NCBI RefSeq assembly: GCF_003001995.1
Contig: NZ_PVNB01000005.1
Coordinates: 124,001 to 188,000 of the forward strand
From: Orenia metallireducens
GTDB lineage: Bacteria; Bacillota; Halanaerobiia; Halobacteroidales; Halobacteroidaceae
DNA length: 64,000 nucleotides
Reading direction: 5' to 3'
The notes under the pieces: generated by a model
Database searches by the model: none
What the model saw: only the letters and a program-made list of their open reading frames with translations
Told to the model about the DNA's origin: nothing
Made by a program: the position numbers and the translations under genes
Shown: positions 1-64,000 of the stretch, piece after piece
How positions within the stretch are numbered: position 1 is the stretch's first letter
Layout of the letters: each line of letters begins with the position of its first letter

Positions 1-1119
1 GTTAAAATCACTTTGAAGAATCCATATTCACCCTTTATGATGGCACTAGGTAATCCTACTGCTGGAATTATACCTAAAAAGGTCGTTGAAAAGATTGGGA
101 TGGATGAATTTGATCGTAATCCAATTGGAACAGGTCCTTTCAAATTTGCAGAATGGATTCCTGATGACCATATTAAATTAGTTAAGAATAAAGACTATTT
201 TCTAGCTGAACCAAACTTAGATGAAGTAATCTATCGACCGATCCCTAAAGCTGAAGTTATGGCAGCAGAGATCCAAGCTGGGGGAATTGATATAGCAAGT
301 GATCTACTACCACAAGATATCAAGAAATTATCTCAAGATGATTCCTTAGTAGTCAAGACTGTATCAGGTTTATCTTTAAAATATGTTGGATTTTCAGCTC
401 AGATAAAGCCATTCTCAGATGTGAGATTTAGAAAAGCAGTCTATTATGCTGTCCCAATTGATGATGTAGTACAAGGAATCTTTGGAGACACTGGAGATAG
501 AGCTTATTCTTGGATTCCACCTTCAGTCTTTCCTGATGACAACGAGTATATGAAAGCACATGCTCTTAAGCAGAATGAAGATAAAGCTAAAGAGTTATTT
601 GCTCAACTAAAGGCAGAGGGAATTTTAAAGGATGGATTTGAATTCTCTATCTATTCACCACAAGATCCTTATCGAAAGAAAGTAGCTACAGCAATTGCTA
701 CCGAGCTTAAAAGTTATGGTCTCAATGCCAAAGTAGAGGCATTAGAATGGGGAACTTTATTACCGCTCTTAAAGAAGGGAAAAGCAGGAATCTATATTAT
801 GGGATGGGGTTCTGTTCCTGACCCAGATAGATGGACATATAAGATCTTCCATACAGGATCAGCAATGAACTTCTCCAAATATAGTAATAAAGTAGTAGAT
901 CAAGCCTTAGAACAAGGAAGAAGACTAGTAGGTAGTGACAAGAGAGGAACAGAATATAAGAAAGCTATGAGAAAAGCCTTAGTCAAAGATTATATTCACA
1001 TTCCATTAGCCTTTACTAATGTCACAACAGTAATGAATAAGAATGTTGAAGGTTTTGAACCTTCTCCACAAGGATACTTCCACCTAGTAACTGATAAAAG
1101 AAATGTAACAATCAAATAG
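1..1119 (+). CDS. Oligopeptide/dipeptide ABC transporter substrate-binding protein, C-terminal part
   Basis: The reading frame is open from base 1, so this is the C-terminal 372 residues of a family-5 extracellular solute-binding protein; the N-terminus and signal peptide lie outside the window. Family features visible are the NPIGTGPFKF segment, the conserved IKPFSDVRFRKAVYYAV helix typical of DppA/OppA lobes, and a C-terminal domain with GWGSVPDPD. The protein would be exported, capture peptides (or related solutes) outside the membrane and deliver them to the two permeases encoded directly downstream. A hairpin follows the stop, as is common between a highly expressed binding protein and its permeases. 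The substrate cannot be read from sequence; peptides are the family default. Confidence 0.93.
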   Translation, partial: VKITLKNPYSPFMMALGNPTAGIIPKKVVEKIGMDEFDRNPIGTGPFKFAEWIPDDHIKLVKNKDYFLAEPNLDEVIYRPIPKAEVMAAEIQAGGIDIASDLLPQDIKKLSQDDSLVVKTVSGLSLKYVGFSAQIKPFSDVRFRKAVYYAVPIDDVVQGIFGDTGDRAYSWIPPSVFPDDNEYMKAHALKQNEDKAKELFAQLKAEGILKDGFEFSIYSPQDPYRKKVATAIATELKSYGLNAKVEALEWGTLLPLLKKGKAGIYIMGWGSVPDPDRWTYKIFHTGSAMNFSKYSNKVVDQALEQGRRLVGSDKRGTEYKKAMRKALVKDYIHIPLAFTNVTTVMNKNVEGFEPSPQGYFHLVTDKRNVTIK

Positions 1120-1171
1120 ATTAAAGTAATAATTAGTCAAGGGTGATAAAATAAAAGACCTGTAAAAACTG

Positions 1172-1203
1172 GTGGTAAGTAACTATTAATAGTTGCTTAC
1201 CAC
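1172..1203 (+). other. Intercistronic hairpin between binding protein and permease genes
   Basis: Arms GTGGTAAG and CTTACCAC enclose a second palindrome AACTATTAATAGTT, giving a nearly continuous stem-loop. There is no strong U-tract after it, so it is more likely an mRNA-stabilising element or a leaky attenuator that lowers expression of the permeases relative to the binding protein than a full terminator. Confidence 0.6.
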
Positions 1204-1238
1204 TTAATTACTCATGCTAATTAAAGGAGATGCAAATT

Positions 1239-2177
1239 ATGCTTAACTATATTCTCAGAAGATTACTAATCTTAATTCCTATACTGATCTTTATTTCTCT
1301 ATTTATCTTTGTAATTATAAAATTAACCCCTGGAGACCCTGCCCTTGTCCTGTTAGGGGAGCGGGCTACTGAGCAAGCCCTTAACCAGACACGGATAAAA
1401 TATGGCTTAGACCAACCTTTACATATTCAGTATTTTAAAATGATGGAAAATTTCTTTAAAGGAGATCTAAAATCTATCAATTATAAGCAGAATGTCATCT
1501 CTGTGATAATTAATAGATTACCTGCAACCTTAGAATTGGGAGCAGCAGCTTTAGTTATTGCTATAATAGTCTCAATCCCTGCTGGCATCATCTCAGCTAT
1601 CAAGAGAAATTCTGTGTTTGATTATATCTCGATGTCAATAGCTTTATTAGGGATCTCAATTCCAGTCTTTTATACAGGAATAATCTTGATGTATATCTTT
1701 GCAGTAAAGTTAAATTGGCTCCCTGCTTCAGGCTATGGGGGTCACATCTGGACAACAGAAGGATTTAAATACTTTATTCTCCCAGCAATCTCCCTCTCCT
1801 TTGTATTGATGGCATCTACAACTAGATTGACCCGCTCCTCTATCTTAGAGGTAATTCAAGAGGATTATATCCGTACTGCAAGAGCAAAGGGAGTTAAAGA
1901 AAAATCAGTCATACTGATTCATGCTTTCAAAAATGCCTTGGTTCCTATAGTAACTAATATCGGTAATCAGGTCGCTGGAATCTTTGCCGGTGCAGTCTTA
2001 ACAGAGACAGTCTTTGCCTGGCCAGGAGTAGGCAGATTAGCAGTCAATGCTATCTTTAGGCGTGATGAACCTTTAGTCTTTGGCTGTGTAATCTTCCTAT
2101 CGGCAGTATATGTAATTGTTAATCTGATAGTGGACTTAGTCTATACACTAATAAATCCGCAGATCACATATGATTAG
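1239..2177 (+). CDS. Peptide ABC transporter permease, DppB/OppB type
   Basis: A 312-residue inner-membrane permease with an N-terminal helix MLNYILRRLLILIP, the LTPGDPA motif after the first helix, about six membrane segments, and the cytoplasmic EAA loop (YIRTARAKGVKEKSVIL) that docks on the ATPases. An ATG exists 9 bases upstream, but AAAGGAG at 1223-1229 abuts it directly and is correctly spaced for the ATG at 1239, so I use that start. It follows the substrate-binding protein and lies 11 bases before its partner permease, the standard order of dpp/opp operons. Together they form the membrane channel for peptide import. Confidence 0.93.
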   Translation: MLNYILRRLLILIPILIFISLFIFVIIKLTPGDPALVLLGERATEQALNQTRIKYGLDQPLHIQYFKMMENFFKGDLKSINYKQNVISVIINRLPATLELGAAALVIAIIVSIPAGIISAIKRNSVFDYISMSIALLGISIPVFYTGIILMYIFAVKLNWLPASGYGGHIWTTEGFKYFILPAISLSFVLMASTTRLTRSSILEVIQEDYIRTARAKGVKEKSVILIHAFKNALVPIVTNIGNQVAGIFAGAVLTETVFAWPGVGRLAVNAIFRRDEPLVFGCVIFLSAVYVIVNLIVDLVYTLINPQITYD

Positions 2178-2188
2178 AGGTGAACAGA

Positions 2189-3211
2189 GTGATTTCAAAA
2201 TACTTAATCGTTTTATTAGGCTTCAATCTCCTAACCTTAATCTTTAGTTTATCTAAGGCAACAAATAACCAGGATAATCTAATCTCTTATCTAATCTTTG
2301 CATTACTTACTTTAGCTTTAGGATTTTTGATAAATAAGGTTAGAAAAACCAATCAAACAGATTCTAATATACAAACAACTAGTAATTTAACTTGGAAAAA
2401 ATTAAAGAGGAACAAGAATGCCGTCTTTGGCTTAATCATTATAATTATTTTGGTTTATATCTCTATCTTGGCTCCTTTTATAATGCCCCATGATCCTTTA
2501 GAGATGAACTGGGGAAAAACCATCCAAAAACCAAGTCTAGAACATTGGTTTGGCACCGATGAGTTTGGTAGAGATATCTTCTCACGAGCAATTTATGGCG
2601 TTAGGATTGCCCTTGGAATTGGATTATTAGCCGTAGTTTTAAATACATTATTAGGAACCTTTCTAGGATTAATTGCAGGCTATTATGGGGGCAGAGTCGA
2701 TAATTTAATTATGAGAGCAATCGAGATGTGGAACTCAATTCCTTTTATCCTGATGGCAATTGCTTTAATAGCGGCCTTGGGAACAGGTCTGCTTAACTTG
2801 ATACTGGTCGTTAGTATTACTGGAATTATGCAATTTGCTAGAGTAATTAGAAGTTCAGTCTTAGGACTTAAAAAGGCTGATTATGTTTTAGCAGCTAAGG
2901 TTATGGGAATTCCCGATAGACAGATCATAATCAGACATATTCTCCCTAACTGTATTGCACCAATTATTGTACTAGCTACACTAAGAATTGGAGAGATGAT
3001 CTTAACCATTGCTGGTCTATCATTTTTAGGGCTAGGGATTCAACCACCTATGCCAGCCTTAGGATCAATGCTCTCTTCTGGACAGCAATATATTTCAGAA
3101 AATCTAATGATGTCTATTGTTCCTGGAACGATGATCTTATTGATAGTTTTTGCTTTTAATCTGTTAGGAGATGGCTTAAGAGATGCACTTGACTCTAAAC
3201 TTTCCAATTAA
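2189..3211 (+). CDS. Peptide ABC transporter permease, DppC/OppC type
   Basis: A 340-residue permease with an extra N-terminal hydrophobic region (about residues 1-50, two helices) before the typical OppC_N segment KKLKRNKNAVFGLIIII and the FGTDEFGRDIFSRAIYG motif. The EAA-type loop DYVLAAKVMGIPDRQIIIRHILPN is intact. TAGAGG at 2175-2180 is spaced for the GTG at 2189 rather than the GTG at 2180, so the later GTG is chosen. It pairs with the upstream DppB-type protein to form the heterodimeric pore. Gaps of 11-12 bases on either side indicate one polycistronic unit. Confidence 0.92.
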   Translation: MISKYLIVLLGFNLLTLIFSLSKATNNQDNLISYLIFALLTLALGFLINKVRKTNQTDSNIQTTSNLTWKKLKRNKNAVFGLIIIIILVYISILAPFIMPHDPLEMNWGKTIQKPSLEHWFGTDEFGRDIFSRAIYGVRIALGIGLLAVVLNTLLGTFLGLIAGYYGGRVDNLIMRAIEMWNSIPFILMAIALIAALGTGLLNLILVVSITGIMQFARVIRSSVLGLKKADYVLAAKVMGIPDRQIIIRHILPNCIAPIIVLATLRIGEMILTIAGLSFLGLGIQPPMPALGSMLSSGQQYISENLMMSIVPGTMILLIVFAFNLLGDGLRDALDSKLSN

Positions 3212-3223
3212 GAGGTGGATAGC

Positions 3224-4222
3224 ATGGAAAAAGATATAATTTTGGAGATAAATAATTTAAAGACCTACTTTGATACCGATAATGGAATAGTAAAGGCCTG
3301 TGATGGAGTCAGCTATCAACTCAATCAAGGAAAAACTCTGGCTGTTGTAGGTGAATCAGGCTCTGGAAAATCGGTAACTGCCCTATCAATCTTAAAGTTA
3401 ATCCCTTCACCACCGGGTAAAATTGTAGATGGTGAGATTAATTTTAAAGGAATAAATCTATTGAAGATATCTAAAGAAGAGATGGAGAAGATCAGAGGAA
3501 ATGAGATTGCAATGATCTTCCAAGAACCGATGACCTCGTTAAACCCTGCTCTAACTATCGGTTATCAGATTAGAGAAGCCTTGTTATTACATCAGAGTAT
3601 CTCTAAAAAAGAGGCTAATCAAAGAGCTATTGAACTGTTAAACCTGGTCGGTATCCCTTCCCCAGACCAGAGAGTCTCTGAATATCCCCATCAGATCAGT
3701 GGAGGAATGAGACAGAGGGTGATGATTGCTATAGCACTTGCTTGTAACCCTAAGCTTTTAATTGCCGATGAACCAACTACTGCTTTAGATGTTACAATTC
3801 AAGCTCAAATTCTACGCTTAATTAAAAGGCTTCAGCAAGAATTAGAAATGTCGGTGATTATGATTACCCATGATTTAGGAGTAGTAGCCGAAGTAGCCGA
3901 TACAGTGGCAGTGATGTATGCTGGTAAGATTGTAGAGTATGGGTTAGTAGATGACATCTTTTATGACTCTAAACACCCTTACCTAAAAGGATTAAAAAAG
4001 TCTATTCCCCGCTTAGATATTGAACAAGAAGTGCTACATACTATTAAAGGAGTAGTACCCAGCTCTTCGGACTTACCTGCTGGTTGCAAGTTTGAACCAC
4101 GCTGCTCTTATTCTTTAGAAATCTGTAAATTTAAAGAGCCTAAAAGAACTTATTTTAATGATACTCATTATACTTGCTGTTGGCTGTACCAGAAGGATGG
4201 TGAAAATTTAAATGGAGAGTAA
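3224..4222 (+). CDS. Peptide ABC transporter ATP-binding protein, DppD/OppD type
   Basis: A 332-residue cytoplasmic ATPase: Walker A GESGSGKSV, Q-loop MIFQEPMTSLNPA, signature ISGGMRQR, Walker B LLIADEPTTALD and switch His ITHDLG are all present. The C-terminal oligopeptide-transporter extension contains cysteines (GCKFEPRCSYSLEIC) that in this family can bind an Fe-S cluster. AGAGG at 3211-3215 sets the start at the ATG at 3224. It forms the ATPase heterodimer with the next gene, with which it overlaps by 11 bases, implying translational coupling. Confidence 0.94.
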   Translation: MEKDIILEINNLKTYFDTDNGIVKACDGVSYQLNQGKTLAVVGESGSGKSVTALSILKLIPSPPGKIVDGEINFKGINLLKISKEEMEKIRGNEIAMIFQEPMTSLNPALTIGYQIREALLLHQSISKKEANQRAIELLNLVGIPSPDQRVSEYPHQISGGMRQRVMIAIALACNPKLLIADEPTTALDVTIQAQILRLIKRLQQELEMSVIMITHDLGVVAEVADTVAVMYAGKIVEYGLVDDIFYDSKHPYLKGLKKSIPRLDIEQEVLHTIKGVVPSSSDLPAGCKFEPRCSYSLEICKFKEPKRTYFNDTHYTCCWLYQKDGENLNGE

Positions 4223-5189
4223 AGCAATTTTGGAGGTTAGAGATTTAGAAGTATACTTCCCAATTAAGAAAGGGCTTTTAAAGAAGAAGGTCGGCGAGGT
4301 CAAGGCAGTAGATGGACTGAGCTTCACCTTAAAAAGAGGTGAAACCTTAGGATTAGTAGGTGAATCTGGTTGTGGAAAGACAACTACTGGTAAAGCGATT
4401 GTAAAACTTATTGAAGCAACTGGTGGAGAAATCTATTATGATGGCAGAGAGATTTTGAATATGAGCCCAAGGGAGTTTAAAGCTATTCGCCCTAAGCTAC
4501 AGATGATCTTTCAAGACCCCTTCTCTTCTTTAAATCCACGGATGACCGTTGGTGATATCATTGCAGAACCAATTAAATTTCACCGCCCCCAAGAGAATAT
4601 ACAAGAATTAGTGGAACATTATCTGGAACTGACCGGTTTAAAGAAAGAACAACTAAGTAGATATCCCCATGAATTCTCTGGTGGACAGCGCCAACGGATA
4701 GGTATCGCTAGAGCTTTGGCTTTGAATCCAGAGGTAATTATTGCTGATGAACCCGTTTCTGCTTTAGATGTCTCGATTCAAGCTAAAATTATTAATTTAA
4801 TGAAGAGATTACAGGAGGAGTTAGGGATAGCTTATCTATTTATTGCCCATGATCTGTCGATAGTCAAGCATATCTCCGATTACATCGCAGTAATGTACTT
4901 AGGTAATATTGTAGAGCTTAGTCCTGCTAAAGAGCTTTATCAAAATCCTGCTCATCCTTATACCAAAGCTCTAATCTCTAGTATTCCTATTCCTGACCCT
5001 AGAAAGAAGAAAGATGAGATAATACTTAAAGGAGAGATCCCTTCACCACTGGATGCGCCTAGCGGATGTAAGTTTGCAACTAGATGCCCTTATGCTACTA
5101 CTAAATGTAATAATCAGAGACCAAAAATGGAAGTCATCAGCAACAATCATCAAGTCGCTTGCCATCACTGGAAGAAAATCAATAGCTAA
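4212..5189 (+). CDS. Peptide ABC transporter ATP-binding protein, DppF/OppF type
   Basis: A 325-residue ATPase with Walker A GESGCGKTT, Q-loop MIFQDPFSSLNPRM, signature FSGGQRQR, Walker B VIIADEPVSALD and H-loop IAHDLS. It carries the OppF-type C-terminal tail with the CKFATRCPYATTKC cysteines. The start overlaps the end of the preceding ATPase gene, typical of dppD-dppF pairs. With the preceding ATPase it powers import through the two permeases. A Shine-Dalgarno sequence for the following amidotransferase lies immediately after its stop. Confidence 0.94.
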   Translation: MESKAILEVRDLEVYFPIKKGLLKKKVGEVKAVDGLSFTLKRGETLGLVGESGCGKTTTGKAIVKLIEATGGEIYYDGREILNMSPREFKAIRPKLQMIFQDPFSSLNPRMTVGDIIAEPIKFHRPQENIQELVEHYLELTGLKKEQLSRYPHEFSGGQRQRIGIARALALNPEVIIADEPVSALDVSIQAKIINLMKRLQEELGIAYLFIAHDLSIVKHISDYIAVMYLGNIVELSPAKELYQNPAHPYTKALISSIPIPDPRKKKDEIILKGEIPSPLDAPSGCKFATRCPYATTKCNNQRPKMEVISNNHQVACHHWKKINS

Positions 5190-5202
5190 AGGAGAAATCA
5201 AA

Positions 5203-5925
5203 ATGGAGAAACCAATTATAGGAATTACTACCTTTTGCAAAAAAGAACCTAAAAAAACATATTGTTCAGCAAGTTATAACTATATAACTGCAATTGGTAA
5301 TGCCGGTGGAATTCCAATGCTGATTCCATTGCTAGGAAAGAAGGATTCTATCAGTAGATATATTGATAATATAGATGCTTTAGTCTTAAGCGGTGGAGAG
5401 GATATCTCACCTTTATTATATGGTGAAAATCCAACTAAGACGATTAAAATGATCAACCCTCGCAGAGATAAATGGGAGCTAGAGCTTTTTAATGAGGCAC
5501 ATAGACGTAATATGCCAATCTTAGGTATCTGTCGAGGGATTCAGCTGATTAATATTGCAGCAGGTGGTAATTTATATCAGGATATTAGTGTACAGTGTAA
5601 AGAAGCCTTGGGTCATATGCCTATAGAAACTGAGGTGCATCATCTCTTCCACTCTATTAATATTGAAAAGGAGAGTAAATTATTTGATATCTTCAAATCT
5701 ACTAAGATCGATATCAACTCTTATCACCATCAAGCAGTCAAAGATTTAGCTGCTGGCTTTAAAGTTACTGCTAGATCTGAGGAAGGAATTATAGAAGCTA
5801 TTGAATCTATTGACAAGAAGTTTGTCATTGGGGTTCAGTGGCATCCAGAGGATTTGATCAGGCATCATCCCCATTTTATGGAGCTATTTAAGGCAATTGT
5901 GCAAGCAGCTAAAGATGATGATTAA
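5203..5925 (+). CDS. Class I glutamine amidotransferase-like gamma-glutamyl hydrolase (PuuD family)
   Basis: A 240-residue cytoplasmic peptidase-C26 protein. The nucleophilic Cys is C110 in GICRGIQLINIAAGG, and the His/Glu of the triad are H214 and E216 in VQWHPED. The family hydrolyses gamma-glutamyl bonds, for example gamma-glutamyl-GABA. The open frame extends far upstream inside dppF, but AAAGGAG at 5188-5194 fixes the ATG at 5203. It lies 13 bases after the transporter ATPase and is probably co-transcribed, so an attractive inference is that the transporter imports gamma-glutamyl peptides that this enzyme cleaves. No glutamine-dependent synthetase partner is nearby, which argues for hydrolase rather than amidotransferase. 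Confidence 0.87.
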   Translation: MEKPIIGITTFCKKEPKKTYCSASYNYITAIGNAGGIPMLIPLLGKKDSISRYIDNIDALVLSGGEDISPLLYGENPTKTIKMINPRRDKWELELFNEAHRRNMPILGICRGIQLINIAAGGNLYQDISVQCKEALGHMPIETEVHHLFHSINIEKESKLFDIFKSTKIDINSYHHQAVKDLAAGFKVTARSEEGIIEAIESIDKKFVIGVQWHPEDLIRHHPHFMELFKAIVQAAKDDD

Positions 5926-5945
5926 AAATTTTTATTCTTGAGATT

Positions 5946-5981
5946 AAAAAAAGAAGACTATTATCTTAAATAATAGCCTTC
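5946..5981 (-). terminator. Rho-independent terminator downstream of ywbE
   Basis: Stem GAAG/CTTC and CTATTAT/ATAATAG around a 5-base loop. The T-run lies on the minus-strand 3' side, so it terminates leftward transcripts and can also separate them from the convergent peptide-transport operon. Confidence 0.75.
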
Positions 5982-6041
5982 AAATCATTATACATAACTA
6001 CACTACTTATTCTTCTCTAATCCCTAATGGAATCTTAAACT

Positions 6042-6236
6042 TTAACTATGAATAGCTTGTACCCTACCAACTTTACCACTCTCTAAGCGTACCTTGATTC
6101 CATGGGGATGGGTAGGAGAATTAGTCAGAATATCCTTAACAACCCCTTCTGTCAATTTTCCTGAACTCTGATCTTTCTTTAATACGATTGAAACCTTTAA
6201 TCCTGCTTTGATATCTTTTCTATTTTTGCCATTCAT
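6042..6236 (-). CDS. ywbE: YwbE family protein (DUF2196)
   Basis: A 64-residue basic protein matching the YwbE family across its length: RKDIKAGLKVSIVLKKDQSSGKLTEG followed by TNSPTHPHGIKVRL and a terminal VGRVQ segment. AAGGAGTGG is well spaced before the ATG. The family is conserved and single-domain but has no established function. It is divided from the upstream GDPD gene by 54 bases and may share its transcript; a terminator follows it. Confidence 0.88.
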   Translation of the reverse strand: MNGKNRKDIKAGLKVSIVLKKDQSSGKLTEGVVKDILTNSPTHPHGIKVRLESGKVGRVQAIHS

Positions 6237-6290
6237 TTAAACCACTCCTTGATTTCTTTATTATAGATTAGATTATTTTAATAACTAGAT

Positions 6291-7235
6291 TCACTCCTCC
6301 AAAATATCTTCTATCTCTGATAGTTTAGGAAGTCTATTCAAAAATTCTAAGACTGCTTCTGGTCTATCGGTGATATAGCCACTGGACTGAAAATAAGCCA
6401 GTATTTTTAATTGCCATAATTGATTGATAGTATATGGAAGCACAAATAACCCTCTATCATGGGCAGCCGCAATATACCAAGGCCAGTTCATAAAACCTTT
6501 AGTACCTAAGCCCTGGGCTAGTCCTTCTGCTTTCTCTAACCAGCTCTTCCAACCTCTTCTACTGATCATATTATCTGTAATCAGTAGCAAGCGAGGCACT
6601 TTTGGAGCTAGCTCTCTAAATTTTTTCAGACTATCTACTTCAAAGGAGAAGAAGATAGTCTTAGCAAAGTCTTTTTTATCATCTCTTTTAGAAATTTCTT
6701 CTTTATTGTTAGTGGGATTTAACCATCCTTCTTCAGATAAAATAGCAACTATCTCCTCTTCAATACCAGGATATTTCTGAGGATTTTTAGTCTCTAAAAC
6801 CAACCCAGGTGTATATTCCCCACCTTTTGCAATATCTATCAAGTCCTTTAAAGTAATAATATCTATATCTAATTGCTTTAACTGGGTATAAGTAAAGCTA
6901 CCTACCTCTTCATCCTGTCTCTTTGGAAAAACCTCTGATGCATTAGAAACACGCTTGAGATTTGGGTCATGAAATACTATGATCTTACCATCTTTAGTCC
7001 GCTGTAAATCTGCTTCTAAATAATCTGCTCCTTGATCTCTAGCTTTAATAAAAGCAAGAGCACTGGATTCAGGAGCTATTGCTGAAGCACCTCGATGAGC
7101 AATTACAGCTGGATAAGGCATTCCTAGCTGAGCTGCTATCTCCTCCCCCTCTAAAGATGGATTGATAATATAATAAGCACCATAAAATAAAACAATAAGT
7201 AAGATAATAGAACCTATTATAATAACTAATTTCAC
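6291..7235 (-). CDS. Membrane-anchored glycerophosphodiester phosphodiesterase
   Basis: A 314-residue protein with an N-terminal membrane anchor (residues 1-25) and a GDPD TIM barrel facing outside. The catalytic motifs HRGASAIAPES (His/Arg), EADLQRTKDG (metal-binding Glu/Asp) and FHDPNLKRVSN (His/Asp) are present, as is the late LETK motif. It hydrolyses glycerophosphodiesters to glycerol 3-phosphate and an alcohol. The start is GTG behind AGGAGG. Its neighbour on the upstream side is an LtaS-like glycerophosphate transferase homologue, so a role in turnover of phospholipid head groups or polyglycerophosphate is plausible, but this is inferred from context only. Confidence 0.87.
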   Translation of the reverse strand: MKLVIIIGSIILLIVLFYGAYYIINPSLEGEEIAAQLGMPYPAVIAHRGASAIAPESSALAFIKARDQGADYLEADLQRTKDGKIIVFHDPNLKRVSNASEVFPKRQDEEVGSFTYTQLKQLDIDIITLKDLIDIAKGGEYTPGLVLETKNPQKYPGIEEEIVAILSEEGWLNPTNNKEEISKRDDKKDFAKTIFFSFEVDSLKKFRELAPKVPRLLLITDNMISRRGWKSWLEKAEGLAQGLGTKGFMNWPWYIAAAHDRGLFVLPYTINQLWQLKILAYFQSSGYITDRPEAVLEFLNRLPKLSEIEDILEE

Positions 7236-7429
7236 AAAAATACCTCCTAATTGAAATATTATTTTAAAATTAATTATTAACTATAGATGTTCTTCTACTG
7301 TTGTTATCAAAGTCTAACATTACATATAGAGTTATGATATTGCGACACCTTTACTTTAGTGAGCTGTTGACTGACAACTGGCACAAAAGTATCGCAATAT
7401 GTCCATTGAGTTAAAGTTTAAAATACTAT
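7236..7429. repeat. Intergenic inverted-repeat element with GCGACA ends
   Basis: Between the GDPD and sulfatase-family genes, positions 7337-7400 carry imperfect terminal inverted repeats of about 16 bp (ATATTGCGACACCTTT at the left; reverse complement of the right end ATATTGCGATACTTTT). The ends resemble those of a larger element at 28953-29100, suggesting a small non-autonomous repeat family. No coding capacity is visible. Confidence 0.5.
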
Positions 7430-9295
7430 CTACTCTTGAGTATCTATTCTCCTTTTTAGCATTATTGCCTTCATATAATCAATAATCTGCAAAATCCTAT
7501 TCTTATCTTTCTTAGTTAATTCCACCCCCTCTTTTGTTGTCCCTTTAAGATGACCCACCTTTTCTAGCCCTTCAAGCCCCTTTATAAAGAGGTGATCTTT
7601 ATATAAAACTTGCGGTAGCTCATGGATAAAAGGAACTGGCTTTTGCTCTCCTTTGAGCAGAGAAGAACCGATAAATTCCCTAGGTTTCTGCTCTATACCC
7701 ATCATATCTAAAATAGTTGGAGCTATATCAGTTGTTGTAGCAGTCTTCTTAATCACATCTGCTTGCACAGCTGGATATTTAATTATAAGAGGAATGTGTT
7801 CAGGCTGATTGATATTTTCATCAGCTACAAACTCTTCACTAGAGGTATATTCCTTCTCATCAATTCCTGCTTGATGGTCAGCATATATGATAAAGAGGGT
7901 ATTCTCTGCTAATCCCCTCTGTTGCAGCTGATCAAAAAACATCTCTAAGGATTTATCTAAAAAAGAGACTGATTGAAAATAATCATATACTATTGGATTA
8001 TCAATATCACTATACTCCTTTTGAATCTCACTTTCTGGATAAAAGGTGAAAGGAGTATGAGTGCTTACTGTTATCATATACGCAAAAAAGGGTCGATCAG
8101 CTTGCTCTAAATAATCCAAGGATTGATTAAAGAAATCATAATCATTGATTCCTAAGTAGGATTCCTCTAAGTCCATTATTCTATCTTTACTTGAAAAGTC
8201 TTCTCTACTATAAAATCTATCAAAGCCTAAGCTAGGAAAGGCCTTGTAGCGATGAAAGAACTTTTTATTATTACCATGAAAGGCTAAGGTCTGATACCCT
8301 CTCTTCTTTAACAACTTAACTATAGAATCAAACTTGCTCATATCATCTTCTCTGAAAGAATAATTTCTATTCACTGGATAAAGAGAGGTTAAAAAAGCAA
8401 AATCAGCATCAAAACTACCATTTACATGTTGAGAATAAAAATTTTCAGCATAGAGACTCTCACTTTTAAGCTGATTTAAGAAAGGCGTCAACTCCCGATT
8501 ATTATGCCTATAATCAATTATCTTCTCATCTAAGGATTCTAGTTGTATTACAATTATATTACTATTTTTATCTATTAGGCTTTTATCATCTAGTCTATCT
8601 TCTTCAATAGGAGTAGAGACCTCTTTATTAGCTATATTCAGATAAGCTGCATAAGTAGAGGTATGAAACTCATACAGATATAAGGAAGCTAACCCATAGA
8701 CATTGACAAAGCCTGCACTACTTCTACTATATAGCTCAGCTGGACTATGATTTCCTAGTAATAAATTAACTGTGAAGATTTGAAAGATTAATAATAAGAT
8801 TATAACTATAGTTCCCCTCTTTATCCTGCTTTTAGTAAATAACGCTACTATATTCCCTTTACTTTTAGTATCTCTAGCTTTAAATGTCAAAATAACTAAT
8901 AAGATAATATCAATAACAAAGAAAATATCCCATACTTTAAAAATATGTCTAAATAATACCACAGGTGAGCCTACACCTTCACTGGTAGTCACATCAATAA
9001 AGCTTAAGTAATCACCAAAATGTCTGTTATACCAAAGATTACCCATAAATAAGGTAGTAAATAATATTGATACCACTAGTAAGGAAGCTCTACCTTTCTT
9101 CGCCTTAGCTAAGGGAGCTAAAAGATAACCGGTCAAAAATGTAAAGAATATATTTTTAAGGACAATTCCAGTGATAGCAGGAACATTGAAGATAAGTAAT
9201 AACATATAATTATATTTAAACAAAAATCCAATCATAAAAACAATCATAAAATACTTCTGCTTTTTTGTTAAATTTAACTCTTTAAGCTGCAACAC
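7430..9295 (-). CDS. LtaS-like membrane sulfatase-fold phosphoglycerol transferase homologue
   Basis: A 621-residue protein: about five N-terminal membrane helices (residues 1-190), a linker, then an extracellular sulfatase-fold domain (about 245-560). Metal and catalytic residues align with S. aureus LtaS: E253 in QLESLD, H340 in AFHGNN, H413 in STHTPF, D473-H474 in YADHQ. The nucleophile position, Thr300 in LtaS, is a serine here (S294 in NGSFDADF). The family transfers glycerophosphate from phosphatidylglycerol to polymers or acts on related phosphoesters. The start is GTG behind AAAGGAGGG. Canonical lipoteichoic acid synthesis is not assured, so I do not use the ltaS symbol. Confidence 0.82.
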   Translation of the reverse strand: MLQLKELNLTKKQKYFMIVFMIGFLFKYNYMLLLIFNVPAITGIVLKNIFFTFLTGYLLAPLAKAKKGRASLLVVSILFTTLFMGNLWYNRHFGDYLSFIDVTTSEGVGSPVVLFRHIFKVWDIFFVIDIILLVILTFKARDTKSKGNIVALFTKSRIKRGTIVIILLLIFQIFTVNLLLGNHSPAELYSRSSAGFVNVYGLASLYLYEFHTSTYAAYLNIANKEVSTPIEEDRLDDKSLIDKNSNIIVIQLESLDEKIIDYRHNNRELTPFLNQLKSESLYAENFYSQHVNGSFDADFAFLTSLYPVNRNYSFREDDMSKFDSIVKLLKKRGYQTLAFHGNNKKFFHRYKAFPSLGFDRFYSREDFSSKDRIMDLEESYLGINDYDFFNQSLDYLEQADRPFFAYMITVSTHTPFTFYPESEIQKEYSDIDNPIVYDYFQSVSFLDKSLEMFFDQLQQRGLAENTLFIIYADHQAGIDEKEYTSSEEFVADENINQPEHIPLIIKYPAVQADVIKKTATTTDIAPTILDMMGIEQKPREFIGSSLLKGEQKPVPFIHELPQVLYKDHLFIKGLEGLEKVGHLKGTTKEGVELTKKDKNRILQIIDYMKAIMLKRRIDTQE

Positions 9296-9503
9296 CTTTC
9301 TCCCTCCTTTACTCTACAAAATCAAAAGATCATATCTAAAGTCAACTAATAACTATTCCTGATATAATTGCATTATATCTAAGTTCTTGGCTTTAATCAA
9401 ACGTAATCACTATTTATAGTTCTTATTTAACAGGATTAGGATAAAATATATAGAATAAATTTGTATTATGAAAAAATAATCGATAATAAATACAAGATTT
9501 TCC

Positions 9504-9532
9504 TTGACACAGGAGATTAATGATATTATAAT
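9504..9532 (+). promoter_or_regulatory. Sigma-A promoter of a small transcription unit
   Basis: TTGACA (9504-9509), 17-bp spacer, TATAAT (9527-9532): both hexamers match consensus perfectly, one of the best promoters in the window. It drives rightward transcription into a region with no gene longer than 27 codons before two terminators. Confidence 0.85.
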
Positions 9533-9535
9533 ATC

Positions 9536-9554
9536 GATAATAATAATCATTACT
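9536..9554 (+). promoter_or_regulatory. Candidate Fur box over the transcription start
   Basis: This site matches 16 of 19 positions of the classical Fur box GATAATGATAATCATTATC and sits just after the -10, where bound repressor would block initiation. A second GATAAT-like run lies upstream at about 9480-9490. Iron-dependent repression is inferred from the motif. Confidence 0.6.
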
Positions 9555-9581
9555 ATAAGATTATGAGTTTATAAGGATGCA

Positions 9582-9662
9582 ATGGGAATGGATGCAAACT
9601 ACACTTATTTTGCAACTGCTTTATTCTTAATGAACAGAAGAAATAATGATGATGACAATTAA
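9582..9662 (+). CDS. Candidate 26-residue small protein, or part of a Fur-regulated small RNA
   Basis: An ATG at 9582 (or in-frame ATG 9588) opens a 26-codon frame, MGMDANYTYFATALFLMNRR followed by an acidic NNDDDN tail. It has a short hydrophobic middle, two arginines and an acidic end. An AAGG at 9573-9576 could serve as a weak ribosome site. The unit has its own consensus promoter, a Fur-like operator and downstream terminators, so it is certainly built to be transcribed; whether the product is the peptide or a regulatory RNA cannot be decided here. I do not recognise a family. Confidence 0.4.
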   Translation: MGMDANYTYFATALFLMNRRNNDDDN

Positions 9663-9672
9663 GCTCAAAATA

Positions 9673-9700
9673 AAAGGACTTGGAAAATTCCAAGTCCTTT
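9673..9700 (+). terminator. Hairpin terminator after the small Fur-regulated unit
   Basis: Stem AAAGGACTTGG/CCAAGTCCTTT with a 6-base loop. The same stem sequence recurs after the ABC-F gene at 11924-11951. The T-rich arm makes it usable in both directions. Confidence 0.75.
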
Positions 9701-9714
9701 ACTAATTTTATTGA

Positions 9715-9765
9715 GATAATTCTGATTGCTTTGGAATTCAATCAGAGTATCTTTTTTATATTATT
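9715..9765 (+). terminator. Second terminator, rightward, convergent with spoVS
   Basis: An interrupted stem GATA-TTCTGATTG / CAATCAGA-TATC around a short loop is followed by TTTTTTATATT. It acts as a backstop for the small unit and lies just past the spoVS stop codon. Confidence 0.65.
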
Positions 9766-9782
9766 GTTAAGAAGTTACTAGC

Positions 9783-10043
9783 TTACTTATGCTCTACAAT
9801 TAACTTAATAGCTGTTCTTTCCACTCCATCAATTTTAATATCTATAAAGGCTGGTATACAAATAAGGTCAACTCCACTGGGAGCAAGATATCCTCTAGCA
9901 ATTGCAACAGCTTTGATCCCCTGATTGACAGCACCTGCTCCAATAGCCTGCAACTCAGCACGACCACTTTCTCTTAAAACACCTGCAAGTGCACCCGCAA
10001 CTTTATTAGGACTTGATGTTGATGCTACCTTTAATATTCCCAT
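9783..10043 (-). CDS. spoVS: Stage V sporulation protein S
   Basis: An 86-residue protein, the usual SpoVS length, nearly family-consensus throughout: MGILKVASTSSPNKVAGALAG, ELQAIGAGAVNQGIKAVAIARGYLAP, then IPAFIDIKIDGVERTAIKL. It is an Alba-fold-like small nucleic-acid-binding protein needed for late sporulation in Bacillus and widely conserved also outside spore formers. It starts at ATG behind AAGGGGG. A perfect palindrome lies 41 bases upstream and may be an operator. It supports a spore-forming host together with yyaC. Confidence 0.95.
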   Translation of the reverse strand: MGILKVASTSSPNKVAGALAGVLRESGRAELQAIGAGAVNQGIKAVAIARGYLAPSGVDLICIPAFIDIKIDGVERTAIKLIVEHK

Positions 10044-10083
10044 CTTACTACCCCCTTGTATTTATTCGACTCTTATCTATATA

Positions 10084-10106
10084 TATTAACCAGAATCTGG
10101 TTAATA
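10084..10106. promoter_or_regulatory. Perfect 11-bp-arm palindrome upstream of spoVS
   Basis: Arms TATTAACCAGA and TCTGGTTAATA around a single A. Its location 41 bases before the spoVS start and symmetry suggest a dimeric regulator site. The regulator is not identifiable. Confidence 0.45.
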
Positions 10107-10295
10107 CCTTTATTTCAATAAAATATTTCAATTCTATTTGATTATTGGCAAAAGATATCAAAATTAGTAAATGATATAGTTATTCAACTTTAAATGATAA
10201 GAGCTAGCATTGCTAATATAATTGACTTATAGCTAACTTCTCTAGAACTATTAGAGAACTATCTAGAACTTATATTATTATTTACTAATTTGTGT

Positions 10296-10301
10296 TATAA
10301 T
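10296..10301 (+). promoter_or_regulatory. Extended -10 promoter of the ABC-F gene
   Basis: TGTTATAAT (TGn extended -10 at 10293-10301) lies 37 bases before the ABC-F start. The -35 region is poor. Repeated TAGAACTAT/CTAGAACT motifs lie just upstream at 10240-10270 and could form a hairpin in a longer leader. Otherwise 10107-10290 shows nothing coding. Confidence 0.5.
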
Positions 10302-10337
10302 TGAAGAATAAAATTTTAATTTAAAAGGAGCAAGCTT

Positions 10338-11918
10338 ATGATTACAGTTAATAATGTTAGTGTTCAATTCAGTTCAAGTAAATTATTCAGTGATGTCAAT
10401 CTAAAATTTACCCCAGGTAATTGTTATGGGGTTATTGGTGCTAATGGTGCTGGTAAATCTACTTTTTTAAAAGTATTATCTGGTGAGATCGATACTACTA
10501 CAGGAGATATAATTATTCCCCCTAAAAAGAGAATCTCAGTATTAAAGCAAGATCATTATCAATATGATGAATATCAAGTCTTAGAGACTGTTATAATGGG
10601 CAATGAAAAATTATATGAGATTATGAAAGAAAAGGATGCTATCTATGCTAAGGCCGACTTTAGTGATGAAGATGGAGTAAAGGCTTCTGAGCTAGAAGCA
10701 GAATTTGCAGAGTTAAATGGATGGAATGCTGAACCAGAAGCTGCTCAACTTTTGCAGGGGCTTGGAATCAAGGTAGACTTACACACTTTAAAGATGAAGG
10801 ATTTAGATGGTGGAGATAAGGTCAAGGTCTTACTGGCTCAAGCTTTATTTGGTGAACCAGATATACTACTATTGGATGAGCCTACTAACCATTTAGATAT
10901 TGCTTCAGTTAATTGGCTTGAAGAATTCTTGCTTAACTTCCCAAATATAGTGATTGTAGTCTCCCATGATAGACATTTTTTAAATACTGTCTGTACTCAT
11001 ATTGTCGATATTGACTTCAAGAAGATCAAACTATATGTAGGAAATTATGACTTCTGGTATGAATCCAGTAAGCTGATGCAACAGTTAACTAAGAAGGAAA
11101 ATCAGAAGAAAGAAGCCAAGGTTAAAGAACTACAAGAGTTTATCGCTCGCTTCTCAGCTAATAAATCAAAATCAAAACAGGCTACTTCTCGCAGAAAGTT
11201 ATTAGAGAAGATATCTATCGAAGAGATGCCTGCCTCTTCAAGAAAGTATCCTTTTGTAGGCTTTAAAGCTGATCGAGAGGTTGGTAATGAGGTACTTTAT
11301 GTTGAAAACCTTTCTAAAACTATTGAAGGAGAGAAGATCCTTGATAATATTACCTTTAGGATAAATAGAGAGGATAAGGTTGTCTTTTTAGGTGAGAATG
11401 AGCTTGCTATTAGTACTTTATTTGAGATCTTAGCAGGAGAGCTGGAAGCTGATAGTGGTACAGTTCAATGGGGTGTCACTACCTCACAATCATACTTCCC
11501 TAAGGATAACTCCCAATACTTTAATGATTGTAATTTAAGTCTAATCAAGTGGTTAGCTCAATTTTCTGATGATAAGACAGAGAACTTCTTGCGTAGCTTC
11601 TTAGGAAGAATGCTATTTAGTGGAGAAGATGCTTTAAAGCCAGCCAATGTCTTATCTGGAGGGGAGAAAGTCCGTTGTATGCTTTCTAAGATGATGCTAT
11701 CAGGTGCTAATGTTTTATTACTTGATCAGCCTACTAGCCATTTAGATCTTGAGTCAATTACAGCTTTGAATAATGGATTGATTGATTTTAAAGGAAATGT
11801 TTTATTTACAGCTCATGACCATCAGTTTATTGAAACTATCGCTAATAGAGTGATTGAGATTAAAGATGACGGTTTAGTGGATAAAATGATGAGTTTTGAT
11901 CAGTATATTAGTCAATAA
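10338..11918 (+). CDS. ABC-F family ATPase (YkpA/YbiT type) with degenerate second nucleotide site
   Basis: A 526-residue soluble protein with two ABC domains and the interdomain linker of ABC-F translation factors. Domain 1: Walker A GANGAGKST (34-42), signature altered to LDGGD (156-160), Walker B ILLLDEPTNHLD (176-187), H-loop VVSHDRHF. Domain 2: the Walker A position reads GENELAIST (352-360), lacking the P-loop Gly-Lys; the signature LSGGE is intact, but Walker B is LLLDQPTSHLD with Gln464 in place of catalytic Glu. It probably acts on ribosomes in translation or antibiotic tolerance. AAAAGGAG precedes the ATG. It is monocistronic, bounded by its own promoter and terminator. Confidence 0.88.
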   Translation: MITVNNVSVQFSSSKLFSDVNLKFTPGNCYGVIGANGAGKSTFLKVLSGEIDTTTGDIIIPPKKRISVLKQDHYQYDEYQVLETVIMGNEKLYEIMKEKDAIYAKADFSDEDGVKASELEAEFAELNGWNAEPEAAQLLQGLGIKVDLHTLKMKDLDGGDKVKVLLAQALFGEPDILLLDEPTNHLDIASVNWLEEFLLNFPNIVIVVSHDRHFLNTVCTHIVDIDFKKIKLYVGNYDFWYESSKLMQQLTKKENQKKEAKVKELQEFIARFSANKSKSKQATSRRKLLEKISIEEMPASSRKYPFVGFKADREVGNEVLYVENLSKTIEGEKILDNITFRINREDKVVFLGENELAISTLFEILAGELEADSGTVQWGVTTSQSYFPKDNSQYFNDCNLSLIKWLAQFSDDKTENFLRSFLGRMLFSGEDALKPANVLSGGEKVRCMLSKMMLSGANVLLLDQPTSHLDLESITALNNGLIDFKGNVLFTAHDHQFIETIANRVIEIKDDGLVDKMMSFDQYISQ

Positions 11919-11923
11919 TAGGT

Positions 11924-11951
11924 AAAGGACTTGGGCTTCCAAGTCCTTTTT
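11924..11951 (+). terminator. Terminator of the ABC-F gene
   Basis: Stem AAAGGACTTGG/CCAAGTCCTTT with loop GCTT and a T5 tail, 5 bases after the stop codon. Confidence 0.9.
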
Positions 11952-11959
11952 CTATTGCG

Positions 11960-12414
11960 ATAATTTATCTTTTGAATGATAGCTTATTTTGGATTTGTTA
12001 TAAAGAATTGTACTTAACCTAGTTTAGATTTCGTCTAAGGGCGAGTTACGTTTTCAGCCCAAGACTACTTCCTGCGGGTGTCCTTGATGAAAAAGTAAGT
12101 AAACCTACGGGTTCATTCTTAGAACCCTTCGTGATAAATCCAATCAAGAAAAAAATTTAACTCACTACGCAATCAATATCTATTAATTTTAAGAAATATA
12201 GTACTTCTAATTCAACAATTCTACTATAACTATTATTCCTTGAGAATACTTGTTTCGTTCAAACAGGAATTTTTTTCGCCTTTAAATACAATAACTATAT
12301 CATTATATATTGATGTAAAAATAATATCCATTACAAGTTTTAAGTCCCTTATTCAATAACCCCTTCAACAATCTCTATTAACCAAAACTACCCCCCTCAC
12401 ACCCTAAATTCCTA
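11960..12414. other. Non-coding intergenic stretch with a repeat copy
   Basis: I find no convincing gene here. Positions 12104-12141 (minus sense) contain a GGATTTATCACGAAGGG-hairpin motif that recurs at 29035-29076. Around 12030-12100 there are short GGGC/GCCC complementarities that suggest structure but match no RNA class I know. A terminator-like hairpin closes the stretch at 12235-12276. Confidence 0.4.
12235..12276 (+). terminator. Terminator-like hairpin with T7 tail, orphan
   Basis: ATTCCT/AGGAAT outer arms and TTGTTT/AAACA inner arms, followed by TTTTTTT. No gene is visible directly upstream on the same strand, so it either backs up the ABC-F terminator or ends an unrecognised non-coding transcript. 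Confidence 0.5.
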
Positions 12415-12462
12415 TTGACATAATTCAACAAATGTTATATAGTGTTCTTATAAAGAAACACT
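12415..12462 (+). promoter_or_regulatory. Promoter and operator-like dyad of the trmB-lysA unit
   Basis: TTGACA (12415-12420), 17-bp spacer, TATAGT (12438-12443). A dyad AGTGTT...AACACT at 12441-12462 overlaps the predicted start of transcription, where a repressor would act. TrmB-type regulators commonly autoregulate, so this is the natural candidate site. Confidence 0.65.
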
Positions 12463-12516
12463 AAAAATATTAATCAAACAATTGATATCCAATTTAGTAG
12501 TTAGGAGGTTTTTTCT

Positions 12517-13218
12517 ATAGATATACAAGAGTCACTTACATACTTTAACCTTACAAGACAAGAAGCAACTATCTATATAACATTATCTATCAATGGTGCT
12601 ATGACAGGTTATGAGGTAGCTAAAGAGACAGGAATCTCACGTTCCAATGTATATACCAATCTAGCCAGTCTAGTGGAAAAGGGGGCTGCTTATCTAATTG
12701 AAGAGAAGGCAAAGAAATATACCCCTATACCTATTGATGAGTTCTGTAATAATAAGATTAGGCAGATGAAAGAGTTAAAGGTTAAATTGATAGAAAACAT
12801 GCCCAAACGTCAAGCAGAAGACAATGGCTATATCACTGTACAGGGCAAAATAAATATCTTAGATAAGATAAAAAATATGATTAGCCAAGCCAAGGAACGC
12901 ATTTATATATCTATATCTAATGAAACTATGGAGACAATACTGCCCTATTTAAAAGAATCTATCTCCAAAGGGCTTAAAGTGGTGATAATAAGTGAAAGAC
13001 CATTTAAGCTTGAAGGTGCAGTGATTTATTATGCCAAAAGAGAAGAATATCAAATTAGGCTTATTGTCGATTCAACTAAGGTATTAACAGGAGAAATCAT
13101 AGATGAGAATAACTCTACCTGTTTATATTCAAAAAAGCAGAATCTAGTAAATTTATTTAAAGAGTCATTAAAAAATGAAATCAAACTAATAGAATTAACT
13201 AATAGGAAGGATGATTGA
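12517..13218 (+). CDS. TrmB-like winged-helix transcriptional regulator with apparent AUA start
   Basis: A TrmB-type helix-turn-helix (LTRQEATIYITL, then GYEVAKETGISRSNVYTNLASL) is followed by a PLD-like effector region (about residues 90-230). The first ATG, at 12601, would delete the first helix of the HTH. The frame is open upstream only to 12505 and holds no ATG, GTG or TTG. AGGAGG at 12503-12508 is spaced 8 bases from an ATA at 12517, so the likely start is AUA, giving 233 residues beginning (M)DIQESLTYFNLTRQ. It overlaps lysA by 8 bases, implying that it controls lysA or lysine/diaminopimelate metabolism. Confidence 0.78.
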   Translation: MDIQESLTYFNLTRQEATIYITLSINGAMTGYEVAKETGISRSNVYTNLASLVEKGAAYLIEEKAKKYTPIPIDEFCNNKIRQMKELKVKLIENMPKRQAEDNGYITVQGKINILDKIKNMISQAKERIYISISNETMETILPYLKESISKGLKVVIISERPFKLEGAVIYYAKREEYQIRLIVDSTKVLTGEIIDENNSTCLYSKKQNLVNLFKESLKNEIKLIELTNRKDD

Positions 13219-14461
13219 AGTGAAAAAACCCTTTGTAAATTTAGAACAATTAAAAGAGATAACTCAAGAGTACCCTACTCCTTTTCACCTATATGATGAG
13301 AAAGGTATTAGAGAAAATGCACGTAAATTAAACGAAGCATTTGCTTGGAATGAAGGATTTAAAGAGTACTTTGCTGTAAAAGCTACACCAAATCCAACAA
13401 TCTTAAAGATATTACAAGAAGAGGGTTGTGGGGTAGACTGCTCTTCACTTACTGAGCTGATGATGTCTGAGCAAGTTGGTTTTAGTGGTGACGATATCAT
13501 GTTCTCCTCAAATGTTACACCTAGAGAGGACTTTGAATTGGCAAGCAAGTTAGATGCTATTATCAACCTTGATGATATTACCCATATTGACTTTTTAGAA
13601 GAAGTTACTGGTGAGATTCCAGAGACTATTAGCTGTCGCTATAATCCAGGAAACAACTTCAAAAGTGATAATGATATCATGGACAACCCTGCTGAAGCAA
13701 AGTATGGATTTACTTATGAGCAATTAGTAGAAGGATTTAACAAGCTACAAGAGAAAGGGGCTAAACACTTTGGGATTCATGCCTTTTTAGCTAGTAATAC
13801 TGTAGCTAATGAATACTATCCTGCTCTTGCTAAAATCCTATTTGAGACAGCTGTTAAATTAAACAAAGAAACTGGTGCCCATATCTCCTTTATCAATCTA
13901 TCAGGTGGTGTTGGTATCCCTTATCGTCCTGAAGAAGAGCCAGCTGATATCTTGGCTATCGGTGAAGGAGTTCGTAAAGCCTATGAAGAGATACTTGTGC
14001 CAGCTGGAATGGATGATGTAGCTATCTGTACTGAATTAGGTAGATTTATGTTAGGACCTTACGGTCATCTTGTTGCTACTGCAATCCATGAAAAGAATAT
14101 TCACAAAAATTATATTGGATTAGACGCTTGTGCTGCTAATTTAATGCGTCCTGCTATGTATGGAGCTTATCATCATATCACAGTAATGGGTAAAGAGAAT
14201 CAACCTCATGACCACAAGTATGATGTGACAGGTGGATTATGTGAAAATAACGATAAATTTGCGATAGATCGGATGCTACCAAAGATTAATAAAGGTGATT
14301 TAGTAGTAATCCATGATACTGGTGCCCATGGCTTTGCAATGGGGTATAACTATAATGGTAAATTGCGTTCTGCAGAGGTTCTTCTAAAAGAAGATGGATC
14401 AACTGAATTGATACGTAGAGCAGAAACACCTGCTGATTATTTTGCAACATTGGATATATAA
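13211..14461 (+). CDS. lysA: Diaminopimelate decarboxylase family PLP enzyme
   Basis: A 416-residue fold-type III PLP decarboxylase. The Schiff-base lysine is K57 in YFAVKATPNP, the Gly-rich phosphate site is LSGGVGIPY, the substrate-side ELGRFMLGP motif is present, and the partner-subunit Cys is in GGLCENNDKFA. It converts meso-diaminopimelate to lysine. The ATG is preceded by AGGAAGG and overlaps the regulator's stop. The sequence between motifs differs somewhat from the compact Bacillus LysA, so a related specificity (other D-amino acid or carboxyamine substrates) is possible. A strong terminator follows. Confidence 0.85.
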   Translation: MIEVKKPFVNLEQLKEITQEYPTPFHLYDEKGIRENARKLNEAFAWNEGFKEYFAVKATPNPTILKILQEEGCGVDCSSLTELMMSEQVGFSGDDIMFSSNVTPREDFELASKLDAIINLDDITHIDFLEEVTGEIPETISCRYNPGNNFKSDNDIMDNPAEAKYGFTYEQLVEGFNKLQEKGAKHFGIHAFLASNTVANEYYPALAKILFETAVKLNKETGAHISFINLSGGVGIPYRPEEEPADILAIGEGVRKAYEEILVPAGMDDVAICTELGRFMLGPYGHLVATAIHEKNIHKNYIGLDACAANLMRPAMYGAYHHITVMGKENQPHDHKYDVTGGLCENNDKFAIDRMLPKINKGDLVVIHDTGAHGFAMGYNYNGKLRSAEVLLKEDGSTELIRRAETPADYFATLDI

Positions 14462-14486
14462 ATCTATTCTATTGATTAAAATAAGT

Positions 14487-14513
14487 TAAAGGAGGCCGGA
14501 TAGGCCTCCTTTA
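14487..14513. terminator. Bidirectional terminator between lysA and msrB
   Basis: AAAGGAGGCC/GGCCTCCTTT stem with a 4-base loop; A/T runs on both sides allow it to end both convergent genes. Confidence 0.9.
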
Positions 14514-14525
14514 ATTTATATATCT

Positions 14526-14951
14526 TTATTCAAATTCCTCCAAGAACTCTTCATATCCCTCTTTTTCTAATTTATCTTTAGGAATAAATCTTAAAGCAGC
14601 TGAATTAAGACAATACCTTAGTCCTGTTGGCTCTGGACCATCTTCAAAGACATGACCCAAATGGGAGTCTCCCTCCTTGCTTCGCACCTCTATTCTAGTA
14701 GAAGACAGCTTATGATCCTCTTTCTCTACAATATTATTAGCAATTAGAGGTTTAGTAAAGCTAGGCCAACCACTTCCCGATTTAAACTTATCTTTGGAAC
14801 TAAATAAAGGTTCTCCTGAGACTACATCTACATAAATTCCTTCATCATAGTTATCCCAATATTCATTTTTAAAAGGAGCTTCTGTACCCTCCTCTTGAGT
14901 AACTTTATATTGTATATCGGTCAACTTCTTTTTAAGATCTTGTTTAGACAC
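14526..14951 (-). CDS. msrB: Peptide methionine-R-sulfoxide reductase
   Basis: A 141-residue MsrB with the catalytic Cys in [13 protein letters not shown] and the conserved [11 protein letters not shown] and [13 protein letters not shown] motifs. It reduces the R-epimer of methionine sulfoxide in proteins. The zinc-binding CxxC pairs of some MsrB enzymes are absent, so it is a zinc-free form, and the GWPSF position carries Ser rather than the Cys of other classes. It starts at GTG behind GAGGAGG. It stands alone next to the purine genes. Confidence 0.93.
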
Positions 14952-15080
14952 TTCCTTTACCTCCTCTTTAATTTTTTAATAAATAATGACCTGTAAATTT
15001 AAAATCAACTATATCGTTAATATTATCATAGCGTAAATAGATTATTATTTCAAACCAAGGCATCTATAGAAGAAAGAAAA

Positions 15081-15109
15081 GGATCATTACAATATAATTG
15101 TAATGATCC
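15081..15109 (-). terminator. Terminator of the purB-C-F-M-N-H operon
   Basis: GGATCATTACAAT/ATTGTAATGATCC stem 46 bases after the purH stop, followed on the minus strand by TTTTCTTTC. Confidence 0.85.
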
Positions 15110-15154
15110 TCTTTAGAGATTAGTATATTCACTTTTATTTCTATTTATATGCTT

Positions 15155-16723
15155 TTAATGCTTAAAGTGTCTTCTACCTGTAAATACCATTGCAATTCCA
15201 TGCTCATTACAAGCTTCAATTACTTTCTCGTCTCTGATAGAACCACCTGGTTGAATTACAGCTTTGATTCCCTTCTTAGCAGCTTCTTCGATAGCATCTG
15301 GGAATGGGAAGAAAGCATCTGAGGCTACTACTCCACCCTCTTGGCGTCCGTCAGCCTTCATTCCAGCGATAATCATAGAGTCGACACGGCTCATCTGACC
15401 AGCTCCTACACCTACTACCATCTCATCCTTTGCCATCACAATTGCATTAGACTTAACATGCTTGACTACCTTCCAAGCAAATAATAAATCCTTTAGCTGC
15501 TCTTCAGTTGGCTTAACCTCAGTTACTACTTCTAATTCATCTGCAGTAGTTTCAACCACATCTCTATCTTGAACTAATAATCCACCAGTTACCTTCTTCA
15601 TATCATATCCTGGTTCCTCACGATTGATAAATAAGTCACCAGTCTCTAAGATTCGTAGATTCTTCCATCTAGCTTTAAGAAGCTCTAAAGCCTCATCAGT
15701 ATAACCAGGAGCAATTACAACCTCTACAAACTTACCTTCTCCTGCAATCCCCTTAGCTACATCCTCTGTTACCTCACGATTAAGAGCTACGATACTACCA
15801 TAAGCAGATAATGGGTCTCCTTCATAACCTTTCTCGTAGGCTTCTAATAAAGTATCTCCAACTCCCATACCACAAGGGTTAGCATGCTTGATGACTGCAA
15901 CAGCAGGCTTATCAGTAAACTCTTTGACTAACTCCAAAGCACCATTAGTATCATTGATGTTATTAAAGGATAATTCTTTACCATGATGCTGCTTAGCTGT
16001 AGTGATTGAAGGCTCATTAAGGTCTTTCTCCTTATAAAAAGCAGCCTTTTGATGTGGATTCTCTCCATATCTTAAATCACTAATCTTCTCATATCTATCT
16101 AACATAACCTCTGGCAATCCTGCATCATCTTTTAACTGCTTAGCCAAATAATCTTGGATTAAATGATCATATTGTGCTGTATGATGGAAGGCCTTATAGG
16201 ATAGCTCCATCTTTCTGTCAACAGCTAAAGCAGTATCATTAGCTTCTAATTCTTCTAAGATTCCAGTATAATCACTTGGGTCAACAACTACTGCTACATC
16301 ATTGAAGTTCTTAGCAGCAGAACGAATCATAGTAGGTCCACCGATATCGATATTCTCAATAGCTTCCTCTAAAGTAACACCTTCCTTAGCAATAGTCTCA
16401 GCAAAAGGATAAAGGTTACAAATAATCAAATCAATTGGCTTAATTCCTTCAGCCTTAATCTGCTTCATATGCTCTTCATTATCTCTAACTGCTAAGATAC
16501 CACCATGTACCGCAGGGTGTAAAGTCTTAACCCTTCCATCCATCATCTCTGGGAAGTTAGTCACCTCACTGATTCCTATTACAGGTAACCCCTCTTCCTT
16601 TAGCTTTCTAGCAGTTCCACCAGTAGAGATTAAAGTAACACCTAACTTATGTAGTCCTTTGGCAAACTCAACAATTCCCTCTTTGTTAGAAACACTCAAC
16701 AATGCTTGACGAATCTTAGCCAT
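15155..16723 (-). CDS. purH: Bifunctional AICAR formyltransferase/IMP cyclohydrolase
   Basis: 522 residues, the normal PurH length. The N-terminal MGS-like cyclohydrolase domain carries STGGTARKL and GRVKTLHP; the C-terminal formyltransferase domain carries VIKHANPCGMG and the late FFPFPDAIEEA segment. It performs the last two steps of IMP synthesis in the cytoplasm. It is the final gene of the purB-C-F-M-N-H series. AAAGGGGGAG precedes the ATG. Confidence 0.97.
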   Translation of the reverse strand: MAKIRQALLSVSNKEGIVEFAKGLHKLGVTLISTGGTARKLKEEGLPVIGISEVTNFPEMMDGRVKTLHPAVHGGILAVRDNEEHMKQIKAEGIKPIDLIICNLYPFAETIAKEGVTLEEAIENIDIGGPTMIRSAAKNFNDVAVVVDPSDYTGILEELEANDTALAVDRKMELSYKAFHHTAQYDHLIQDYLAKQLKDDAGLPEVMLDRYEKISDLRYGENPHQKAAFYKEKDLNEPSITTAKQHHGKELSFNNINDTNGALELVKEFTDKPAVAVIKHANPCGMGVGDTLLEAYEKGYEGDPLSAYGSIVALNREVTEDVAKGIAGEGKFVEVVIAPGYTDEALELLKARWKNLRILETGDLFINREEPGYDMKKVTGGLLVQDRDVVETTADELEVVTEVKPTEEQLKDLLFAWKVVKHVKSNAIVMAKDEMVVGVGAGQMSRVDSMIIAGMKADGRQEGGVVASDAFFPFPDAIEEAAKKGIKAVIQPGGSIRDEKVIEACNEHGIAMVFTGRRHFKH

Positions 16724-16843
16724 TAATTCTCACTCCCCCTTTAGATTAATTAATAGTTAATAATGAACAGTTAAAACCATAATAAAACAAAATTACTTTT
16801 ATTATCAATGCTAATTTGATATATTATAGAATAATTCTATTAT

Positions 16844-17455
16844 TTATTCTCTATTCTTTATTTTTACTTTCCCATCCTTAACTTCCACTCTACCTTCACT
16901 AAATAATCTAATCGCTTCAGGGTAGATTCGATGCTCTTCTACTAAAATTCTTTTAGCCAAAGTCTCCTCTGTATCATCATCCTTGACAGGTACTGCTGCC
17001 TGTAGGATAATTGGACCTGTATCCATCCCTTCATCAGCAAAATGAACGGTACAGCCAGCTAGCTTGACACCATAATCTAAGGCCTGCTTTTGAGCATGTA
17101 AACCTGTAAATGATGGTAATAAAGAAGGATGGATATTCATCACTCTATTTCGATAGTATCTCACAAAATAAGGGCTCAATATTCTCATAAATCCTGCCAT
17201 TACTACTAACTCTACTCCATACTTCTTAAGTACATCTATCATTGCCTGTTCAAAGTTCTCTTTACTCTCATAAGCTTTAGGATTAATGTATTTATTAGCT
17301 ATACCATACTTAGCTGCTCTATCCAAAGCCTTAGCTCCTTCTTTATCACTAATAACTACCTTAATCTCAGCCTGCAGCTCTCCTGCTTCTATACTATCTA
17401 TAATTGATTGTAAGTTACTTCCCCGTCCTGAAGCCAATACTCCAATCTTTAACAT
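16844..17455 (-). CDS. purN: Phosphoribosylglycinamide formyltransferase
   Basis: 203 residues: ASGRGSNLQSI phosphate loop, MAGFMRILSP, HPSLLPSFTG with the catalytic His, and GCTVHFADEGMDTGPII with the catalytic Asp. It transfers the formyl group of 10-formyl-tetrahydrofolate to GAR. The start lies behind TGAGGTGGAG. A gap of 120 bases to purH holds no other gene. Confidence 0.97.
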   Translation of the reverse strand: MLKIGVLASGRGSNLQSIIDSIEAGELQAEIKVVISDKEGAKALDRAAKYGIANKYINPKAYESKENFEQAMIDVLKKYGVELVVMAGFMRILSPYFVRYYRNRVMNIHPSLLPSFTGLHAQKQALDYGVKLAGCTVHFADEGMDTGPIILQAAVPVKDDDTEETLAKRILVEEHRIYPEAIRLFSEGRVEVKDGKVKIKNRE

Positions 17456-17478
17456 CTACTCCACCTCAATCTTTACAA

Positions 17479-17550
17479 TGTGGGTGCTTAGTGTCAGTGT
17501 GAGTTTAGATAATAATTTCTTCACTCCCACTCTCCACTCACACTCACACT
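17479..17550. repeat. Heptamer-repeat element between purM and purN
   Basis: Left arm with GTGCTTA-GTGTCAG-type units and right arm whose complement reads AGTGTGA GTGTGAG with 7-bp period, separated by an AT-rich centre. The right edge begins exactly at the purM stop codon. One of eleven similar intergenic elements in the window. Confidence 0.7.
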
Positions 17551-18577
17551 ATTTAATTTCGACTTTTTTGTCTCCTTCTTGTACCTCACCGATTAAATAA
17601 GCCTTCTCGCCTAGCTTATTAGCCTCTTCAACTACAGCATCTGCTTCTTTAGCAGGAACTATCAAGACCATACCGATTCCCATATTGAAGGTACGGCACA
17701 TCTCTCTATCTTCTATCTCACCTAACTTCTGCATGATATTGAATATCTCTGGCACATCCCAACTAGCTCTATCTAAGACAACCTTAGTATTATCAGGTAA
17801 GACTCTAGGAATATTCTCAATTAATCCCCCACCAGTAATATGAGCAATACCTCTAACTTGATACTTGTTAATTAACTCCAAAACAGGCTTAACATAGATT
17901 CTAGTAGGTGTTAATAGCTCCTCACCTAAAGTAGCCTCTAATCCCTCTAACTTACTATCAACATCATAGTCTTCTATCTCAAAAAAGAGCTTACGTACTA
18001 GAGAATAACCGTTGCTGTGAATACCATTAGAAGCCAGTCCAATTACTTTATCCCCAGCTTGAATCTTCTCCCCAGTGATTACCTTTGGCTTATCAACAAT
18101 TCCGACTACAAAGCCACCTGCATCATACTCACCATCACTATAAAAATCTGGCATCTCAGCAGTCTCTCCACCGATTAGAGCTGCACCTGACTGCTGACAT
18201 CCTTCTGCAATCCCTTTAACAATATCCTCGACTTTATCAGGATTTAATTTGCCTGTTGCCAGATAATCTAAGAAGAATAATGGCTTAGCACCTTGAGCTA
18301 AGATATCATTGACACACATAGCTACCAAATCTATCCCCACAGTATCATGCTTATCCATCATAAAGGCTAACTTCAACTTAGTACCCACACCGTCAGTTCC
18401 TGATACTAAGACTGGCTGTTCATAGCCACTTAAATTTGGTGCAAATAGACCACCAAAACCACCTAAGTCAGTCAATACCTCTGGTCCGAAAGTAGCTTTG
18501 ACATGCTTACCCATCTTACTTACTGCAGCTTCTCCCGCTTCAATATCCACTCCAGCATCTTTATAAGATAATCCCAT
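17549..18577 (-). CDS. purM: Phosphoribosylformylglycinamidine cyclo-ligase
   Basis: 342 residues of the AIR synthetase superfamily: [15 protein letters not shown], the [17 protein letters not shown] motif, [11 protein letters not shown], and [12 protein letters not shown] in the C-terminal domain. It closes FGAM to AIR using ATP. TGAGGGG precedes the ATG. A heptamer-repeat element begins at its stop codon. Confidence 0.97.
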
Positions 18578-18659
18578 TTTACTTCACCCCTCATTTAGCA
18601 ATATACAACATATAAACATACAAGTTTAAAATAAAGCATTTTTATATTCTAACCTTTTA

Positions 18660-18697
18660 ACTTGCACTCTTTACTCGTTACTTGTTACTCATTACTG
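18660..18697. repeat. Heptamer-repeat element after purF
   Basis: Successive 7-bp units ending in TTACT (CGTTACT, TGTTACT and similar), 8 bases from the purF stop. A weak opposing arm of TACAA-type units lies at about 18600-18630. Confidence 0.65.
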
Positions 18698-18704
18698 CTC
18701 TCGA

Positions 18705-20132
18705 CTATTCTTCTAATGCGTATTTATCAGTTCCTCTACCAATTGGATAATCACCAGTAAAACAAGCCGTACAATAATCAAAGCCTTCAGCCTTAATTGA
18801 GTTTAATAAGCCCTCTATACTCACATAGGTTAAAGAATCTGCACCAATATAATTAGCAATCTCCTCAACACTATTATGAGCAGCAATTAGCTCTTGGCGT
18901 CTAGAGGTATCTAATCCATAATAACAGGACTCAATTACAGGAGGTGATGAAATAGCAAAGTGAATTTCACTAGCTCCTGCTTCTCTCATCATTCTGATAA
19001 TCTGCTTGCTAGTAGTACCTCTAACGATAGAGTCATCAATTAAGATAACCCTCTTTCCTTCGACAATCTCTCTAATTGGGTTTAATTTTACCCTTACCTT
19101 TAAATCTCTAATCTCTTGGGTAGGTTGAATAAAGGTTCTTCCTACATATCTATTTCTTAAAATACCCTTTTCATAGGGAATTCCTGACTCTTCAGCAAAA
19201 CCTATTGCTGCTGAAATGCCTGAGCTTGGTACAGGAACTACAATATCAGCCTCTACATCCATCTCTCTTGCTAGCTGACGCCCCATCTCTTTACGGGCTA
19301 AATGAACATTCTGACCACCAATTACACTATCAGGACGGGCAAAATAGATAAATTCAAAGATACAGAATCTAGATGGTTGCTCTTCACTATAAAAACGACT
19401 AGTAATTCCATCCTTATTGATAACTATCATCTCACCAGGTTTAATATCCCGAATCAACTTAGCTCCAATGATATCAAAGGCACAGGTCTCTGAAGCTACT
19501 ACATAAGCATCTCCTAGTTTACCCAATGATAATGGTCTAAAACCATGAGGGTCACGAGCAGCAATTAAATTATCTCCAGCCATTGCAATTAGACTATATG
19601 CACCTTTAACCTGTTGTAAACTATGCATTAAAGCCTCAACAATATTATCCTTAAAGGAACGAGCTACTAAATGGGCAATAACCTCTGTATCTAGAGTAGA
19701 GTGGAAGATAGAACCTTGATTCTCTAAATTCAATCTAATCTCTGAGCTATTAATTAGATTACCATTATGGGCGATAGCTAAATCTCCCTTGATTGAGTTA
19801 GTCAATAAAGGTTGAGCATTTGCTAATAGGCTTGACCCAGTAGTAGAGTAACGAACATGTCCAATTGCTATCTCTCCTTTTAAATCTGCTAAAATATCTT
19901 CATTAAAGACATTATTAACTAAACCCATTCCTTTATAAATATTAAATTTCCCTCTATGATTAACACAAATTCCTGCACTCTCTTGTCCACGGTGTTGAAG
20001 GGCATGTAAGCCTAAATAAGATAGTGTGGCCACATCATTGCTTCCCTTAGAATCATAAATCCCAAATACCCCACACTCTTCTTCCATCTTATCTACTGCC
20101 ATTTTCTTTTGGAGCGGATACTCTTTTTCCAT
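18705..20132 (-). CDS. purF: Amidophosphoribosyltransferase
   Basis: 475 residues. A short propeptide ends before Cys20 (EEECGVFGI), the N-terminal nucleophile of the glutaminase domain. The PRPP loop is VILIDDSIVRGTTSKQI. Cysteines at SRFCIFE, ESCYYGLD and FDYCTACF correspond to the [4Fe-4S] ligands of the Bacillus-type enzyme, which makes it oxygen-labile and subject to processing. It catalyses the committed step, PRPP plus glutamine to phosphoribosylamine. Regulation by the guanine aptamer upstream of purB fits end-product control. Confidence 0.97.
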   Translation of the reverse strand: MEKEYPLQKKMAVDKMEEECGVFGIYDSKGSNDVATLSYLGLHALQHRGQESAGICVNHRGKFNIYKGMGLVNNVFNEDILADLKGEIAIGHVRYSTTGSSLLANAQPLLTNSIKGDLAIAHNGNLINSSEIRLNLENQGSIFHSTLDTEVIAHLVARSFKDNIVEALMHSLQQVKGAYSLIAMAGDNLIAARDPHGFRPLSLGKLGDAYVVASETCAFDIIGAKLIRDIKPGEMIVINKDGITSRFYSEEQPSRFCIFEFIYFARPDSVIGGQNVHLARKEMGRQLAREMDVEADIVVPVPSSGISAAIGFAEESGIPYEKGILRNRYVGRTFIQPTQEIRDLKVRVKLNPIREIVEGKRVILIDDSIVRGTTSKQIIRMMREAGASEIHFAISSPPVIESCYYGLDTSRRQELIAAHNSVEEIANYIGADSLTYVSIEGLLNSIKAEGFDYCTACFTGDYPIGRGTDKYALEE

Positions 20133-20154
20133 CCTATTTCATCTCCTTCTAAGT

Positions 20155-20245
20155 TCAGTAATTAGTAACTAATAACTAGTAACGAGTTAAAAAATTTAAT
20201 AATAATTATTAAATATCATTACTGATTACTTGTTAGCTGTTACTG
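20155..20245. repeat. Heptamer-repeat element between purC and purF, overlapping the end of purC
   Basis: Left arm units TAGTAAC and TAATAAC, right arm units CATTACT and GATTACT, AT-rich centre. The right arm runs into purC and encodes its last residues Ser-Asn-Ser-stop, so the element has replaced the original 3' end of the gene or its stop codon context. Confidence 0.7.
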
Positions 20246-20949
20246 CCTTCAAGTCTTTTTAAAATCTCTTGGTAAGCTCCTTCTACCTCTCCTAAATCTC
20301 TACGGAAACGGTCCTTATCTAATTTCTTTTTAGTCTTACTATCCCAAAATCGACAAGTATCTGGAGAGATTTCATCACCTAAATAGACCTTTCCATCTGT
20401 ACCTTTACCAAACTCTAATTTAAAGTCAACTAAATCTATCCCTTTATCTGCTAAAAACTCTACTAATATTTCATTGATTTTAAAGGCTAAATCCTTAATT
20501 GTATCTAACTCTGCTTTGCTAGCCAATTCCTCTGCATAGATATGATATTCATTGATCATTGGGTCTCCCAATTCATCACTCTTATAATAGAACTCTAAAA
20601 CCGGCTTTTTAAGCTCAGTCCCCTCTTCTAGCCCTAATCTTTTAGCTATACTTCCAGCAGCAATATTTCTCATTACTACCTCTACTAAGATAATATCTAA
20701 CTTCTTAGTTAAAACATCAGTTTCATTAAGTTGTTCTACTAAATGAGTAGGAATACCTTTCTGCTCTAATAATTCAAAGAAGATAGTAGAAATCTTAGCA
20801 TTTAACTTACCCTTTTCACTAATCTGACCCTTCTTTTCACCATTAAAAGCCGTTGCATCATCTTTGTATTCAACAATTACCTTATCAGTGTCTTCGGTAC
20901 TATAAATCTTTTTAGCCTTTCCTTCATAAAGCATCTCTATTTTTTCCAT
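20233..20949 (-). CDS. purC: SAICAR synthetase
   Basis: 238 residues: [41 protein letters not shown] and [12 protein letters not shown] are all PurC signatures. It condenses CAIR with aspartate. An upstream in-frame ATG at 20967 overlaps the Shine-Dalgarno sequence GGAGGG, so I take the inner ATG at 20949. The last three residues lie inside a heptamer-repeat element. Confidence 0.96.
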
Positions 20950-21012
20950 AATAATAGAACCCTCCATTTTGTTTAAAATGTACGGATTGATCGCAACCAG
21001 TCCCTACTAAAG

Positions 21013-22413
21013 TTAATCTAACTCTATATCTAACTTTTCGCTCCAATACTCTACAACTTTTTCTGCTTTCTGTGAAGCAATCCCGATATACTTTTCTGGA
21101 TTGATTAATAATTCCATCTGTTTATCAGTTAACTTCTCCCAGTAAGGTTTTAACTCCTCACTTTTCTGAATCAATCCTCTTAAGGTTTCACCTGATTGTT
21201 GTGATTCTAAGGTTAATTTTCGTACTGCTTCATGGGCGTCAGGGTGACCATAAGATGCTAACAGGATATAAAGCGGTTCTGCTACTATCATCTCTTTATT
21301 CATTTCAAAGTTTCTCTTAATATTTTCATGGTCTACTACTAGCTTTTCACATACTCTGATTAAGCGATTCACCGAGGATAATAGACCTACTATAATTTCA
21401 GGTATGAATCTACTAGAAGCTGAATTAGTTAAATCCCTTTGATGTTCTGATAACTGATCTTGATAGACTGTTACCATATGTGGCATGAAGGCTTTCCACA
21501 TACTCTTAACATTCTCATAATTGATAGGGTTTCTCTTATGAGGCATAGTTGAAGAACCAACTTGATCTTTTCCGAAGTGTTCACCAACTTCGCCAATCTC
21601 GGAACGCTGTAAATGGCGCATATCATCACTAAAGCTTGCTAATACCCCAAAAGCAGAGATTAATGAATGAACAAAATCTGTGATATACTCTGGCTCTACA
21701 ATTTGAGTAGAATGGGTACTTGCTTTTAATCCCAATTCTGCTAAAACATCAGCCTCAAATTCTTCAGGTTTATCAAAGAATAGATGACTAGCATTATAAG
21801 CACCTACAGCTCCAGATATCTTTCCTCTTAAATTCTTGGCACTCTCTTCTACCGCATGGATCTTATTACCAAAACGGCTGACATACTCCGCTACTGCAAA
21901 GCCAAAGGTAACTGGTACTGCATGCTGCCCATGAGTTCTACCAACTTGAACTGTATCCTTCTCTCTTAAAGCAATCTCCATTAACACCTTTTCTAGCTTC
22001 TTTAAGGTTGGTACGATTAACTCTTCAGCAGTCTCTTTATACCTTAAAGAGTTGGCTGTATCAACTATATCAAAAGAAGTAGTTGTAAAATGAATATAAG
22101 GCTTAGCATCTTCACTAACTCTCTTTTGAATACAATTTACTAAAGCCCGAATATTATGTCTAGTCTTCTTCTCTTCTGCATATACTTCCTCTGGACTAAG
22201 CTCACTTATAGCCTGCTTAACCTCCTTAACTACTTCTTCAGAACAGATTCCATTCTTAGCCAATGCTTTTACTAGAGCTAACTCTACCTCTGATTGGTAT
22301 CTTATCTTTGCTCTCTCGGACAAATATCTACTATACTCTTCAAACTCCTCACTTCTCATCGAATAACGATGATCTAAAGGGCTAATATTATCAAAAATGC
22401 TACGACTTATCAT
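21013..22413 (-). CDS. purB: Adenylosuccinate lyase (first of two), in the purine operon
   Basis: 466 residues of the fumarase/aspartase superfamily: GRTHGQHAVPVTFGFAVA, the TTTSFDIVDTANS segment, and the mobile loop GSSTMPHKRNPINYENV. It releases fumarate from SAICAR (and possibly adenylosuccinate). It differs clearly from the second PurB at 33766-35061, whose loop is GSSAMPHKKNPITCER. AGGAGGG five bases before the inner ATG sets the start at 22413. It is the first gene of the six-gene purine operon, directly behind a guanine riboswitch. Confidence 0.9.
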   Translation of the reverse strand: MISRSIFDNISPLDHRYSMRSEEFEEYSRYLSERAKIRYQSEVELALVKALAKNGICSEEVVKEVKQAISELSPEEVYAEEKKTRHNIRALVNCIQKRVSEDAKPYIHFTTTSFDIVDTANSLRYKETAEELIVPTLKKLEKVLMEIALREKDTVQVGRTHGQHAVPVTFGFAVAEYVSRFGNKIHAVEESAKNLRGKISGAVGAYNASHLFFDKPEEFEADVLAELGLKASTHSTQIVEPEYITDFVHSLISAFGVLASFSDDMRHLQRSEIGEVGEHFGKDQVGSSTMPHKRNPINYENVKSMWKAFMPHMVTVYQDQLSEHQRDLTNSASSRFIPEIIVGLLSSVNRLIRVCEKLVVDHENIKRNFEMNKEMIVAEPLYILLASYGHPDAHEAVRKLTLESQQSGETLRGLIQKSEELKPYWEKLTDKQMELLINPEKYIGIASQKAEKVVEYWSEKLDIELD

Positions 22414-22443
22414 CTTATCCCTCCTAATATATTTCATTTATAT

Positions 22444-22494
22444 AAAAAACACCTAATTATTCCCTTTACTACTCTGATAGAAGGTATAATTAGG
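22444..22494 (-). terminator. Expression-platform terminator of the purB guanine riboswitch
   Basis: GCCTAATTAT/ATAATTAGGT stem followed by GTTTTTT, between the aptamer and the purB ribosome site. Guanine binding should favour this terminator. Confidence 0.75.
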
Positions 22495-22514
22495 CATAAA
22501 GTTCCCTAAGTAAA

Positions 22515-22593
22515 CTTCCTCAAGTAGTCAGACAGTTTACGGCTATCTGGTAGAAACGTGTAGGCCCTATCCCCACATATATACTGAGCAAGA
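22515..22593 (-). ncRNA. Guanine-class purine riboswitch ahead of purB
   Basis: Conserved core read on the minus strand: P1 CTCA/TGAG, GTTTCTACC in the J2/3 region, P3 loop CCGTAAA, and CTGACTAC at J3/1. The C in GACTA (equivalent to C74 of xpt) specifies guanine/hypoxanthine rather than adenine. A terminator follows. It should shut off purB-C-F-M-N-H when guanine is abundant. Confidence 0.88.
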
Positions 22594-22622
22594 ATATTCG
22601 TTTTTAACGTCTTTACAATTCT

Positions 22623-22651
22623 ATAATAACATATTAAAACCATTATATCAA
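22623..22651 (-). promoter_or_regulatory. Promoter of the purB operon
   Basis: TTGATA (22646-22651), 17-bp spacer, TATTAT (22623-22628), about 30 bases before the aptamer. Confidence 0.75.
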
Positions 22652-22656
22652 TCAAT

Positions 22657-22696
22657 TAACGAATAATTTAGGTCTGAATTTATAAAATATTCGTTA
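22657..22696. promoter_or_regulatory. Inverted CGAA boxes upstream of the purB promoter
   Basis: TAACGAATA (22657-22665) and TATTCGTTA (22688-22696) form perfect 9-bp inverted arms 22 bases apart. The CGAA cores recall paired PurR boxes, though the arms could also act as a terminator for purE. Confidence 0.4.
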
Positions 22697-22699
22697 TGG

Positions 22700-23221
22700 T
22701 TATTTCTCTTTATTCTCTAAATACTTTTCAGTACCTAAACTCTCTAATTTATTAGCTACACCTTCAACCATCTCTTTCATATCAGCTTTATATTCCTTAT
22801 ACTTAGCTCTCAATTCTTTATCTACTCCACCTAAGATTTGAACTGCCAATAATCCTGCATTTTTAGCACCATTAATTGCTACAGTAGCTACAGGAACACC
22901 TCCTGGCATCTGAACGATTGAATATAATGAGTCAACTCCACTTAGAGTCGATGTCTTAACTGGAACTCCGATTATTGGAAGACTAGTAATAGATGCTACC
23001 ATTCCTGGCAGATGAGCTGCTCCACCTGCTCCAGCAATAATTACCTCTAAGCCTTTATCTTCTGCCTCTTGAGCATAATCATATAAACGTTGTGGAGTAC
23101 GATGAGCTGACACAACTGTAACTTCATAAGGCACTCCAAACTCTTCCATAATCTTCACAGCCTCTTTCATTACTGGTAAATCAGAATCACTTCCCATGAT
23201 AATACCAACAAGTGGTTTCAT
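22700..23221 (-). CDS. purE: N5-carboxyaminoimidazole ribonucleotide mutase, class I PurE
   Basis: 173 residues: [26 protein letters not shown] with the catalytic His, and [14 protein letters not shown]. It shifts the carboxylate of N5-CAIR to CAIR, working with purK immediately upstream. It is the last gene of the purD-purK-purE operon. Confidence 0.97.
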
Positions 23222-23331
23222 AAAGTTAATCCTCTCCTATCTCTAGATTAATATGATTTTTATCAAGCTTATACATAGATTTAGGTCGAGTTTAACCTCG
23301 ACCTGATTATTAATTACTCTTTACTACTTAC

Positions 23332-24492
23332 CTAGCATTGTCCCTTAATCTTAATCACTTTACTTGCTTCCTCTGCCTTCTTGATTGCTTCTACTAGATT
23401 ATCACTTGTAACTGTAAAATGCCCCATCTTCCTCTTAGGCTTAGATATCTCTTTACCATAAACGTGAACTTTAAGAGTATCCTCTCTAGCTACCTCTACC
23501 ATTCCCTCAACAATAGCTTCTCCTTGCTGCCCTTCCCCCAAAATATTTCTCATCACTATTGGTCGTAGTAAAGCTGTCGCTCCTAAAGGTAATCCAGTAA
23601 TTGCTCTAATATGCTGTTCAAATTGGGAAGTAATAGAACCTTCAATAGTATAATGCCCAGAGTTATGAGGTCTTGGTGCTATCTCATTAATTAATAACCT
23701 TTCATCTTCTGTTACAAACATCTCAATACAGAAGATACCTACACCTTCAAAGACCTCCATTACCTGATGAGCTAAGCTAATAGCATCTTCTTTAAGAGTA
23801 TCTGAAATCTCTGCTGGCACTCTAGTTTCAATCAGGATACTATCTTGGTGATCATTCTCAGCAACAGGATAAACAGCTATCTCTCCATCGATTCCTCGAC
23901 AAGCCAAGATAGAAATCTCTTTAATGAAGGGTACAAAGCGTTCTATCATTAATGGTAAACTACCTGCTCCTAAACTTTCATAAGCTTGTACTACCTCATC
24001 TTGATTCTTAATTATTGCATTACCCTTACCGTCATAACCTCCAGTACAGCTCTTTAGCATCATAGGGTAAGCAAACTCTTCTCCTGCACTTTTAATCTCA
24101 TCTATATTTGAAACTGAAATAAAATCTGGAACTGCTATATTATTTACTGCTAATACCTCTTTCTGCTGATACTTATTCTGTATTATCTCTAAGCTTTTGA
24201 TAGTAGGGTAGATTTTATACCCTTCATCTTCTAACTCTTTTAATACTTCTATACCAATGTGTTCAAACTCATAAGTTATAACATCAGCTTTATTGGCCAA
24301 CTCTCTAATAGCCTCTTCATCATCAAAATCAGCAACAATATGCTCATCAGCTATACTATGAGCAGGACAGTTTTTGGTTGGGTCTAAAATTATGATCTTA
24401 AAATCCATTTTCTTAGCTTCTAAAATCATCATCTTCCCTAGCTGTCCACCACCGATAATTCCTATCTTCTGCTTAGTTGGATCTTTAGACAC
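23332..24492 (-). CDS. purK: N5-carboxyaminoimidazole ribonucleotide synthase
   Basis: 386 residues of the ATP-grasp superfamily: GIIGGGQLGKMM nucleotide fold at the N-terminus, LKSCTGGYDGKGN in the ATP-grasp domain, and EIAPRPHNSGHYTIE near the substrate site. It carboxylates AIR with bicarbonate and ATP. It starts at GTG after GAGGTG. Its presence with class I PurE shows the bacterial two-enzyme route. Confidence 0.96.
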   Translation of the reverse strand: MSKDPTKQKIGIIGGGQLGKMMILEAKKMDFKIIILDPTKNCPAHSIADEHIVADFDDEEAIRELANKADVITYEFEHIGIEVLKELEDEGYKIYPTIKSLEIIQNKYQQKEVLAVNNIAVPDFISVSNIDEIKSAGEEFAYPMMLKSCTGGYDGKGNAIIKNQDEVVQAYESLGAGSLPLMIERFVPFIKEISILACRGIDGEIAVYPVAENDHQDSILIETRVPAEISDTLKEDAISLAHQVMEVFEGVGIFCIEMFVTEDERLLINEIAPRPHNSGHYTIEGSITSQFEQHIRAITGLPLGATALLRPIVMRNILGEGQQGEAIVEGMVEVAREDTLKVHVYGKEISKPKRKMGHFTVTSDNLVEAIKKAEEASKVIKIKGQC

Positions 24493-24515
24493 TTTAACAC
24501 CTCACTTTATATATA

Positions 24516-24611
24516 GTAACGAGTGACAGGTAACAGGTGACGAGTAAAGAAAGAAAACTAATAATAGTCATTATTAAAAACTTATCACCCGTTACTCGTC
24601 ACTTGTCACTG
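24516..24611. repeat. Heptamer-repeat element between purD and purK
   Basis: The clearest example: left arm GTAACGA, GTGACAG units; right arm CGTTACT, CGTCACT units; AT-rich loop between. It ends two bases short of the purD stop codon. Confidence 0.75.
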
Positions 24612-25877
24612 CTATTTAATTGCTTTAGCTCCAATATCAGTTCTATAATGAGCATCAGCAAAATCTATCTTCTTAACCCCTTCATAAGCCCTATCAATAG
24701 TCGCTTGGTATCCATTACCTAAGGCAGTTACTCCTAACACCCGTCCGCCTGCCGTTACTAACTTGTCATCTTTAAAGTCTGTCCCTGCTTGGAAGACTAT
24801 AATATCTTCAGCTTCAGCTTCTTTTATACCACTAATCTCTTTTCCTTTCTCATAAGCAACTGGATATCCACCAGAAGCCATAATTACACATACACTTGTC
24901 TGATTTAACCACTCAATACCAACATCTTCTAATCTATCTTCGATTATTGCTTCTATAATATCTACTAAATCATTCTTTAATAGAGGTAATACTACCTCTG
25001 CCTCTGGATCACCAAAACGAACATTATATTCTATAACCTTTACTTCTCCATCTACAATCATCAATCCACTATAGAGAACACCTTTAAAAGTAATACCTTC
25101 TTTCTTTAAACCTTCAATAGTTGGTACTAGAATCTCTTCATAAACCTTTGCCATTAGTTCCTCTGTAGCTATCGGTGCTGGAGCATATGCCCCCATTCCT
25201 CCTGTATTAGGACCTTTATCTCCATCATAAGCGGGCTTATGATCTTGAGACGGAATCATTGGAACAATAGTCTCTCCATCAGTAAAAGCTAAGACCGTTG
25301 CTTCTTCTCCAGCTAAGAACTCTTCAACTACGATTCGCTCTCCAGCCTCGCCAAACTTCTCATTGACCATAATCTCCTCTACAGCTCTAACAGCTTCATC
25401 TACATTTTGAGCAACAATTACTCCCTTACCTGCTGCTAACCCTTCAGCCTTGACTACAATAGGAGCTCCTTCTTTCTTAATATAATCAATAGCTTCTTTA
25501 GCATCAGCAAAACTTTCATACTTTGCCGTAGGAATATCATATTTCTTCATAAAGTCTTTAGAAAATACTTTACTACCTTCTAACTGAGCAGCTGCTTTAT
25601 TAGGTCCAAAAACCTTTAATCCTTCAGCTTCAAAGGCATCAACAATTCCTACTACTAAAGGAGCTTCTGGTCCAACTACTGTTAAATCAATTTTTTCTTC
25701 TTTACAGAATTTAATTAGTCTATCAATATCAGTTGCCTCTATCTCTATATTTTCAGCTAAATCTGCTGTTCCAGCATTACCTGGGGCTACATATATCTTC
25801 TCTACTCTCTCACTCTGTTTTAACTTCCAAACTAAAGCATGTTCACGACCGCCGTTACCTACAACTAATATCTTCAT
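24612..25877 (-). CDS. purD: Phosphoribosylamine-glycine ligase
   Basis: 421 residues: VVGNGGREHALVWKL, GPNTGGMGAYAPAP and EYNVRFGDPEAEVVLP are GARS signatures, with an ATP-grasp central domain. It joins glycine to phosphoribosylamine. It is the first gene of the purD-K-E operon, with TGGAGGG before the ATG. A parS-like site and a guanine/PRPP tandem riboswitch lie upstream. Confidence 0.97.
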   Translation of the reverse strand: MKILVVGNGGREHALVWKLKQSERVEKIYVAPGNAGTADLAENIEIEATDIDRLIKFCKEEKIDLTVVGPEAPLVVGIVDAFEAEGLKVFGPNKAAAQLEGSKVFSKDFMKKYDIPTAKYESFADAKEAIDYIKKEGAPIVVKAEGLAAGKGVIVAQNVDEAVRAVEEIMVNEKFGEAGERIVVEEFLAGEEATVLAFTDGETIVPMIPSQDHKPAYDGDKGPNTGGMGAYAPAPIATEELMAKVYEEILVPTIEGLKKEGITFKGVLYSGLMIVDGEVKVIEYNVRFGDPEAEVVLPLLKNDLVDIIEAIIEDRLEDVGIEWLNQTSVCVIMASGGYPVAYEKGKEISGIKEAEAEDIIVFQAGTDFKDDKLVTAGGRVLGVTALGNGYQATIDRAYEGVKKIDFADAHYRTDIGAKAIK

Positions 25878-25906
25878 CTAATCCCTCCATATTTATATAA
25901 ATTTAT

Positions 25907-25922
25907 AGTTTCACGTGAAACA
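25907..25922. promoter_or_regulatory. parS-like centromere site
   Basis: AGTTTCACGTGAAACA matches the bacterial parS consensus TGTTNCACGTGAAACA at all but the first base. It lies in the purD leader, about 36 kb from parAB. Confidence 0.8.
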
Positions 25923-25953
25923 TTTAGGTTCTTTTATTCTCCTTTAAACATAG

Positions 25954-26013
25954 AAAAGCCCAGACAGGGAACCTCTACTAACTAAGAGTAGAACCTCCCC
26001 GCCTGGGCTTTTA
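25954..26013 (-). terminator. Expression-platform terminator of the purD riboswitch
   Basis: Long imperfect stem AAAAGCCCAG.../...CTGGGCTTTT. Its 5' arm uses the conserved AAAAGCCC-GGGAGG end of the PRPP aptamer, so ligand binding should prevent terminator formation (genetic ON with PRPP). Confidence 0.8.
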
Positions 26014-26194
26014 TCCCTTCGGTGTAATAACTGAGCATCTGTACCGCTTGGACCAGCCACAAAAGCAGTTTACAGTTTACAATTTACAATTTACAGTTAA
26101 ATTTAAAACATCAAGTTCTAAGAACTTAATTTTAAGATTTTAACTGTACACTGTACACTATCAACTATACACTGTCCTAGTGCGGAACCCTAGG
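25994..26194 (-). ncRNA. PRPP riboswitch (ykkC subtype 2b) with an inserted repeat element
   Basis: The minus strand carries CCTAGGGTTCCGC (26182-26194) and, after a 110-base insert, GGCTGGTCCAAGCGGTACA, ACACCGAAGGGATAAAAGCC and GGGGAGG, the conserved blocks of the ykkC fold. Position ahead of purD and directly after a guanine aptamer points to the PRPP-sensing subtype rather than guanidine or ppGpp types. The insert (26066-26175) is a heptamer-repeat element with two complementary arms, which can extend the P2 arm without breaking the core. Confidence 0.82.
26066..26175. repeat. Heptamer-repeat element inside the PRPP riboswitch
   Basis: Arms of about 36 bp: CAGTTTA CAGTTTA units at one end, with the complement of the other end reading CAGTGTA and TAGTGTA units, around an AT-rich loop. 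It folds back on itself. Confidence 0.75.
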
Positions 26195-26202
26195 TACACT
26201 TC

Positions 26203-26271
26203 CCTCATAGTCAGGTAGTTTACGGCCACCTGGTAGATACTTGTAAGCCCTATTCTTACACTTATATGAGG
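26203..26271 (-). ncRNA. Guanine-class purine riboswitch, tandem with the PRPP aptamer
   Basis: Minus-strand core: CCTCATATAAG, AATAGGGC, GTATCTACC, loop GCCGTAAA, and CTGACTATGAGG closing P1. GACTA has the guanine-specific C. It is only about 9 bases from the first PRPP aptamer block. Confidence 0.9.
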
Positions 26272-26293
26272 CATATTCGACTATTCTAGTCAT

Positions 26294-26339
26294 ATAATAA
26301 CAAACTAAAAGATTTTAGTCAACATAAATCCGAATAATT
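26294..26339 (-). promoter_or_regulatory. purD promoter with PurR-box-like site
   Basis: TTGACT (26317-26322), 17-bp spacer, TATTAT (26294-26299). AAATCCGAATAATT at 26326-26339 differs at one position from the Bacillus PurBox ANATCCGAACRNWT, placed just upstream of the -35. Confidence 0.65.
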
Positions 26340-26369
26340 AAGAATAATATAAAGATAAAATTCGATATT

Positions 26370-26399
26370 AAAAGGAAGCCTATATTATAGACTTCCTTT
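26370..26399 (-). terminator. Terminator of the barrel-like protein gene
   Basis: AAAGGAAG/CTTCCTTT stem with inner CTATA/TATAG pairing, 41 bases past the stop codon. Confidence 0.8.
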
Positions 26400-26440
26400 C
26401 AAGTGCAGTAAATTAAGTAAATATATAATTATTATCTAAA

Positions 26441-26848
26441 TTAAAAACGATAAGAAAGACTAAGTCTAGCACCATATAGACCTATAGCACCACCAGCTGT
26501 CCAAAAATTCCCCTCTTCATTGGGAGTAAATATATAATCCCTACCAACTTCAACATAAGGTATTATTAATAAAATTGTACCCCATCCCCAATATGGATTG
26601 AACTGTCCTACTCTCAATCCAAGCTCAAAATAATTTTTTTGACTATATCCTAAAGCTAAATTAAATCCTTTATAAACAGTAATCAGTTCTTCTTCATTTC
26701 GTTTAGCCCAACCAACATGGGGAAGATCCAATCCAATCATCATTTCTGCATTTGCACTGGCATACTTAACTTCTTCAACTCTAGCAACAATATTCATTAA
26801 AAATAGAGTAACTAGAACTATAATTATAAATAATAAGCTTTTCTTTAT
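26441..26848 (-). CDS. Small exported beta-barrel-like protein with apparent AUA start
   Basis: The ATG at 26797 would give 118 residues without a signal peptide. Upstream in frame lies KKSLLFIIIVLVTLFLM, a textbook signal sequence, with no ATG, GTG or TTG. AGGAGGG at 26858-26864 is spaced 9 bases from an ATA at 26848, so AUA is the likely start (135 residues). The mature part has alternating aromatic/polar strands (NYFELGLRVGQFNPYWG, GAIGLYGARLSLSYRF) and ends in Phe, as outer-membrane barrels do. Its size would suit a small or oligomeric barrel. The exact family is unknown to me. It is monocistronic. Confidence 0.6.
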   Translation of the reverse strand: MKKSLLFIIIVLVTLFLMNIVARVEEVKYASANAEMMIGLDLPHVGWAKRNEEELITVYKGFNLALGYSQKNYFELGLRVGQFNPYWGWGTILLIIPYVEVGRDYIFTPNEEGNFWTAGGAIGLYGARLSLSYRF

Positions 26849-26903
26849 CTTAAAAATCCCTCCTATGAATTCATCTTATATGTATTAAATAGATTCATAT
26901 GAA

Positions 26904-26932
26904 ATTATAACAAATTAATTAGGAACAGTTAA
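26904..26932 (-). promoter_or_regulatory. Promoter of the barrel-like protein gene
   Basis: TTAACT (26927-26932), 17-bp spacer, TATAAT (26904-26909), about 40 bases before the Shine-Dalgarno sequence. The rest of the 26849-27155 gap shows only AT-rich sequence and the following terminator. Confidence 0.6.
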
Positions 26933-27115
26933 GTAAATCAGCTATTTCCCTTCTATCCCCTCTTAAATTTAGCTATAATTGATTTGCTTCCCTTTTGAAT
27001 TAAACTAGTATAATGCATATACATAATAAAATATAAACTCATAATTATCTAATGATTTATTTTTTAAGCTATTATCAAACACTCACATAAGTACTAATAC
27101 CCAGCAAAATAACTT

Positions 27116-27145
27116 TAAAGACAGATATTTTTAAATCTGCCTTTA
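27116..27145 (-). terminator. Terminator of the lipoprotein gene
   Basis: AAAGGCAGAT/ATCTGTCTTT stem just after the stop codon. Confidence 0.8.
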
Positions 27146-27155
27146 ATCTAAAACT

Positions 27156-28016
27156 CTACTTAGCTTCATCTAATTCTTTCAATTTTTGTAAAATCAACTC
27201 TCCCTTAACCTTTATAACCTCTTTTTTCTGCTCTTTAACTGCCTGTTCCAGATCTTCCACTGCTTTGTTCAACTCTTTAACTTTACTTTTCATCTTCTGA
27301 TCTTTTTCAAATTTAAGCTCTATCTGTGGTAATAGTTCCTTAATTTTATCTATATCTTCTATTTGCTTATCAATGTTATTCTCGGTGTCAGTTAGAAAAC
27401 TAAGATACATTATATCTCTAGTATAAGCTTCTACCTTTTTTAAGAGAGTTTTAATCTTGGCATTATAATTACTATATAATTCTGCTATTTCTAAATTAAA
27501 TTGATTTATCTTTAATAAAGTAGCAAGTAATTTTTCATCATTTGATATCTCTGTTAAATCATTCAATTCTCCTTCTATAGAATTTATCTTCTGCTTATCT
27601 ATTAACTCTTCGCTCTCATAACTATTCCAATTTTGATGTAAGCTTTTAATCTCTTTATTAACCTTCTCCCAACTTTCAGTTAAAGTCTTCTCTAAATCCT
27701 TCATCTTTTTTTCATTATTACTCGAGTCTTGATTTGCCTTTGATTCATCCTTTTTAGAACTCTTATTCTGAGAGTTATCTTGATTAGATTTGCTCTCTTT
27801 ATCTTTTGATTTCTTCTCTTCTTGTACCTTCTCATAACCTTCTTCTAGCTTAGTGATAATCTTTTCAACACTCATATTGATATCTGTCAAAGAATTTGGA
27901 GGAGAGCTCTGATTACCCTTACTCTCTTTATTTTCTTCTTGCTTTCCACTACATCCCACCAATTGAATGAAAACTAGACTTATAATTAAGAATAATAATA
28001 CTCTTCTTATCTTCAT
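27156..28016 (-). CDS. Predicted coiled-coil lipoprotein
   Basis: 286 residues with an N-terminal signal ending in the lipobox LVGC, so it is likely processed and lipidated at the cysteine. After a Ser/Asn/Lys-rich low-complexity linker (about 65-105) the protein is almost entirely charged helical heptads (EKTLTESWEKVNKEIK, KAVEDLEQAVKEQKKE). I recognise no catalytic motif. GGAG spaced 8 bases from the ATG at 28016 is preferred over the GTG at 28025. It could be an envelope spacer or chaperone-like protein. It is monocistronic. Confidence 0.7.
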   Translation of the reverse strand: MKIRRVLLFLIISLVFIQLVGCSGKQEENKESKGNQSSPPNSLTDINMSVEKIITKLEEGYEKVQEEKKSKDKESKSNQDNSQNKSSKKDESKANQDSSNNEKKMKDLEKTLTESWEKVNKEIKSLHQNWNSYESEELIDKQKINSIEGELNDLTEISNDEKLLATLLKINQFNLEIAELYSNYNAKIKTLLKKVEAYTRDIMYLSFLTDTENNIDKQIEDIDKIKELLPQIELKFEKDQKMKSKVKELNKAVEDLEQAVKEQKKEVIKVKGELILQKLKELDEAK

Positions 28017-28114
28017 TCTTGCCACTCCTAATCAACTATTTTTCTTTAGTATAATACTAATGCTAATTTAATATTCAAAATAGATAAGATCGTAATAAGT
28101 AACAAATCACAAAA

Positions 28115-28143
28115 AATCAGGCAGCCTGTCAGGCTGCCTGATT
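28115..28143 (-). terminator. Terminator of pflA
   Basis: Very stable AATCAGGCAGCCTG/CAGGCTGCCTGATT stem followed by TTTTTTG on the minus strand. Confidence 0.92.
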
Positions 28144-28150
28144 AATATAT

Positions 28151-28885
28151 CTATTTAACTACAGTATTGATTCCTTTATTAATAAATATCTCTTTAAACT
28201 CTTCCATCTTCTCTCCACTAGGAGGTTCAACATCCTTTAATTCATAATCTAATCCAATTGTCTCCCACTTATGAACCCCTAATTGATGATAAGAAATTAA
28301 CTCAACCTTTTCCAGATTATCTAGTGGTGCTAATAACTCAGTTAACTTCTCTATATACTCTATCTTATCATTGATACCAGGTACAACTACATGCCTAACC
28401 CAAAAACTCTTACCTCTCTCTTCTAACAAATTCAAAATATCCAAAATTTTCTGATTACTAACACCTGTTAACTCCTGATGTTCAATATCATCTATATGCT
28501 TAATATCAAGCAAGACTAAATCAGTATAGGGCAATAACTTCTCAAATTTATCCTTATCAACATATCCAGAAGTATCTAATGCAGTGTGAATATCTTCCTC
28601 TTTACATCTCTTTAATAATTCTAAGACAAAATCTATTTGTAGAGTTGGCTCACCACCTGAAATAGTTATCCCACCCTTAGACCTACTAATAAAAGGTTTA
28701 CACCTTAATATCTTATTCATTAATTCTTCTACTTCTACCTCTTGACCATCGGTCATACACCAAGTATCTGGATTATGGCAGTATTTACATCTAAGAGGAC
28801 ATCCTTGAGTAAAAACAACATACCTAATTCCAGGACCATCTTGAGTTCCCAAACTTTCAACTGAATGAATCCAACCTTTTGCCAT
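28151..28885 (-). CDS. pflA: Pyruvate formate-lyase activating enzyme
   Basis: 244 residues, radical SAM. The cluster motif is CPLRCKYCHNPDTW (CxxxCxxC) at about residues 30-37, followed by GGITISGGEPTLQ. It generates the glycyl radical on PflB using SAM and a [4Fe-4S] cluster. AGAGGAGGG six bases before the inner ATG at 28885 sets the start. It lies 322 bases after pflB with a repeat-rich gap, so it may be co-transcribed by read-through or have its own promoter. Confidence 0.96.
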   Translation of the reverse strand: MAKGWIHSVESLGTQDGPGIRYVVFTQGCPLRCKYCHNPDTWCMTDGQEVEVEELMNKILRCKPFISRSKGGITISGGEPTLQIDFVLELLKRCKEEDIHTALDTSGYVDKDKFEKLLPYTDLVLLDIKHIDDIEHQELTGVSNQKILDILNLLEERGKSFWVRHVVVPGINDKIEYIEKLTELLAPLDNLEKVELISYHQLGVHKWETIGLDYELKDVEPPSGEKMEEFKEIFINKGINTVVK

Positions 28886-28952
28886 TATAATCCCTCCTCT
28901 TTTTATAATCATCTGATTTTTAGCTCAAAGCTTAATGTAACACTATATGGGC

Positions 28953-29100
28953 ATATTGCGACAGTTTTGCTACTAGCTTATAGCTACTGGTTATTAGCTA
29001 AGACCTTAAAAGCTAAAGGCTAGAAGCTAGCAGCGGATTTATCACAAAGGGCTGGTTTTTAGCCCTGAAGGAGTAGCTAATAAAAAAGTGTCGCACTTTC
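28953..29100. repeat. Composite repeat between pflB and pflA
   Basis: Outer ends ATATTGCGACAGTTTT and, inverted, AAGTGCGACACTTTT resemble those at 7337-7400. Inside are a heptamer-repeat element (28969-29034, units GCTACTA, GCTTATA and complement) and a GGATTTATCACAAAGGG hairpin motif (29035-29076) shared with 12104-12141. No coding frame is evident. Confidence 0.6.
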
Positions 29101-29156
29101 ATTATTAAGTCTAACTTTAAATCACAATATTTATAAACATAAAAATCATAAAAAGA

Positions 29157-29187
29157 AATTAGGAGATGAATAATTCATCTCCTAATT
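29157..29187 (-). terminator. Terminator of pflB
   Basis: AATTAGGAGATGAA/TTCATCTCCTAATT stem with loop TAA, then TTCTTTTTATG. Confidence 0.88.
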
Positions 29188-29207
29188 CTTTAATGAAATC
29201 TATTCAA

Positions 29208-31424
29208 TTACATACTCTTATGGAAAGTACGTGCAATTACCTCTTGTTGTTGCTCTGGAGTCAATCTAATAAAGTTTACAGCATATCCAGAAACTCTAAT
29301 AGTTAATTGTGGATACTTCTCTGGATGATCTACTGCATCTAATAATGTTTCACGCTGTAGTACGTTCACATTTAAGTGATGAGCATCTTGATCAAAGTAT
29401 CCATCTAAGATAGATACCAAGTTGTTAACTTGCTCTTCTTCATCAGAACCTAATGCTTTAGGAACGATTGAGAAAGTATTTGAGATACCATCTTGACAAT
29501 AATCATATGGTATCTTAGCTACAGAGTTTAAGGATGCAACTGCACCAGAAGTATCACGTCCATGCATTGGATTCGCACCTGGAGCAAATGGCTCTCCTGC
29601 TTTACGTCCATCAGGAGTAGAACCTGTCTTTTTACCATAAACTACATTAGATGTAATTGTTAAGACAGACATTGAGTGTTTAGCATCTCTATATAACTTG
29701 TGCTTCTGTAATTTAGTCATGAATCTCTTAACAACCTCTACAGCTAATTCATCTACACGGTCATCATCATTACCATATTTAGGGAAGTCCCCTTCAATCT
29801 CAAAGTCAACAATAATTCCTTCTTCATTCTTAATAGGTTTAACTTTAGCATATTTGATAGCACTTAAGGAGTCAGCAATAATTGATAATCCTGCTACACC
29901 AAATCCCATAATTCTTCCTACTTCACTATCATGTAATGCCATCTGTACAGCTTCATAAGCGTACTTGTCATGCATATAGTGAATGATATTTAAAGCATCT
30001 ACATACTGTTCTGTCAACCAATCTAAGAATCTATCAAATTGATCCATTACTTTATTAAACTCTAAAACCTCTCCAGTATAAGGAGTAAATTCTGGTCCTA
30101 CTTGTACTCCACTCTTCTCATCCCGTCCACCATTTAAGGCATAAAGTAATGTTTTAGGTAAGTTACATCTAGCTCCAAAATATTGAATCTCTTTACCAGA
30201 ATCCATCGCAGATACGCAGCATGCAATACCGTAGTCATCACCAAAATTAGGTCTCATAATACAATCATTCTCATACTGAACAGAACTTGTATCTTTAGAT
30301 ACTTTAGCGCAGAATTTCTTAAACCCTTCTGGCATTCTTTCAGACCATAGCACTGTTAAATTTGGTTCTGGAGCAGGTCCTAAGTTATACAATGTATTTA
30401 AAATTCTAAAGCTTGTTTTAGTTACTAATGGACGACCATCAATACCCATTCCACCAACTACTAGAGTTACCCAAAGTGGATCTCCACTGAATAAATCATT
30501 ATACCCTGGTGTTCTTAATTGACGGGCTAATCTTAATTTAACTACAAAGTCATCAACTAACTCTTGAGCTTCTGTTTCAGTTAAATTACCTGCTGCAATA
30601 TCATTTTCGATATAGATATCAAAGAATTCAGCTACTCTACCTAAGGACATTGCAGCACCATTGTTCTCTTGGATAGCTGCTAAGTATCCCATATAAGTCC
30701 ATTGAATTGCTTCATAAGCATTCTCAGCTGGACGACCTAAGTCTAATCCGTAAGTCTCCCCTAATCCTTTTAATTTCTTTAAAGCTCTGATTTGATCAGA
30801 TATCTCTTCTCTTAGACGAATAACCTCTTCAGTCATTGGTCCAGTTAAATGAGCTTTATCCTCTTGTTTAGCTTCAATTAACTTATCTATACCATATAAA
30901 GCTATTCTTCTATAATCACCGATAATTCTTCCACGTCCATAAGCATCTGGTAAACCAGTGATTACACCAGAACGACGAATCTCTCTTAATTGAGAGTTGT
31001 ATACATCAAATACACCATCATTATGAGTCTTTCTATAGGTAGTAAAGATCTCCTTAATCTTATCATTTACTTCATAGCCATAAGCTTCAGCAGCTTGATT
31101 GGCCATTCTGATTCCACCATAAACATTTAAAGTTCTCTTCAATGGTGCATCAGTCTGTAATCCAACAATCTTCTCTAACTCCTTGTCTATATACCCTGCA
31201 TCATAAGCATTTATGTCAGCTACTGTATCAACATCAACGTCTAAAACTCCACCATTTTCAATCTCTTTCCAGATTAACTCAGAACACTTTTCCCAAACCT
31301 TTGTAGTTCTTTCAGTTGGACCTGCTAAAAAAGAGTCATCACCTTCATAGGTCGTATAATTCTTTTGGACAAAATCCCTAACATCAATCTCTTGTTTCCA
31401 TTTACCACTCTTGAAATTAGCCAT
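29208..31424 (-). CDS. pflB: Pyruvate formate-lyase (formate C-acetyltransferase)
   Basis: 738 residues, typical PFL length. The catalytic Cys-Cys pair is in [10 protein letters not shown], and the glycyl-radical glycine is G713 in [10 protein letters not shown] near the C-terminus. These features mark true PFL rather than glycerol dehydratase or other glycyl-radical enzymes. It cleaves pyruvate with CoA to acetyl-CoA and formate, feeding both energy metabolism and the C1 pool used by the purine genes around it. Its leader holds a ZTP riboswitch and additional promoters. Confidence 0.97.
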
Positions 31425-31474
31425 TGTAATCCCCCTTTAGCTTATATTCTTATCTAATTTTATATGATTAAAAA

Positions 31475-31528
31475 TGATAATAATTATCGTTACGAACAAA
31501 TTATAACATATTGTGATTATAATTTCAA
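31475..31528 (-). promoter_or_regulatory. Proximal pflB promoter with near-perfect Fur 7-1-7 box
   Basis: TTGAAA (31523-31528), 17-bp spacer, TATAAT (31500-31505). The site TGATAATAATTATCG at 31475-31489 matches 14 of 15 positions of the 7-1-7 Fur box and sits just after the predicted transcription start. Confidence 0.65.
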
Positions 31529-31711
31529 TCAATTCACTAATTATTAATAATGAATCTCTTTATCAAATCTCTCATAACTAATATTATCATGCTTTCCATA
31601 AATAAACTGTTAGCTATATCACACTTATTATTTAAGGTTTTATTATTTAATATTATATTGTTAAAAACTTATCGCTTCTTTCTAGTAATGATAACTATTT
31701 ATCTTGTTTAA

Positions 31712-31740
31712 ATAATAACATAAGCCATTTTTATAGTCAA
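31712..31740 (-). promoter_or_regulatory. Second pflB-proximal promoter
   Basis: TTGACT (31735-31740), 17-bp spacer, TATTAT (31712-31717). A looser GATAA...TTATC dyad follows at about 31686-31702. The rest of 31530-31915 is AT-rich with no gene visible. Confidence 0.6.
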
Positions 31741-31924
31741 TTAAATTAATTTTTTAGTGAAAACATAAAATTTTCACACAATTCAAACTTAAATAACAAC
31801 TTCAAGAACACTTTTTATGTTATTTATTTATCAAGGTTCAACTTGAATAAAGTAAAAAGTGAGCTTTGAACTCATAATAAAACTTAATAGCAACTAGCTT
31901 TGGGGAATTTTTAACAAAAAATAA

Positions 31925-31966
31925 ACCCACCTGAATAATGACTGATAACTTCATTATCCAGGCGGG
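31925..31966 (-). terminator. Expression-platform terminator of the ZTP riboswitch
   Basis: Stem CCCGCCTG-ATAATGA / TCATTAT-CAGGTGGG followed by TTTATTTTTT. The 5' arm is the conserved CCGCCTG end of the aptamer, so ligand binding and termination are mutually exclusive. Confidence 0.85.
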
Positions 31967-32032
31967 CGACTTTAAAATAGATTATACTCCCCCATGGTTA
32001 ATTCCATGCTTTCCGCCAGTCGTATAATCCTC
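31958..32032 (-). ncRNA. ZTP riboswitch (pfl motif)
   Basis: Minus-strand sequence contains GATTATACGACTGGCGG, a hairpin closing with ACCATGGGGGAG, the complementary GTATAATC, and CGCCCGCCTGG: all conserved blocks of the pfl/ZTP class. It senses ZMP/ZTP, which build up when 10-formyl-tetrahydrofolate is short. Its position ahead of pflB is the arrangement after which the motif was named. Confidence 0.9.
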
Positions 32033-32053
32033 TTTATATTCTTTTATATTTCT

Positions 32054-32082
32054 ATTATATCCGATTTATCAATAATTATCAA
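32054..32082 (-). promoter_or_regulatory. Promoter of the ZTP riboswitch transcript
   Basis: TTGATA (32077-32082), 17-bp spacer, TATAAT (32054-32059), about 22 bases before the aptamer. Confidence 0.75.
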
Positions 32083-32111
32083 ATCATCTAATAATATATT
32101 ATATAAATTGA

Positions 32112-32262
32112 ATTAAAGTTCTTCATATCAAAATCAATACCAAAAGAAAATTTAGACACAGATTTACACTGATAAATACAGATTAAAAATTAAATAAATT
32201 AAGGTTTTAAATCGGATCTTAATCAGATTTTAGTCTGTGTCAAAAAAGGTTTTGATTTATAT
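32112..32262. repeat. Inverted element with about 10-bp tandem units downstream of purA
   Basis: Left arm units ACACAGATTT and ACACTGATAA; right arm complement begins GACACAGACTAAAATCTGAT. Outer ATCAAAA / TTTTGAT ends pair as well. The architecture resembles the heptamer elements but with a longer period. Confidence 0.55.
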
Positions 32263-32311
32263 CTTTTTTATGAAAATTATTAGTTCAACTTATATAGATT
32301 AAATGATTAAT

Positions 32312-33598
<1,287 letters not shown>

Positions 33599-33620
33599 TT
33601 AACAAGCCCCCTCTAAATAA

Positions 33621-33768
33621 GTGTCAGTGTACAGTGTACAGTTGACAGTAGTTTAAGTAAAAATATACTAACTAAATCATCTATAAATAAATTCAATTAA
33701 ATAAGATTATAAGTCAATAATTTTTGAAATGTTTTAACTATAAACCATCAACTGTCAACTGTCAACTA
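33621..33768. repeat. Heptamer-repeat element between purB2 and purA
   Basis: Left arm with GTGTACA GTGTACA and GTTGACA units; right arm with CAACTGT CAACTGT units; AT-rich interior of about 80 bases. It reaches into the 3' end of the second purB gene. Confidence 0.7.
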
Positions 33769-35061
33769 ATTAAGTCCAAGTCTCTGATAAATCACATCTA
33801 TATTCTTTAAATGATAAGAATAATCAAATATCTGCTCTACCTCTTCTTCTTTCATATGTTCAGTTAGTTCACTATCAGCCAACAATAATTCTTTAAAGGT
33901 CTTCTCACTATTCCAAGCTTCAAGAGCATTACGTTGTACGATAGCATAAGCATCATCCCTTAATAAACCTTTATCTACCAATGATAACATTACTTTCTGT
34001 GAAAAGATAAGTCCTTTAGTCTTAGCTAAGTTAGCCTCCATATTCTCCTCATATACAGCTAAATTATCGACTACATCAGTAAATTTATTTAACATATAAT
34101 CAATTAAAATACTACTATCAGGCAATACTACCCTTTCAGGAGAAGAATGGGTCAAATCCCGTTCATGCCATAAATTTACATTATCAAATCCAACATTAGC
34201 ATTTGCTTTAACCACTCTAGATAATCCTGAAATTCTCTCACAGGTAATTGGATTCTTCTTATGAGGCATTGCTGAAGAACCTTTTTGCCCTTTTTTAAAG
34301 CTCTCTTCGATCTCTAAAATATCTGTTCTCTGTAAATTACGAATCTCCGTAGCAAATTTATCTAAAGAACTAGCGATGATAGCCATTACACTCAAATATT
34401 CAGCGTGTCGGTCTCTTTGTAAGATCTGAGAAGAGATAGCAGCAGCTTTTATACCTAACTTCTTACAAGCCAACTCTTCTACCTTGGGACTAATATTAGC
34501 AAAAGTCCCAACTGCTCCAGAGATCTTACCTACACTAATTCTCTCTAATAATTGTTCCACCCGTTCAATATGACGATTGATTTCAGAATACCAGTTAGCT
34601 AACTTCAACCCTAAAGTAACTGGTTCAGCATGAACTCCATGGGTACGACCAATCATAACTCTCATCTTATATTTTTTAGCCTGTCTCGCCAAAGCTTGCT
34701 TTGTTTCCTGTAAATCATCTAAGATTAACTCCAAGCTCTCTTTCATCTGTAAGGCTCGTGCAGTATCTTTAACATCAGAAGATGTCAAACCCATATGTAT
34801 ATACTTTGACTCCTCTCCTAGACTCTCTGCAACTGCTGTTAAGAAAGCTAAGATATCATGACGAGTCTTACTTTCTATCTCTTTGATTCTATCTACACTA
34901 AAGGATGCATTCTCTTTAATCTTCTCCATATCATCTTGAGGAATCTCACCAGTCTCTGTTAAAGCTTCACAGACTGCTATCTCAATATCCAACCATTTAT
35001 TGAACTTATTCTCTTCATCCCAAATCTTCTTCATCCCTGCTAAGGTATATCTATTTATCAT
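33766..35061 (-). CDS. purB: Adenylosuccinate lyase (second), Bacillus type
   Basis: 431 residues, the usual length of Bacillus PurB, with GRTHGVHAEPVTLGLK, MGLTSSDVKDTA and the loop GSSAMPHKKNPITCER, then LWHERDLTHSS. It removes fumarate from adenylosuccinate and SAICAR. With purA downstream it forms a likely AMP-branch unit, separate from the de novo operon that carries the other lyase. AGGAGG lies before the ATG. Confidence 0.93.
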   Translation of the reverse strand: MINRYTLAGMKKIWDEENKFNKWLDIEIAVCEALTETGEIPQDDMEKIKENASFSVDRIKEIESKTRHDILAFLTAVAESLGEESKYIHMGLTSSDVKDTARALQMKESLELILDDLQETKQALARQAKKYKMRVMIGRTHGVHAEPVTLGLKLANWYSEINRHIERVEQLLERISVGKISGAVGTFANISPKVEELACKKLGIKAAAISSQILQRDRHAEYLSVMAIIASSLDKFATEIRNLQRTDILEIEESFKKGQKGSSAMPHKKNPITCERISGLSRVVKANANVGFDNVNLWHERDLTHSSPERVVLPDSSILIDYMLNKFTDVVDNLAVYEENMEANLAKTKGLIFSQKVMLSLVDKGLLRDDAYAIVQRNALEAWNSEKTFKELLLADSELTEHMKEEEVEQIFDYSYHLKNIDVIYQRLGLN

Positions 35062-35213
35062 TTATCGATCCTCCTAGCAATTATTTTTATCACTGCTTCA
35101 TCCATAACTTTAGTTACTAACTATCATTTATAAAATTTAAAATCAACTAATAATTTATAAAGAATAATTAACAACCAAAATGAAATGTTAGTAAATTATT
35201 ATTCAACATTAAT

Positions 35214-35284
35214 ATAATAGCAAACTATTAAATAAAAGTCAACGATAAGTCGAATTTTAATGATTTTCGAATTATTAATATTCG
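35214..35284 (-). promoter_or_regulatory. Promoter of purB2-purA with CGAA boxes
   Basis: TTGACT (35237-35242), 17-bp spacer, TATTAT (35214-35219). Upstream, CGAA cores at 35251 and 35268 and TTCG at 35281-35284 include the symmetric CGAATTATTAATATTCG, similar in spirit to paired PurR boxes. The 305-base gap otherwise contains only the agrD terminator. Confidence 0.6.
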
Positions 35285-35322
35285 TATATTTTATTATTTT
35301 AATGTGATAAAGGATAAATGAA

Positions 35323-35360
35323 AAATAAGACTGGTCCTAATTTTAGGACCAGTCTTATTT
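35323..35360 (-). terminator. Terminator after agrD
   Basis: Perfect AAATAAGACTGGTCCTAA/TTAGGACCAGTCTTATTT stem seven bases beyond the agrD stop. Confidence 0.9.
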
Positions 35361-35366
35361 TAGGTC

Positions 35367-35489
35367 TTATTTATCCTCTTTCAAAGCCTTAGGTAACTCT
35401 GGTTGATAATTACCAGCACCACATGCAGCAACTACATTTTTCTCAGCTGATCTCTTTAACAGCTTAGCTACAACCTCTTTTACCTTCAT
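35367..35489 (-). CDS. agrD: AgrD-like cyclic autoinducer propeptide
   Basis: A 40-residue peptide with the three-part AgrD layout: amphipathic basic N-terminal leader (MKVKEVVAKLLKRSAEKNVV), a core with a single cysteine (C23 in AACGAGNY), and the conserved charged tail QPELPKALKEDK. The tail is what AgrB recognises. Mature signal is expected to be a thiolactone ring starting at C23; its C-terminal boundary (likely around N27-Y28) cannot be fixed. The ATG overlaps the agrB stop as ATGA, so the two are translationally coupled. It was found by reading the 3' side of agrB by hand. Confidence 0.88.
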   Translation of the reverse strand: MKVKEVVAKLLKRSAEKNVVAACGAGNYQPELPKALKEDK

Positions 35490-36124
35490 CGACTCACCCC
35501 CTTTCTTATACTATCTACTCTTATATACTCTTTATTGAATAATTTATAAGCTAACGGAGTTATCGTAAATATCTGCCAAACAACCCCAAATAAACTACTC
35601 AAGACATAGCTATCCACCTCTAACATTAAGTATAGACTAAAATCGATTAGTAGCACAATAAAAAAAGCAATAAATGAACTGATCTTTAACCTAACCCTTT
35701 TGGGTAGAGCAGTCAATGGCTTCTCCTTCACCCCTGCTGGAGCATAAGAATAGATCAGAATAGCCCCTATCATTAGTACCAGCCATAATAATATAAAGAT
35801 AACTCCCCGATTTATACTCATTACTAAATAATTAGCTAACAATCCTAACCCCACACAGACCACTGTACCCAATAAAGCACACCTTACATAGGTAGAAGCA
35901 TGGAAACCCCCTGAGAACCTTCTAATTATCCCGATACTAATTGCAGCAGTTACTGCCAATTCAGGTACACCGACCATTAACCCTACTATTACTATCGCTA
36001 TCAAATCGATGACCGTTACCAATATCATCCTCAGCCCATAACCCATTATCTCCTGCTCATCATCAGAATAGTCTTTATAATAATAAGTAACTACCTTATT
36101 ACTTAACAATCCTAACTTGTCCAT
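35486..36124 (-). CDS. agrB: AgrB-type autoinducer peptide-processing membrane protease
   Basis: 212 residues, polytopic, with the AgrB catalytic dyad H75 and C82 in RRFSGGFHASTYVRC, spaced 7 apart as in S. aureus (H77/C84). The APAGVKEKPL segment following the central helices is also characteristic. It cleaves the AgrD tail and forms the thiolactone. GGAGGTG six bases before the ATG at 36124 excludes the longer upstream start. It is coupled to agrD downstream, and the array of membrane proteins and kinase lies upstream in the same direction. Confidence 0.94.
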   Translation of the reverse strand: MDKLGLLSNKVVTYYYKDYSDDEQEIMGYGLRMILVTVIDLIAIVIVGLMVGVPELAVTAAISIGIIRRFSGGFHASTYVRCALLGTVVCVGLGLLANYLVMSINRGVIFILLWLVLMIGAILIYSYAPAGVKEKPLTALPKRVRLKISSFIAFFIVLLIDFSLYLMLEVDSYVLSSLFGVVWQIFTITPLAYKLFNKEYIRVDSIRKGVSR

Positions 36125-36354
36125 CTGGCACACCTCCACTAATAAAATAATCATATCCCTTGCGATTGAATCTTATCTCTTCAAGCCAATTCTAAAAGCA
36201 ACTTGACCTAAATAAAAATATCTATAGTAGACCAAGCTGTAATATAATTAAATCACCAGCAAATCAAAACATTACAGGATAGTACACACTATGGACTACT
36301 TAAATTACTAGAATTTGAAACTGATTCAATCTAACATTATAACTTAAGTTAATT

Positions 36355-36408
36355 TTATCTTTTAAAGCAGGTTGTCAAAAATTTCCGAAAATAGTATATT
36401 CTCATCAT
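36355..36408 (-). CDS. Candidate 17-residue leader peptide upstream of agrB
   Basis: ATGATG preceded by GGGGAG (36414-36419) opens a 17-codon frame, MMRIYYFRKFLTTCFKR, then stop. It lies about 35 bases after a good promoter and 230 bases before agrB. It is basic and aromatic with one cysteine near the end. It could be a regulatory leader peptide or a second signal; no family is recognised. Short frames with a Shine-Dalgarno sequence can occur by chance. Confidence 0.35.
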   Translation of the reverse strand: MMRIYYFRKFLTTCFKR

Positions 36409-36439
36409 ATTAACTCCCCACTATCTTATTTATATTCTA

Positions 36440-36468
36440 ATTATATCACCTTATGTAAAAAAATGCAA
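36440..36468 (-). promoter_or_regulatory. Promoter of the agrBD unit
   Basis: TTGCAT (36463-36468), 17-bp spacer, TATAAT (36440-36445). It gives a leader of roughly 310 bases before agrB, unusually long for a simple operon. Between 36125 and 36350 I see no gene; a perfect AACTTAAGTT palindrome lies at 36341-36350. Confidence 0.65.
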
Positions 36469-36589
36469 TAATAGGTTGTTATTTATTTATGTGGATAAAT
36501 CATATCGGTTTAAATCATTAACTCTGTCGCTTCTAGGATAAATATCCAATCAATTAAATAACAAAGTGAATTTTTATTATTCAACCTAA

Positions 36590-36614
36590 AAGTCCCTAGC
36601 TGCTCATAGCTAGG
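36590..36614 (-). terminator. Hairpin after the membrane-protein array
   Basis: TCCCTAGCT/AGCTAGGGA stem with a 6-base loop, followed on the minus strand by CTTTTAGG; a moderate terminator separating the kinase/receptor genes from agrBD. Confidence 0.6.
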
Positions 36615-36662
36615 GAAACATAACTAAGTAATTACTATTTATTCTCAATAATTTGTCAAAAT

Positions 36663-37143
36663 CTAATTTGATTGCCTCTCCCTCTCCATATTAATAATTC
36701 TAAAATCATACAGGTGAACCAAGATTGCAGCAATCACTAAGGGAAGTTTAGCTAAGTAAAAGAAAACCAAGAATTCAATCAATTCACCATTAAAGAACCT
36801 TACTAAATCTAACTTTAACCAATCAAGGATTATGAGGAGTAATCGCCACTTCACCTAAAAATAACACAATATAACCTAGTAAAGAAGAGATAATGGCAAT
36901 ATGCCAATCAAGTTTAACTATTACTTTAAAGAGAACTGCCAGAAATAAAACCCCTAAGATAACATGCATCCCATACAAGTTAAATATATTTCTGATAATT
37001 ATTAAAAAAATAGTACAACTACCTGCTATTTTCAGATATTTATTTAGCCTAATTTTTATACTCAATAATCCCAGACCTACGTATCCTATCAATAAAAACT
37101 CAGGGAAAATAGCCAATATACTTTGAATAAGTGATATTTCCAT
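36663..37143 (-). pseudogene. Frameshifted fourth copy of the membrane-protein paralog
   Basis: The 5' part (37143 to about 36840) reads MEISLIQSILAIFPEFLLIG and on through LYGMHVILGVLFLAVLFKVIVK to GEVAIT, then hits a stop. The 3' part, in another frame (36854-36663), reads ILDWLKLDLVRFFNGELIEF and FFYLAKLPLVIAAI, aligning with the rest of the paralogs. One extra base at about 36838-36848 accounts for the break. It is either a real pseudogene or a sequencing error; a truncated 106-residue product is also possible. Confidence 0.75.
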
Positions 37144-37213
37144 TTATCTTTCCTCCTCTAATTTTTTAAGTAAAAACTAGCCTTAATCTTCTAATTTATA
37201 ACTATAGTCTAGC

Positions 37214-37687
37214 TTATCTCTTCAACCCATAGCTCTTAAAGAGATTTATATCTCCCCAATAAATCATTACAGCAGGAACCAACAACGGTACTTTACTCAG
37301 ATAGGAATAACTCATGAATTTGATCAAATTATCACCATTAATAAAGCTTATCACTTCAAATTGCCAATAAGATAAGATCGTTGCTAGAATCAGCTCTCCT
37401 AAGAATAATAGAATATAAGCCAATAAGGACGCTATCAGCGCCAGCTCCCACTCGATTTTTACTATCACCTTAAAGACTACACTCCAGAATAAAATTCCTA
37501 AAATCACATGTAAACCGTACAACTTCAATATATCTATGACAACTATTAAAAAAGTCATGTCTATAATTGATATCTTAATATAGTCGATCACTTTAAGTTT
37601 AATTCCTACCAATCCCAAACCTACATAGCTAATCAATAATCCTTCAGGAAAAACACTAAACACAAGTTGAATAATCGATAATTCCAT
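37214..37687 (-). CDS. Stand-alone membrane receptor-like protein, paralog 3
   Basis: 157 residues, five to six predicted membrane helices and no soluble domain. It shares with its neighbours MELSIIQLVFSVFPEGLLIS, YVGLGLVGIK, the block LYGLHVILGILFWSVVFKVIVKIEWELALIASLLAYI, a GE pair, and SYLSKVPLL near the end. GGGAGGAAGG before the ATG at 37687 sets the start. The pattern recalls N-terminal sensor regions of some clostridial GHKL kinases, but here without a kinase. Function inferred from context: sensing or binding the peptide made by AgrBD. Confidence 0.7.
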   Translation of the reverse strand: MELSIIQLVFSVFPEGLLISYVGLGLVGIKLKVIDYIKISIIDMTFLIVVIDILKLYGLHVILGILFWSVVFKVIVKIEWELALIASLLAYILLFLGELILATILSYWQFEVISFINGDNLIKFMSYSYLSKVPLLVPAVMIYWGDINLFKSYGLKR

Positions 37688-37771
37688 TATCCTTCCTCCC
37701 AATCTTCCTTTAAGCAAGAAGTCAGCTAATTTATTGCCAAAAATTAATTATCACTCTCTCTATTCAATCTC

Positions 37772-38230
37772 TTAAACCTTTAAGAAATCAACCTCTCCCC
37801 AATAAATCTTTATGGCAGCTATTAGCATAAGTATTTTGCTCAAATAAGAAAAAGTCAGTAGCCTAATCAAATGACCATCACTAACAAAATTAACTACGTC
37901 AAAATCCATATAGGATAAGATTGTTGCCAGAACCAGCTCTCCCAAACTCATTAGAATATAAGCCAATAAAGAGGCTATCAGCGCCAACTCCCACTCAATT
38001 TTTACTATTACTTTAAAAAGTAAACTCAAAAATAAAATTCCTAAAATCACATGTAAACCATACAACTTCAGTATATTTCTGACAACTATTAAAAAAATCA
38101 TAAAGATCGTAGCTATTTTAAAATGATTTCTTGCTTTGGTCCTAACCCCTATTAATCCTAACCCTACATAACTAGTCAATAAGCCATCAGGAAAGACCAC
38201 CAATATAATCTTAGTAATTGACAACTCCAT
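37772..38230 (-). CDS. Stand-alone membrane receptor-like protein, paralog 2
   Basis: 152 residues, all-hydrophobic. It is very similar to paralog 3 in the central block (LKLYGLHVILGILFLSLLFKV and IEWELALIASLLAYILMSLGE), but diverged at the N-terminal loop (RTKARNHFKIATIF) and near residues 110-130. That split of conserved core and variable loops is what a diversifying receptor array would show. GGAGGAAAGGTGG lies before the ATG. It is separated by 54 and 72 bases from its neighbours. Confidence 0.7.
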   Translation of the reverse strand: MELSITKIILVVFPDGLLTSYVGLGLIGVRTKARNHFKIATIFMIFLIVVRNILKLYGLHVILGILFLSLLFKVIVKIEWELALIASLLAYILMSLGELVLATILSYMDFDVVNFVSDGHLIRLLTFSYLSKILMLIAAIKIYWGEVDFLKV

Positions 38231-38302
38231 CCACCTTTCCTCCCAATCTTCTCTTAAACAAGCAGCTATCCTTAAATCCTTTTAATCTATATCCCTATCT
38301 AC

Positions 38303-38767
38303 TCAATCCCTTAAATCTAAAAGATTAACATCTTCCCAATAAATCTTTATAGCAGCTATTATTAGAGGCACCCTACTTAAATAAAAAAAGGTCAAAAATC
38401 TACTTAAACTATCACCACTAATAAAATCCACCGCTTCAAAATTCCAATAAGATAAGATTTCTACCACAATAATTTCTCCAAAAAAGGATAGTATATAAAT
38501 TAACAATGTAGCGATCAGTGCCAGATTCCAGTCAATTCTTACTATTACTTTTAAAACTAAGCTTAAAAACAAAGCTCCTAAAATCACATGCAAACCATAC
38601 AGCTTCAATACATTTCTGACAATTATTAAAAAAATCGTAAAAAATATAGTTATCTTAAAATGATTTATTACTTTAGTCTTAATTCCAATCAATCCTAAGC
38701 TTACATAGCTAAATAATAAGCTTTCAGGCAAGACCACCAATATAATCTTAATAAGTGATAATTCCAT
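38303..38767 (-). CDS. Stand-alone membrane receptor-like protein, paralog 1
   Basis: 154 residues, five to six membrane helices. Shared landmarks: MELSLIKIILVVLPESLLFS, YVSLGLIGIK, LKLYGLHVILGALFLSLVLKVIVRIDW, GE, SRFLTFFYLSRVPLIIAAIKIYW. It directly follows the kinase gene (15 bases), so it is translated from the same message. No lipobox, enzyme motif or soluble domain is present. AAGGAGG lies before the ATG. Confidence 0.7.
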   Translation of the reverse strand: MELSLIKIILVVLPESLLFSYVSLGLIGIKTKVINHFKITIFFTIFLIIVRNVLKLYGLHVILGALFLSLVLKVIVRIDWNLALIATLLIYILSFFGEIIVVEILSYWNFEAVDFISGDSLSRFLTFFYLSRVPLIIAAIKIYWEDVNLLDLRD

Positions 38768-38781
38768 TCAATCCTCCTTGC

Positions 38782-39639
38782 TTATACAGTCCTACTCTTC
38801 TTTAAAGTACAAGTAAATTCAGTTCCAAAACCAACCTCACTCTTTAAATCTAACTTCCCTTCTCTTTCTTCAATTAAAGATTTGATAATATATAGTCCAA
38901 AACCTCTTCCATCACCTTTGGTAGAGAAACCAGGCTCAAAGATCTGGTTCTGTAGCTCTTCTTCTATAATAGGACCTGTATTATAAACAGATAAATGATA
39001 CTTATTATCATTATTCTTCCCTATCAGCCTAATCTCCTTCTTGCCATTAAATCCTTCTATAGCATCAATAGCATTGTCAACCAAGTTAGAGACCACTCTA
39101 AATAACTTATCCAAAGGGAAATCAACATCTGTAACCCCTCTTTCAACTTGATAACTAAATGAAATCCCCTGTTTTATTGCTTCAAGTTTTTTAGGAATTA
39201 AAATTGAATCGAAAATAGAGTTGGATAGATCATCATTACTAAATTTAATTTCAGATAAATCATTATTCAAAGACTTAATATATTCCCTAACTTTGTCCTG
39301 CTTATTAAGTTGTACCATCCCATAAATTGTCTGTAAGTGATTCAAAAAATCATGCTTTTGACTTCTTAAAGTACGTATCAACTTTTTATTTTGCTCCAAT
39401 TTGACCTGTTGAATCTTGAATTCAGTCTCATATTCTATCATCTTATATATCTCTTTAACTACAATCAGCGATAACATCGACAGGCCAACTACCACAAAAA
39501 TTATTATATTCAATAGCTTATCATAAGAGATTCCAAATAAATCAGATTCCTTCCAGTTCGCCATAAATAATAATAACATTGTCTGCATTAATATAATCAC
39601 TATCATTTGATACATACTATTCTTATTGATTTTATCCAA
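38782..39639 (-). CDS. Two-helix GHKL sensor histidine kinase (AgrC/Spo0B-like core)
   Basis: 285 residues: two membrane helices (about 10-27 and 43-62), a coiled linker, a DHp helix with H96 in SQKHDFLNHLQTIYG (the AgrC/DcuS/Spo0B-type H-box), and a GHKL ATPase with N-box NLVDNAIDAI, G1 YNTGP, and G2 GDGRGFGLYI. It lacks the six-helix sensor that AgrC has, leaving almost no extracellular receptor surface. Paralogous membrane proteins follow at once and could supply it. No response regulator gene is nearby. The start is TTG behind TTGGTGATG. Confidence 0.88.
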   Translation of the reverse strand: MDKINKNSMYQMIVIILMQTMLLLFMANWKESDLFGISYDKLLNIIIFVVVGLSMLSLIVVKEIYKMIEYETEFKIQQVKLEQNKKLIRTLRSQKHDFLNHLQTIYGMVQLNKQDKVREYIKSLNNDLSEIKFSNDDLSNSIFDSILIPKKLEAIKQGISFSYQVERGVTDVDFPLDKLFRVVSNLVDNAIDAIEGFNGKKEIRLIGKNNDNKYHLSVYNTGPIIEEELQNQIFEPGFSTKGDGRGFGLYIIKSLIEEREGKLDLKSEVGFGTEFTCTLKKSRTV

Positions 39640-39973
39640 TTTTCATCACCAACTAAGTTTTTGATTTAGATATATTCTACCAATATCTTCATTTATAATT
39701 TTCGACACAAATTACCATATTCCTTGGAGATTTAATTTTTAATTTTAAAAAAAGAAGCAGAAATAATCAATAATTCTTAAAAAAAAGCAGAAATAATCAA
39801 TAATTCTTAAAAAAAAGCAGAAATAATCAATAATTCTTAAAAAAAAGCAGAAATAATCAAGTATTTGTTATTAAGCTGTAATAATTCAATTTCAAAAGCT
39901 CTAATAATTTTATTATATTTTTATTTTATTTAATTTCTTCAATTACTGCTAAATACCTTTATCTTCTTTAGAT
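39640..39973 (-). promoter_or_regulatory. Upstream region of the kinase operon with a Spo0A-box-like motif
   Basis: The region holds the 30-bp repeat array (39751-39860) and, nearer the gene, TGTCGAA on the minus strand (39701-39707), an exact Spo0A box core. A TATAAAT at about 39691-39697 is a possible -10. No other gene is visible. Confidence 0.4.
39751..39860. repeat. Tandem 30-bp direct repeats ahead of the kinase operon
   Basis: Three full units and a 20-bp fourth unit of period exactly 30, starting at 39751, 39781, 39811 and 39841; the first differs at one base. Unit core GCAGAAATAATCAATAATTC. The near identity implies recent expansion. There are no spacers, so it is not a CRISPR. Confidence 0.95.
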
Positions 39974-40019
39974 ATAAAAAAAAGAGTGAAGCAACCAATA
40001 ATCGTTTGCTTCACTCTTT
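39974..40019 (-). terminator. Terminator of the rpsF-to-dnaB gene series
   Basis: AAAGAGTGAAGCAA/TTGCTTCACTCTTT stem followed by T8 on the minus strand, 6 bases after the dnaB stop. Confidence 0.93.
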
Positions 40020-40024
40020 AAAAT

Positions 40025-41362
40025 TTATTTCTCTTCTCTTTTAGACAAATCAACAAATTTGGTATATTCTTTTTGGAAAGCTAACTCAACAGTACCTACT
40101 GGACCATTACGCTGCTTACCAATAATTATCTCTGTAATTCCAGCCCGTTCAGAATCTGGATTATAATAATCATCACGATAAATAAAAGCTACTACATCAG
40201 CATCCTGCTCAATAGAACCACTAGAACGTAAGTCACTTAATTGTGGTCGCTTATCATTACGCTGTTCCACTGCACGACTTAACTGTGATAATGATACCAC
40301 TGGAACACTAAGTTCACGAGCCAAACCTTTTAAGGAACGAGAGATATCAGAAACCTCTTGTTGCCTACTTTCAGAACCAGAACCACCAGTCATCAACTGT
40401 AAATAGTCAATTAAGATCAAATCTAAACCATGTTCAGCTTGAATTCTTCTGGCTTTGGCTCTCATCTCCATTACTGTAATACCCGGAGTGTCATCTATAA
40501 ATATTTTAGACTCCCCTAAGCGACCAGCACCTTGAGAGATTCTGCGCCAGTCATTCTCATTTAAGAATCCTGTTCTTAAACGATGGCTATCTACCTGTGC
40601 CTCAGAACATAACATTCTCTGTACCAACTGTGACTTTGACATCTCTAAAGAGAAGATAGCTACCGACTTCTTCTCATTTACAGCTGCATGCTGAGCTATA
40701 TTCAAAGCCAAGGCAGTCTTTCCCATACTTGGACGAGCCGCTAAAATAAATAAATCTGACGGCTGTAGCCCAGATGTCATCTTATCTAAATCCCTAAATC
40801 CAGTAGCAATGCCTGTTACATCACCCTTATTATTATACAATTTCTCTAAATTATCAAAGGTATCCATCAAAATATCTTTGATTCCATCAAAGGTTTGTAC
40901 CGTTCTCCTTTGAGAAAGATTAAAAACCAACTGTTCTGATTGGTCTAGGATATTATCTATCTCTTGATCACCTTTATAACCTAGTTGAGCAATCTGGTCA
41001 GCAGTTTTAATTAATCTTCTTAAAATTGCCTTTTCTTCCACAATCTTAGCATAATGCTCCACATTAGCTGCCGTAGGAACACTATTAACTAAAGAGGTAA
41101 TATAGGAAGCCCCTCCAACTGCTTCTAAATGTCCTGTTTCATTTAATTCCTCACTGACTGTAACTAAGTCAACAGGCTCTCCTTTATCAAATAGACGATT
41201 TATTGCATTAAATATAATAGTATGAGCTTCTCGATAAAAATCCTTAGGTTTTAATATCTCAATTACCTTAGCTATGGCATCCCTGTCTAACAACATAGAC
41301 CCTAATGTAGACTTTTCAGCATCTATACTATTTGGAGGAACTCTATCCATCTCTTCCATCAT
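40025..41362 (-). CDS. dnaB: Replicative DNA helicase
   Basis: 445 residues. The N-terminal primase-binding domain starts PPNSIDAEKSTLGSMLLD; the RecA-type helicase domain has Walker A ARPSMGKTALALN, Walker B LILIDYLQLM and the arginine finger region QRNGPVGTVELAF. It is a hexameric 5'-3' helicase of the replisome. GGAGG lies before the ATG. It is the last gene of the conserved rpsF-ssb-rpsR-rplI-dnaB block. Confidence 0.97.
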   Translation of the reverse strand: MMEEMDRVPPNSIDAEKSTLGSMLLDRDAIAKVIEILKPKDFYREAHTIIFNAINRLFDKGEPVDLVTVSEELNETGHLEAVGGASYITSLVNSVPTAANVEHYAKIVEEKAILRRLIKTADQIAQLGYKGDQEIDNILDQSEQLVFNLSQRRTVQTFDGIKDILMDTFDNLEKLYNNKGDVTGIATGFRDLDKMTSGLQPSDLFILAARPSMGKTALALNIAQHAAVNEKKSVAIFSLEMSKSQLVQRMLCSEAQVDSHRLRTGFLNENDWRRISQGAGRLGESKIFIDDTPGITVMEMRAKARRIQAEHGLDLILIDYLQLMTGGSGSESRQQEVSDISRSLKGLARELSVPVVSLSQLSRAVEQRNDKRPQLSDLRSSGSIEQDADVVAFIYRDDYYNPDSERAGITEIIIGKQRNGPVGTVELAFQKEYTKFVDLSKREEK

Positions 41363-41373
41363 GAAACCTCCTT

Positions 41374-43242
41374 CTAGCCATCCAACATCTTATCCAAAAC
41401 CTCTTGGATATCTACTACTGGGCTTACTTTAATCTTCATATCCTCTAAATCAACCTTATTATCAACTGGAATTAAGACCTCTTCAACACCAGCTTGATAT
41501 GCACCATAAATCTTTTCAATTACTCCTCCAACTGGCTTGACCTTACCATGTAGTGAAATTTCTCCGGTAATTGCTATATCTTGGCGAACAGCAATCTCCT
41601 CTAAAGCACTGATAATTGCTACTGAGATTGCTGATCCAGCAGAAGGACCATCTACTTGACCTCCACCGATAATATTGACATGAATATCATAATCACTGAT
41701 CTCCTTACCAGTAACCTTACGGATTACAGAGGCAGCAGTAAAGATAGAATCTTTGGTCATACTCCCTGCTGTTTGATTAAAGCGTAAACTCCCCTTACCC
41801 TCTTTACTAGCAGGAAAAGCAATAGCCTCTACCTCTAATACAGAACCTAAAAATCCACTGACTCCCAATCCTAAAACCCTACCTACTTGACTTTTATTAC
41901 TAGCCTCTTTCCTATTGATAGGAACCAATCTACTTAACTTAACAGCCTCTAAAACCTCTTTAGTAGTAATCTTATTCTTTTGATAATATAATGCTAGATT
42001 ATAAGCATCTATTAAGATATTAACAGCACTTCTTCCTTGAATTGTATATTCACTGATCAATTGGGCAACTCCCTTAGCCACTTTCATATCCAACTTATCA
42101 GCAGCCTGCTTGATAATCTTAATTATATCATCTTTAGTTAAAGGTTCGAAAAATATACTAGTAGTTCTAGAACGTAAAGCAGGATTTAAATCCTGTGGAC
42201 TTCTAGTTGTTGCTCCTACTAAAATAAAGTCGGCTGGAGCTCCATCTTTAAATAACTTTTTAATATATTGAGGAACATTCTCATCATCTGGATCATAATA
42301 AGATGAGTCAAAATGTACCCTCTTATCCTCTAATACCTTTAATAATTTGTTCTGTAATATTGGGTCTAACTCCCCAATCTCATCTATAAATAGTACTCCT
42401 CCATGAGCCTTAGTTACTAGCCCTAACTTTGGTTCTGGAATTCCCTCTTGTGCTAACTTTCCTTTAGCACCTTGATAGATAGGATCATGAACAGAACCCA
42501 ACAATGGATTGGTTACCTCTCTAGGATCCCAACGTAATGTAGTTGCATCAACCTCAATAAATTTAGCGTCATCACCAAAGGGAGTACTCTCTCTCTCTTT
42601 AGCAATCTCTAATGCTAAACGAGCAGCTGTAGTCTTTCCTACCCCTGGTGGACCATGAATGATAATGTGTTGAGGATAGGGTGATGATAATTTAGCCAAT
42701 AAAGCCTTAATCCCTCTCTCTTGACCAACAATCTCTTTTAAAGCTTTTGGTCTTAATAGATTATTTGCTGAGACATTAAGCCCTTTATTCTCCAAATATT
42801 CAAGCTCAATATATTTCTTTAAAGTCGCCGGAGTATCAGCCCCATCATCTTTACTCTCTTCATTTATAATCTCTTCTTTTATCTCTTTAATATACTCTTG
42901 ATGCCTTAATTCCAACTTCTTGTTGATCTTCTCTTCTAGCTCTTCCTTAATTGATTTTTTCGCTAAATCATCAACTAAAATATCTTCTAACTCTTTTAAA
43001 AGCTTTAATTTATCTTCAAACTCATCAGGAACTTTATCTAACATCGGATGATCTAAAATTATCTTCTGTAAAGCAACCAATTGATCCTTAATATCTTCAG
43101 ATTCTAATATATCTAATATATCTAATTTACCTGCCTTTAATAATAGCTTTTCTGTTCCATATATTTCTGATAAAAGGTCAAAAAGGGCAGTAACTTTATG
43201 CTCTAACTGCCCTTTCTCATCTTGAGTTCGTTTATCTAGCAT
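41374..43242 (-). CDS. Lon-family ATP-dependent protease (LonC-like)
   Basis: 622 residues: an N-terminal charged coiled region (1-160), a AAA+ domain with GPPGVGKTT and LFIDEIGEL, and a C-terminal Lon protease domain with the catalytic Ser in DGPSAGSAIS and Lys in GKVKPVGGVIEKIYGA. It lacks the LAN substrate domain of LonA and any membrane segment of archaeal LonB. Its place between rplI and dnaB is typical of the LonC group in anaerobic Firmicutes. Targets are unknown. Confidence 0.87.
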   Translation of the reverse strand: MLDKRTQDEKGQLEHKVTALFDLLSEIYGTEKLLLKAGKLDILDILESEDIKDQLVALQKIILDHPMLDKVPDEFEDKLKLLKELEDILVDDLAKKSIKEELEEKINKKLELRHQEYIKEIKEEIINEESKDDGADTPATLKKYIELEYLENKGLNVSANNLLRPKALKEIVGQERGIKALLAKLSSPYPQHIIIHGPPGVGKTTAARLALEIAKERESTPFGDDAKFIEVDATTLRWDPREVTNPLLGSVHDPIYQGAKGKLAQEGIPEPKLGLVTKAHGGVLFIDEIGELDPILQNKLLKVLEDKRVHFDSSYYDPDDENVPQYIKKLFKDGAPADFILVGATTRSPQDLNPALRSRTTSIFFEPLTKDDIIKIIKQAADKLDMKVAKGVAQLISEYTIQGRSAVNILIDAYNLALYYQKNKITTKEVLEAVKLSRLVPINRKEASNKSQVGRVLGLGVSGFLGSVLEVEAIAFPASKEGKGSLRFNQTAGSMTKDSIFTAASVIRKVTGKEISDYDIHVNIIGGGQVDGPSAGSAISVAIISALEEIAVRQDIAITGEISLHGKVKPVGGVIEKIYGAYQAGVEEVLIPVDNKVDLEDMKIKVSPVVDIQEVLDKMLDG

Positions 43243-43262
43243 AGAATCCCCTTTCTAAATCA

Positions 43263-43709
43263 TTAGGCTTCGGTCACTTTAACTTTCACATCAGCAGTTA
43301 CATTTTTATGTAACTTTATGCTTACTTTCTTAGTTCCTAAAGTTCTGATATTATCATTTAAATCTATTTTACGTTTATCAATCTTTTGACCAGTTTTCTG
43401 TTCAATCTTATCAGCAATATCACTAGTCGTTACTGAGCCAAATAATCTACCATTCTCTCCAGCCTTAACCTTAAATGTAAAGATTTTACCTTCTAAGGAC
43501 TTCGCCTGCTCTTGTGCTTCCTCTAACTCTCTTTCTTTTTTTCTCTTTTTAGCCTTCTTCTTCTGCTTCAAATTATGGATATTTCCTTCATTAGCTTCTT
43601 TAGCTAAACCACGTGGCAGAAGATAATTTCGTGCATGTCCATCAGAAGCATTAACAACTTCTCCTTTTTTACCTAATCCTTTAACGTCTTTTTGTAAGAT
43701 GACTTTCAT
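43263..43709 (-). CDS. rplI: 50S ribosomal protein L9
   Basis: 148 residues: [32 protein letters not shown] is the L9 signature, then a long lysine-rich helix and the C-terminal domain with [20 protein letters not shown] lies before the ATG. Confidence 0.98.
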
Positions 43710-43780
43710 AATACCCCTCCATTATCTGTTATTATATAATAACTACTTAATCTTGACAATAATCTATTAATAACAAGAGA

Positions 43781-44668
43781 CTAACTTTTATGTAATTTAC
43801 GAAAATCAATCCAAATATCTAAAAAACCTATTAATAGACTCAAATAATTAATCATTGGCATAAAGAAAAATATAGTTAGTAAAATTAATGCAATCAATCT
43901 CTGATTCCTAAATTTTAAAAAATAATAATAAAGAACAGATAACCCTTCCATAAATAACAAGAATGTAATTATGACACAAATGTTCTTAACTAATATATTA
44001 TTAAAGAAAATAATAGATAATATATAAATAATAGATAATATTCTAGAAAACCTAATAGCCCTAAAAGAGAACTCTACTTTATAATCATATCCTAATTTTT
44101 TTAAAGTCAAACTACTGAAATAATAGTTAAATAATGAATTAATTATAGCAATACAGAAAGAAAATGCTAGATAGGTATCCTTTAAAAAATTAATAGTTTG
44201 ATTTATAACTTGATTTATATTAAAGAAACCTTCTTCTGACAATCCAAATTCTTGGTATAGATCAGAAGATAATTTTAATATTCCTTTCAATTCAGCAAAA
44301 ATATCTATATTTAAAATATAAGTCAATACACTTAAAATTAGTAAAATCGATATAAAAGAAGTAATAATTCCAATTACTATAATTATCTTTGAAGAAAATT
44401 TCTCCTCAAAAGCAGCTCCCATAACAACACCCATAAATCCAATTGTCAGAATAAATACTAAAGAGACCACAGGATCAACTAATATAAATAATATAAATGC
44501 AGCTAAGATACTAGCTATTATAGTGAATTTACTCTCTCTTCTAACCGCTAAGATAATTAATGGGACAGGAGCTATAATCCCCAAAAAAGGTAAGAACAAA
44601 CCCAAAACTACTAACATAACTGTAATCATCGCAAATAATATAATCTCTATTATTATTTTGCTTTTCAC
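43781..44668 (-). CDS. DUF2232 (YybS-like) integral membrane protein
   Basis: 295 residues with about eight membrane helices. The position just upstream of rplI, where Firmicutes carry yybS, supports the DUF2232 assignment, as do the glycine/proline-rich first helices. The GTG at 44668 behind GAGGTG is preferred to the upstream TTG. Its function is unknown; the family has been linked loosely to sporulation and envelope processes. Confidence 0.75.
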   Translation of the reverse strand: MKSKIIIEIILFAMITVMLVVLGLFLPFLGIIAPVPLIILAVRRESKFTIIASILAAFILFILVDPVVSLVFILTIGFMGVVMGAAFEEKFSSKIIIVIGIITSFISILLILSVLTYILNIDIFAELKGILKLSSDLYQEFGLSEEGFFNINQVINQTINFLKDTYLAFSFCIAIINSLFNYYFSSLTLKKLGYDYKVEFSFRAIRFSRILSIIYILSIIFFNNILVKNICVIITFLLFMEGLSVLYYYFLKFRNQRLIALILLTIFFFMPMINYLSLLIGFLDIWIDFRKLHKS

Positions 44669-44679
44669 TCTTACACACC

Positions 44680-44997
44680 TCAAGTCCTATCTTTTAGATG
44701 TCCTAGTAACTCACTTAAATCACCATACCACGCCTCTATCTGATGCTTATCATTAATATTTAATTCTAATTGTTTTTCTAATTTTCTATCTAGTTGATCA
44801 AAGGAATATCCTAATCTCTTAGCTAATAAATATGTAGACATAATTATATTGGTCAAAATTTCTAATAATTTTGCTTCATTCTGTTTAATCATCAATTTAA
44901 ATAGTAAAGAGACATTACTCAATATTTCTGTCTTTAGCCATTCTATTATCTTCAAATTTTTAGTTATAGAACCCTCGATAGAGTTGAACTTCTTCAT
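44680..44997 (-). CDS. MazG-like protein
   Basis: 105 residues, all helical: SITKNLKIIEWLKTEILSNV, LLEILTNIIMSTYLLAKRLGYSFDQLD, then a C-terminal EAWYGDLSELLGHLK. It corresponds to a short MazG-like family found in this ribosomal-protein neighbourhood of clostridia. The metal-binding EExxE pattern of true MazG pyrophosphatases is not obvious, so enzymatic activity is doubtful. TAGGAGG lies before the ATG. Confidence 0.7.
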   Translation of the reverse strand: MKKFNSIEGSITKNLKIIEWLKTEILSNVSLLFKLMIKQNEAKLLEILTNIIMSTYLLAKRLGYSFDQLDRKLEKQLELNINDKHQIEAWYGDLSELLGHLKDRT

Positions 44998-45084
44998 GAG
45001 GAACCTCCTAATAAAACAATATCACAATCAATCATTATCTATAACTTAATTCTTCTTACGTCTAATTTTTCCTGCAAAGTAAAA

Positions 45085-45108
45085 ATAAAAGGAGGCATAG
45101 ATTGCCCC
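45085..45108 (-). terminator. Hairpin after rpsR
   Basis: GGGGCA/TGCCTCC stem followed by TTTTATTTTTA on the minus strand. It may end or attenuate the rpsF-ssb-rpsR message. Confidence 0.7.
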
Positions 45109-45115
45109 CCATTTA

Positions 45116-45331
45116 TTAATCAATTTTATAAGGTAATAAAGCGATATTTCTCGCTCTCTTAATAGCACTAGTTAATTCTCTTTGGTGCTTTGCACAATTA
45201 CCAGAAATTCTTCTTGGTAAGATTTTACCACGATCTGTTATATATTTACGTAGAATATTAATTCTTTTATAATCAATCTTATCTACTTTATTGGCACAAA
45301 AATCACAAGATTTTCTTCTTCCTCTAGCCAT
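45116..45331 (-). CDS. rpsR: 30S ribosomal protein S18, zinc-ligand form
   Basis: 71 residues with the S18 core [25 protein letters not shown] and ARNIALLPY. Cys9, Cys12, Cys46 and His49 make a potential zinc site (C+ paralog type), unlike the cysteine-poor form of Bacillus. AAAGGAGGG lies before the ATG. Confidence 0.97.
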
Positions 45332-45354
45332 CTGTTTTCCCTCCTTTTAAATTT

Positions 45355-45765
45355 TTAGAAAGGGACTTCTATATCTTCTTCCATAGATTGTATGTTGTTA
45401 TTATTATTGCTACTGCTATTATTATCACTTCTATTAGAATTACTGTTACCCCAGTCTAAGAAGGTAACATTATTTGCTACAATCTCTGTAACCTTTCTTC
45501 TTTGTCCCTCATTAGTCTCATAATAACGAACCTGTATTCTTCCATCAACAGCAACTAGTCTTCCTTTTTCTAGGTGGTTTGCGCAATTTTCTGCTTGCTT
45601 TCTCCAAACAACAATATCAACCCAATCTACTTCCCGTTCACCTTGGGAATTTGTATAATCTCGTTGTACTGCCAGAGTAAAGTTACATACTGCGGTTCCA
45701 TTAGGAGTATATCTTAGTTCCGGATCAGCTCCCAATCTACCAATTAAAACAACTTTATTAAGCAA
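45355..45765 (-). CDS. ssb: Single-stranded DNA-binding protein
   Basis: 136 residues: OB fold [20 protein letters not shown]...[16 protein letters not shown], an Asn/Ser-rich linker (about 107-127) and the acidic protein-interaction tip EEDIEVPF. It starts at TTG behind AAGGTGG. It lies between rpsF and rpsR, the classic operon order. Confidence 0.97.
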
Positions 45766-45785
45766 AATAAAACACCACCTTGTTA

Positions 45786-46070
45786 TTATTCATCTCTTAA
45801 AATTAAGTAACGAAGGACATTATCATCAATCTTAAAGATTCTTTCTAATTCCTCAACAGTTGCAGGCTCACCTGCAAAGTTAACTAGTACATAGTATCCA
45901 GTCTTATCTTTGTTGATTTCATAAGCTAACTCTTTAGTTCCCATTTTATCTAGATTAGCTACTTCACCACCGTTGCTAGTAATAACACCAGTCATCTTCT
46001 CAATTACTGCCTCAGTAGCTTCTTCACCTAAATTAGACTTAATAATAAACATAGTTTCATATTTTCTCAT
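45786..46070 (-). CDS. rpsF: 30S ribosomal protein S6
   Basis: 94 residues: [44 protein letters not shown] and [24 protein letters not shown] precedes the ATG at 46070, chosen over the GTG at 46079. It is the first gene of the rpsF-ssb-rpsR unit. Confidence 0.97.
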
Positions 46071-46172
46071 CCGTTTCACCTCCCCATTTGGTCAATGGCC
46101 CTGTATAGAGCATGGAATAACATAATAAATTATAACACTAGCTTGTCTAGATTTCAACTATTTTTTATATAT

Positions 46173-46222
46173 TTAGCTTTCAGTTCCTAGCTACTAGCCA
46201 TTGGCTAAAAGCTAACAGCTAA
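46173..46222. repeat. Heptamer-repeat element at the 3' end of ychF
   Basis: Units TAGCTTT, TAGCTAC and, inverted, AAGCTAA, CAGCTAA. It ends at the ychF stop codon. Confidence 0.7.
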
Positions 46223-47320
46223 TTACACATTAAATTTAAAGTAACATACATCTCCATCTTCAACAATATAATCCTTACCTTCAAGCCTTAAGGTTCCAGC
46301 TTCCCTTGCTTTAGCAAAAGAACCAGCTTCAATTAAATCCTCATAACTGACTACTTCTGCCTTAATGAAACCTCGTTGCATATCAGTATGTATAACGCCT
46401 GCTGCTTCTGGTGCTGTAGCGCCTTTTTTAACAGTCCATGCTCTAACTTCCTTCTCCCCAGCTGTAAAGTAGGTGATCAGACCCAGTAATTCATATCCAG
46501 CTCTGATTAATTTATCCAAACCAGATTCTTTTATACCTAACTCCTCTAAAAACATCTCTTTCTCTTCTCCATCTAATTCGGCAATCTCTGCTTCTAAGCG
46601 GGCACTGATAGTTACTACCTTGGCATCTTCTCCAGCCGCCTTCTCTCTAACTTTTTTAACTAATTGGTTGTCTTCCTCTGTAATTTCATCTTCTCCTATA
46701 TTGGCAGCATAAAGCACTGGCTTTAAAGTTAATAGATTCAAATCACGAACTAGTTTCTCTTCATCCTTAGATAAACCAGCACTTCTAGCAGGATTTCCTT
46801 CTTCCAATACTGGAACCAACTTATCTAAAACAGCCATCTGTTCTTTATAAATCTTCTCCCCTGTTTTAAGCATCTTTTGAGTTCTATCTCTTTTCTTAGT
46901 AGCACTCTCCAGATCTGCTAAAACAAGCTCTAATTCTATAATCTCAATATCCCTTAATGGGTCTACACTACCTTCTACATGGGTAATGTTCTCATCATCA
47001 AAGCACCTTACTACATGAACAATTGCATCTACTTCTCGAATATTACCCAAAAACTTATTACCTAGACCCTCTCCCTTACTAGCACCTTTAACCAATCCAG
47101 CAATATCAACAAACTCAATTGCTGTTGGTACTGTCTTTTTAGGATCGATAACCTCTGTTAGTTTATCCAATCTTCTATCTGGAACCTCTACAATCCCAAT
47201 ATTAGGATCAATTGTACAGAAAGGATAGTTTGCTGATTCAGCACCTGCCTCTGTAATTGCATTAAATAATGTTGATTTTCCTACATTAGGCAAACCAACG
47301 ATTCCACATTTCATTCCCAT
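46223..47320 (-). CDS. ychF: Redox-regulated ATPase YchF (Obg family)
   Basis: 365 residues: P-loop [14 protein letters not shown], switch region [12 protein letters not shown]3 [17 protein letters not shown], and the C-terminal TGS domain with [16 protein letters not shown]. The NxxE in place of NKxD indicates ATP rather than GTP preference. It associates with ribosomes and stress responses. AAAGGAG lies before the ATG. Confidence 0.96.
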
Positions 47321-47343
47321 CTAATAAACAGCTCCTTTATATT

Positions 47344-47390
47344 TAGCTTTTAGCTACTAGCCACCAGCTATCAGCTAGTCACCAGTCACT
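47344..47390. repeat. Heptamer-repeat element overlapping the end of the DUF951 gene
   Basis: Successive TAGCTTT, TAGCTAC, TAGCCAC, then CAGCTAT-type units. The gene's last codons (Val-Thr-Gly-Asp-stop) are written in this repeat sequence. Confidence 0.7.
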
Positions 47391-47560
47391 TTCTTTTTAA
47401 CACTCTTCTCAAATTTAGGACGTGGGAGCATAATCACTCTACCACATTCTATACATTTTATTCTAAAATCCATTCCTGTTCGCAAAATCTCCCATCTATC
47501 CTCTCCACAAGGGTGTTTCTTTCTAAATTGAACCACTTCACCAACAGAAAATTTCATCAT
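47375..47560 (-). CDS. DUF951 small zinc-ribbon-like protein
   Basis: 61 residues: FSVGEVVQFRKKHPCG, RTGMDFRIKCIECGRVIMLPR. The C-x(n)-CxxC cysteines suggest metal binding. It is conserved beside ychF in Firmicutes; function unknown. AGGGGTG lies before the ATG. Confidence 0.88.
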   Translation of the reverse strand: MMKFSVGEVVQFRKKHPCGEDRWEILRTGMDFRIKCIECGRVIMLPRPKFEKSVKKKVTGD

Positions 47561-47732
47561 AAATTCACCCCTTACACTTAAATTACAACTACTAGTATAC
47601 AGGGAAAAAATAAAAAATGCAAAATAAAGTATTAAGAAGGACTGAAGATAATTATAAGATTATAAACTTTAAATTTATTCACCTATATTATCTTTAAAAT
47701 TCACTATAATTATTTAATAGATCAAATAATAT

Positions 47733-47763
47733 AAAGGCAATGAGATATTATCTCATTGCCTTT
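47733..47763 (-). terminator. Terminator of the carbonic anhydrase gene
   Basis: AAAGGCAATGAGATA/TCTCATTGCCTTT stem just past the stop codon. Confidence 0.85.
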
Positions 47764-47769
47764 ATATTA

Positions 47770-48591
47770 TTATTCAGCCATTACATTGCTAGATTTTTCA
47801 GATGACTCCTCAACATTTTTTAAGATTTGATCTACTTTCTCAAATGGTAACCAATTAACTTTACCTGTAGAAACATCATAAATAGCTCCTATAACTTTAA
47901 CTTTTCTATCTCTTACTAACTCCCTAGTAATTGGACTAGCCATAAATAAATCTTCAATACTCTGCCATACATTCTCTTCTATAGCATATGAAATTATTTG
48001 ATCAGTTTCTAAATCTGGATGAGCTTGTATAGTAGATTTAACAGCAGGTTCTATATTATCTACTAAAGCAGGAATATTACGCTCTAAAGCATGAGCTACT
48101 CCTTGAATACTATGAGTTACCGCTGTAACTGCTCCACACTGTGTATGACCTAACACTACTAGTACAGGAGTATTTACATGAGCTAGACCATATTCGATAG
48201 AACCTGCTTCATCAGTATCTATAACATTTCCAGCTATCCTAATTGTAAATATATCCATTACTCCCGCATCAAAAATTAGTTCAACTGGAACTCTAGAATC
48301 AGAACAAGCAATTACTGTTGCATAAGCATAATCCTTTTGATCTTCTTTACCTGCTTGTTCAAAACGTTTTTTTGTGATATCAGGATGTTTAGATTCTCCT
48401 AGCCAAAACCTTTTATTCCCCTCTTTTAATAAGTTTAATGCTTGCTCTGGACTGGGCTTATTACCAACTGTCTTCTTAACCTCTGATAATTCTTTTGAGT
48501 CAGCAGTATCTCCACCATTTTGCATACTACAGCCCATAATACCTATCAATAATAACAAACTAATTAAACAAACAATTCCCTTCTTATTCAT
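47770..48591 (-). CDS. Exported beta-class carbonic anhydrase lipoprotein
   Basis: 273 residues. A signal ending in the lipobox IMGC predicts lipidation, so the enzyme is anchored outside the cytoplasm. The beta-CA zinc ligands are intact: Cys and Asp in ACSDSRVP, His and Cys in LGHTQCGAVT. It interconverts CO2 and bicarbonate. An extracytoplasmic beta-CA may supply bicarbonate or help pH control in alkaline or saline media (inference). It is monocistronic with its own terminator. Confidence 0.9.
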   Translation of the reverse strand: MNKKGIVCLISLLLLIGIMGCSMQNGGDTADSKELSEVKKTVGNKPSPEQALNLLKEGNKRFWLGESKHPDITKKRFEQAGKEDQKDYAYATVIACSDSRVPVELIFDAGVMDIFTIRIAGNVIDTDEAGSIEYGLAHVNTPVLVVLGHTQCGAVTAVTHSIQGVAHALERNIPALVDNIEPAVKSTIQAHPDLETDQIISYAIEENVWQSIEDLFMASPITRELVRDRKVKVIGAIYDVSTGKVNWLPFEKVDQILKNVEESSEKSSNVMAE

Positions 48592-48706
48592 ATTTATTCC
48601 CCCTTAGAATTATTTAATTATAGGATTTGTTTGTATATATATTATATTTAATCTATTTTTTCCCTTCTTTTAAATATAATAAATCAATATTTTTCCATTT
48701 TAAAAT

Positions 48707-48736
48707 AAAAAGCAGAGAAAAGATTCTCTACTTTTT
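48707..48736 (-). terminator. Terminator of the mscS-type gene
   Basis: AAAAAG-AGAGAA/TTCTCT-CTTTTT stem 10 bases past the stop codon. Confidence 0.8.
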
Positions 48737-48745
48737 AAGTAAATA

Positions 48746-49609
48746 TTACTGCTTATTCACTATTACCATATGATTATAAGGAATCTCGATTCCCTTCTCA
48801 TCAAATCTTTCTTTTACCCTCTGCCTTATTATCCTAGCAATCTGCCAAGACTCCATCGGCTCTGCCATAGCAACTAATCTGATATTAACACTAGACCCAG
48901 CAAGCTCTTGTACCCCTTGCACTGTAGGTCCTTCCTTGATTTGAGGAAATTCTTCCTTTAACTCATTGGCTAACTCTTTTAAGACATCAATAGCTTCTTT
49001 AATATTTTGGTCATAATCTATTGGAGCATCAATAACAATCCTTCTAGTCTCTGAGCTAAGATTGGTTACTTGTTCTATCTTACCATTAGGGATAATATGC
49101 AAATCACCATCAAAATTTCTTACCTTAGTTACCCTTAATCCAATCTCTTGAACAATTCCCTCAATCCCTGCAACCTTAACATAATCACCGATAGAAAATT
49201 GTCTTTCAAATAAAATAAAGAACCCTGTAATAACATCACGAACAAGGTTCTGAGCTCCAAAACCTACAGCTAGTCCCACTACTCCTGCACCAGCTATAAT
49301 AGAGGTCGTTGGCACACCAAGTACATCCAGCCCCATTGTTCCTCCAAGAAAATAAAGAATATACCTCAAAGCACTCTTTAGAACAATCTGTAAAGTCTTA
49401 TTTCTCCTTTTAACATACTGGTCATATTTTGTTTTCTCTTCAAATAAGCGATCAATTAGATAATTACCTAGCTTTAAAAGTAACTTTCCTACTATTAAAA
49501 TACCTGCTAACTGCAATAGCCCTACACCAATTTTCATCAATAAATCAGGATCTAGAATCCTCTTGATAAAACTATTAAAAACGCCTTCAAAATCTGTAAA
49601 ATCTCCCAT
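48746..49609 (-). CDS. Small-conductance mechanosensitive channel, MscS family
   Basis: 287 residues: three N-terminal helices, with the pore-lining third helix GAGVVGLAVGFGAQNLVRDVITG, followed by the MscS beta domain (YVKVAGIEGIVQEIGLRVTKVRNFDGDLHIIPNG) and the alpha/beta C-terminal domain. It acts as an osmotic release valve. It lies 5 bases before alr on the transcript side (alr is upstream), so the two are likely co-transcribed. Confidence 0.93.
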   Translation of the reverse strand: MGDFTDFEGVFNSFIKRILDPDLLMKIGVGLLQLAGILIVGKLLLKLGNYLIDRLFEEKTKYDQYVKRRNKTLQIVLKSALRYILYFLGGTMGLDVLGVPTTSIIAGAGVVGLAVGFGAQNLVRDVITGFFILFERQFSIGDYVKVAGIEGIVQEIGLRVTKVRNFDGDLHIIPNGKIEQVTNLSSETRRIVIDAPIDYDQNIKEAIDVLKELANELKEEFPQIKEGPTVQGVQELAGSSVNIRLVAMAEPMESWQIARIIRQRVKERFDEKGIEIPYNHMVIVNKQ

Positions 49610-49614
49610 AAATA

Positions 49615-50757
49615 TTACCCCTCCTTAAATCCAATAACTTTCTTATCCTTATAAAAGACTCTAGGCACCCTTAAAGCAATTCTACAAACTATCTCATAAT
49701 TTATAGTTTTTAACTTACAAGCTAGCTCATCTGCCGAGATCTCCTCATCTCCTTCCTTTCCTATTAAGGTTACTACATCTCCTATCTCTGCTTTCATTCC
49801 AGATACATCTATCATCATTTGATCCATACATATATTTCCAATTACTGGAACCCTCTGTCCTTTAAATAAAACCTCTACCTGACCAGATAAAGCCCTAGAA
49901 TAACCATCATGATAGCCAACAGGCAAAGTAGCTACCTTAGTTCTAGATTGAGTTATATAGGTTCCTCCATAACTGATTGGTGTTCCTGCATTTACCTCCT
50001 TTAGATGAACAATCTTGGCCTTCCACTCCATAGCAGGTTTTAACTCTATCTGATCAGATAACCTTGGGTCAGGATATAATCCATATAAAATTATCCCCAT
50101 TCTTACTAATTTATAATTGGCTTTAGAAAAATTGATAATGGCTGCACTATTAGAAGTATGTATTAATGGAACTTCAATCCCGTTATCCTTTAAAAAACCG
50201 ACTAGTCGATTAAATCTATCTAATTGCTTAGCAGTATAAACCTTGTCTACATCAGATTTAGCAAAATGGGTAAAGAGACCCTCAATTTGAATATGAGGTA
50301 ACTTAGCAATTTTAACTATCTCTTCTCCAGCCTCTTCATCAGCTAGCAGTCCTATCCTTCCCATCCCTGTATCTACTTTAATATGTATTTTTATATCAAT
50401 CCCTAGTTGAGATAACTCCTTAGCTAAAGCATAAGTATAAACCGTTGGCGTTAAATCATATTCTACTATCTCGTCAATTTGGTTGGTCAATAGAGTTCCT
50501 AAAATCAAAATAGGCACTTCTATTCCTGATCTGCGTAATTTAACCCCTTCATGTACTGTAGCTACACCAAGCCAGCCTACTCCCTCTTGCACAGCCACTT
50601 TAGCAATTTCACTTGCTCCATGACCATAGCCATCTGCCTTAACAATTGCCATTATCCCTGTTTCTGAACTGATTCTTTCTTTGACCTGTTTGAGATTAAA
50701 CTTGATAGCATCTAAGTCTATATTTAACCAAGTAGGTCTTAAATTTTTAAGCTCCAT
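49615..50757 (-). CDS. alr: Alanine racemase
   Basis: 380 residues: PLP lysine in IVKADGYGHGA, the second catalytic base Tyr in PISYGGTY, and GNICMDQMMIDVSG. It supplies D-alanine for peptidoglycan. GGAGAGG before the ATG at 50757 is preferred to the ATG 42 bases upstream. Confidence 0.96.
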   Translation of the reverse strand: MELKNLRPTWLNIDLDAIKFNLKQVKERISSETGIMAIVKADGYGHGASEIAKVAVQEGVGWLGVATVHEGVKLRRSGIEVPILILGTLLTNQIDEIVEYDLTPTVYTYALAKELSQLGIDIKIHIKVDTGMGRIGLLADEEAGEEIVKIAKLPHIQIEGLFTHFAKSDVDKVYTAKQLDRFNRLVGFLKDNGIEVPLIHTSNSAAIINFSKANYKLVRMGIILYGLYPDPRLSDQIELKPAMEWKAKIVHLKEVNAGTPISYGGTYITQSRTKVATLPVGYHDGYSRALSGQVEVLFKGQRVPVIGNICMDQMMIDVSGMKAEIGDVVTLIGKEGDEEISADELACKLKTINYEIVCRIALRVPRVFYKDKKVIGFKEG

Positions 50758-50876
50758 AACCTCTCCTTCTTTCATATTATTATAAAAATTTTTAAGCATA
50801 TCTTCTCAATAAACCTGTTTAGGGTGAAATTTAAATATAACATTATAGATATTACCACTCTTTACGCCTAAGGCTA

Positions 50877-50910
50877 AGATTAAGGTTAAATATTATTTAA
50901 CCTTAATCTT
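50877..50910 (-). terminator. Terminator of the YkvI-like gene
   Basis: AAGATTAAGGTTAAATA/TATTTAACCTTAATCTT stem, 57 bases past the stop. Confidence 0.8.
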
Positions 50911-50966
50911 AAAATATCACAACATCCCCATCAAACTCAATTTTATAATCGGACATCTATATAAAT

Positions 50967-51998
50967 TTACAAATGCCTATTAAGATTTCTAACATAACTA
51001 AAGATTAAAAATAATAATAATCCTAAACTTAATTTTCCTAACTGTGGATAAATTAATTCAACTAGCTTAGAAAAAGGCATTTTTACAAAGGGAAATACAA
51101 AAATTAAAATAATAAAAATAACCTTTCTCTCCGATAATCCCAAACTGTCATTTAACCTGCTAGTTAGAGCATATAAGTTACAACTAGCCGTAGTCAACAT
51201 CGCCAGCCATAAAGTAGATGAGTATATATAATACAAATCATACTTATAACCTGCAATTATATCTATAATAGGAATCTGGCTATTTACTATCTCATTATAA
51301 AATTGATACAAGAGATAATAGAGGAAGAAAGCTACCGTTCCTAAAACTATTCCTCCCATAGAAATTCCACAAAAAAGCTCTTCCTTTTCTACCTTTAAAC
51401 TCAAAGGAACTAATACTGTTAGTGCTAAAATCAGATTATATCCAGTATAAATAAAAGAAGAGGCTATCCAATTTACTTTTAAGTAATCATGGGGGAGAAC
51501 AATCCTAAAATCATCTATAATACCTAAAAGTACAGCTACTATAATAACTAACAAGAGTGGAATTAAGATTAAATTAAGCTTCATAATACCTTCTACCCCA
51601 TAATAATTTGACCAAATAATAACTATTATTGTTAATATCAATCCAAAATTTATCTTATAATTAAAGAATTGATTAAATATCTCTTTACTACCTGCTAACA
51701 TTACAATTAAACTACCTAATAAGAATAAAGTTAAAATTAAATCAGCTATGAATCCAAATTTCTTTCCAGCAATACTATAAAATAATTCTTTATAATTATT
51801 TGATTTTAAAGTATGACTTATCTGAACAATAAGAAGGCCTAAAATAATGAATAGTAAACCAGAGAATATTATCCCTAATAAACCATTACTACCATAAATA
51901 ACGAAGAACTGTAATATTTCCTGTCCTGAAGCAAAGCCTGCTCCAATAACTGCTCCAATATAGGTTACAGCTATCTGTAAACTTTTATTTATCTTCAC
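50967..51998 (-). CDS. YkvI-like membrane transporter
   Basis: 343 residues with about ten membrane helices. The N-terminal AVTYIGAVIGAGFASGQEILQFF is the YkvI family mark and recalls the unwound first helix of LeuT/APC-fold symporters. The substrate is unknown. The GTG at 51998 behind GGGGGG is preferred to an upstream start. Confidence 0.82.
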   Translation of the reverse strand: MKINKSLQIAVTYIGAVIGAGFASGQEILQFFVIYGSNGLLGIIFSGLLFIILGLLIVQISHTLKSNNYKELFYSIAGKKFGFIADLILTLFLLGSLIVMLAGSKEIFNQFFNYKINFGLILTIIVIIWSNYYGVEGIMKLNLILIPLLLVIIVAVLLGIIDDFRIVLPHDYLKVNWIASSFIYTGYNLILALTVLVPLSLKVEKEELFCGISMGGIVLGTVAFFLYYLLYQFYNEIVNSQIPIIDIIAGYKYDLYYIYSSTLWLAMLTTASCNLYALTSRLNDSLGLSERKVIFIILIFVFPFVKMPFSKLVELIYPQLGKLSLGLLLFLIFSYVRNLNRHL

Positions 51999-52148
51999 CT
52001 TATCCCCCCTCAATCATTTATATGAAGGGAAAAAGGGATAAATTTAGGTAAAAGTTTACAGTTTAGATAAAAGTAAATTTCCACATCTTAAAAGAGTAAC
52101 TAGTTTATAGTCAAAACTATATTTTTAATTAAAAAGTGGTGGATAAAA

Positions 52149-52796
52149 ATGGATAAATTTATTTCCAATAAAGAAAAATATCATAAGAAGATTGATAATA
52201 ATCATGAAAACATAGCATCTACTAGCTTTAACAGACAGGAGTTATTAGAACAAGACAGAGTGCATATTGATGACCCACTAGCAATTAGCCATCTTAAAAA
52301 GATTATCAGACATAAATTACAGACAAGATATAATCCACAAGCCCAAGAGTTAATAGTAATATGTATTGGAACAGATCGCTCTACTGGAGATTCTTTGGGT
52401 CCTTTAACTGGTTCTAAGCTATTAGATTTTCGTTTTAGAAATAACACAAAAATCTTTGGCTCTCTAGAAAAACCTGTTCATGCTACTAACCTAGAAGAAC
52501 ACCTAAATTATATTAATAAGAATTACTCTAATCCATTTATTATAGCAATTGATGCTAGCTTAGGAAGAAGTAGCAGTGTTGGTTCAATCAGTGTCAATAA
52601 TGGACCTTTAAAGCCAGGTTCTGGAGTTAATAAGAATCTCCCTCCTGTAGGAAACATACACATTACTGGCTTGGTAAATGTTTCTGGATACATGGAATAT
52701 TTCGTACTACAAAGCACTCGCTTAAGCTTAGTTATCAAAATGTCCAAAATAATTGCTTATTCTTTATTCCAGGAATTAAGGGAATACAATAGCTAA
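52149..52796 (+). CDS. yyaC: YyaC spore protein, GPR-fold
   Basis: 215 residues. After a variable N-terminus (1-60) comes the YyaC core: LIVICIGTDRSTGDSLGPLTG, HATNLEEHLNYI, IIAIDASLGRSSSVG, GPLKPGSGVNKNLPPVGNIHITG. The fold is that of the germination protease GPR. It supports a sporulating host. It is the only rightward gene between about 14.5 and 64 kb, set between divergent ykvI and a convergent GNAT gene. Confidence 0.93.
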   Translation: MDKFISNKEKYHKKIDNNHENIASTSFNRQELLEQDRVHIDDPLAISHLKKIIRHKLQTRYNPQAQELIVICIGTDRSTGDSLGPLTGSKLLDFRFRNNTKIFGSLEKPVHATNLEEHLNYINKNYSNPFIIAIDASLGRSSSVGSISVNNGPLKPGSGVNKNLPPVGNIHITGLVNVSGYMEYFVLQSTRLSLVIKMSKIIAYSLFQELREYNS

Positions 52797-52830
52797 AGGC
52801 TTTGATTTATCTTATTAAATCAAAGCCTTT
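52795..52830. terminator. Bidirectional terminator between yyaC and the GNAT gene
   Basis: AAAGGCTTTGATTTA/TAAATCAAAGCCTTT stem directly at the yyaC stop. Confidence 0.88.
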
Positions 52831-52834
52831 ACCT

Positions 52835-53272
52835 TTATAATATTTTATTCATCTTCAGATGTTCAATACCTGCTTCTTCAATTATATCCTCTGAAAGTAC
52901 ATTAAAGCCATTATTCTTATAAAAAGCAACAGCATGGGTTTGAGCATGTAAAAGCAACTCCTCTAACCCTTCTTTTTTAGCAAAATCCATAACCTCAGAT
53001 AATAATCTAGAGCCTACTCCTTTGTTACGATACTCTTTTTTAATTGCCATTCTCTGTACCTTAGCCAAATTATCATTAACCAATAATAATCTGCAGGTTC
53101 CAATAACTGCTTCTGGTGTCTGAACTATAAAATGAATTGCTCTCTTATCATCTTCATCAAGCTCCAATTCAGCTGGAACACCTTGTTCTCCAATAAATAC
53201 TTCTCTTCTCAATTTGAAGGCCCTTTGTAAATCTTTTTCCCTAGTTACTATTTTAAATTCCATATTAGTCAT
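52835..53272 (-). CDS. GNAT family N-acetyltransferase
   Basis: 145 residues with acetyl-CoA site motif QRMAIKKEYRNKGVGSRLLSEVM and the late AVAFYKNNGF segment, which is typical of the YjcF/ElaA-like group. An N-terminal REVFIGEQGVPAELELD segment also fits that group. It acetylates an unknown small molecule or protein. It overlaps the end of the bactofilin gene by 8 bases, so they share a message. Confidence 0.88.
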   Translation of the reverse strand: MTNMEFKIVTREKDLQRAFKLRREVFIGEQGVPAELELDEDDKRAIHFIVQTPEAVIGTCRLLLVNDNLAKVQRMAIKKEYRNKGVGSRLLSEVMDFAKKEGLEELLLHAQTHAVAFYKNNGFNVLSEDIIEEAGIEHLKMNKIL

Positions 53273-53762
53273 TCTTCTTATCTTTATCTTCTTCTAATCT
53301 TTTAAAGCCATTATTAGAGTTATTATTAGAGGATTGCTTAGATTTATTATCAGTTACTTCTTCTTTACCTTTCTTATCTAAAGTTTTTTTAGATTCAGAT
53401 ATCTTCTGATCAATCTCTGCCTTAGAAGTACTATTACCTTGGAAAGTTGCTCCATCATGAATAATTAAGTTAGAAATAGATATATCACCTATCAATTTAC
53501 CTGTTTCTACTATCTCTAATTTACCTTCAGCCTTTACATTACCTTCAATAACTCCAGCAATCATGATATTATCACCTTGGACATTGGCGGTTAGCCTTCC
53601 TTCTTTACCTACATAAATATCACCATTTACAATTAACTGCCCTTCTAGTTCTCCATCTATTCTAATTGATTCAGCCACTTCAATTACACCTTCAACCTTT
53701 GTCCCTGCGCTGATAATTGTTCCTATACCCTTTGCTTTTTTCTTTTTCTTCTTTCCGAACAT
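53265..53762 (-). CDS. Bactofilin (polymer-forming cytoskeletal protein)
   Basis: 165 residues: a basic N-terminus GKKKKKKAKG, the DUF583 beta-helix with regular GxIxGxxxVxGxI turns (IRIDGELEGQLIVNGDIYVG, IEGNVKAEGKLEIVETGKLIGDI), and a Ser/Asn/Lys-rich tail. It forms membrane-associated filaments. The M23 peptidase gene lies directly upstream in the same direction, a frequent bactofilin partner for local cell-wall shaping. Confidence 0.93.
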   Translation of the reverse strand: MFGKKKKKKAKGIGTIISAGTKVEGVIEVAESIRIDGELEGQLIVNGDIYVGKEGRLTANVQGDNIMIAGVIEGNVKAEGKLEIVETGKLIGDISISNLIIHDGATFQGNSTSKAEIDQKISESKKTLDKKGKEEVTDNKSKQSSNNNSNNGFKRLEEDKDKKND

Positions 53763-53788
53763 CTATAGCCCCCCTATTTATCATATAA

Positions 53789-54751
53789 CTATTTTATATA
53801 TTCCATTGGATTAACTACTTTTCCTTTATATCGAATTTCATAATGTAAATGAGGTCCTGTACTACGTCCAGAATTACCTGATAAAGCAACTACATCTCCT
53901 CGCTGAACCCATTGTCCACTCTTTACTAATACTCTATTATTATGTGCATATATGGTTCGATAACCATAGCCATGATCAATTACAACCTTTCTACCATAAC
54001 CATCATTCTTATTTCCTGCAAAGATTACTCTACCCTTTCCAGTAGCAATAACCTTATGATTATACCAGATACCAATATCTATACCATCATGAAATAGCCT
54101 TTTTTTCAATACTGGATGGTAGCGATATCCAAAAGGTGAGGTAATGCGTCCTTGACCATTCCTAATTGGCCACCCTTGAGGTTTAGCCTCTATAAATCTA
54201 TTATGTTCTACTACCTTCTGCTTTAGATCATATAAATCTTCTTTCTGTTTTGGCATTACTTCCTTTAACATAACCAGATTGGCCTCTATATACTGGATCA
54301 TATCACTGCCTTTATCCTCTGAGTTTTCAAAGTCATAATAGCCAATATTATTGCTCATATTAGTTTGCATGTCATTACTTTCACTAATATCATCTTTCCC
54401 ATTAATTAATTCCCTTATCTCTTGTTTCTCAGTTATAATATCCCCAAATTCATTATTTATCTTCTCTATCTCGTCAATAAATTTCGATAATCTCTGCTCA
54501 TAATACTCTTTTTCTTCCTTAAGAACTTGATTCTTCTCTTTATAAGGAAGCAGATTACTAATCTCATCTTTGGCCTGGCTATATTCTCCATAATAATACC
54601 ATAAAAAGCCTACCACAGTAATAACAGAAATAAATATAGACAAAAAGATAAACTTAATACTACTCTTAGATATACGTAAGGTTCGGACATCACCATCGGT
54701 ATGGGGAACAATTGTTAGAGTTATTTTCCGCTTTCCCTTATGATAAGACAT
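53789..54751 (-). CDS. Membrane-anchored M23 family peptidase
   Basis: 320 residues: one membrane helix (about 31-52), a coiled coil (55-185), then a LytM/M23 domain with SPFGYRYHP, HDGIDIG, and GPHLHYEI, so all zinc ligands (H, D, H) and the catalytic HxH are present. It should be an active endopeptidase on peptidoglycan outside the cell. It is coupled to bactofilin by a 26-base gap. Confidence 0.94.
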   Translation of the reverse strand: MSYHKGKRKITLTIVPHTDGDVRTLRISKSSIKFIFLSIFISVITVVGFLWYYYGEYSQAKDEISNLLPYKEKNQVLKEEKEYYEQRLSKFIDEIEKINNEFGDIITEKQEIRELINGKDDISESNDMQTNMSNNIGYYDFENSEDKGSDMIQYIEANLVMLKEVMPKQKEDLYDLKQKVVEHNRFIEAKPQGWPIRNGQGRITSPFGYRYHPVLKKRLFHDGIDIGIWYNHKVIATGKGRVIFAGNKNDGYGRKVVIDHGYGYRTIYAHNNRVLVKSGQWVQRGDVVALSGNSGRSTGPHLHYEIRYKGKVVNPMEYIK

Positions 54752-55002
54752 AATGCTGTCCCCTCCATTTTATAGATTAAATGTGCTTATTAAAACCAAA
54801 TACCTGATTAAATAGTCAAACTTATTACAATTATTCTACATAAAAAACATTTTTCCTTTTTTTTATCAAGATTTCAAATTAATTATTTTTATTAAATAAA
54901 CTTCATATTATTTAAATTAAAAGTACTATAATGGTCTAAGTTATAATATCATCTTACTGATTATAAAATTAAATTATAACAATTATTCATTATTTATTAT
55001 AA

Positions 55003-55674
55003 TTAGAATAAGTAAACTAAGGCAATTACTACAAAAATAGCCGGTAATAGATTTCCGACTTTAATTTTGGTTATATTTAGCATATTTAAAGCAATTGCCA
55101 AAATTAATAGTCCTCCTGTTGCTGTCATTTCAGTAATGATAGGGTCGGTCAAAAAGACCTTGACCTGACTTGCTAATAAAGTAATAGCACCCTGATATAA
55201 AAATACAGGTATTGCTGATAAAATAACTCCTATACCTAAAGTAGAGGCAAAGGCTATTCCAGAAAATCCATCTAATAAAGCTTTGGCATATAATGTAGAG
55301 GGGTCATGCTGTAATCCATCCTGAATAGCCCCCATTATTGCCATAGCACCAACACAATAGATTAAGCTACATTGGACAAAGCCTTCAGCTACTCTACCCC
55401 TATTTCCTAGCCTTCTCTCAAACCATTTACCGATGCTTTCTAATTTATCCTCTATATTAATTGCTTCTCCAATTAATCCACCTATTAATAAGCTAAAGAT
55501 AATATAGGTTGGGTTATTAGTGCTTAATGCCATCTGTATACCTATCAGTAATACTGATAAGCTCAATCCCTGCATAACAGTTTCCTTAAATCTCTTCTTT
55601 AACTTAGCTCCAAGCATCATTCCTAAACTACCTCCTATGATAATCGAGATAGTATTAACTATAGTTCCCTTCAT
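55003..55674 (-). CDS. DUF554 membrane protein
   Basis: 223 residues, about six helices, glycine-rich: MKGTIVNTISIIIGGSLGMMLGAKLKKR, DGFSGIAFASTLGIGVI, ATGGLLILAIALNMLNI. These are landmarks of the DUF554 (YdfK/YqgA-like) family; transport function is presumed but unproven. AAGGAG lies before the ATG. Confidence 0.88.
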   Translation of the reverse strand: MKGTIVNTISIIIGGSLGMMLGAKLKKRFKETVMQGLSLSVLLIGIQMALSTNNPTYIIFSLLIGGLIGEAINIEDKLESIGKWFERRLGNRGRVAEGFVQCSLIYCVGAMAIMGAIQDGLQHDPSTLYAKALLDGFSGIAFASTLGIGVILSAIPVFLYQGAITLLASQVKVFLTDPIITEMTATGGLLILAIALNMLNITKIKVGNLLPAIFVVIALVYLF

Positions 55675-55749
55675 ATTCTCTCTCCTTCATTATTCCTTGA
55701 TTTTATAAAGAAATTATACTTTTATCTCTTAATTCCTGCTAAAATAGTA

Positions 55750-55777
55750 AAAAGAGAGGATTTTTCCTCTCTTTTTT
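55750..55777 (-). terminator. Terminator of the hyd-aspA operon
   Basis: On the minus strand the stem AAAGAGAGGA/TCCTCTCTTT ends in TTTTTACT; it stands just past the aspA stop (55781). Confidence 0.85.
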
Positions 55778-55780
55778 GCA

Positions 55781-57202
55781 CTAATCTTTTATCTTCCATT
55801 CTTTATACAATTTTTCTGCTGCTATACCTGGATGGGTCATCTCAGTCGGACTTAAGATTTGCTTTAGCTCTTCTTCACTAAAGAGCCCCCTCTCTAGAAC
55901 AGCTTCTCTAACCTTCTTTTCTCCTATTAAAACCTCTTTAGCAATCTCTGTTGTCAGTTTATAGCCTAAATAAGGGTTTAATGCTGTTAGTAGTCCCAAA
56001 CTATCTTCTAATAGCTCTTGGCACCGCTTTTGATTAGCTTCAATTCCTGTAATACATCTCTCTCCAAAAACTTTAACACCATTTTTTAAGACTGTTAAGC
56101 TCTCTAGTAACTTATCGGACAATAACGGGGTCATTACATTTAACTCCAATTGACCCGACTGAGCAGCCAAAGTAATGGCTTGGTCATTACTGATTACTAG
56201 AAAGGCTACTTGATTGATCGCTTCAGGTATTACTGGATTGACCTTGCCTGGCATAATTGAAGAACCTACCTGTACTTGAGGTAATTTAATCTCACCTATT
56301 CCTCCTTTAGGCCCTGAGCTCAATAATCTCAGATCATTAGCAATTTTATTTAAGTTTACAGCTAAAGCCTTTAATAAGCCTGAAACTTCCACAAAAACAT
56401 CCAAATTTTGTGTATTATCTATCATATTCTCAGCATGAGCTAGATTCAAACCTGTGATGTTTCTAATTTCCTTGACAACCTTAAAGATATATTTGCGGGG
56501 AGCATTCAAACCTGTCCCTATAGCTGTCCCACCTAAATTAATCTGCTTTAATCGCTCAGCTACTTTAAATAATCTCCATCTATCACGGCTAATCGCCTCA
56601 GCATAGGCAGAGAACTCCTGTCCTAGAGTAATAGGGACAGCATCCTGTAGTTGAGTCCGACCTAATTTGAGATAATTGGCAAATTCCCTCTCCTTTTCTT
56701 GTAATACTTCCTGTAAGTTAGCAACCTCTTCACTTAAGGGTATCAATAATTTTAAGGCAGCAATTCTGACAGCAGTCGGATAGACATCATTGGTAGACTG
56801 GCTTAGATTAATATCTTCATTGGGATGAACTAGACTGTAATCCCCCTTTTGTCCTCCTAACAGCTCAATAGCTCGATTAGCAATCACTTCATTGACCATC
56901 ATATTGGTCGACGTCCCTGCTCCACCTTGTAAAGCATCTAAGATAAACTCCTCATCAAATTCTCCTGCTAATATCTCCTTACAAGCCTTTAAAATAGCTT
57001 CTTTCTTCTCTTCACTAACCTTAGCCAACTCATAATTAGTAATTATTGCAGCCATTTTAATTTGAACTATAGCCTTAATCAACTCCAAATTGACCTTTCT
57101 GCCAGTAAGGTTAAAGTTTTCAGCAGACCTTAAAGTACTAATTCCATAATAGCTTTCATCTTTAAGCTCTCTAACCCCTAATAAGTCCTCTTCAACTCTC
57201 AT
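55781..57202 (-). CDS. aspA: Aspartate ammonia-lyase in the hydrogenase-maturation operon
   Basis: 473 residues of the fumarase II/aspartase family: the signature GSSIMPGKVNPVIPEA, GGAGTSTNMMVNEV, LSQSTNDVYPTAVR and LGRTQLQDAVPITLG. These are aspartase-type rather than fumarase-type. It releases ammonia and fumarate from aspartate. Its start overlaps the hydF stop (TAATG), making it translationally tied to hydrogenase maturation. Local ammonia supply for the azadithiolate ligand is a reasonable inference. Confidence 0.9.
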   Translation of the reverse strand: MRVEEDLLGVRELKDESYYGISTLRSAENFNLTGRKVNLELIKAIVQIKMAAIITNYELAKVSEEKKEAILKACKEILAGEFDEEFILDALQGGAGTSTNMMVNEVIANRAIELLGGQKGDYSLVHPNEDINLSQSTNDVYPTAVRIAALKLLIPLSEEVANLQEVLQEKEREFANYLKLGRTQLQDAVPITLGQEFSAYAEAISRDRWRLFKVAERLKQINLGGTAIGTGLNAPRKYIFKVVKEIRNITGLNLAHAENMIDNTQNLDVFVEVSGLLKALAVNLNKIANDLRLLSSGPKGGIGEIKLPQVQVGSSIMPGKVNPVIPEAINQVAFLVISNDQAITLAAQSGQLELNVMTPLLSDKLLESLTVLKNGVKVFGERCITGIEANQKRCQELLEDSLGLLTALNPYLGYKLTTEIAKEVLIGEKKVREAVLERGLFSEEELKQILSPTEMTHPGIAAEKLYKEWKIKD

Positions 57203-58422
57203 TACTCTTCCTCCCAGATCATTTGAGCTAAGGGAAAAGGTTCTAAGGCTCTATCTAAAATACCATGTACATAAGCAATTAGCATCCCATAATTAACGAT
57301 TGGAACACCTAGACTGTCAGCCTTCTTCAACCTATATAGAATCTCTTTGCGATTGGTCATACAGCCTCCACATTGAACAATTAAACTATACTCCTCAACA
57401 TTATCAGGAAATTCCCTTCCAGCCACATGGTCAAATTCCAACTCTCCACCTACTTCTTGGCGTAACCACCTAGGAATTTTGATAGTTCCAATATCATCAG
57501 CAGTCCGATGGTGGGTACAGCTTTCACAGATTAATACCTTATCTCCTGCCTTAAGTTTAGAGATTCCTTTAGCACCTCTAGTAAAGATCTCTAAATCACC
57601 CTTATAGCGAGCAAATAAGACTGAGAATCCAGTCAACATAATATCTTCTGGTACATCGGCAGCCACCTTCATAAAGGCTTGAGAATCAGTAACTACAATT
57701 TTAGGCTTCTTTTTAAGACTATCTAAAGCACCTTTTAACTCTGTTTCTTTAACTACTACTGCTTGGGCATCATTATCAAGAATATCTCGTAAGGTCTGAA
57801 CCTGTGGTAAGATTAATCTACCCTTAGGAGCAGCCAAATCTATTGGAATAACCAATACCACTATATCTTGAGGTTTGATTAAATCTCCAATAATATGGGG
57901 TTCTTCAAATTTCTCTGGAGCTTGTAGGATTATCTCTTTCTTTAGCTCTTCTATCCCTGTCTGCTCTTTAGCACTGACTTTCAATAATTTAATACCTAAC
58001 TCCTTCATTAAAGAGTTTAACTCTAACTTATCAAATTTGTCCTCTTTATTGACTACTCCTACAACTGAAATCTCCCGATCCTCTAATTCAGCCAGTAGCT
58101 CCTTCTCATATTCATCTACTCCTACTTCAGGATCAATTACTAATAAAGCCAAATCCGTCCTACTTAAAGCCTCTTTGGTCTTCTTAATTCTTAACTTCCC
58201 TAACTCACCTACATCATCAATTCCTGCCGTATCGATCATAGTCACTGGTCCAATCGGTAAGATTTCCATTGACTTATAGACTGGATCAGTCGTTGTTCCT
58301 GCTACATCAGAAACCACAGCCAAATCCTGATTGGTCAGTGCATTAATTAGACTAGATTTACCAGCATTTCTCCTCCCTAAAAGAGCAATGTGTAATCTAT
58401 TAGCCTGTGGTGTGTTTTGCAT
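57202..58422 (-). CDS. hydF: [FeFe] hydrogenase maturation GTPase HydF
   Basis: 406 residues: N-terminal GTPase with GRRNAGKSSLINAL, GTTTDPV, DTAGIDD; a dimerisation domain; and a C-terminal Fe-S cluster domain with the conserved CTHHRTADDIG and CGGCMTNR (Cys-His/CxxC ligands). It is the scaffold on which the 2Fe subcluster is assembled and delivered to the hydrogenase. TCGGAGGTG lies before the ATG. It sits 104 bases after hydE with a heptamer-repeat element in between. Confidence 0.96.
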   Translation of the reverse strand: MQNTPQANRLHIALLGRRNAGKSSLINALTNQDLAVVSDVAGTTTDPVYKSMEILPIGPVTMIDTAGIDDVGELGKLRIKKTKEALSRTDLALLVIDPEVGVDEYEKELLAELEDREISVVGVVNKEDKFDKLELNSLMKELGIKLLKVSAKEQTGIEELKKEIILQAPEKFEEPHIIGDLIKPQDIVVLVIPIDLAAPKGRLILPQVQTLRDILDNDAQAVVVKETELKGALDSLKKKPKIVVTDSQAFMKVAADVPEDIMLTGFSVLFARYKGDLEIFTRGAKGISKLKAGDKVLICESCTHHRTADDIGTIKIPRWLRQEVGGELEFDHVAGREFPDNVEEYSLIVQCGGCMTNRKEILYRLKKADSLGVPIVNYGMLIAYVHGILDRALEPFPLAQMIWEEE

Positions 58423-58451
58423 AATTCTTCACCTCCGAAGTTATATAAATA

Positions 58452-58523
58452 GCGCGAGTGATTAGTGGGAGCGTGAGAAACCCTAATATTGAAAGACTCA
58501 CACTGAAAACTCACACTGACACT
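58452..58523. repeat. Heptamer-repeat element between hydE and hydF
   Basis: GTGGGAG- and GAGTGAT-like units on one side, CTCACACTGA repeats on the other; ends two bases from the hydE stop codon. Confidence 0.55.
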
Positions 58524-58525
58524 TA

Positions 58526-59608
58526 TTATTTATTAGTCCTCTTAAAGTAATGTGGTGAATCTCCCCACTCACCATACACAATCTCATCACCTACTGTACC
58601 CACTCTAGCAGCTAAGCAGTTCTTACAGTCAGATGCCTCTTCATCGATACAGGGTTTGTTCTCATAAAGTTGATACTCTGTTCTATATTTTCTGTGAGTA
58701 ATAATCGGCATTAAAATATTAGCTCCTGCCTTTAGTGCCATCTCACGCCCTACTGGATTTAGAGCCTGTAAGGCAGTAGTTGCTGCAATATTAATATCTT
58801 TCATTAATAGTCTTAGGATTGCAACCATCTTCAATCCCCAATTAAGGTTTCTAGTCTTTAAAACTCCATTATCTTCAACATCCTTAGCTGTCGGGGTATC
58901 TTCATGGAGAACATAAGGTCCCATTCCAACCATATCAATATCATTTTCTTTAAAGAAGATTAAATCATCAACTAAATCTTCTATAGTCTGACCTGGAAAA
59001 CCAATCATTACCCCAGTACCTACCTGATAACCGATCTCTTTCATCTCTGCTAAACATTCTAATCTACGTTTAAAGTCATGGTCATCTGGGTGAAGGGAAT
59101 TGTATAACTCTTGATTAGAGCTCTCTATTCTAAGTAAATAACGATGGGCTCCTAGATCATACCAACGCTGATAGGTTTCCTTACTCTGCTCTCCTAAGGA
59201 CAAGGTAATCCCTAATTCATCATTACTTAATTCTTTAATCTTCTTAATTATATTATCAACAAACTCAACAAACTCCTTATCACTTCTCTCCCCTGATTGG
59301 AGAACTATCGAACCATAATTATTCTCATAAGCCCATTTAGCTCTATCTAAAATCTCTTCCTCAGTCATAGTAAATCTATCTACCTTGTTATTATCCTTTC
59401 TAATTCCACAATAATTACAGTTCTTGACACATACATTACTAAACTCTATTAAACCACGATAGTAAACCTTCTGCCCTATATATTCAGCTTTAACTTCATA
59501 AGCTTTATCATATAGTTTTTGTAAATCCTCTTTATCCTCTAGATTCATTAAATAAATTAAATCATCTCTAGTTAATTGATCTTTGTTCAAAATAACTTCT
59601 AAATTCAT
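58526..59608 (-). CDS. hydE: [FeFe] hydrogenase maturation radical SAM enzyme HydE
   Basis: 360 residues with the radical-SAM motif CVKNCNYC (CxxxCxxC) at about residue 47, IVLQSGERSD, GIGFPGQT-like GVMIGFPGQT, and the GMGPYVLHEDTP segment specific to HydE. It acts after HydG on the Fe(CO)2(CN)-cysteine synthon. AGAGG before the ATG at 59608 fixes the start. It overlaps nothing, but its upstream in-frame extension lies in the preceding small gene. Confidence 0.95.
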   Translation of the reverse strand: MNLEVILNKDQLTRDDLIYLMNLEDKEDLQKLYDKAYEVKAEYIGQKVYYRGLIEFSNVCVKNCNYCGIRKDNNKVDRFTMTEEEILDRAKWAYENNYGSIVLQSGERSDKEFVEFVDNIIKKIKELSNDELGITLSLGEQSKETYQRWYDLGAHRYLLRIESSNQELYNSLHPDDHDFKRRLECLAEMKEIGYQVGTGVMIGFPGQTIEDLVDDLIFFKENDIDMVGMGPYVLHEDTPTAKDVEDNGVLKTRNLNWGLKMVAILRLLMKDINIAATTALQALNPVGREMALKAGANILMPIITHRKYRTEYQLYENKPCIDEEASDCKNCLAARVGTVGDEIVYGEWGDSPHYFKRTNK

Positions 59609-59627
59609 ATGATAACCTCTTTCTGCT

Positions 59628-59882
59628 TTAGTTTTTATCTGAATTAAAATAATCATTAAAGAGTATAGCTGACTTATCTTTCAACTTTTTATCTATATTT
59701 TGACCTAACAATAGAAATTCATCATTCTCTCCTATCACTTCAGAACTAGTAAATTGTTCTTGACCAACTTTAAAGATATAGTCAATTCTCTTACTTGCTT
59801 TTTTATTCAGCCAGACCTTATTATTATCTTGGTCAATCAGTTTACTTAACTCTTCTTTAAAAGTATAAATCTCTTTTTTCAT
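59628..59882 (-). CDS. Uncharacterised 84-residue protein between hydG and hydE
   Basis: Charged soluble protein: MKKEIYTFKEELSKLIDQDN, NKKASKRIDYIFKVGQEQF, then EFLLLGQNIDKKLKDKSAIL. No cysteines, no HTH, and it does not look like the ACT-type TM1266 regulator often found near these genes. GAGGAG 7 bases before the ATG at 59882 is convincing, and the gene overlaps the hydG end by 26 bases. Translational coupling within a three-maturase operon suggests an accessory role; no family recognised. Confidence 0.7.
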   Translation of the reverse strand: MKKEIYTFKEELSKLIDQDNNKVWLNKKASKRIDYIFKVGQEQFTSSEVIGENDEFLLLGQNIDKKLKDKSAILFNDYFNSDKN

Positions 59883-61242
59883 TTTCAATCTCCTCTAATT
59901 TAGCTTCAATCTTCTCTTTAGTCTTCTCATCTTCTATCTCAGCTAATTTTTCTTGTATTAACTTCTCCCCAACATCTTTAGTCTTCTCAGAAGCATAATC
60001 CTCTAAATATTCCTTAAAGGTTAATAGAGCATTAGGTCCACAGTATCTTTTGATAAAGCCAGGAATAGCAAATTCCATAAAATGTTCTCCTGTCCTGCCT
60101 AAACGATAACAGGCAGTACAGAAGGAAGGAATATATCCATCACTAAGCAATTCATAAATTACATCATCTAAAGATCGACTATCTCCTATCACAAACTGCT
60201 CACGATTTATATCTTGTTCATCATCATCATCAGAATAACCATTTATCTCTATCTTAGTTCCAGCATCAATCTGTGAAACTCCTAATTTAATAGCTTCTCT
60301 TCTTAGCTTAGCATCTTCACGGGCTGTTAAGATTAAACCAGTATAAGGAACAGCAAGTCTTAAAATTGCTATTATCCGTTTAAGTTCTTCATCATTAACA
60401 AAGTATTTATCATCTATACTGACATTACTAGCTTCCTTTAATCTAGGAAAAGAAATTGTATGAGGACCAACATTGTACTTCTCTTCAAGATGAATTGTAT
60501 GCTCTAATAGTCCCATCACTTCATACTTCCAATCATATAATCCAAATAATACTCCAATCCCTACATCATCAATTCCAGCTTCCATTGCTCTATCTAGTCC
60601 TGTTACTCGCCATTTAAAATCTCTTTTAGGTCCAGAATGATGTACCCTTTGATAAGTTTCATGGTGATAAGTCTCTTGGAAGATCTGATAAGTTCCAATA
60701 CCAACCTCTTTTAATTTCTTATACCCTTCTACATCCAAAGGAGCAGCATTGATATTAACCCGTCGAATCTCCCCTTTATCCTCTCTTGTATCATACACAG
60801 CTTGAACAGTCTTAGCAATAAAGTCTGCATCATAATCTGGACTCTCTCCATAAACTAAAATAGAACGCTTCTGCCCTTTCTTCTCCATTGCTTTAACTTC
60901 AGCTTGTAATTCTTTAATAGTCAAAGTACAGCGATCAATCTCGGTATTAGAAGCCTTAAACCCACAGTATTCACAGTTATTGATACATTTATTTCCTACG
61001 TATAAAGGAGCAAATAATACTATTCTATCACCATAAACTTTGTTCTTTAACTCCTCAGCACCTTTAAATATTCTCTCAATCCATTCTGGCTTGTCAGCTT
61101 GCAGAAGAGTGGCTGTCTCTTCTAAAGACAGTCTCTCTTTATTTAATGACTTATTAATAATTGTCTCTATCTTCTCTTCTGTCGGTTTTACCTGTGCTAA
61201 AATATCCTCTAACTTCTTATCATCAATAAAATCCTTTGACAC
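59857..61242 (-). CDS. hydG: [FeFe] hydrogenase maturation radical SAM enzyme HydG
   Basis: 461 residues: radical-SAM motif CINNCEYC, GESPDYDADFI, and the C-terminal auxiliary-cluster cysteines in SFCTACYRLGRTG and RYCGPNA. It cleaves tyrosine to give CO and CN- for the H-cluster iron synthon. The GTG at 61242 behind AGAGGAG is chosen; the longer frame would include a spurious N-terminus lying in the leader. It is the first gene of hydG-small-hydE-hydF-aspA. Confidence 0.95.
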   Translation of the reverse strand: MSKDFIDDKKLEDILAQVKPTEEKIETIINKSLNKERLSLEETATLLQADKPEWIERIFKGAEELKNKVYGDRIVLFAPLYVGNKCINNCEYCGFKASNTEIDRCTLTIKELQAEVKAMEKKGQKRSILVYGESPDYDADFIAKTVQAVYDTREDKGEIRRVNINAAPLDVEGYKKLKEVGIGTYQIFQETYHHETYQRVHHSGPKRDFKWRVTGLDRAMEAGIDDVGIGVLFGLYDWKYEVMGLLEHTIHLEEKYNVGPHTISFPRLKEASNVSIDDKYFVNDEELKRIIAILRLAVPYTGLILTAREDAKLRREAIKLGVSQIDAGTKIEINGYSDDDDEQDINREQFVIGDSRSLDDVIYELLSDGYIPSFCTACYRLGRTGEHFMEFAIPGFIKRYCGPNALLTFKEYLEDYASEKTKDVGEKLIQEKLAEIEDEKTKEKIEAKLEEIENEKRDLYF

Positions 61243-61282
61243 CTTTATCACTCCTCTTGAGATTTTTTTCACATTTATAAAC

Positions 61283-61312
61283 AAAAAAAGACTTACCACA
61301 GAGATAAGTCTT
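61283..61312 (-). terminator. Terminator ahead of hydG
   Basis: GACTTATC/GGTAAGTC stem with T7 on the minus strand, 41 bases before the hydG start and 200 bases after parB. It may simply end parAB or be a conditional terminator in a hydG leader that also shows TCCTAA/TTAGGA complementarity. Confidence 0.7.
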
Positions 61313-61430
61313 GACATACTAGTCCTAAGACACTCTCTCCCTATGATTAGGATACCCCTTTCATTTAGAGAACTTGTAATAATATTTCACTTTACCCCTC
61401 TAAACCAGGAAAAATCCCAATCCATTAGGG

Positions 61431-61446
61431 TGTTTCATGTGAAACA
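61431..61446. promoter_or_regulatory. parS-like site downstream of parB
   Basis: TGTTTCATGTGAAACA, one change from TGTTTCACGTGAAACA. Confidence 0.75.
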
Positions 61447-61509
61447 TTAAAATATTCATATTTAATTATATTATACATTATGGAAAAGAAAGTTTCAAAC
61501 AACTTCTTC

Positions 61510-62373
61510 CTATTTATCTAATACCTCAATTATTCTAGATAAGTCATCATTAGAATAATATTCAATAACTATCTTACCCTTCTTCTTGCCAGATTGTATT
61601 GCTACCTTAGTTCCTAAAATACCTCTTAACTTCTCTTCGACTATAGTCACATTTGGATCTTTTTTAGTTATTGTTTTCTTCTTAGACTTACCTTCTTTAT
61701 TCTTTAATCCTTTAATTAGACGTTCAGTCTCTCTTACACTTAACTCTTTCTCTATTATCTGTTTAGCTGCTTTCTTCTGTAAATCAATATCTTCAATAGC
61801 CAATAATGCACGGGCATGTCCCATTGCTAGAGTTCCACGTGAAACATACCCTTTAATTTCATCAGGTAATTTTAATAATCTCAAAGAATTAGCAATACTA
61901 GAACGACTCTTACCAATCCGTTTAGCCAATTCAGCCTGTACCAAATTAAAAGTATCAATTAATTGCTGATAAGCTTCAGCTTCTTCAATAGGATTTAAGT
62001 CTTTTCTCTGTAAATTTTCAATCAAAGCAATCTCCATCATCTGTTGCTCATCAATCTCTGTAATGATTGCCTCTATCTCTTTTAGCTTTAAATTCTTAGA
62101 AGCTCTATATCTTCTCTCCCCCGCTACAATCTGATAATCTGAACCACTTTCAGCCTTCCTTACTATGATAGGTTGAATCAATCCATGCTCTTTAATAGAC
62201 TGAGTAAGCTCCTCTAGCTCTTCTTGATTGAAAGTCTTTCTTGGTTGATAAGGATTAGGCTTAATTAACTCTAAATCAATCTTCCTTATCTGCGAAGTAT
62301 CCCCTTCTATTAAATTACTATCGGAATTACTAATTAAAGCATTTAATCCTCTTCCTAGTCTTCTTTTAGACAC
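61510..62373 (-). CDS. parB: Chromosome partitioning protein ParB (Spo0J)
   Basis: 287 residues: LGRGLNALIS start, CTPase/ParB box IVAGERRYRASK and ENLQRKDLNPIEEAEAY, the HTH QAELAKRIGKSRSSIANSLRLL, and a C-terminal dimerisation region. It loads at parS and organises the origin. GTG at 62373 fits GGAAG better than the TTG at 62379. It overlaps parA by 8 bases. A parS site lies inside the gene, as in Bacillus spo0J. Confidence 0.96.
   Translation of the reverse strand: MSKRRLGRGLNALISNSDSNLIEGDTSQIRKIDLELIKPNPYQPRKTFNQEELEELTQSIKEHGLIQPIIVRKAESGSDYQIVAGERRYRASKNLKLKEIEAIITEIDEQQMMEIALIENLQRKDLNPIEEAEAYQQLIDTFNLVQAELAKRIGKSRSSIANSLRLLKLPDEIKGYVSRGTLAMGHARALLAIEDIDLQKKAAKQIIEKELSVRETERLIKGLKNKEGKSKKKTITKKDPNVTIVEEKLRGILGTKVAIQSGKKKGKIVIEYYSNDDLSRIIEVLDK
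61831..61846. promoter_or_regulatory. parS site inside parB
   Basis: AGTTCCACGTGAAACA, identical to the Bacillus TGTTCCACGTGAAACA apart from the first base. Confidence 0.85.
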
Positions 62374-63127
62374 GTACAATCACTTCCTTTGCCAATTCTA
62401 AATATGCTTTAGCACCTGTAGAGGTCTTATCATAAATATTAATCGGTTCTCCAAAGCTTGGTGCTTCACTTAAACGTACATTTCTTGGAATAACAGTCTT
62501 ATAAACTATCTCCCCAAAATGTTCCTTAACTTCATAGCTAACCTGTTCTGATAAATTTGTTCTAGAGTCATACATAGTTAATAGAACACCATTTATATCA
62601 ATATCAGGATTCAACCCCCCTTTAATTAAGTCAATAGTACTCAACAACTGACTTAACCCCTCTAAAGCATAATACTCACACTGAATAGGAATCAGTACAG
62701 AATCAGCTGCTGCTAATGAGTTTAAAGTCAATAATCCTAAAGAAGGCGGACAGTCTATTAAAATAAAGTCATAATCTTCCTTGACCTCATTTATTGCCTG
62801 CTTGACCTTATATTCTCTAGAGATACTTGATACTAACTCAATCTCTGCCCCTGCCAATTCTAAGGTTGCTGGAACAATATCCAACCCTTCTATAATGGTA
62901 CTTTTCATTATTTCACTTAGCTTCTTACCCTCTATCAATACTCCATAGATACAGTCTTCGATCTTAGACTTGTCCACTCCAACTCCACTAGTTGCATTCC
63001 CTTGTGGGTCTATATCCAATAATAGAACCCTCTTACCTAGCTCTGCTAAATAACTTCCTAAATTGACAGTTGTAGTACTCTTTCCAACTCCACCTTTTTG
63101 ATTAACAATTGCAATTGTCTTACCCAT
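62366..63127 (-). CDS. parA: Chromosome partitioning ATPase ParA (Soj)
   Basis: 253 residues: deviant Walker A NQKGGVGKSTTTVNL, Walker A' LLLDIDPQGNAT, Walker B FILIDCPPSLGLL. It drives origin segregation with ParB. AGAGGTG before the ATG at 63127 is preferred to the TTG at 63148. The 247-base gap upstream shows no gene. Confidence 0.97.
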   Translation of the reverse strand: MGKTIAIVNQKGGVGKSTTTVNLGSYLAELGKRVLLLDIDPQGNATSGVGVDKSKIEDCIYGVLIEGKKLSEIMKSTIIEGLDIVPATLELAGAEIELVSSISREYKVKQAINEVKEDYDFILIDCPPSLGLLTLNSLAAADSVLIPIQCEYYALEGLSQLLSTIDLIKGGLNPDIDINGVLLTMYDSRTNLSEQVSYEVKEHFGEIVYKTVIPRNVRLSEAPSFGEPINIYDKTSTGAKAYLELAKEVIVRV

Positions 63128-63350
63128 CTTTTCACCTCTTAACTCCAATTATTTTATATAAATTTAATATAACTTACTTTATACAATAATCCATTTTATT
63201 CCTATTGTACTATTAATAGTTCGTTAAATAAAGCTAAACTCCTCTTGCTATCTCTCTAAATAAGAGATTTTATAATCTAATTTATATGTCTAATAAAATT
63301 TTAAAACAGTACAGCTTAAATCATATACAGAGTTAAGAGGTTATAGATAA

Positions 63351-63382
63351 AATAGGAAGCAGATTATCTGCTTCCTATTTAC
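63351..63382 (-). terminator. Terminator of the small secreted protein gene
   Basis: AAATAGGAAGCAGAT/ATCTGCTTCCTATTT stem overlapping the stop codon. Confidence 0.88.
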
Positions 63383-63788
63383 TAATCTTAAATTTGCTAA
63401 TAGCAAGAAGCTCATCATCAAGATAAAAATAAATAGAGTACTCTCCAAATAAGCTTGGCACCATCAATTGACTCTTATTCTTATTAATAAAGCTAATATA
63501 ATCTCTAGCTACAGAATCAGAAAAATTACTTAAATTTAAGTAATTAATTAGTCTATCCTTAGGGTCAAACCACTTAATTTTAATATTATGCTCCTGATTA
63601 TCAGGAATCCATTCAATATAATATTGGACTCCTTTGTGCTTACTTAGACTAAATTCATCCCTATATGTAACTGGAAAACCTTCCTTATTCAATCCTTCAG
63701 TTGTTAATAAGGTATTGATCCTTATTTGAGCAAGTGCCGGTAGTGAACTCACTAGCAGAATTAAAGCTACTAGAAAAAATTTAATCAT
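63375..63788 (-). CDS. Small secreted protein of unknown function
   Basis: 137 residues. A classical signal peptide MIKFFLVALILLVSSLPALA is followed by Q at the likely cleavage site. The mature part is beta-rich (VQYYIEWIPDNQEHNIKIKW, YSIYFYLDDELLAISKFKI), resembling an Ig-like or lipocalin-type strand pattern. The open frame runs farther upstream, but the signal sequence and AAAGG before the ATG at 63788 define the start. I do not recognise the family. Confidence 0.7.
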   Translation of the reverse strand: MIKFFLVALILLVSSLPALAQIRINTLLTTEGLNKEGFPVTYRDEFSLSKHKGVQYYIEWIPDNQEHNIKIKWFDPKDRLINYLNLSNFSDSVARDYISFINKNKSQLMVPSLFGEYSIYFYLDDELLAISKFKISK

Positions 63789-63839
63789 AGTACCTTTAAT
63801 AAAACCTCTAAAACCACTTTGAAAAATATTATATTTAAA

Positions 63840-63896
63840 CAATAAAATCACCCTTTCGGAAGATATAGCTATATCTATTTTCTCCAAAAGGGCTAC
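63840..63896 (-). other. Long hairpin in the leader of the secreted-protein gene
   Basis: GCCCTTTTGGA pairs with TCCGAAAGGG, enclosing the palindrome AGATATAGCTATATCT. It is about 50 bases upstream of the start codon. It may be a structured leader or the terminator of a gene outside the window. Confidence 0.5.
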
Positions 63897-63951
63897 TTTT
63901 ATAAATCATTATATATATCCATGTCTAAAGTAAGATTTATCTTGTTTTATT

Positions 63952-63990
63952 TTTCACTGTTCACTCACCACTTGTTACTTGTTACAATCA
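63952..63990. repeat. Heptamer-repeat arm at the window edge
   Basis: Units CACTGTT, CACTCAC, CACTTGT, TACTTGT in register; the partner arm would lie beyond the window. Confidence 0.6.
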
Positions 63991-64000
63991 TCCAAGCTAA

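Follow-up and report, generated by a model that had tools for sequence, protein, structure and literature searches.

The window, the whole 64,000-nucleotide stretch analysed here from the salt-loving bacterium Orenia metallireducens, very probably encodes an agr-type peptide quorum-sensing module with its AgrC-like receptor kinase divided between two proteins. All of its genes lie on the minus strand, where an earlier sequence-only reading had placed them (Table 1), the kinase gene HK coming first, followed by three intact copies (R1-R3) and one broken copy (R4) of a small membrane protein and then by agrB and agrD. That reading had counted four tandem paralogs, of which three stand, whereas the fourth is frameshifted. 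Four terminator-like sites were observed in the region versus 1.5 expected in shuffled sequence.

Table 1. Features of the putative split agr-type locus; positions are those of the window.
Feature	Position	Strand	Description
HK	38782..39639	-	285 aa; two N-terminal TM + SPOB_a + HATPase_c
R1	38303..38767	-	154 aa; putative five-TM stand-alone receptor half; family fused to HK elsewhere
R2	37772..38230	-	152 aa; paralogue of R1, 63%
R3	37214..37687	-	157 aa; paralogue of R1, 59%; 87% to sister-genome orthologue
R4	36663..37143	-	frameshifted fourth copy: 106-aa ORF 36823-37143 + remnant frame 36663-36854
Terminator-like hairpin between R4 and agrBD	36593..36616	-	separates HK-R1-R4 from agrBD
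agrB	35486..36124	-	membrane peptidase; PF04647 E 4e-37; H/C dyad GGFHASTYVRC
agrD	35367..35489	-	40 aa; TIGR04223 E 3e-9, over cut-off
Strong terminator-like hairpin 3' of agrD	35322..35361	-	18-bp stem

The peptide-making genes are as they had been read: agrB carries its H/C dyad, and the 40-codon agrD is coupled to it by a 4-nt overlap. The start of agrB is probably at 36124, as in the aligned orthologue, rather than at 36154. Comparison of the core pattern across loci predicts a six-residue AgrD core, CGAGNY, followed by QPELP. A search of the genome found one AgrB and one AgrD over the cut-off, both being the window copies, and no second agrBD over the cut-off elsewhere, so that the earlier suggestion of several peptides, if these are the cell's own, finds no support. 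As had also been noted, no LytTR response regulator of the AgrA kind adjoins the locus. The genome holds two LytTR regulators and a cognate one was not found among them: one (L292) neighbours a LytS-type kinase and a CstA-like protein, and the other (L293) stands alone and is not conserved across the order.

HK was correctly recognised as a GHKL kinase with two membrane helices, which enclose a single outward loop. It combines a Spo0B-type DHp domain (PF14689, E 5e-17), with the phospho-acceptor histidine in RSQKHDF, and a GHKL ATPase (PF02518, E 7e-21), the make-up of a Spo0B/GHKL sensor kinase; the histidine H96 is invariant in 13 orthologues. The NCBIfam AgrC model NF046015 aligns residues 6-260 of HK with AgrC 135-397. 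This span is close to that of AgrC-TM5-6C, a laboratory truncation of the S. aureus protein (residues 134-430) that reportedly retains constitutive kinase function (PMC3841183), and so supports the split-receptor reading. By alignment, HK is the counterpart of the half of AgrC-like proteins that comprises the last two helices and the kinase.

The nature of R is best seen where it is not a separate protein. Matches of the R profile in Bacillota fall into open frames of two sizes, ~150-210 and 440-496 aa, and at about 20 loci examined R and the two-helix kinase form one protein of ~455 residues, with the R domain at ~residues 4-155 and a 2-TM Spo0B/GHKL kinase at ~166-441. As these fused proteins usually lie beside AgrB and a REC-LytTR regulator, we regard them as AgrC-type kinases, and as R is fused there to the same two-helix kinase, it would represent the detached five-helix front of an AgrC-like receptor whose last two helices remained with the kinase. 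An AlphaFold2 model of a fused homologue accordingly places 5+2 TM-like helices before the kinase, at moderate confidence (pTM 0.43, eight sequences). The fused or split state requires at least six changes on the kinase tree, two of them forced by well-supported branches. Together with touching or overlapping genes and a copy number that varies from 1 to 4 across loci, the fused loci strongly support the original proposal that the receptor was detached from the kinase and duplicated. Among the matches listed for the kinase query, most were unrelated kinases, but L136, L138, L156 and L167 were also found and were used for modelling.

A full-length AgrC model matches one member of the fused family (L227) over AgrC 6-395, whereas R domains on their own gave no NCBIfam match. 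Profiles of R and of the canonical AgrC sensor are co-linear; HHalign gave a probability of 41% without the bridging sequence L219 and 61-77% with it for the largest profiles, although some smaller profile pairs gave 2-20%, and reversed and unrelated membrane controls stayed below 1%. R is thus likely, if still tentatively, homologous to the staphylococcal AgrC sensor by sequence. According to a 2023 review there is no structure for full-length AgrC (PMC10482373), and our PDB search for AgrC turned up the kinase module alone.

R1 is modelled with five membrane-length helical segments (AlphaFold2, pLDDT 84), and the charge pattern of R fits the proposed membrane orientation in part. R matched no Pfam or NCBIfam family at cut-off and no sequence in the PDB, the best Foldseek hit had an E value of 3.6, and VIA gave no convincing match; a transporter or other known membrane family therefore found nothing convincing in its favour. 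A plasmid search gave no match to R and a related-loci search with R alignments returned no relatives; matches in phage records were mostly to kinase domains. R is present in 13/13 genomes searched of the order, the window's own included, which argues that the locus is not a chance arrangement, and a profile search of 398 Bacillota genomes gave hits in 119, so that a family unnamed in Pfam and NCBIfam occurs in ~30% of those sampled.

Linkage was counted at 120 loci chosen by R alone. AgrB lies within 3.5 kb in 100 of them and an output enzyme is present in 115; all but one of the loci without an output are at a contig edge. In 61 of 69 pairs the R gene overlaps the HK gene or is at most 30 bp from it, with overlap in 38; the HK-R order seen in the window is less common, with 3 of the 69 same-strand pairs elsewhere. 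Unexpectedly, stand-alone R with AgrBD also adjoins HisKA kinases or membrane GGDEF-HD-GYP c-di-GMP enzymes, so that, with the 2-TM GHKL kinases, three kinds of signalling enzyme are found beside R across many clostridia-like genomes. The sequence-only reading had known of no described system with this layout. It is widespread rather than a one-off, and we found no report of a split AgrC, or of AgrBD with GGDEF-HD-GYP, in the open-licence literature, where absence is weak evidence. The same reading held that paralogs occurring without agrBD or the kinase would speak against it. Such loci exist, but R without AgrB nearly always keeps the two-helix kinase, and R without that kinase keeps AgrB and another output enzyme. 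As 14 R loci away from contig edges have no AgrB nearby, certain members of the R family may respond to another signal or to a peptide of other origin.

Based on these data we propose that AgrB would process AgrD to a small cyclic (thio)lactone peptide with the predicted core. Each R would be a sensor front half of five TM helices, with the N terminus outside, the C terminus inside and outward loops where the peptide should make contact, and HK would supply the last two TM helices and the Spo0B/GHKL kinase. Within the membrane, R and HK would form a complex equivalent to a single AgrC-like receptor of seven helices, in which peptide binding on R would alter kinase activity. As a subunit of its own, R could be duplicated, as in the three intact copies here, or in other bacteria be coupled to HisKA or GGDEF-HD-GYP enzymes. 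We regard it as an even call whether R serves agr-type peptides generally, as a plug-in receptor subunit with these three interchangeable outputs. Some clostridial agr signals would then feed straight into c-di-GMP turnover, with no phosphorelay in between, and one output enzyme would serve several receptors that differ in specificity.

The frequent proximity of agrB to R, with or without this kinase, would also be expected if R belonged to the production side, as an AgrB partner in AgrD processing or export, rather than to the receptor. We consider this very improbable: R is fused to the kinase in ~20 loci whereas no R-AgrB fusion was seen, R-HK gene overlap is the rule, and R and kinase persist without a nearby AgrB (e.g. 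L035, L067, L120, L138, L234, L279), so that both the fusions and the AgrB-less loci contradict an accessory role. An improbable reading too, though less so, is that R is a LiaF-like membrane regulator or clamp of output enzymes that binds no peptide, the peptide being detected instead by the two helices of the kinase or by a different protein. The fragment of S. aureus AgrC that comprises two helices and the kinase is active by itself (PMC3841183), which would suit R as a restraint, and peptide binding by R is a step that we infer. However, R takes the position of the AgrC sensor in the fused proteins, HK has just the one outward loop to offer, and variability along R peaks in the predicted outward loop L4 (entropy 2.28), as expected for ligand contact, with the C-terminal tail close behind.

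The additional copies of R raise a separate question. They could be redundant or decaying duplicates of which one is used, which is compatible with R as the receptor half and which we think somewhat unlikely. R4 is broken, its C-terminal part continuing in another frame, whereas the same-genus orthologue is intact (159 aa, L026), and it is either a pseudogene with a frameshift or the product of a sequencing error. The number of intact copies differs within the genus (three in two genomes and one in a third), and the sister genome G001 lacks a close orthologue of R2. R1 and R3, in contrast, are each 87-91% identical between two genomes and only ~60% to each other, with dN/dS versus the sister genome of 0.16-0.25 (NG86) or 0.45-0.56 (YN00), and look to be under constraint; moreover, multiplication to 2-3 R copies is seen again in unrelated families, also beside other outputs (e.g. 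L116, L130, L268, L270, L278). Most likely the extra copies would be receptors of differing specificity or sensitivity that share one kinase.

The detached R sensor with its three kinds of enzyme makes this an unrecognised modular branch of agr communication. The natural split marks where the receptor can be cut, with five helices leaving and two staying with the kinase, and R offers small stand-alone proteins, putatively receptors, for purification, so that the question of which part of AgrC binds the peptide becomes a two-protein assay. A further suggestion is that different enzymes, one for c-di-GMP among them, can serve to read agr peptides, and that cells can hold more than one receptor for the same peptide or eavesdrop on their neighbours.

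The window shares with S. aureus agrBDCA homologues of AgrB and AgrD and a kinase that aligns with AgrC. S. aureus AgrC is one protein with one receptor per kinase, whereas here sensor and kinase are separate genes and the first five helices are multiplied; Pfam assigns the DHp domain to the Spo0B type, the AgrD core is predicted to be six residues long and AgrA is not adjacent. AgrC-TM5-6C (PMC3841183) is built like the natural HK from the last two TM helices and the kinase, but it is artificial and has no front half, which in the window is encoded separately as R. Clostridial loci with fused R-HK, AgrB, AgrD and LytTR, e.g. in metagenome-assembled genomes of Thermincola ferriacetica (L156) and HGW-Firmicutes-14 (L167), have the same R domain, 2-TM Spo0B/GHKL kinase and AgrB and AgrD types, and differ from the window in that receptor and kinase are one polypeptide and a REC-LytTR regulator is adjacent. 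Kinases with a short membrane part that depend on a separate membrane partner are found in BceS with BceAB and in LiaFSR; there the partner is an ABC transporter or LiaF, whereas in the window it would be a dedicated five-TM protein that elsewhere is fused to the same kinase.

The locus in the window is a variant of agr in a genome of 4.1 Mb. It is flanked by dnaB and purB and encoded on the minus strand; in the direction of transcription, HK, R1, R2, R3 and the frameshifted R4 are followed by a terminator-like hairpin, and agrB and agrD by a second, strong one. The kinase HK (285 aa) combines two TM helices with a Spo0B-type DHp and a GHKL ATPase domain; AgrB and AgrD clearly belong to their families, of which they are the only members over cut-off genome-wide. 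The membrane paralogues R1-R3 (152-157 aa, mutual identity ~60%) gave no domain match in Pfam or NCBIfam at any cut-off. R1 and R3 look to be under constraint when their sequences are judged against the sister genome. The reading frame of R4 is broken after 106 aa and resumes in a different frame, and its orthologue in a sister genome is intact.

Features with coordinates in the window and at related loci
Sequence	Feature	Position	Strand	Remark
Window	ZMP/ZTP riboswitch	31949-32033	-	Rfam RF01750, 57.9 bits; downstream of purA/purB genes
Window	Four near-identical 30-bp tandem repeats (TAATTCTTAAAAAAAAGCAGAAATAATCAA)	39740-39860		Directly upstream of the kinase gene HK
L167 (HGW-Firmicutes-14 MAG)	Two tandem fused R-HK kinases, then one AgrB	3998-6848		Whole receptor kinase duplicated, not R alone
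L034	Break in the R-HK-AgrB array by an inserted ORF	6547-8064		Insert may be a mobile element; such breaks occur in several genomes, either inside the kinase gene or ahead of it
L246, L266	As in L034			As in L034

A search across the phylum with the R-family profile A2 matched 119 of 398 genomes, and the ORFs around the matches are mostly either about 150-210 aa or about 440-496 aa in length. Those of the longer class are fusions in which an R domain (~residues 4-155) is followed by a two-helix Spo0B/GHKL kinase like HK (~166-441), typically adjoining AgrB and a REC-LytTR regulator. As the R domain and an HK-type kinase are joined in one ORF elsewhere, R and HK of the window correspond to the two halves of that protein. 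The split genes stay close: of 69 same-strand pairs, 61 overlap or are no more than 30 bp apart, and 66 have R first; the HK-first order of the window's genus is the rarer arrangement. By parsimony the kinase tree requires six or more changes between the fused and the split state, two of them forced by well-supported branches.

The AlphaFold2 model of R1 (nine sequences, pLDDT 84) has five membrane-length helical segments, and that of a fused homologue (L156, Thermincola MAG) has, at moderate confidence, five helices, then two, then the kinase. Across the R family, charge is positive in the first inner loop and negative in outer loop L4, but the C-terminal tail is net negative, so that the pattern guides only partially. 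The orientation that we infer, N-out/C-in, fits the fused proteins, because their kinase must be cytoplasmic. R varies most in the predicted outer loop L4 and in the C-terminal tail, and L2 is invariant across R1-R3.

Among 120 R loci, R is paired with a split HK in 68, fused to it in 21, and accompanied by a membrane GGDEF-HD-GYP protein in 13 and by a HisKA kinase in another 13; five have no output enzyme, four of them at contig edges. Of the 13 GGDEF-HD-GYP proteins, three of which were run against Pfam, 12 carry GGDEF or GGEEF as well as the HD-GYP motifs. An adjacent LytTR regulator occurs at 19 of the 21 fused and 21 of the 68 split-HK loci; the loci with GGDEF-HD-GYP or HisKA have none. 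Well-supported branches of the R tree require a minimum of three changes each for the fused, the HisKA and the GGDEF-HD-GYP class, and at one locus (L258) a single AgrB stands alongside both R with GGDEF-HD-GYP and R with HisKA. In gene content, R is a module that goes with several kinds of output. Compared as profiles, the GGDEF-HD-GYP and HisKA partners have homologous N-terminal membrane regions (HHalign 99.3%, E 1.5e-20, against about 1% or less for membrane controls), the HisKA pool including some two-TM-segment proteins that may not belong. This multi-TM N-terminus of ~190 aa, present in GGDEF-HD-GYP and many HisKA partners (L066, L068, L069, L112, L248, L254, L259, L269), suggests a candidate docking domain for R. 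Stand-alone R, AgrB and a membrane GGDEF-HD-GYP protein occur together at L066, L068, L069, L240, L253, L254, L258, L268, L270, L277, L278, L284 and L286, most of which also have AgrD, an apparent direct link, as judged from gene content, from agr peptides to c-di-GMP.

At R loci the AgrD core usually has S/C/T six residues before the cleavage point, then four highly variable residues, Y/H right before the cut and [Q/E]P beyond it; that of the window is CGAGNY/QPELP, the slash marking where we infer cleavage, and the ring is likewise deduced. By eye, the first core residue is predominantly Cys where the output is GGDEF-HD-GYP or HisKA, and Ser where it is HK. Four cores (L238, L256, L271, L274) have Lys where Cys/Ser is usual, e.g. 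SSFKFFILY/EPDVP, and could form a lactam or a shifted ring.

Within the order, each of the 13 genomes searched, the window's own included, yielded R homologues, and R, HK, AgrB and AgrD share one site in 12, many of which keep the dnaB-purB position. One genome (G003) has R and HK without AgrBD, and in another (G005) the kinase gene is interrupted. Most genomes have one R copy, several have two, the sister genome three and the window four (one broken). We propose that R would be the front part of an AgrC-like receptor, which senses the peptide, and HK its last two helices and kinase, so that with several R copies one kinase could be driven or blocked by receptors differing in affinity or specificity. 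As the genome has a single AgrD, extra copies would serve either to shape the dose response or to sense the peptides of neighbours. To the broader reading of R as a modular receptor we give an even chance. In the open-licence papers searched, we saw no description of a split AgrC or of a link between AgrBD and GGDEF-HD-GYP.

In profile-profile comparison with canonical AgrC sensor regions, the largest R profile reached 41%, and 61% with the bridging sequence L219, co-linear along the domain; an earlier R profile with L219 reached 77%, smaller profile pairs 2-20%, and reversed sequences and unrelated membrane families all <1%. Homology of R to the staphylococcal AgrC sensor is therefore probable but not proven. 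The full-length AgrC model matches a fused family member (L227) over AgrC 6-395. Against HK, the NCBIfam AgrC model aligns over 135-397, close to the extent of AgrC-TM5-6C (residues 134-430), a laboratory truncation reported to retain constitutive kinase function (PMC3841183).
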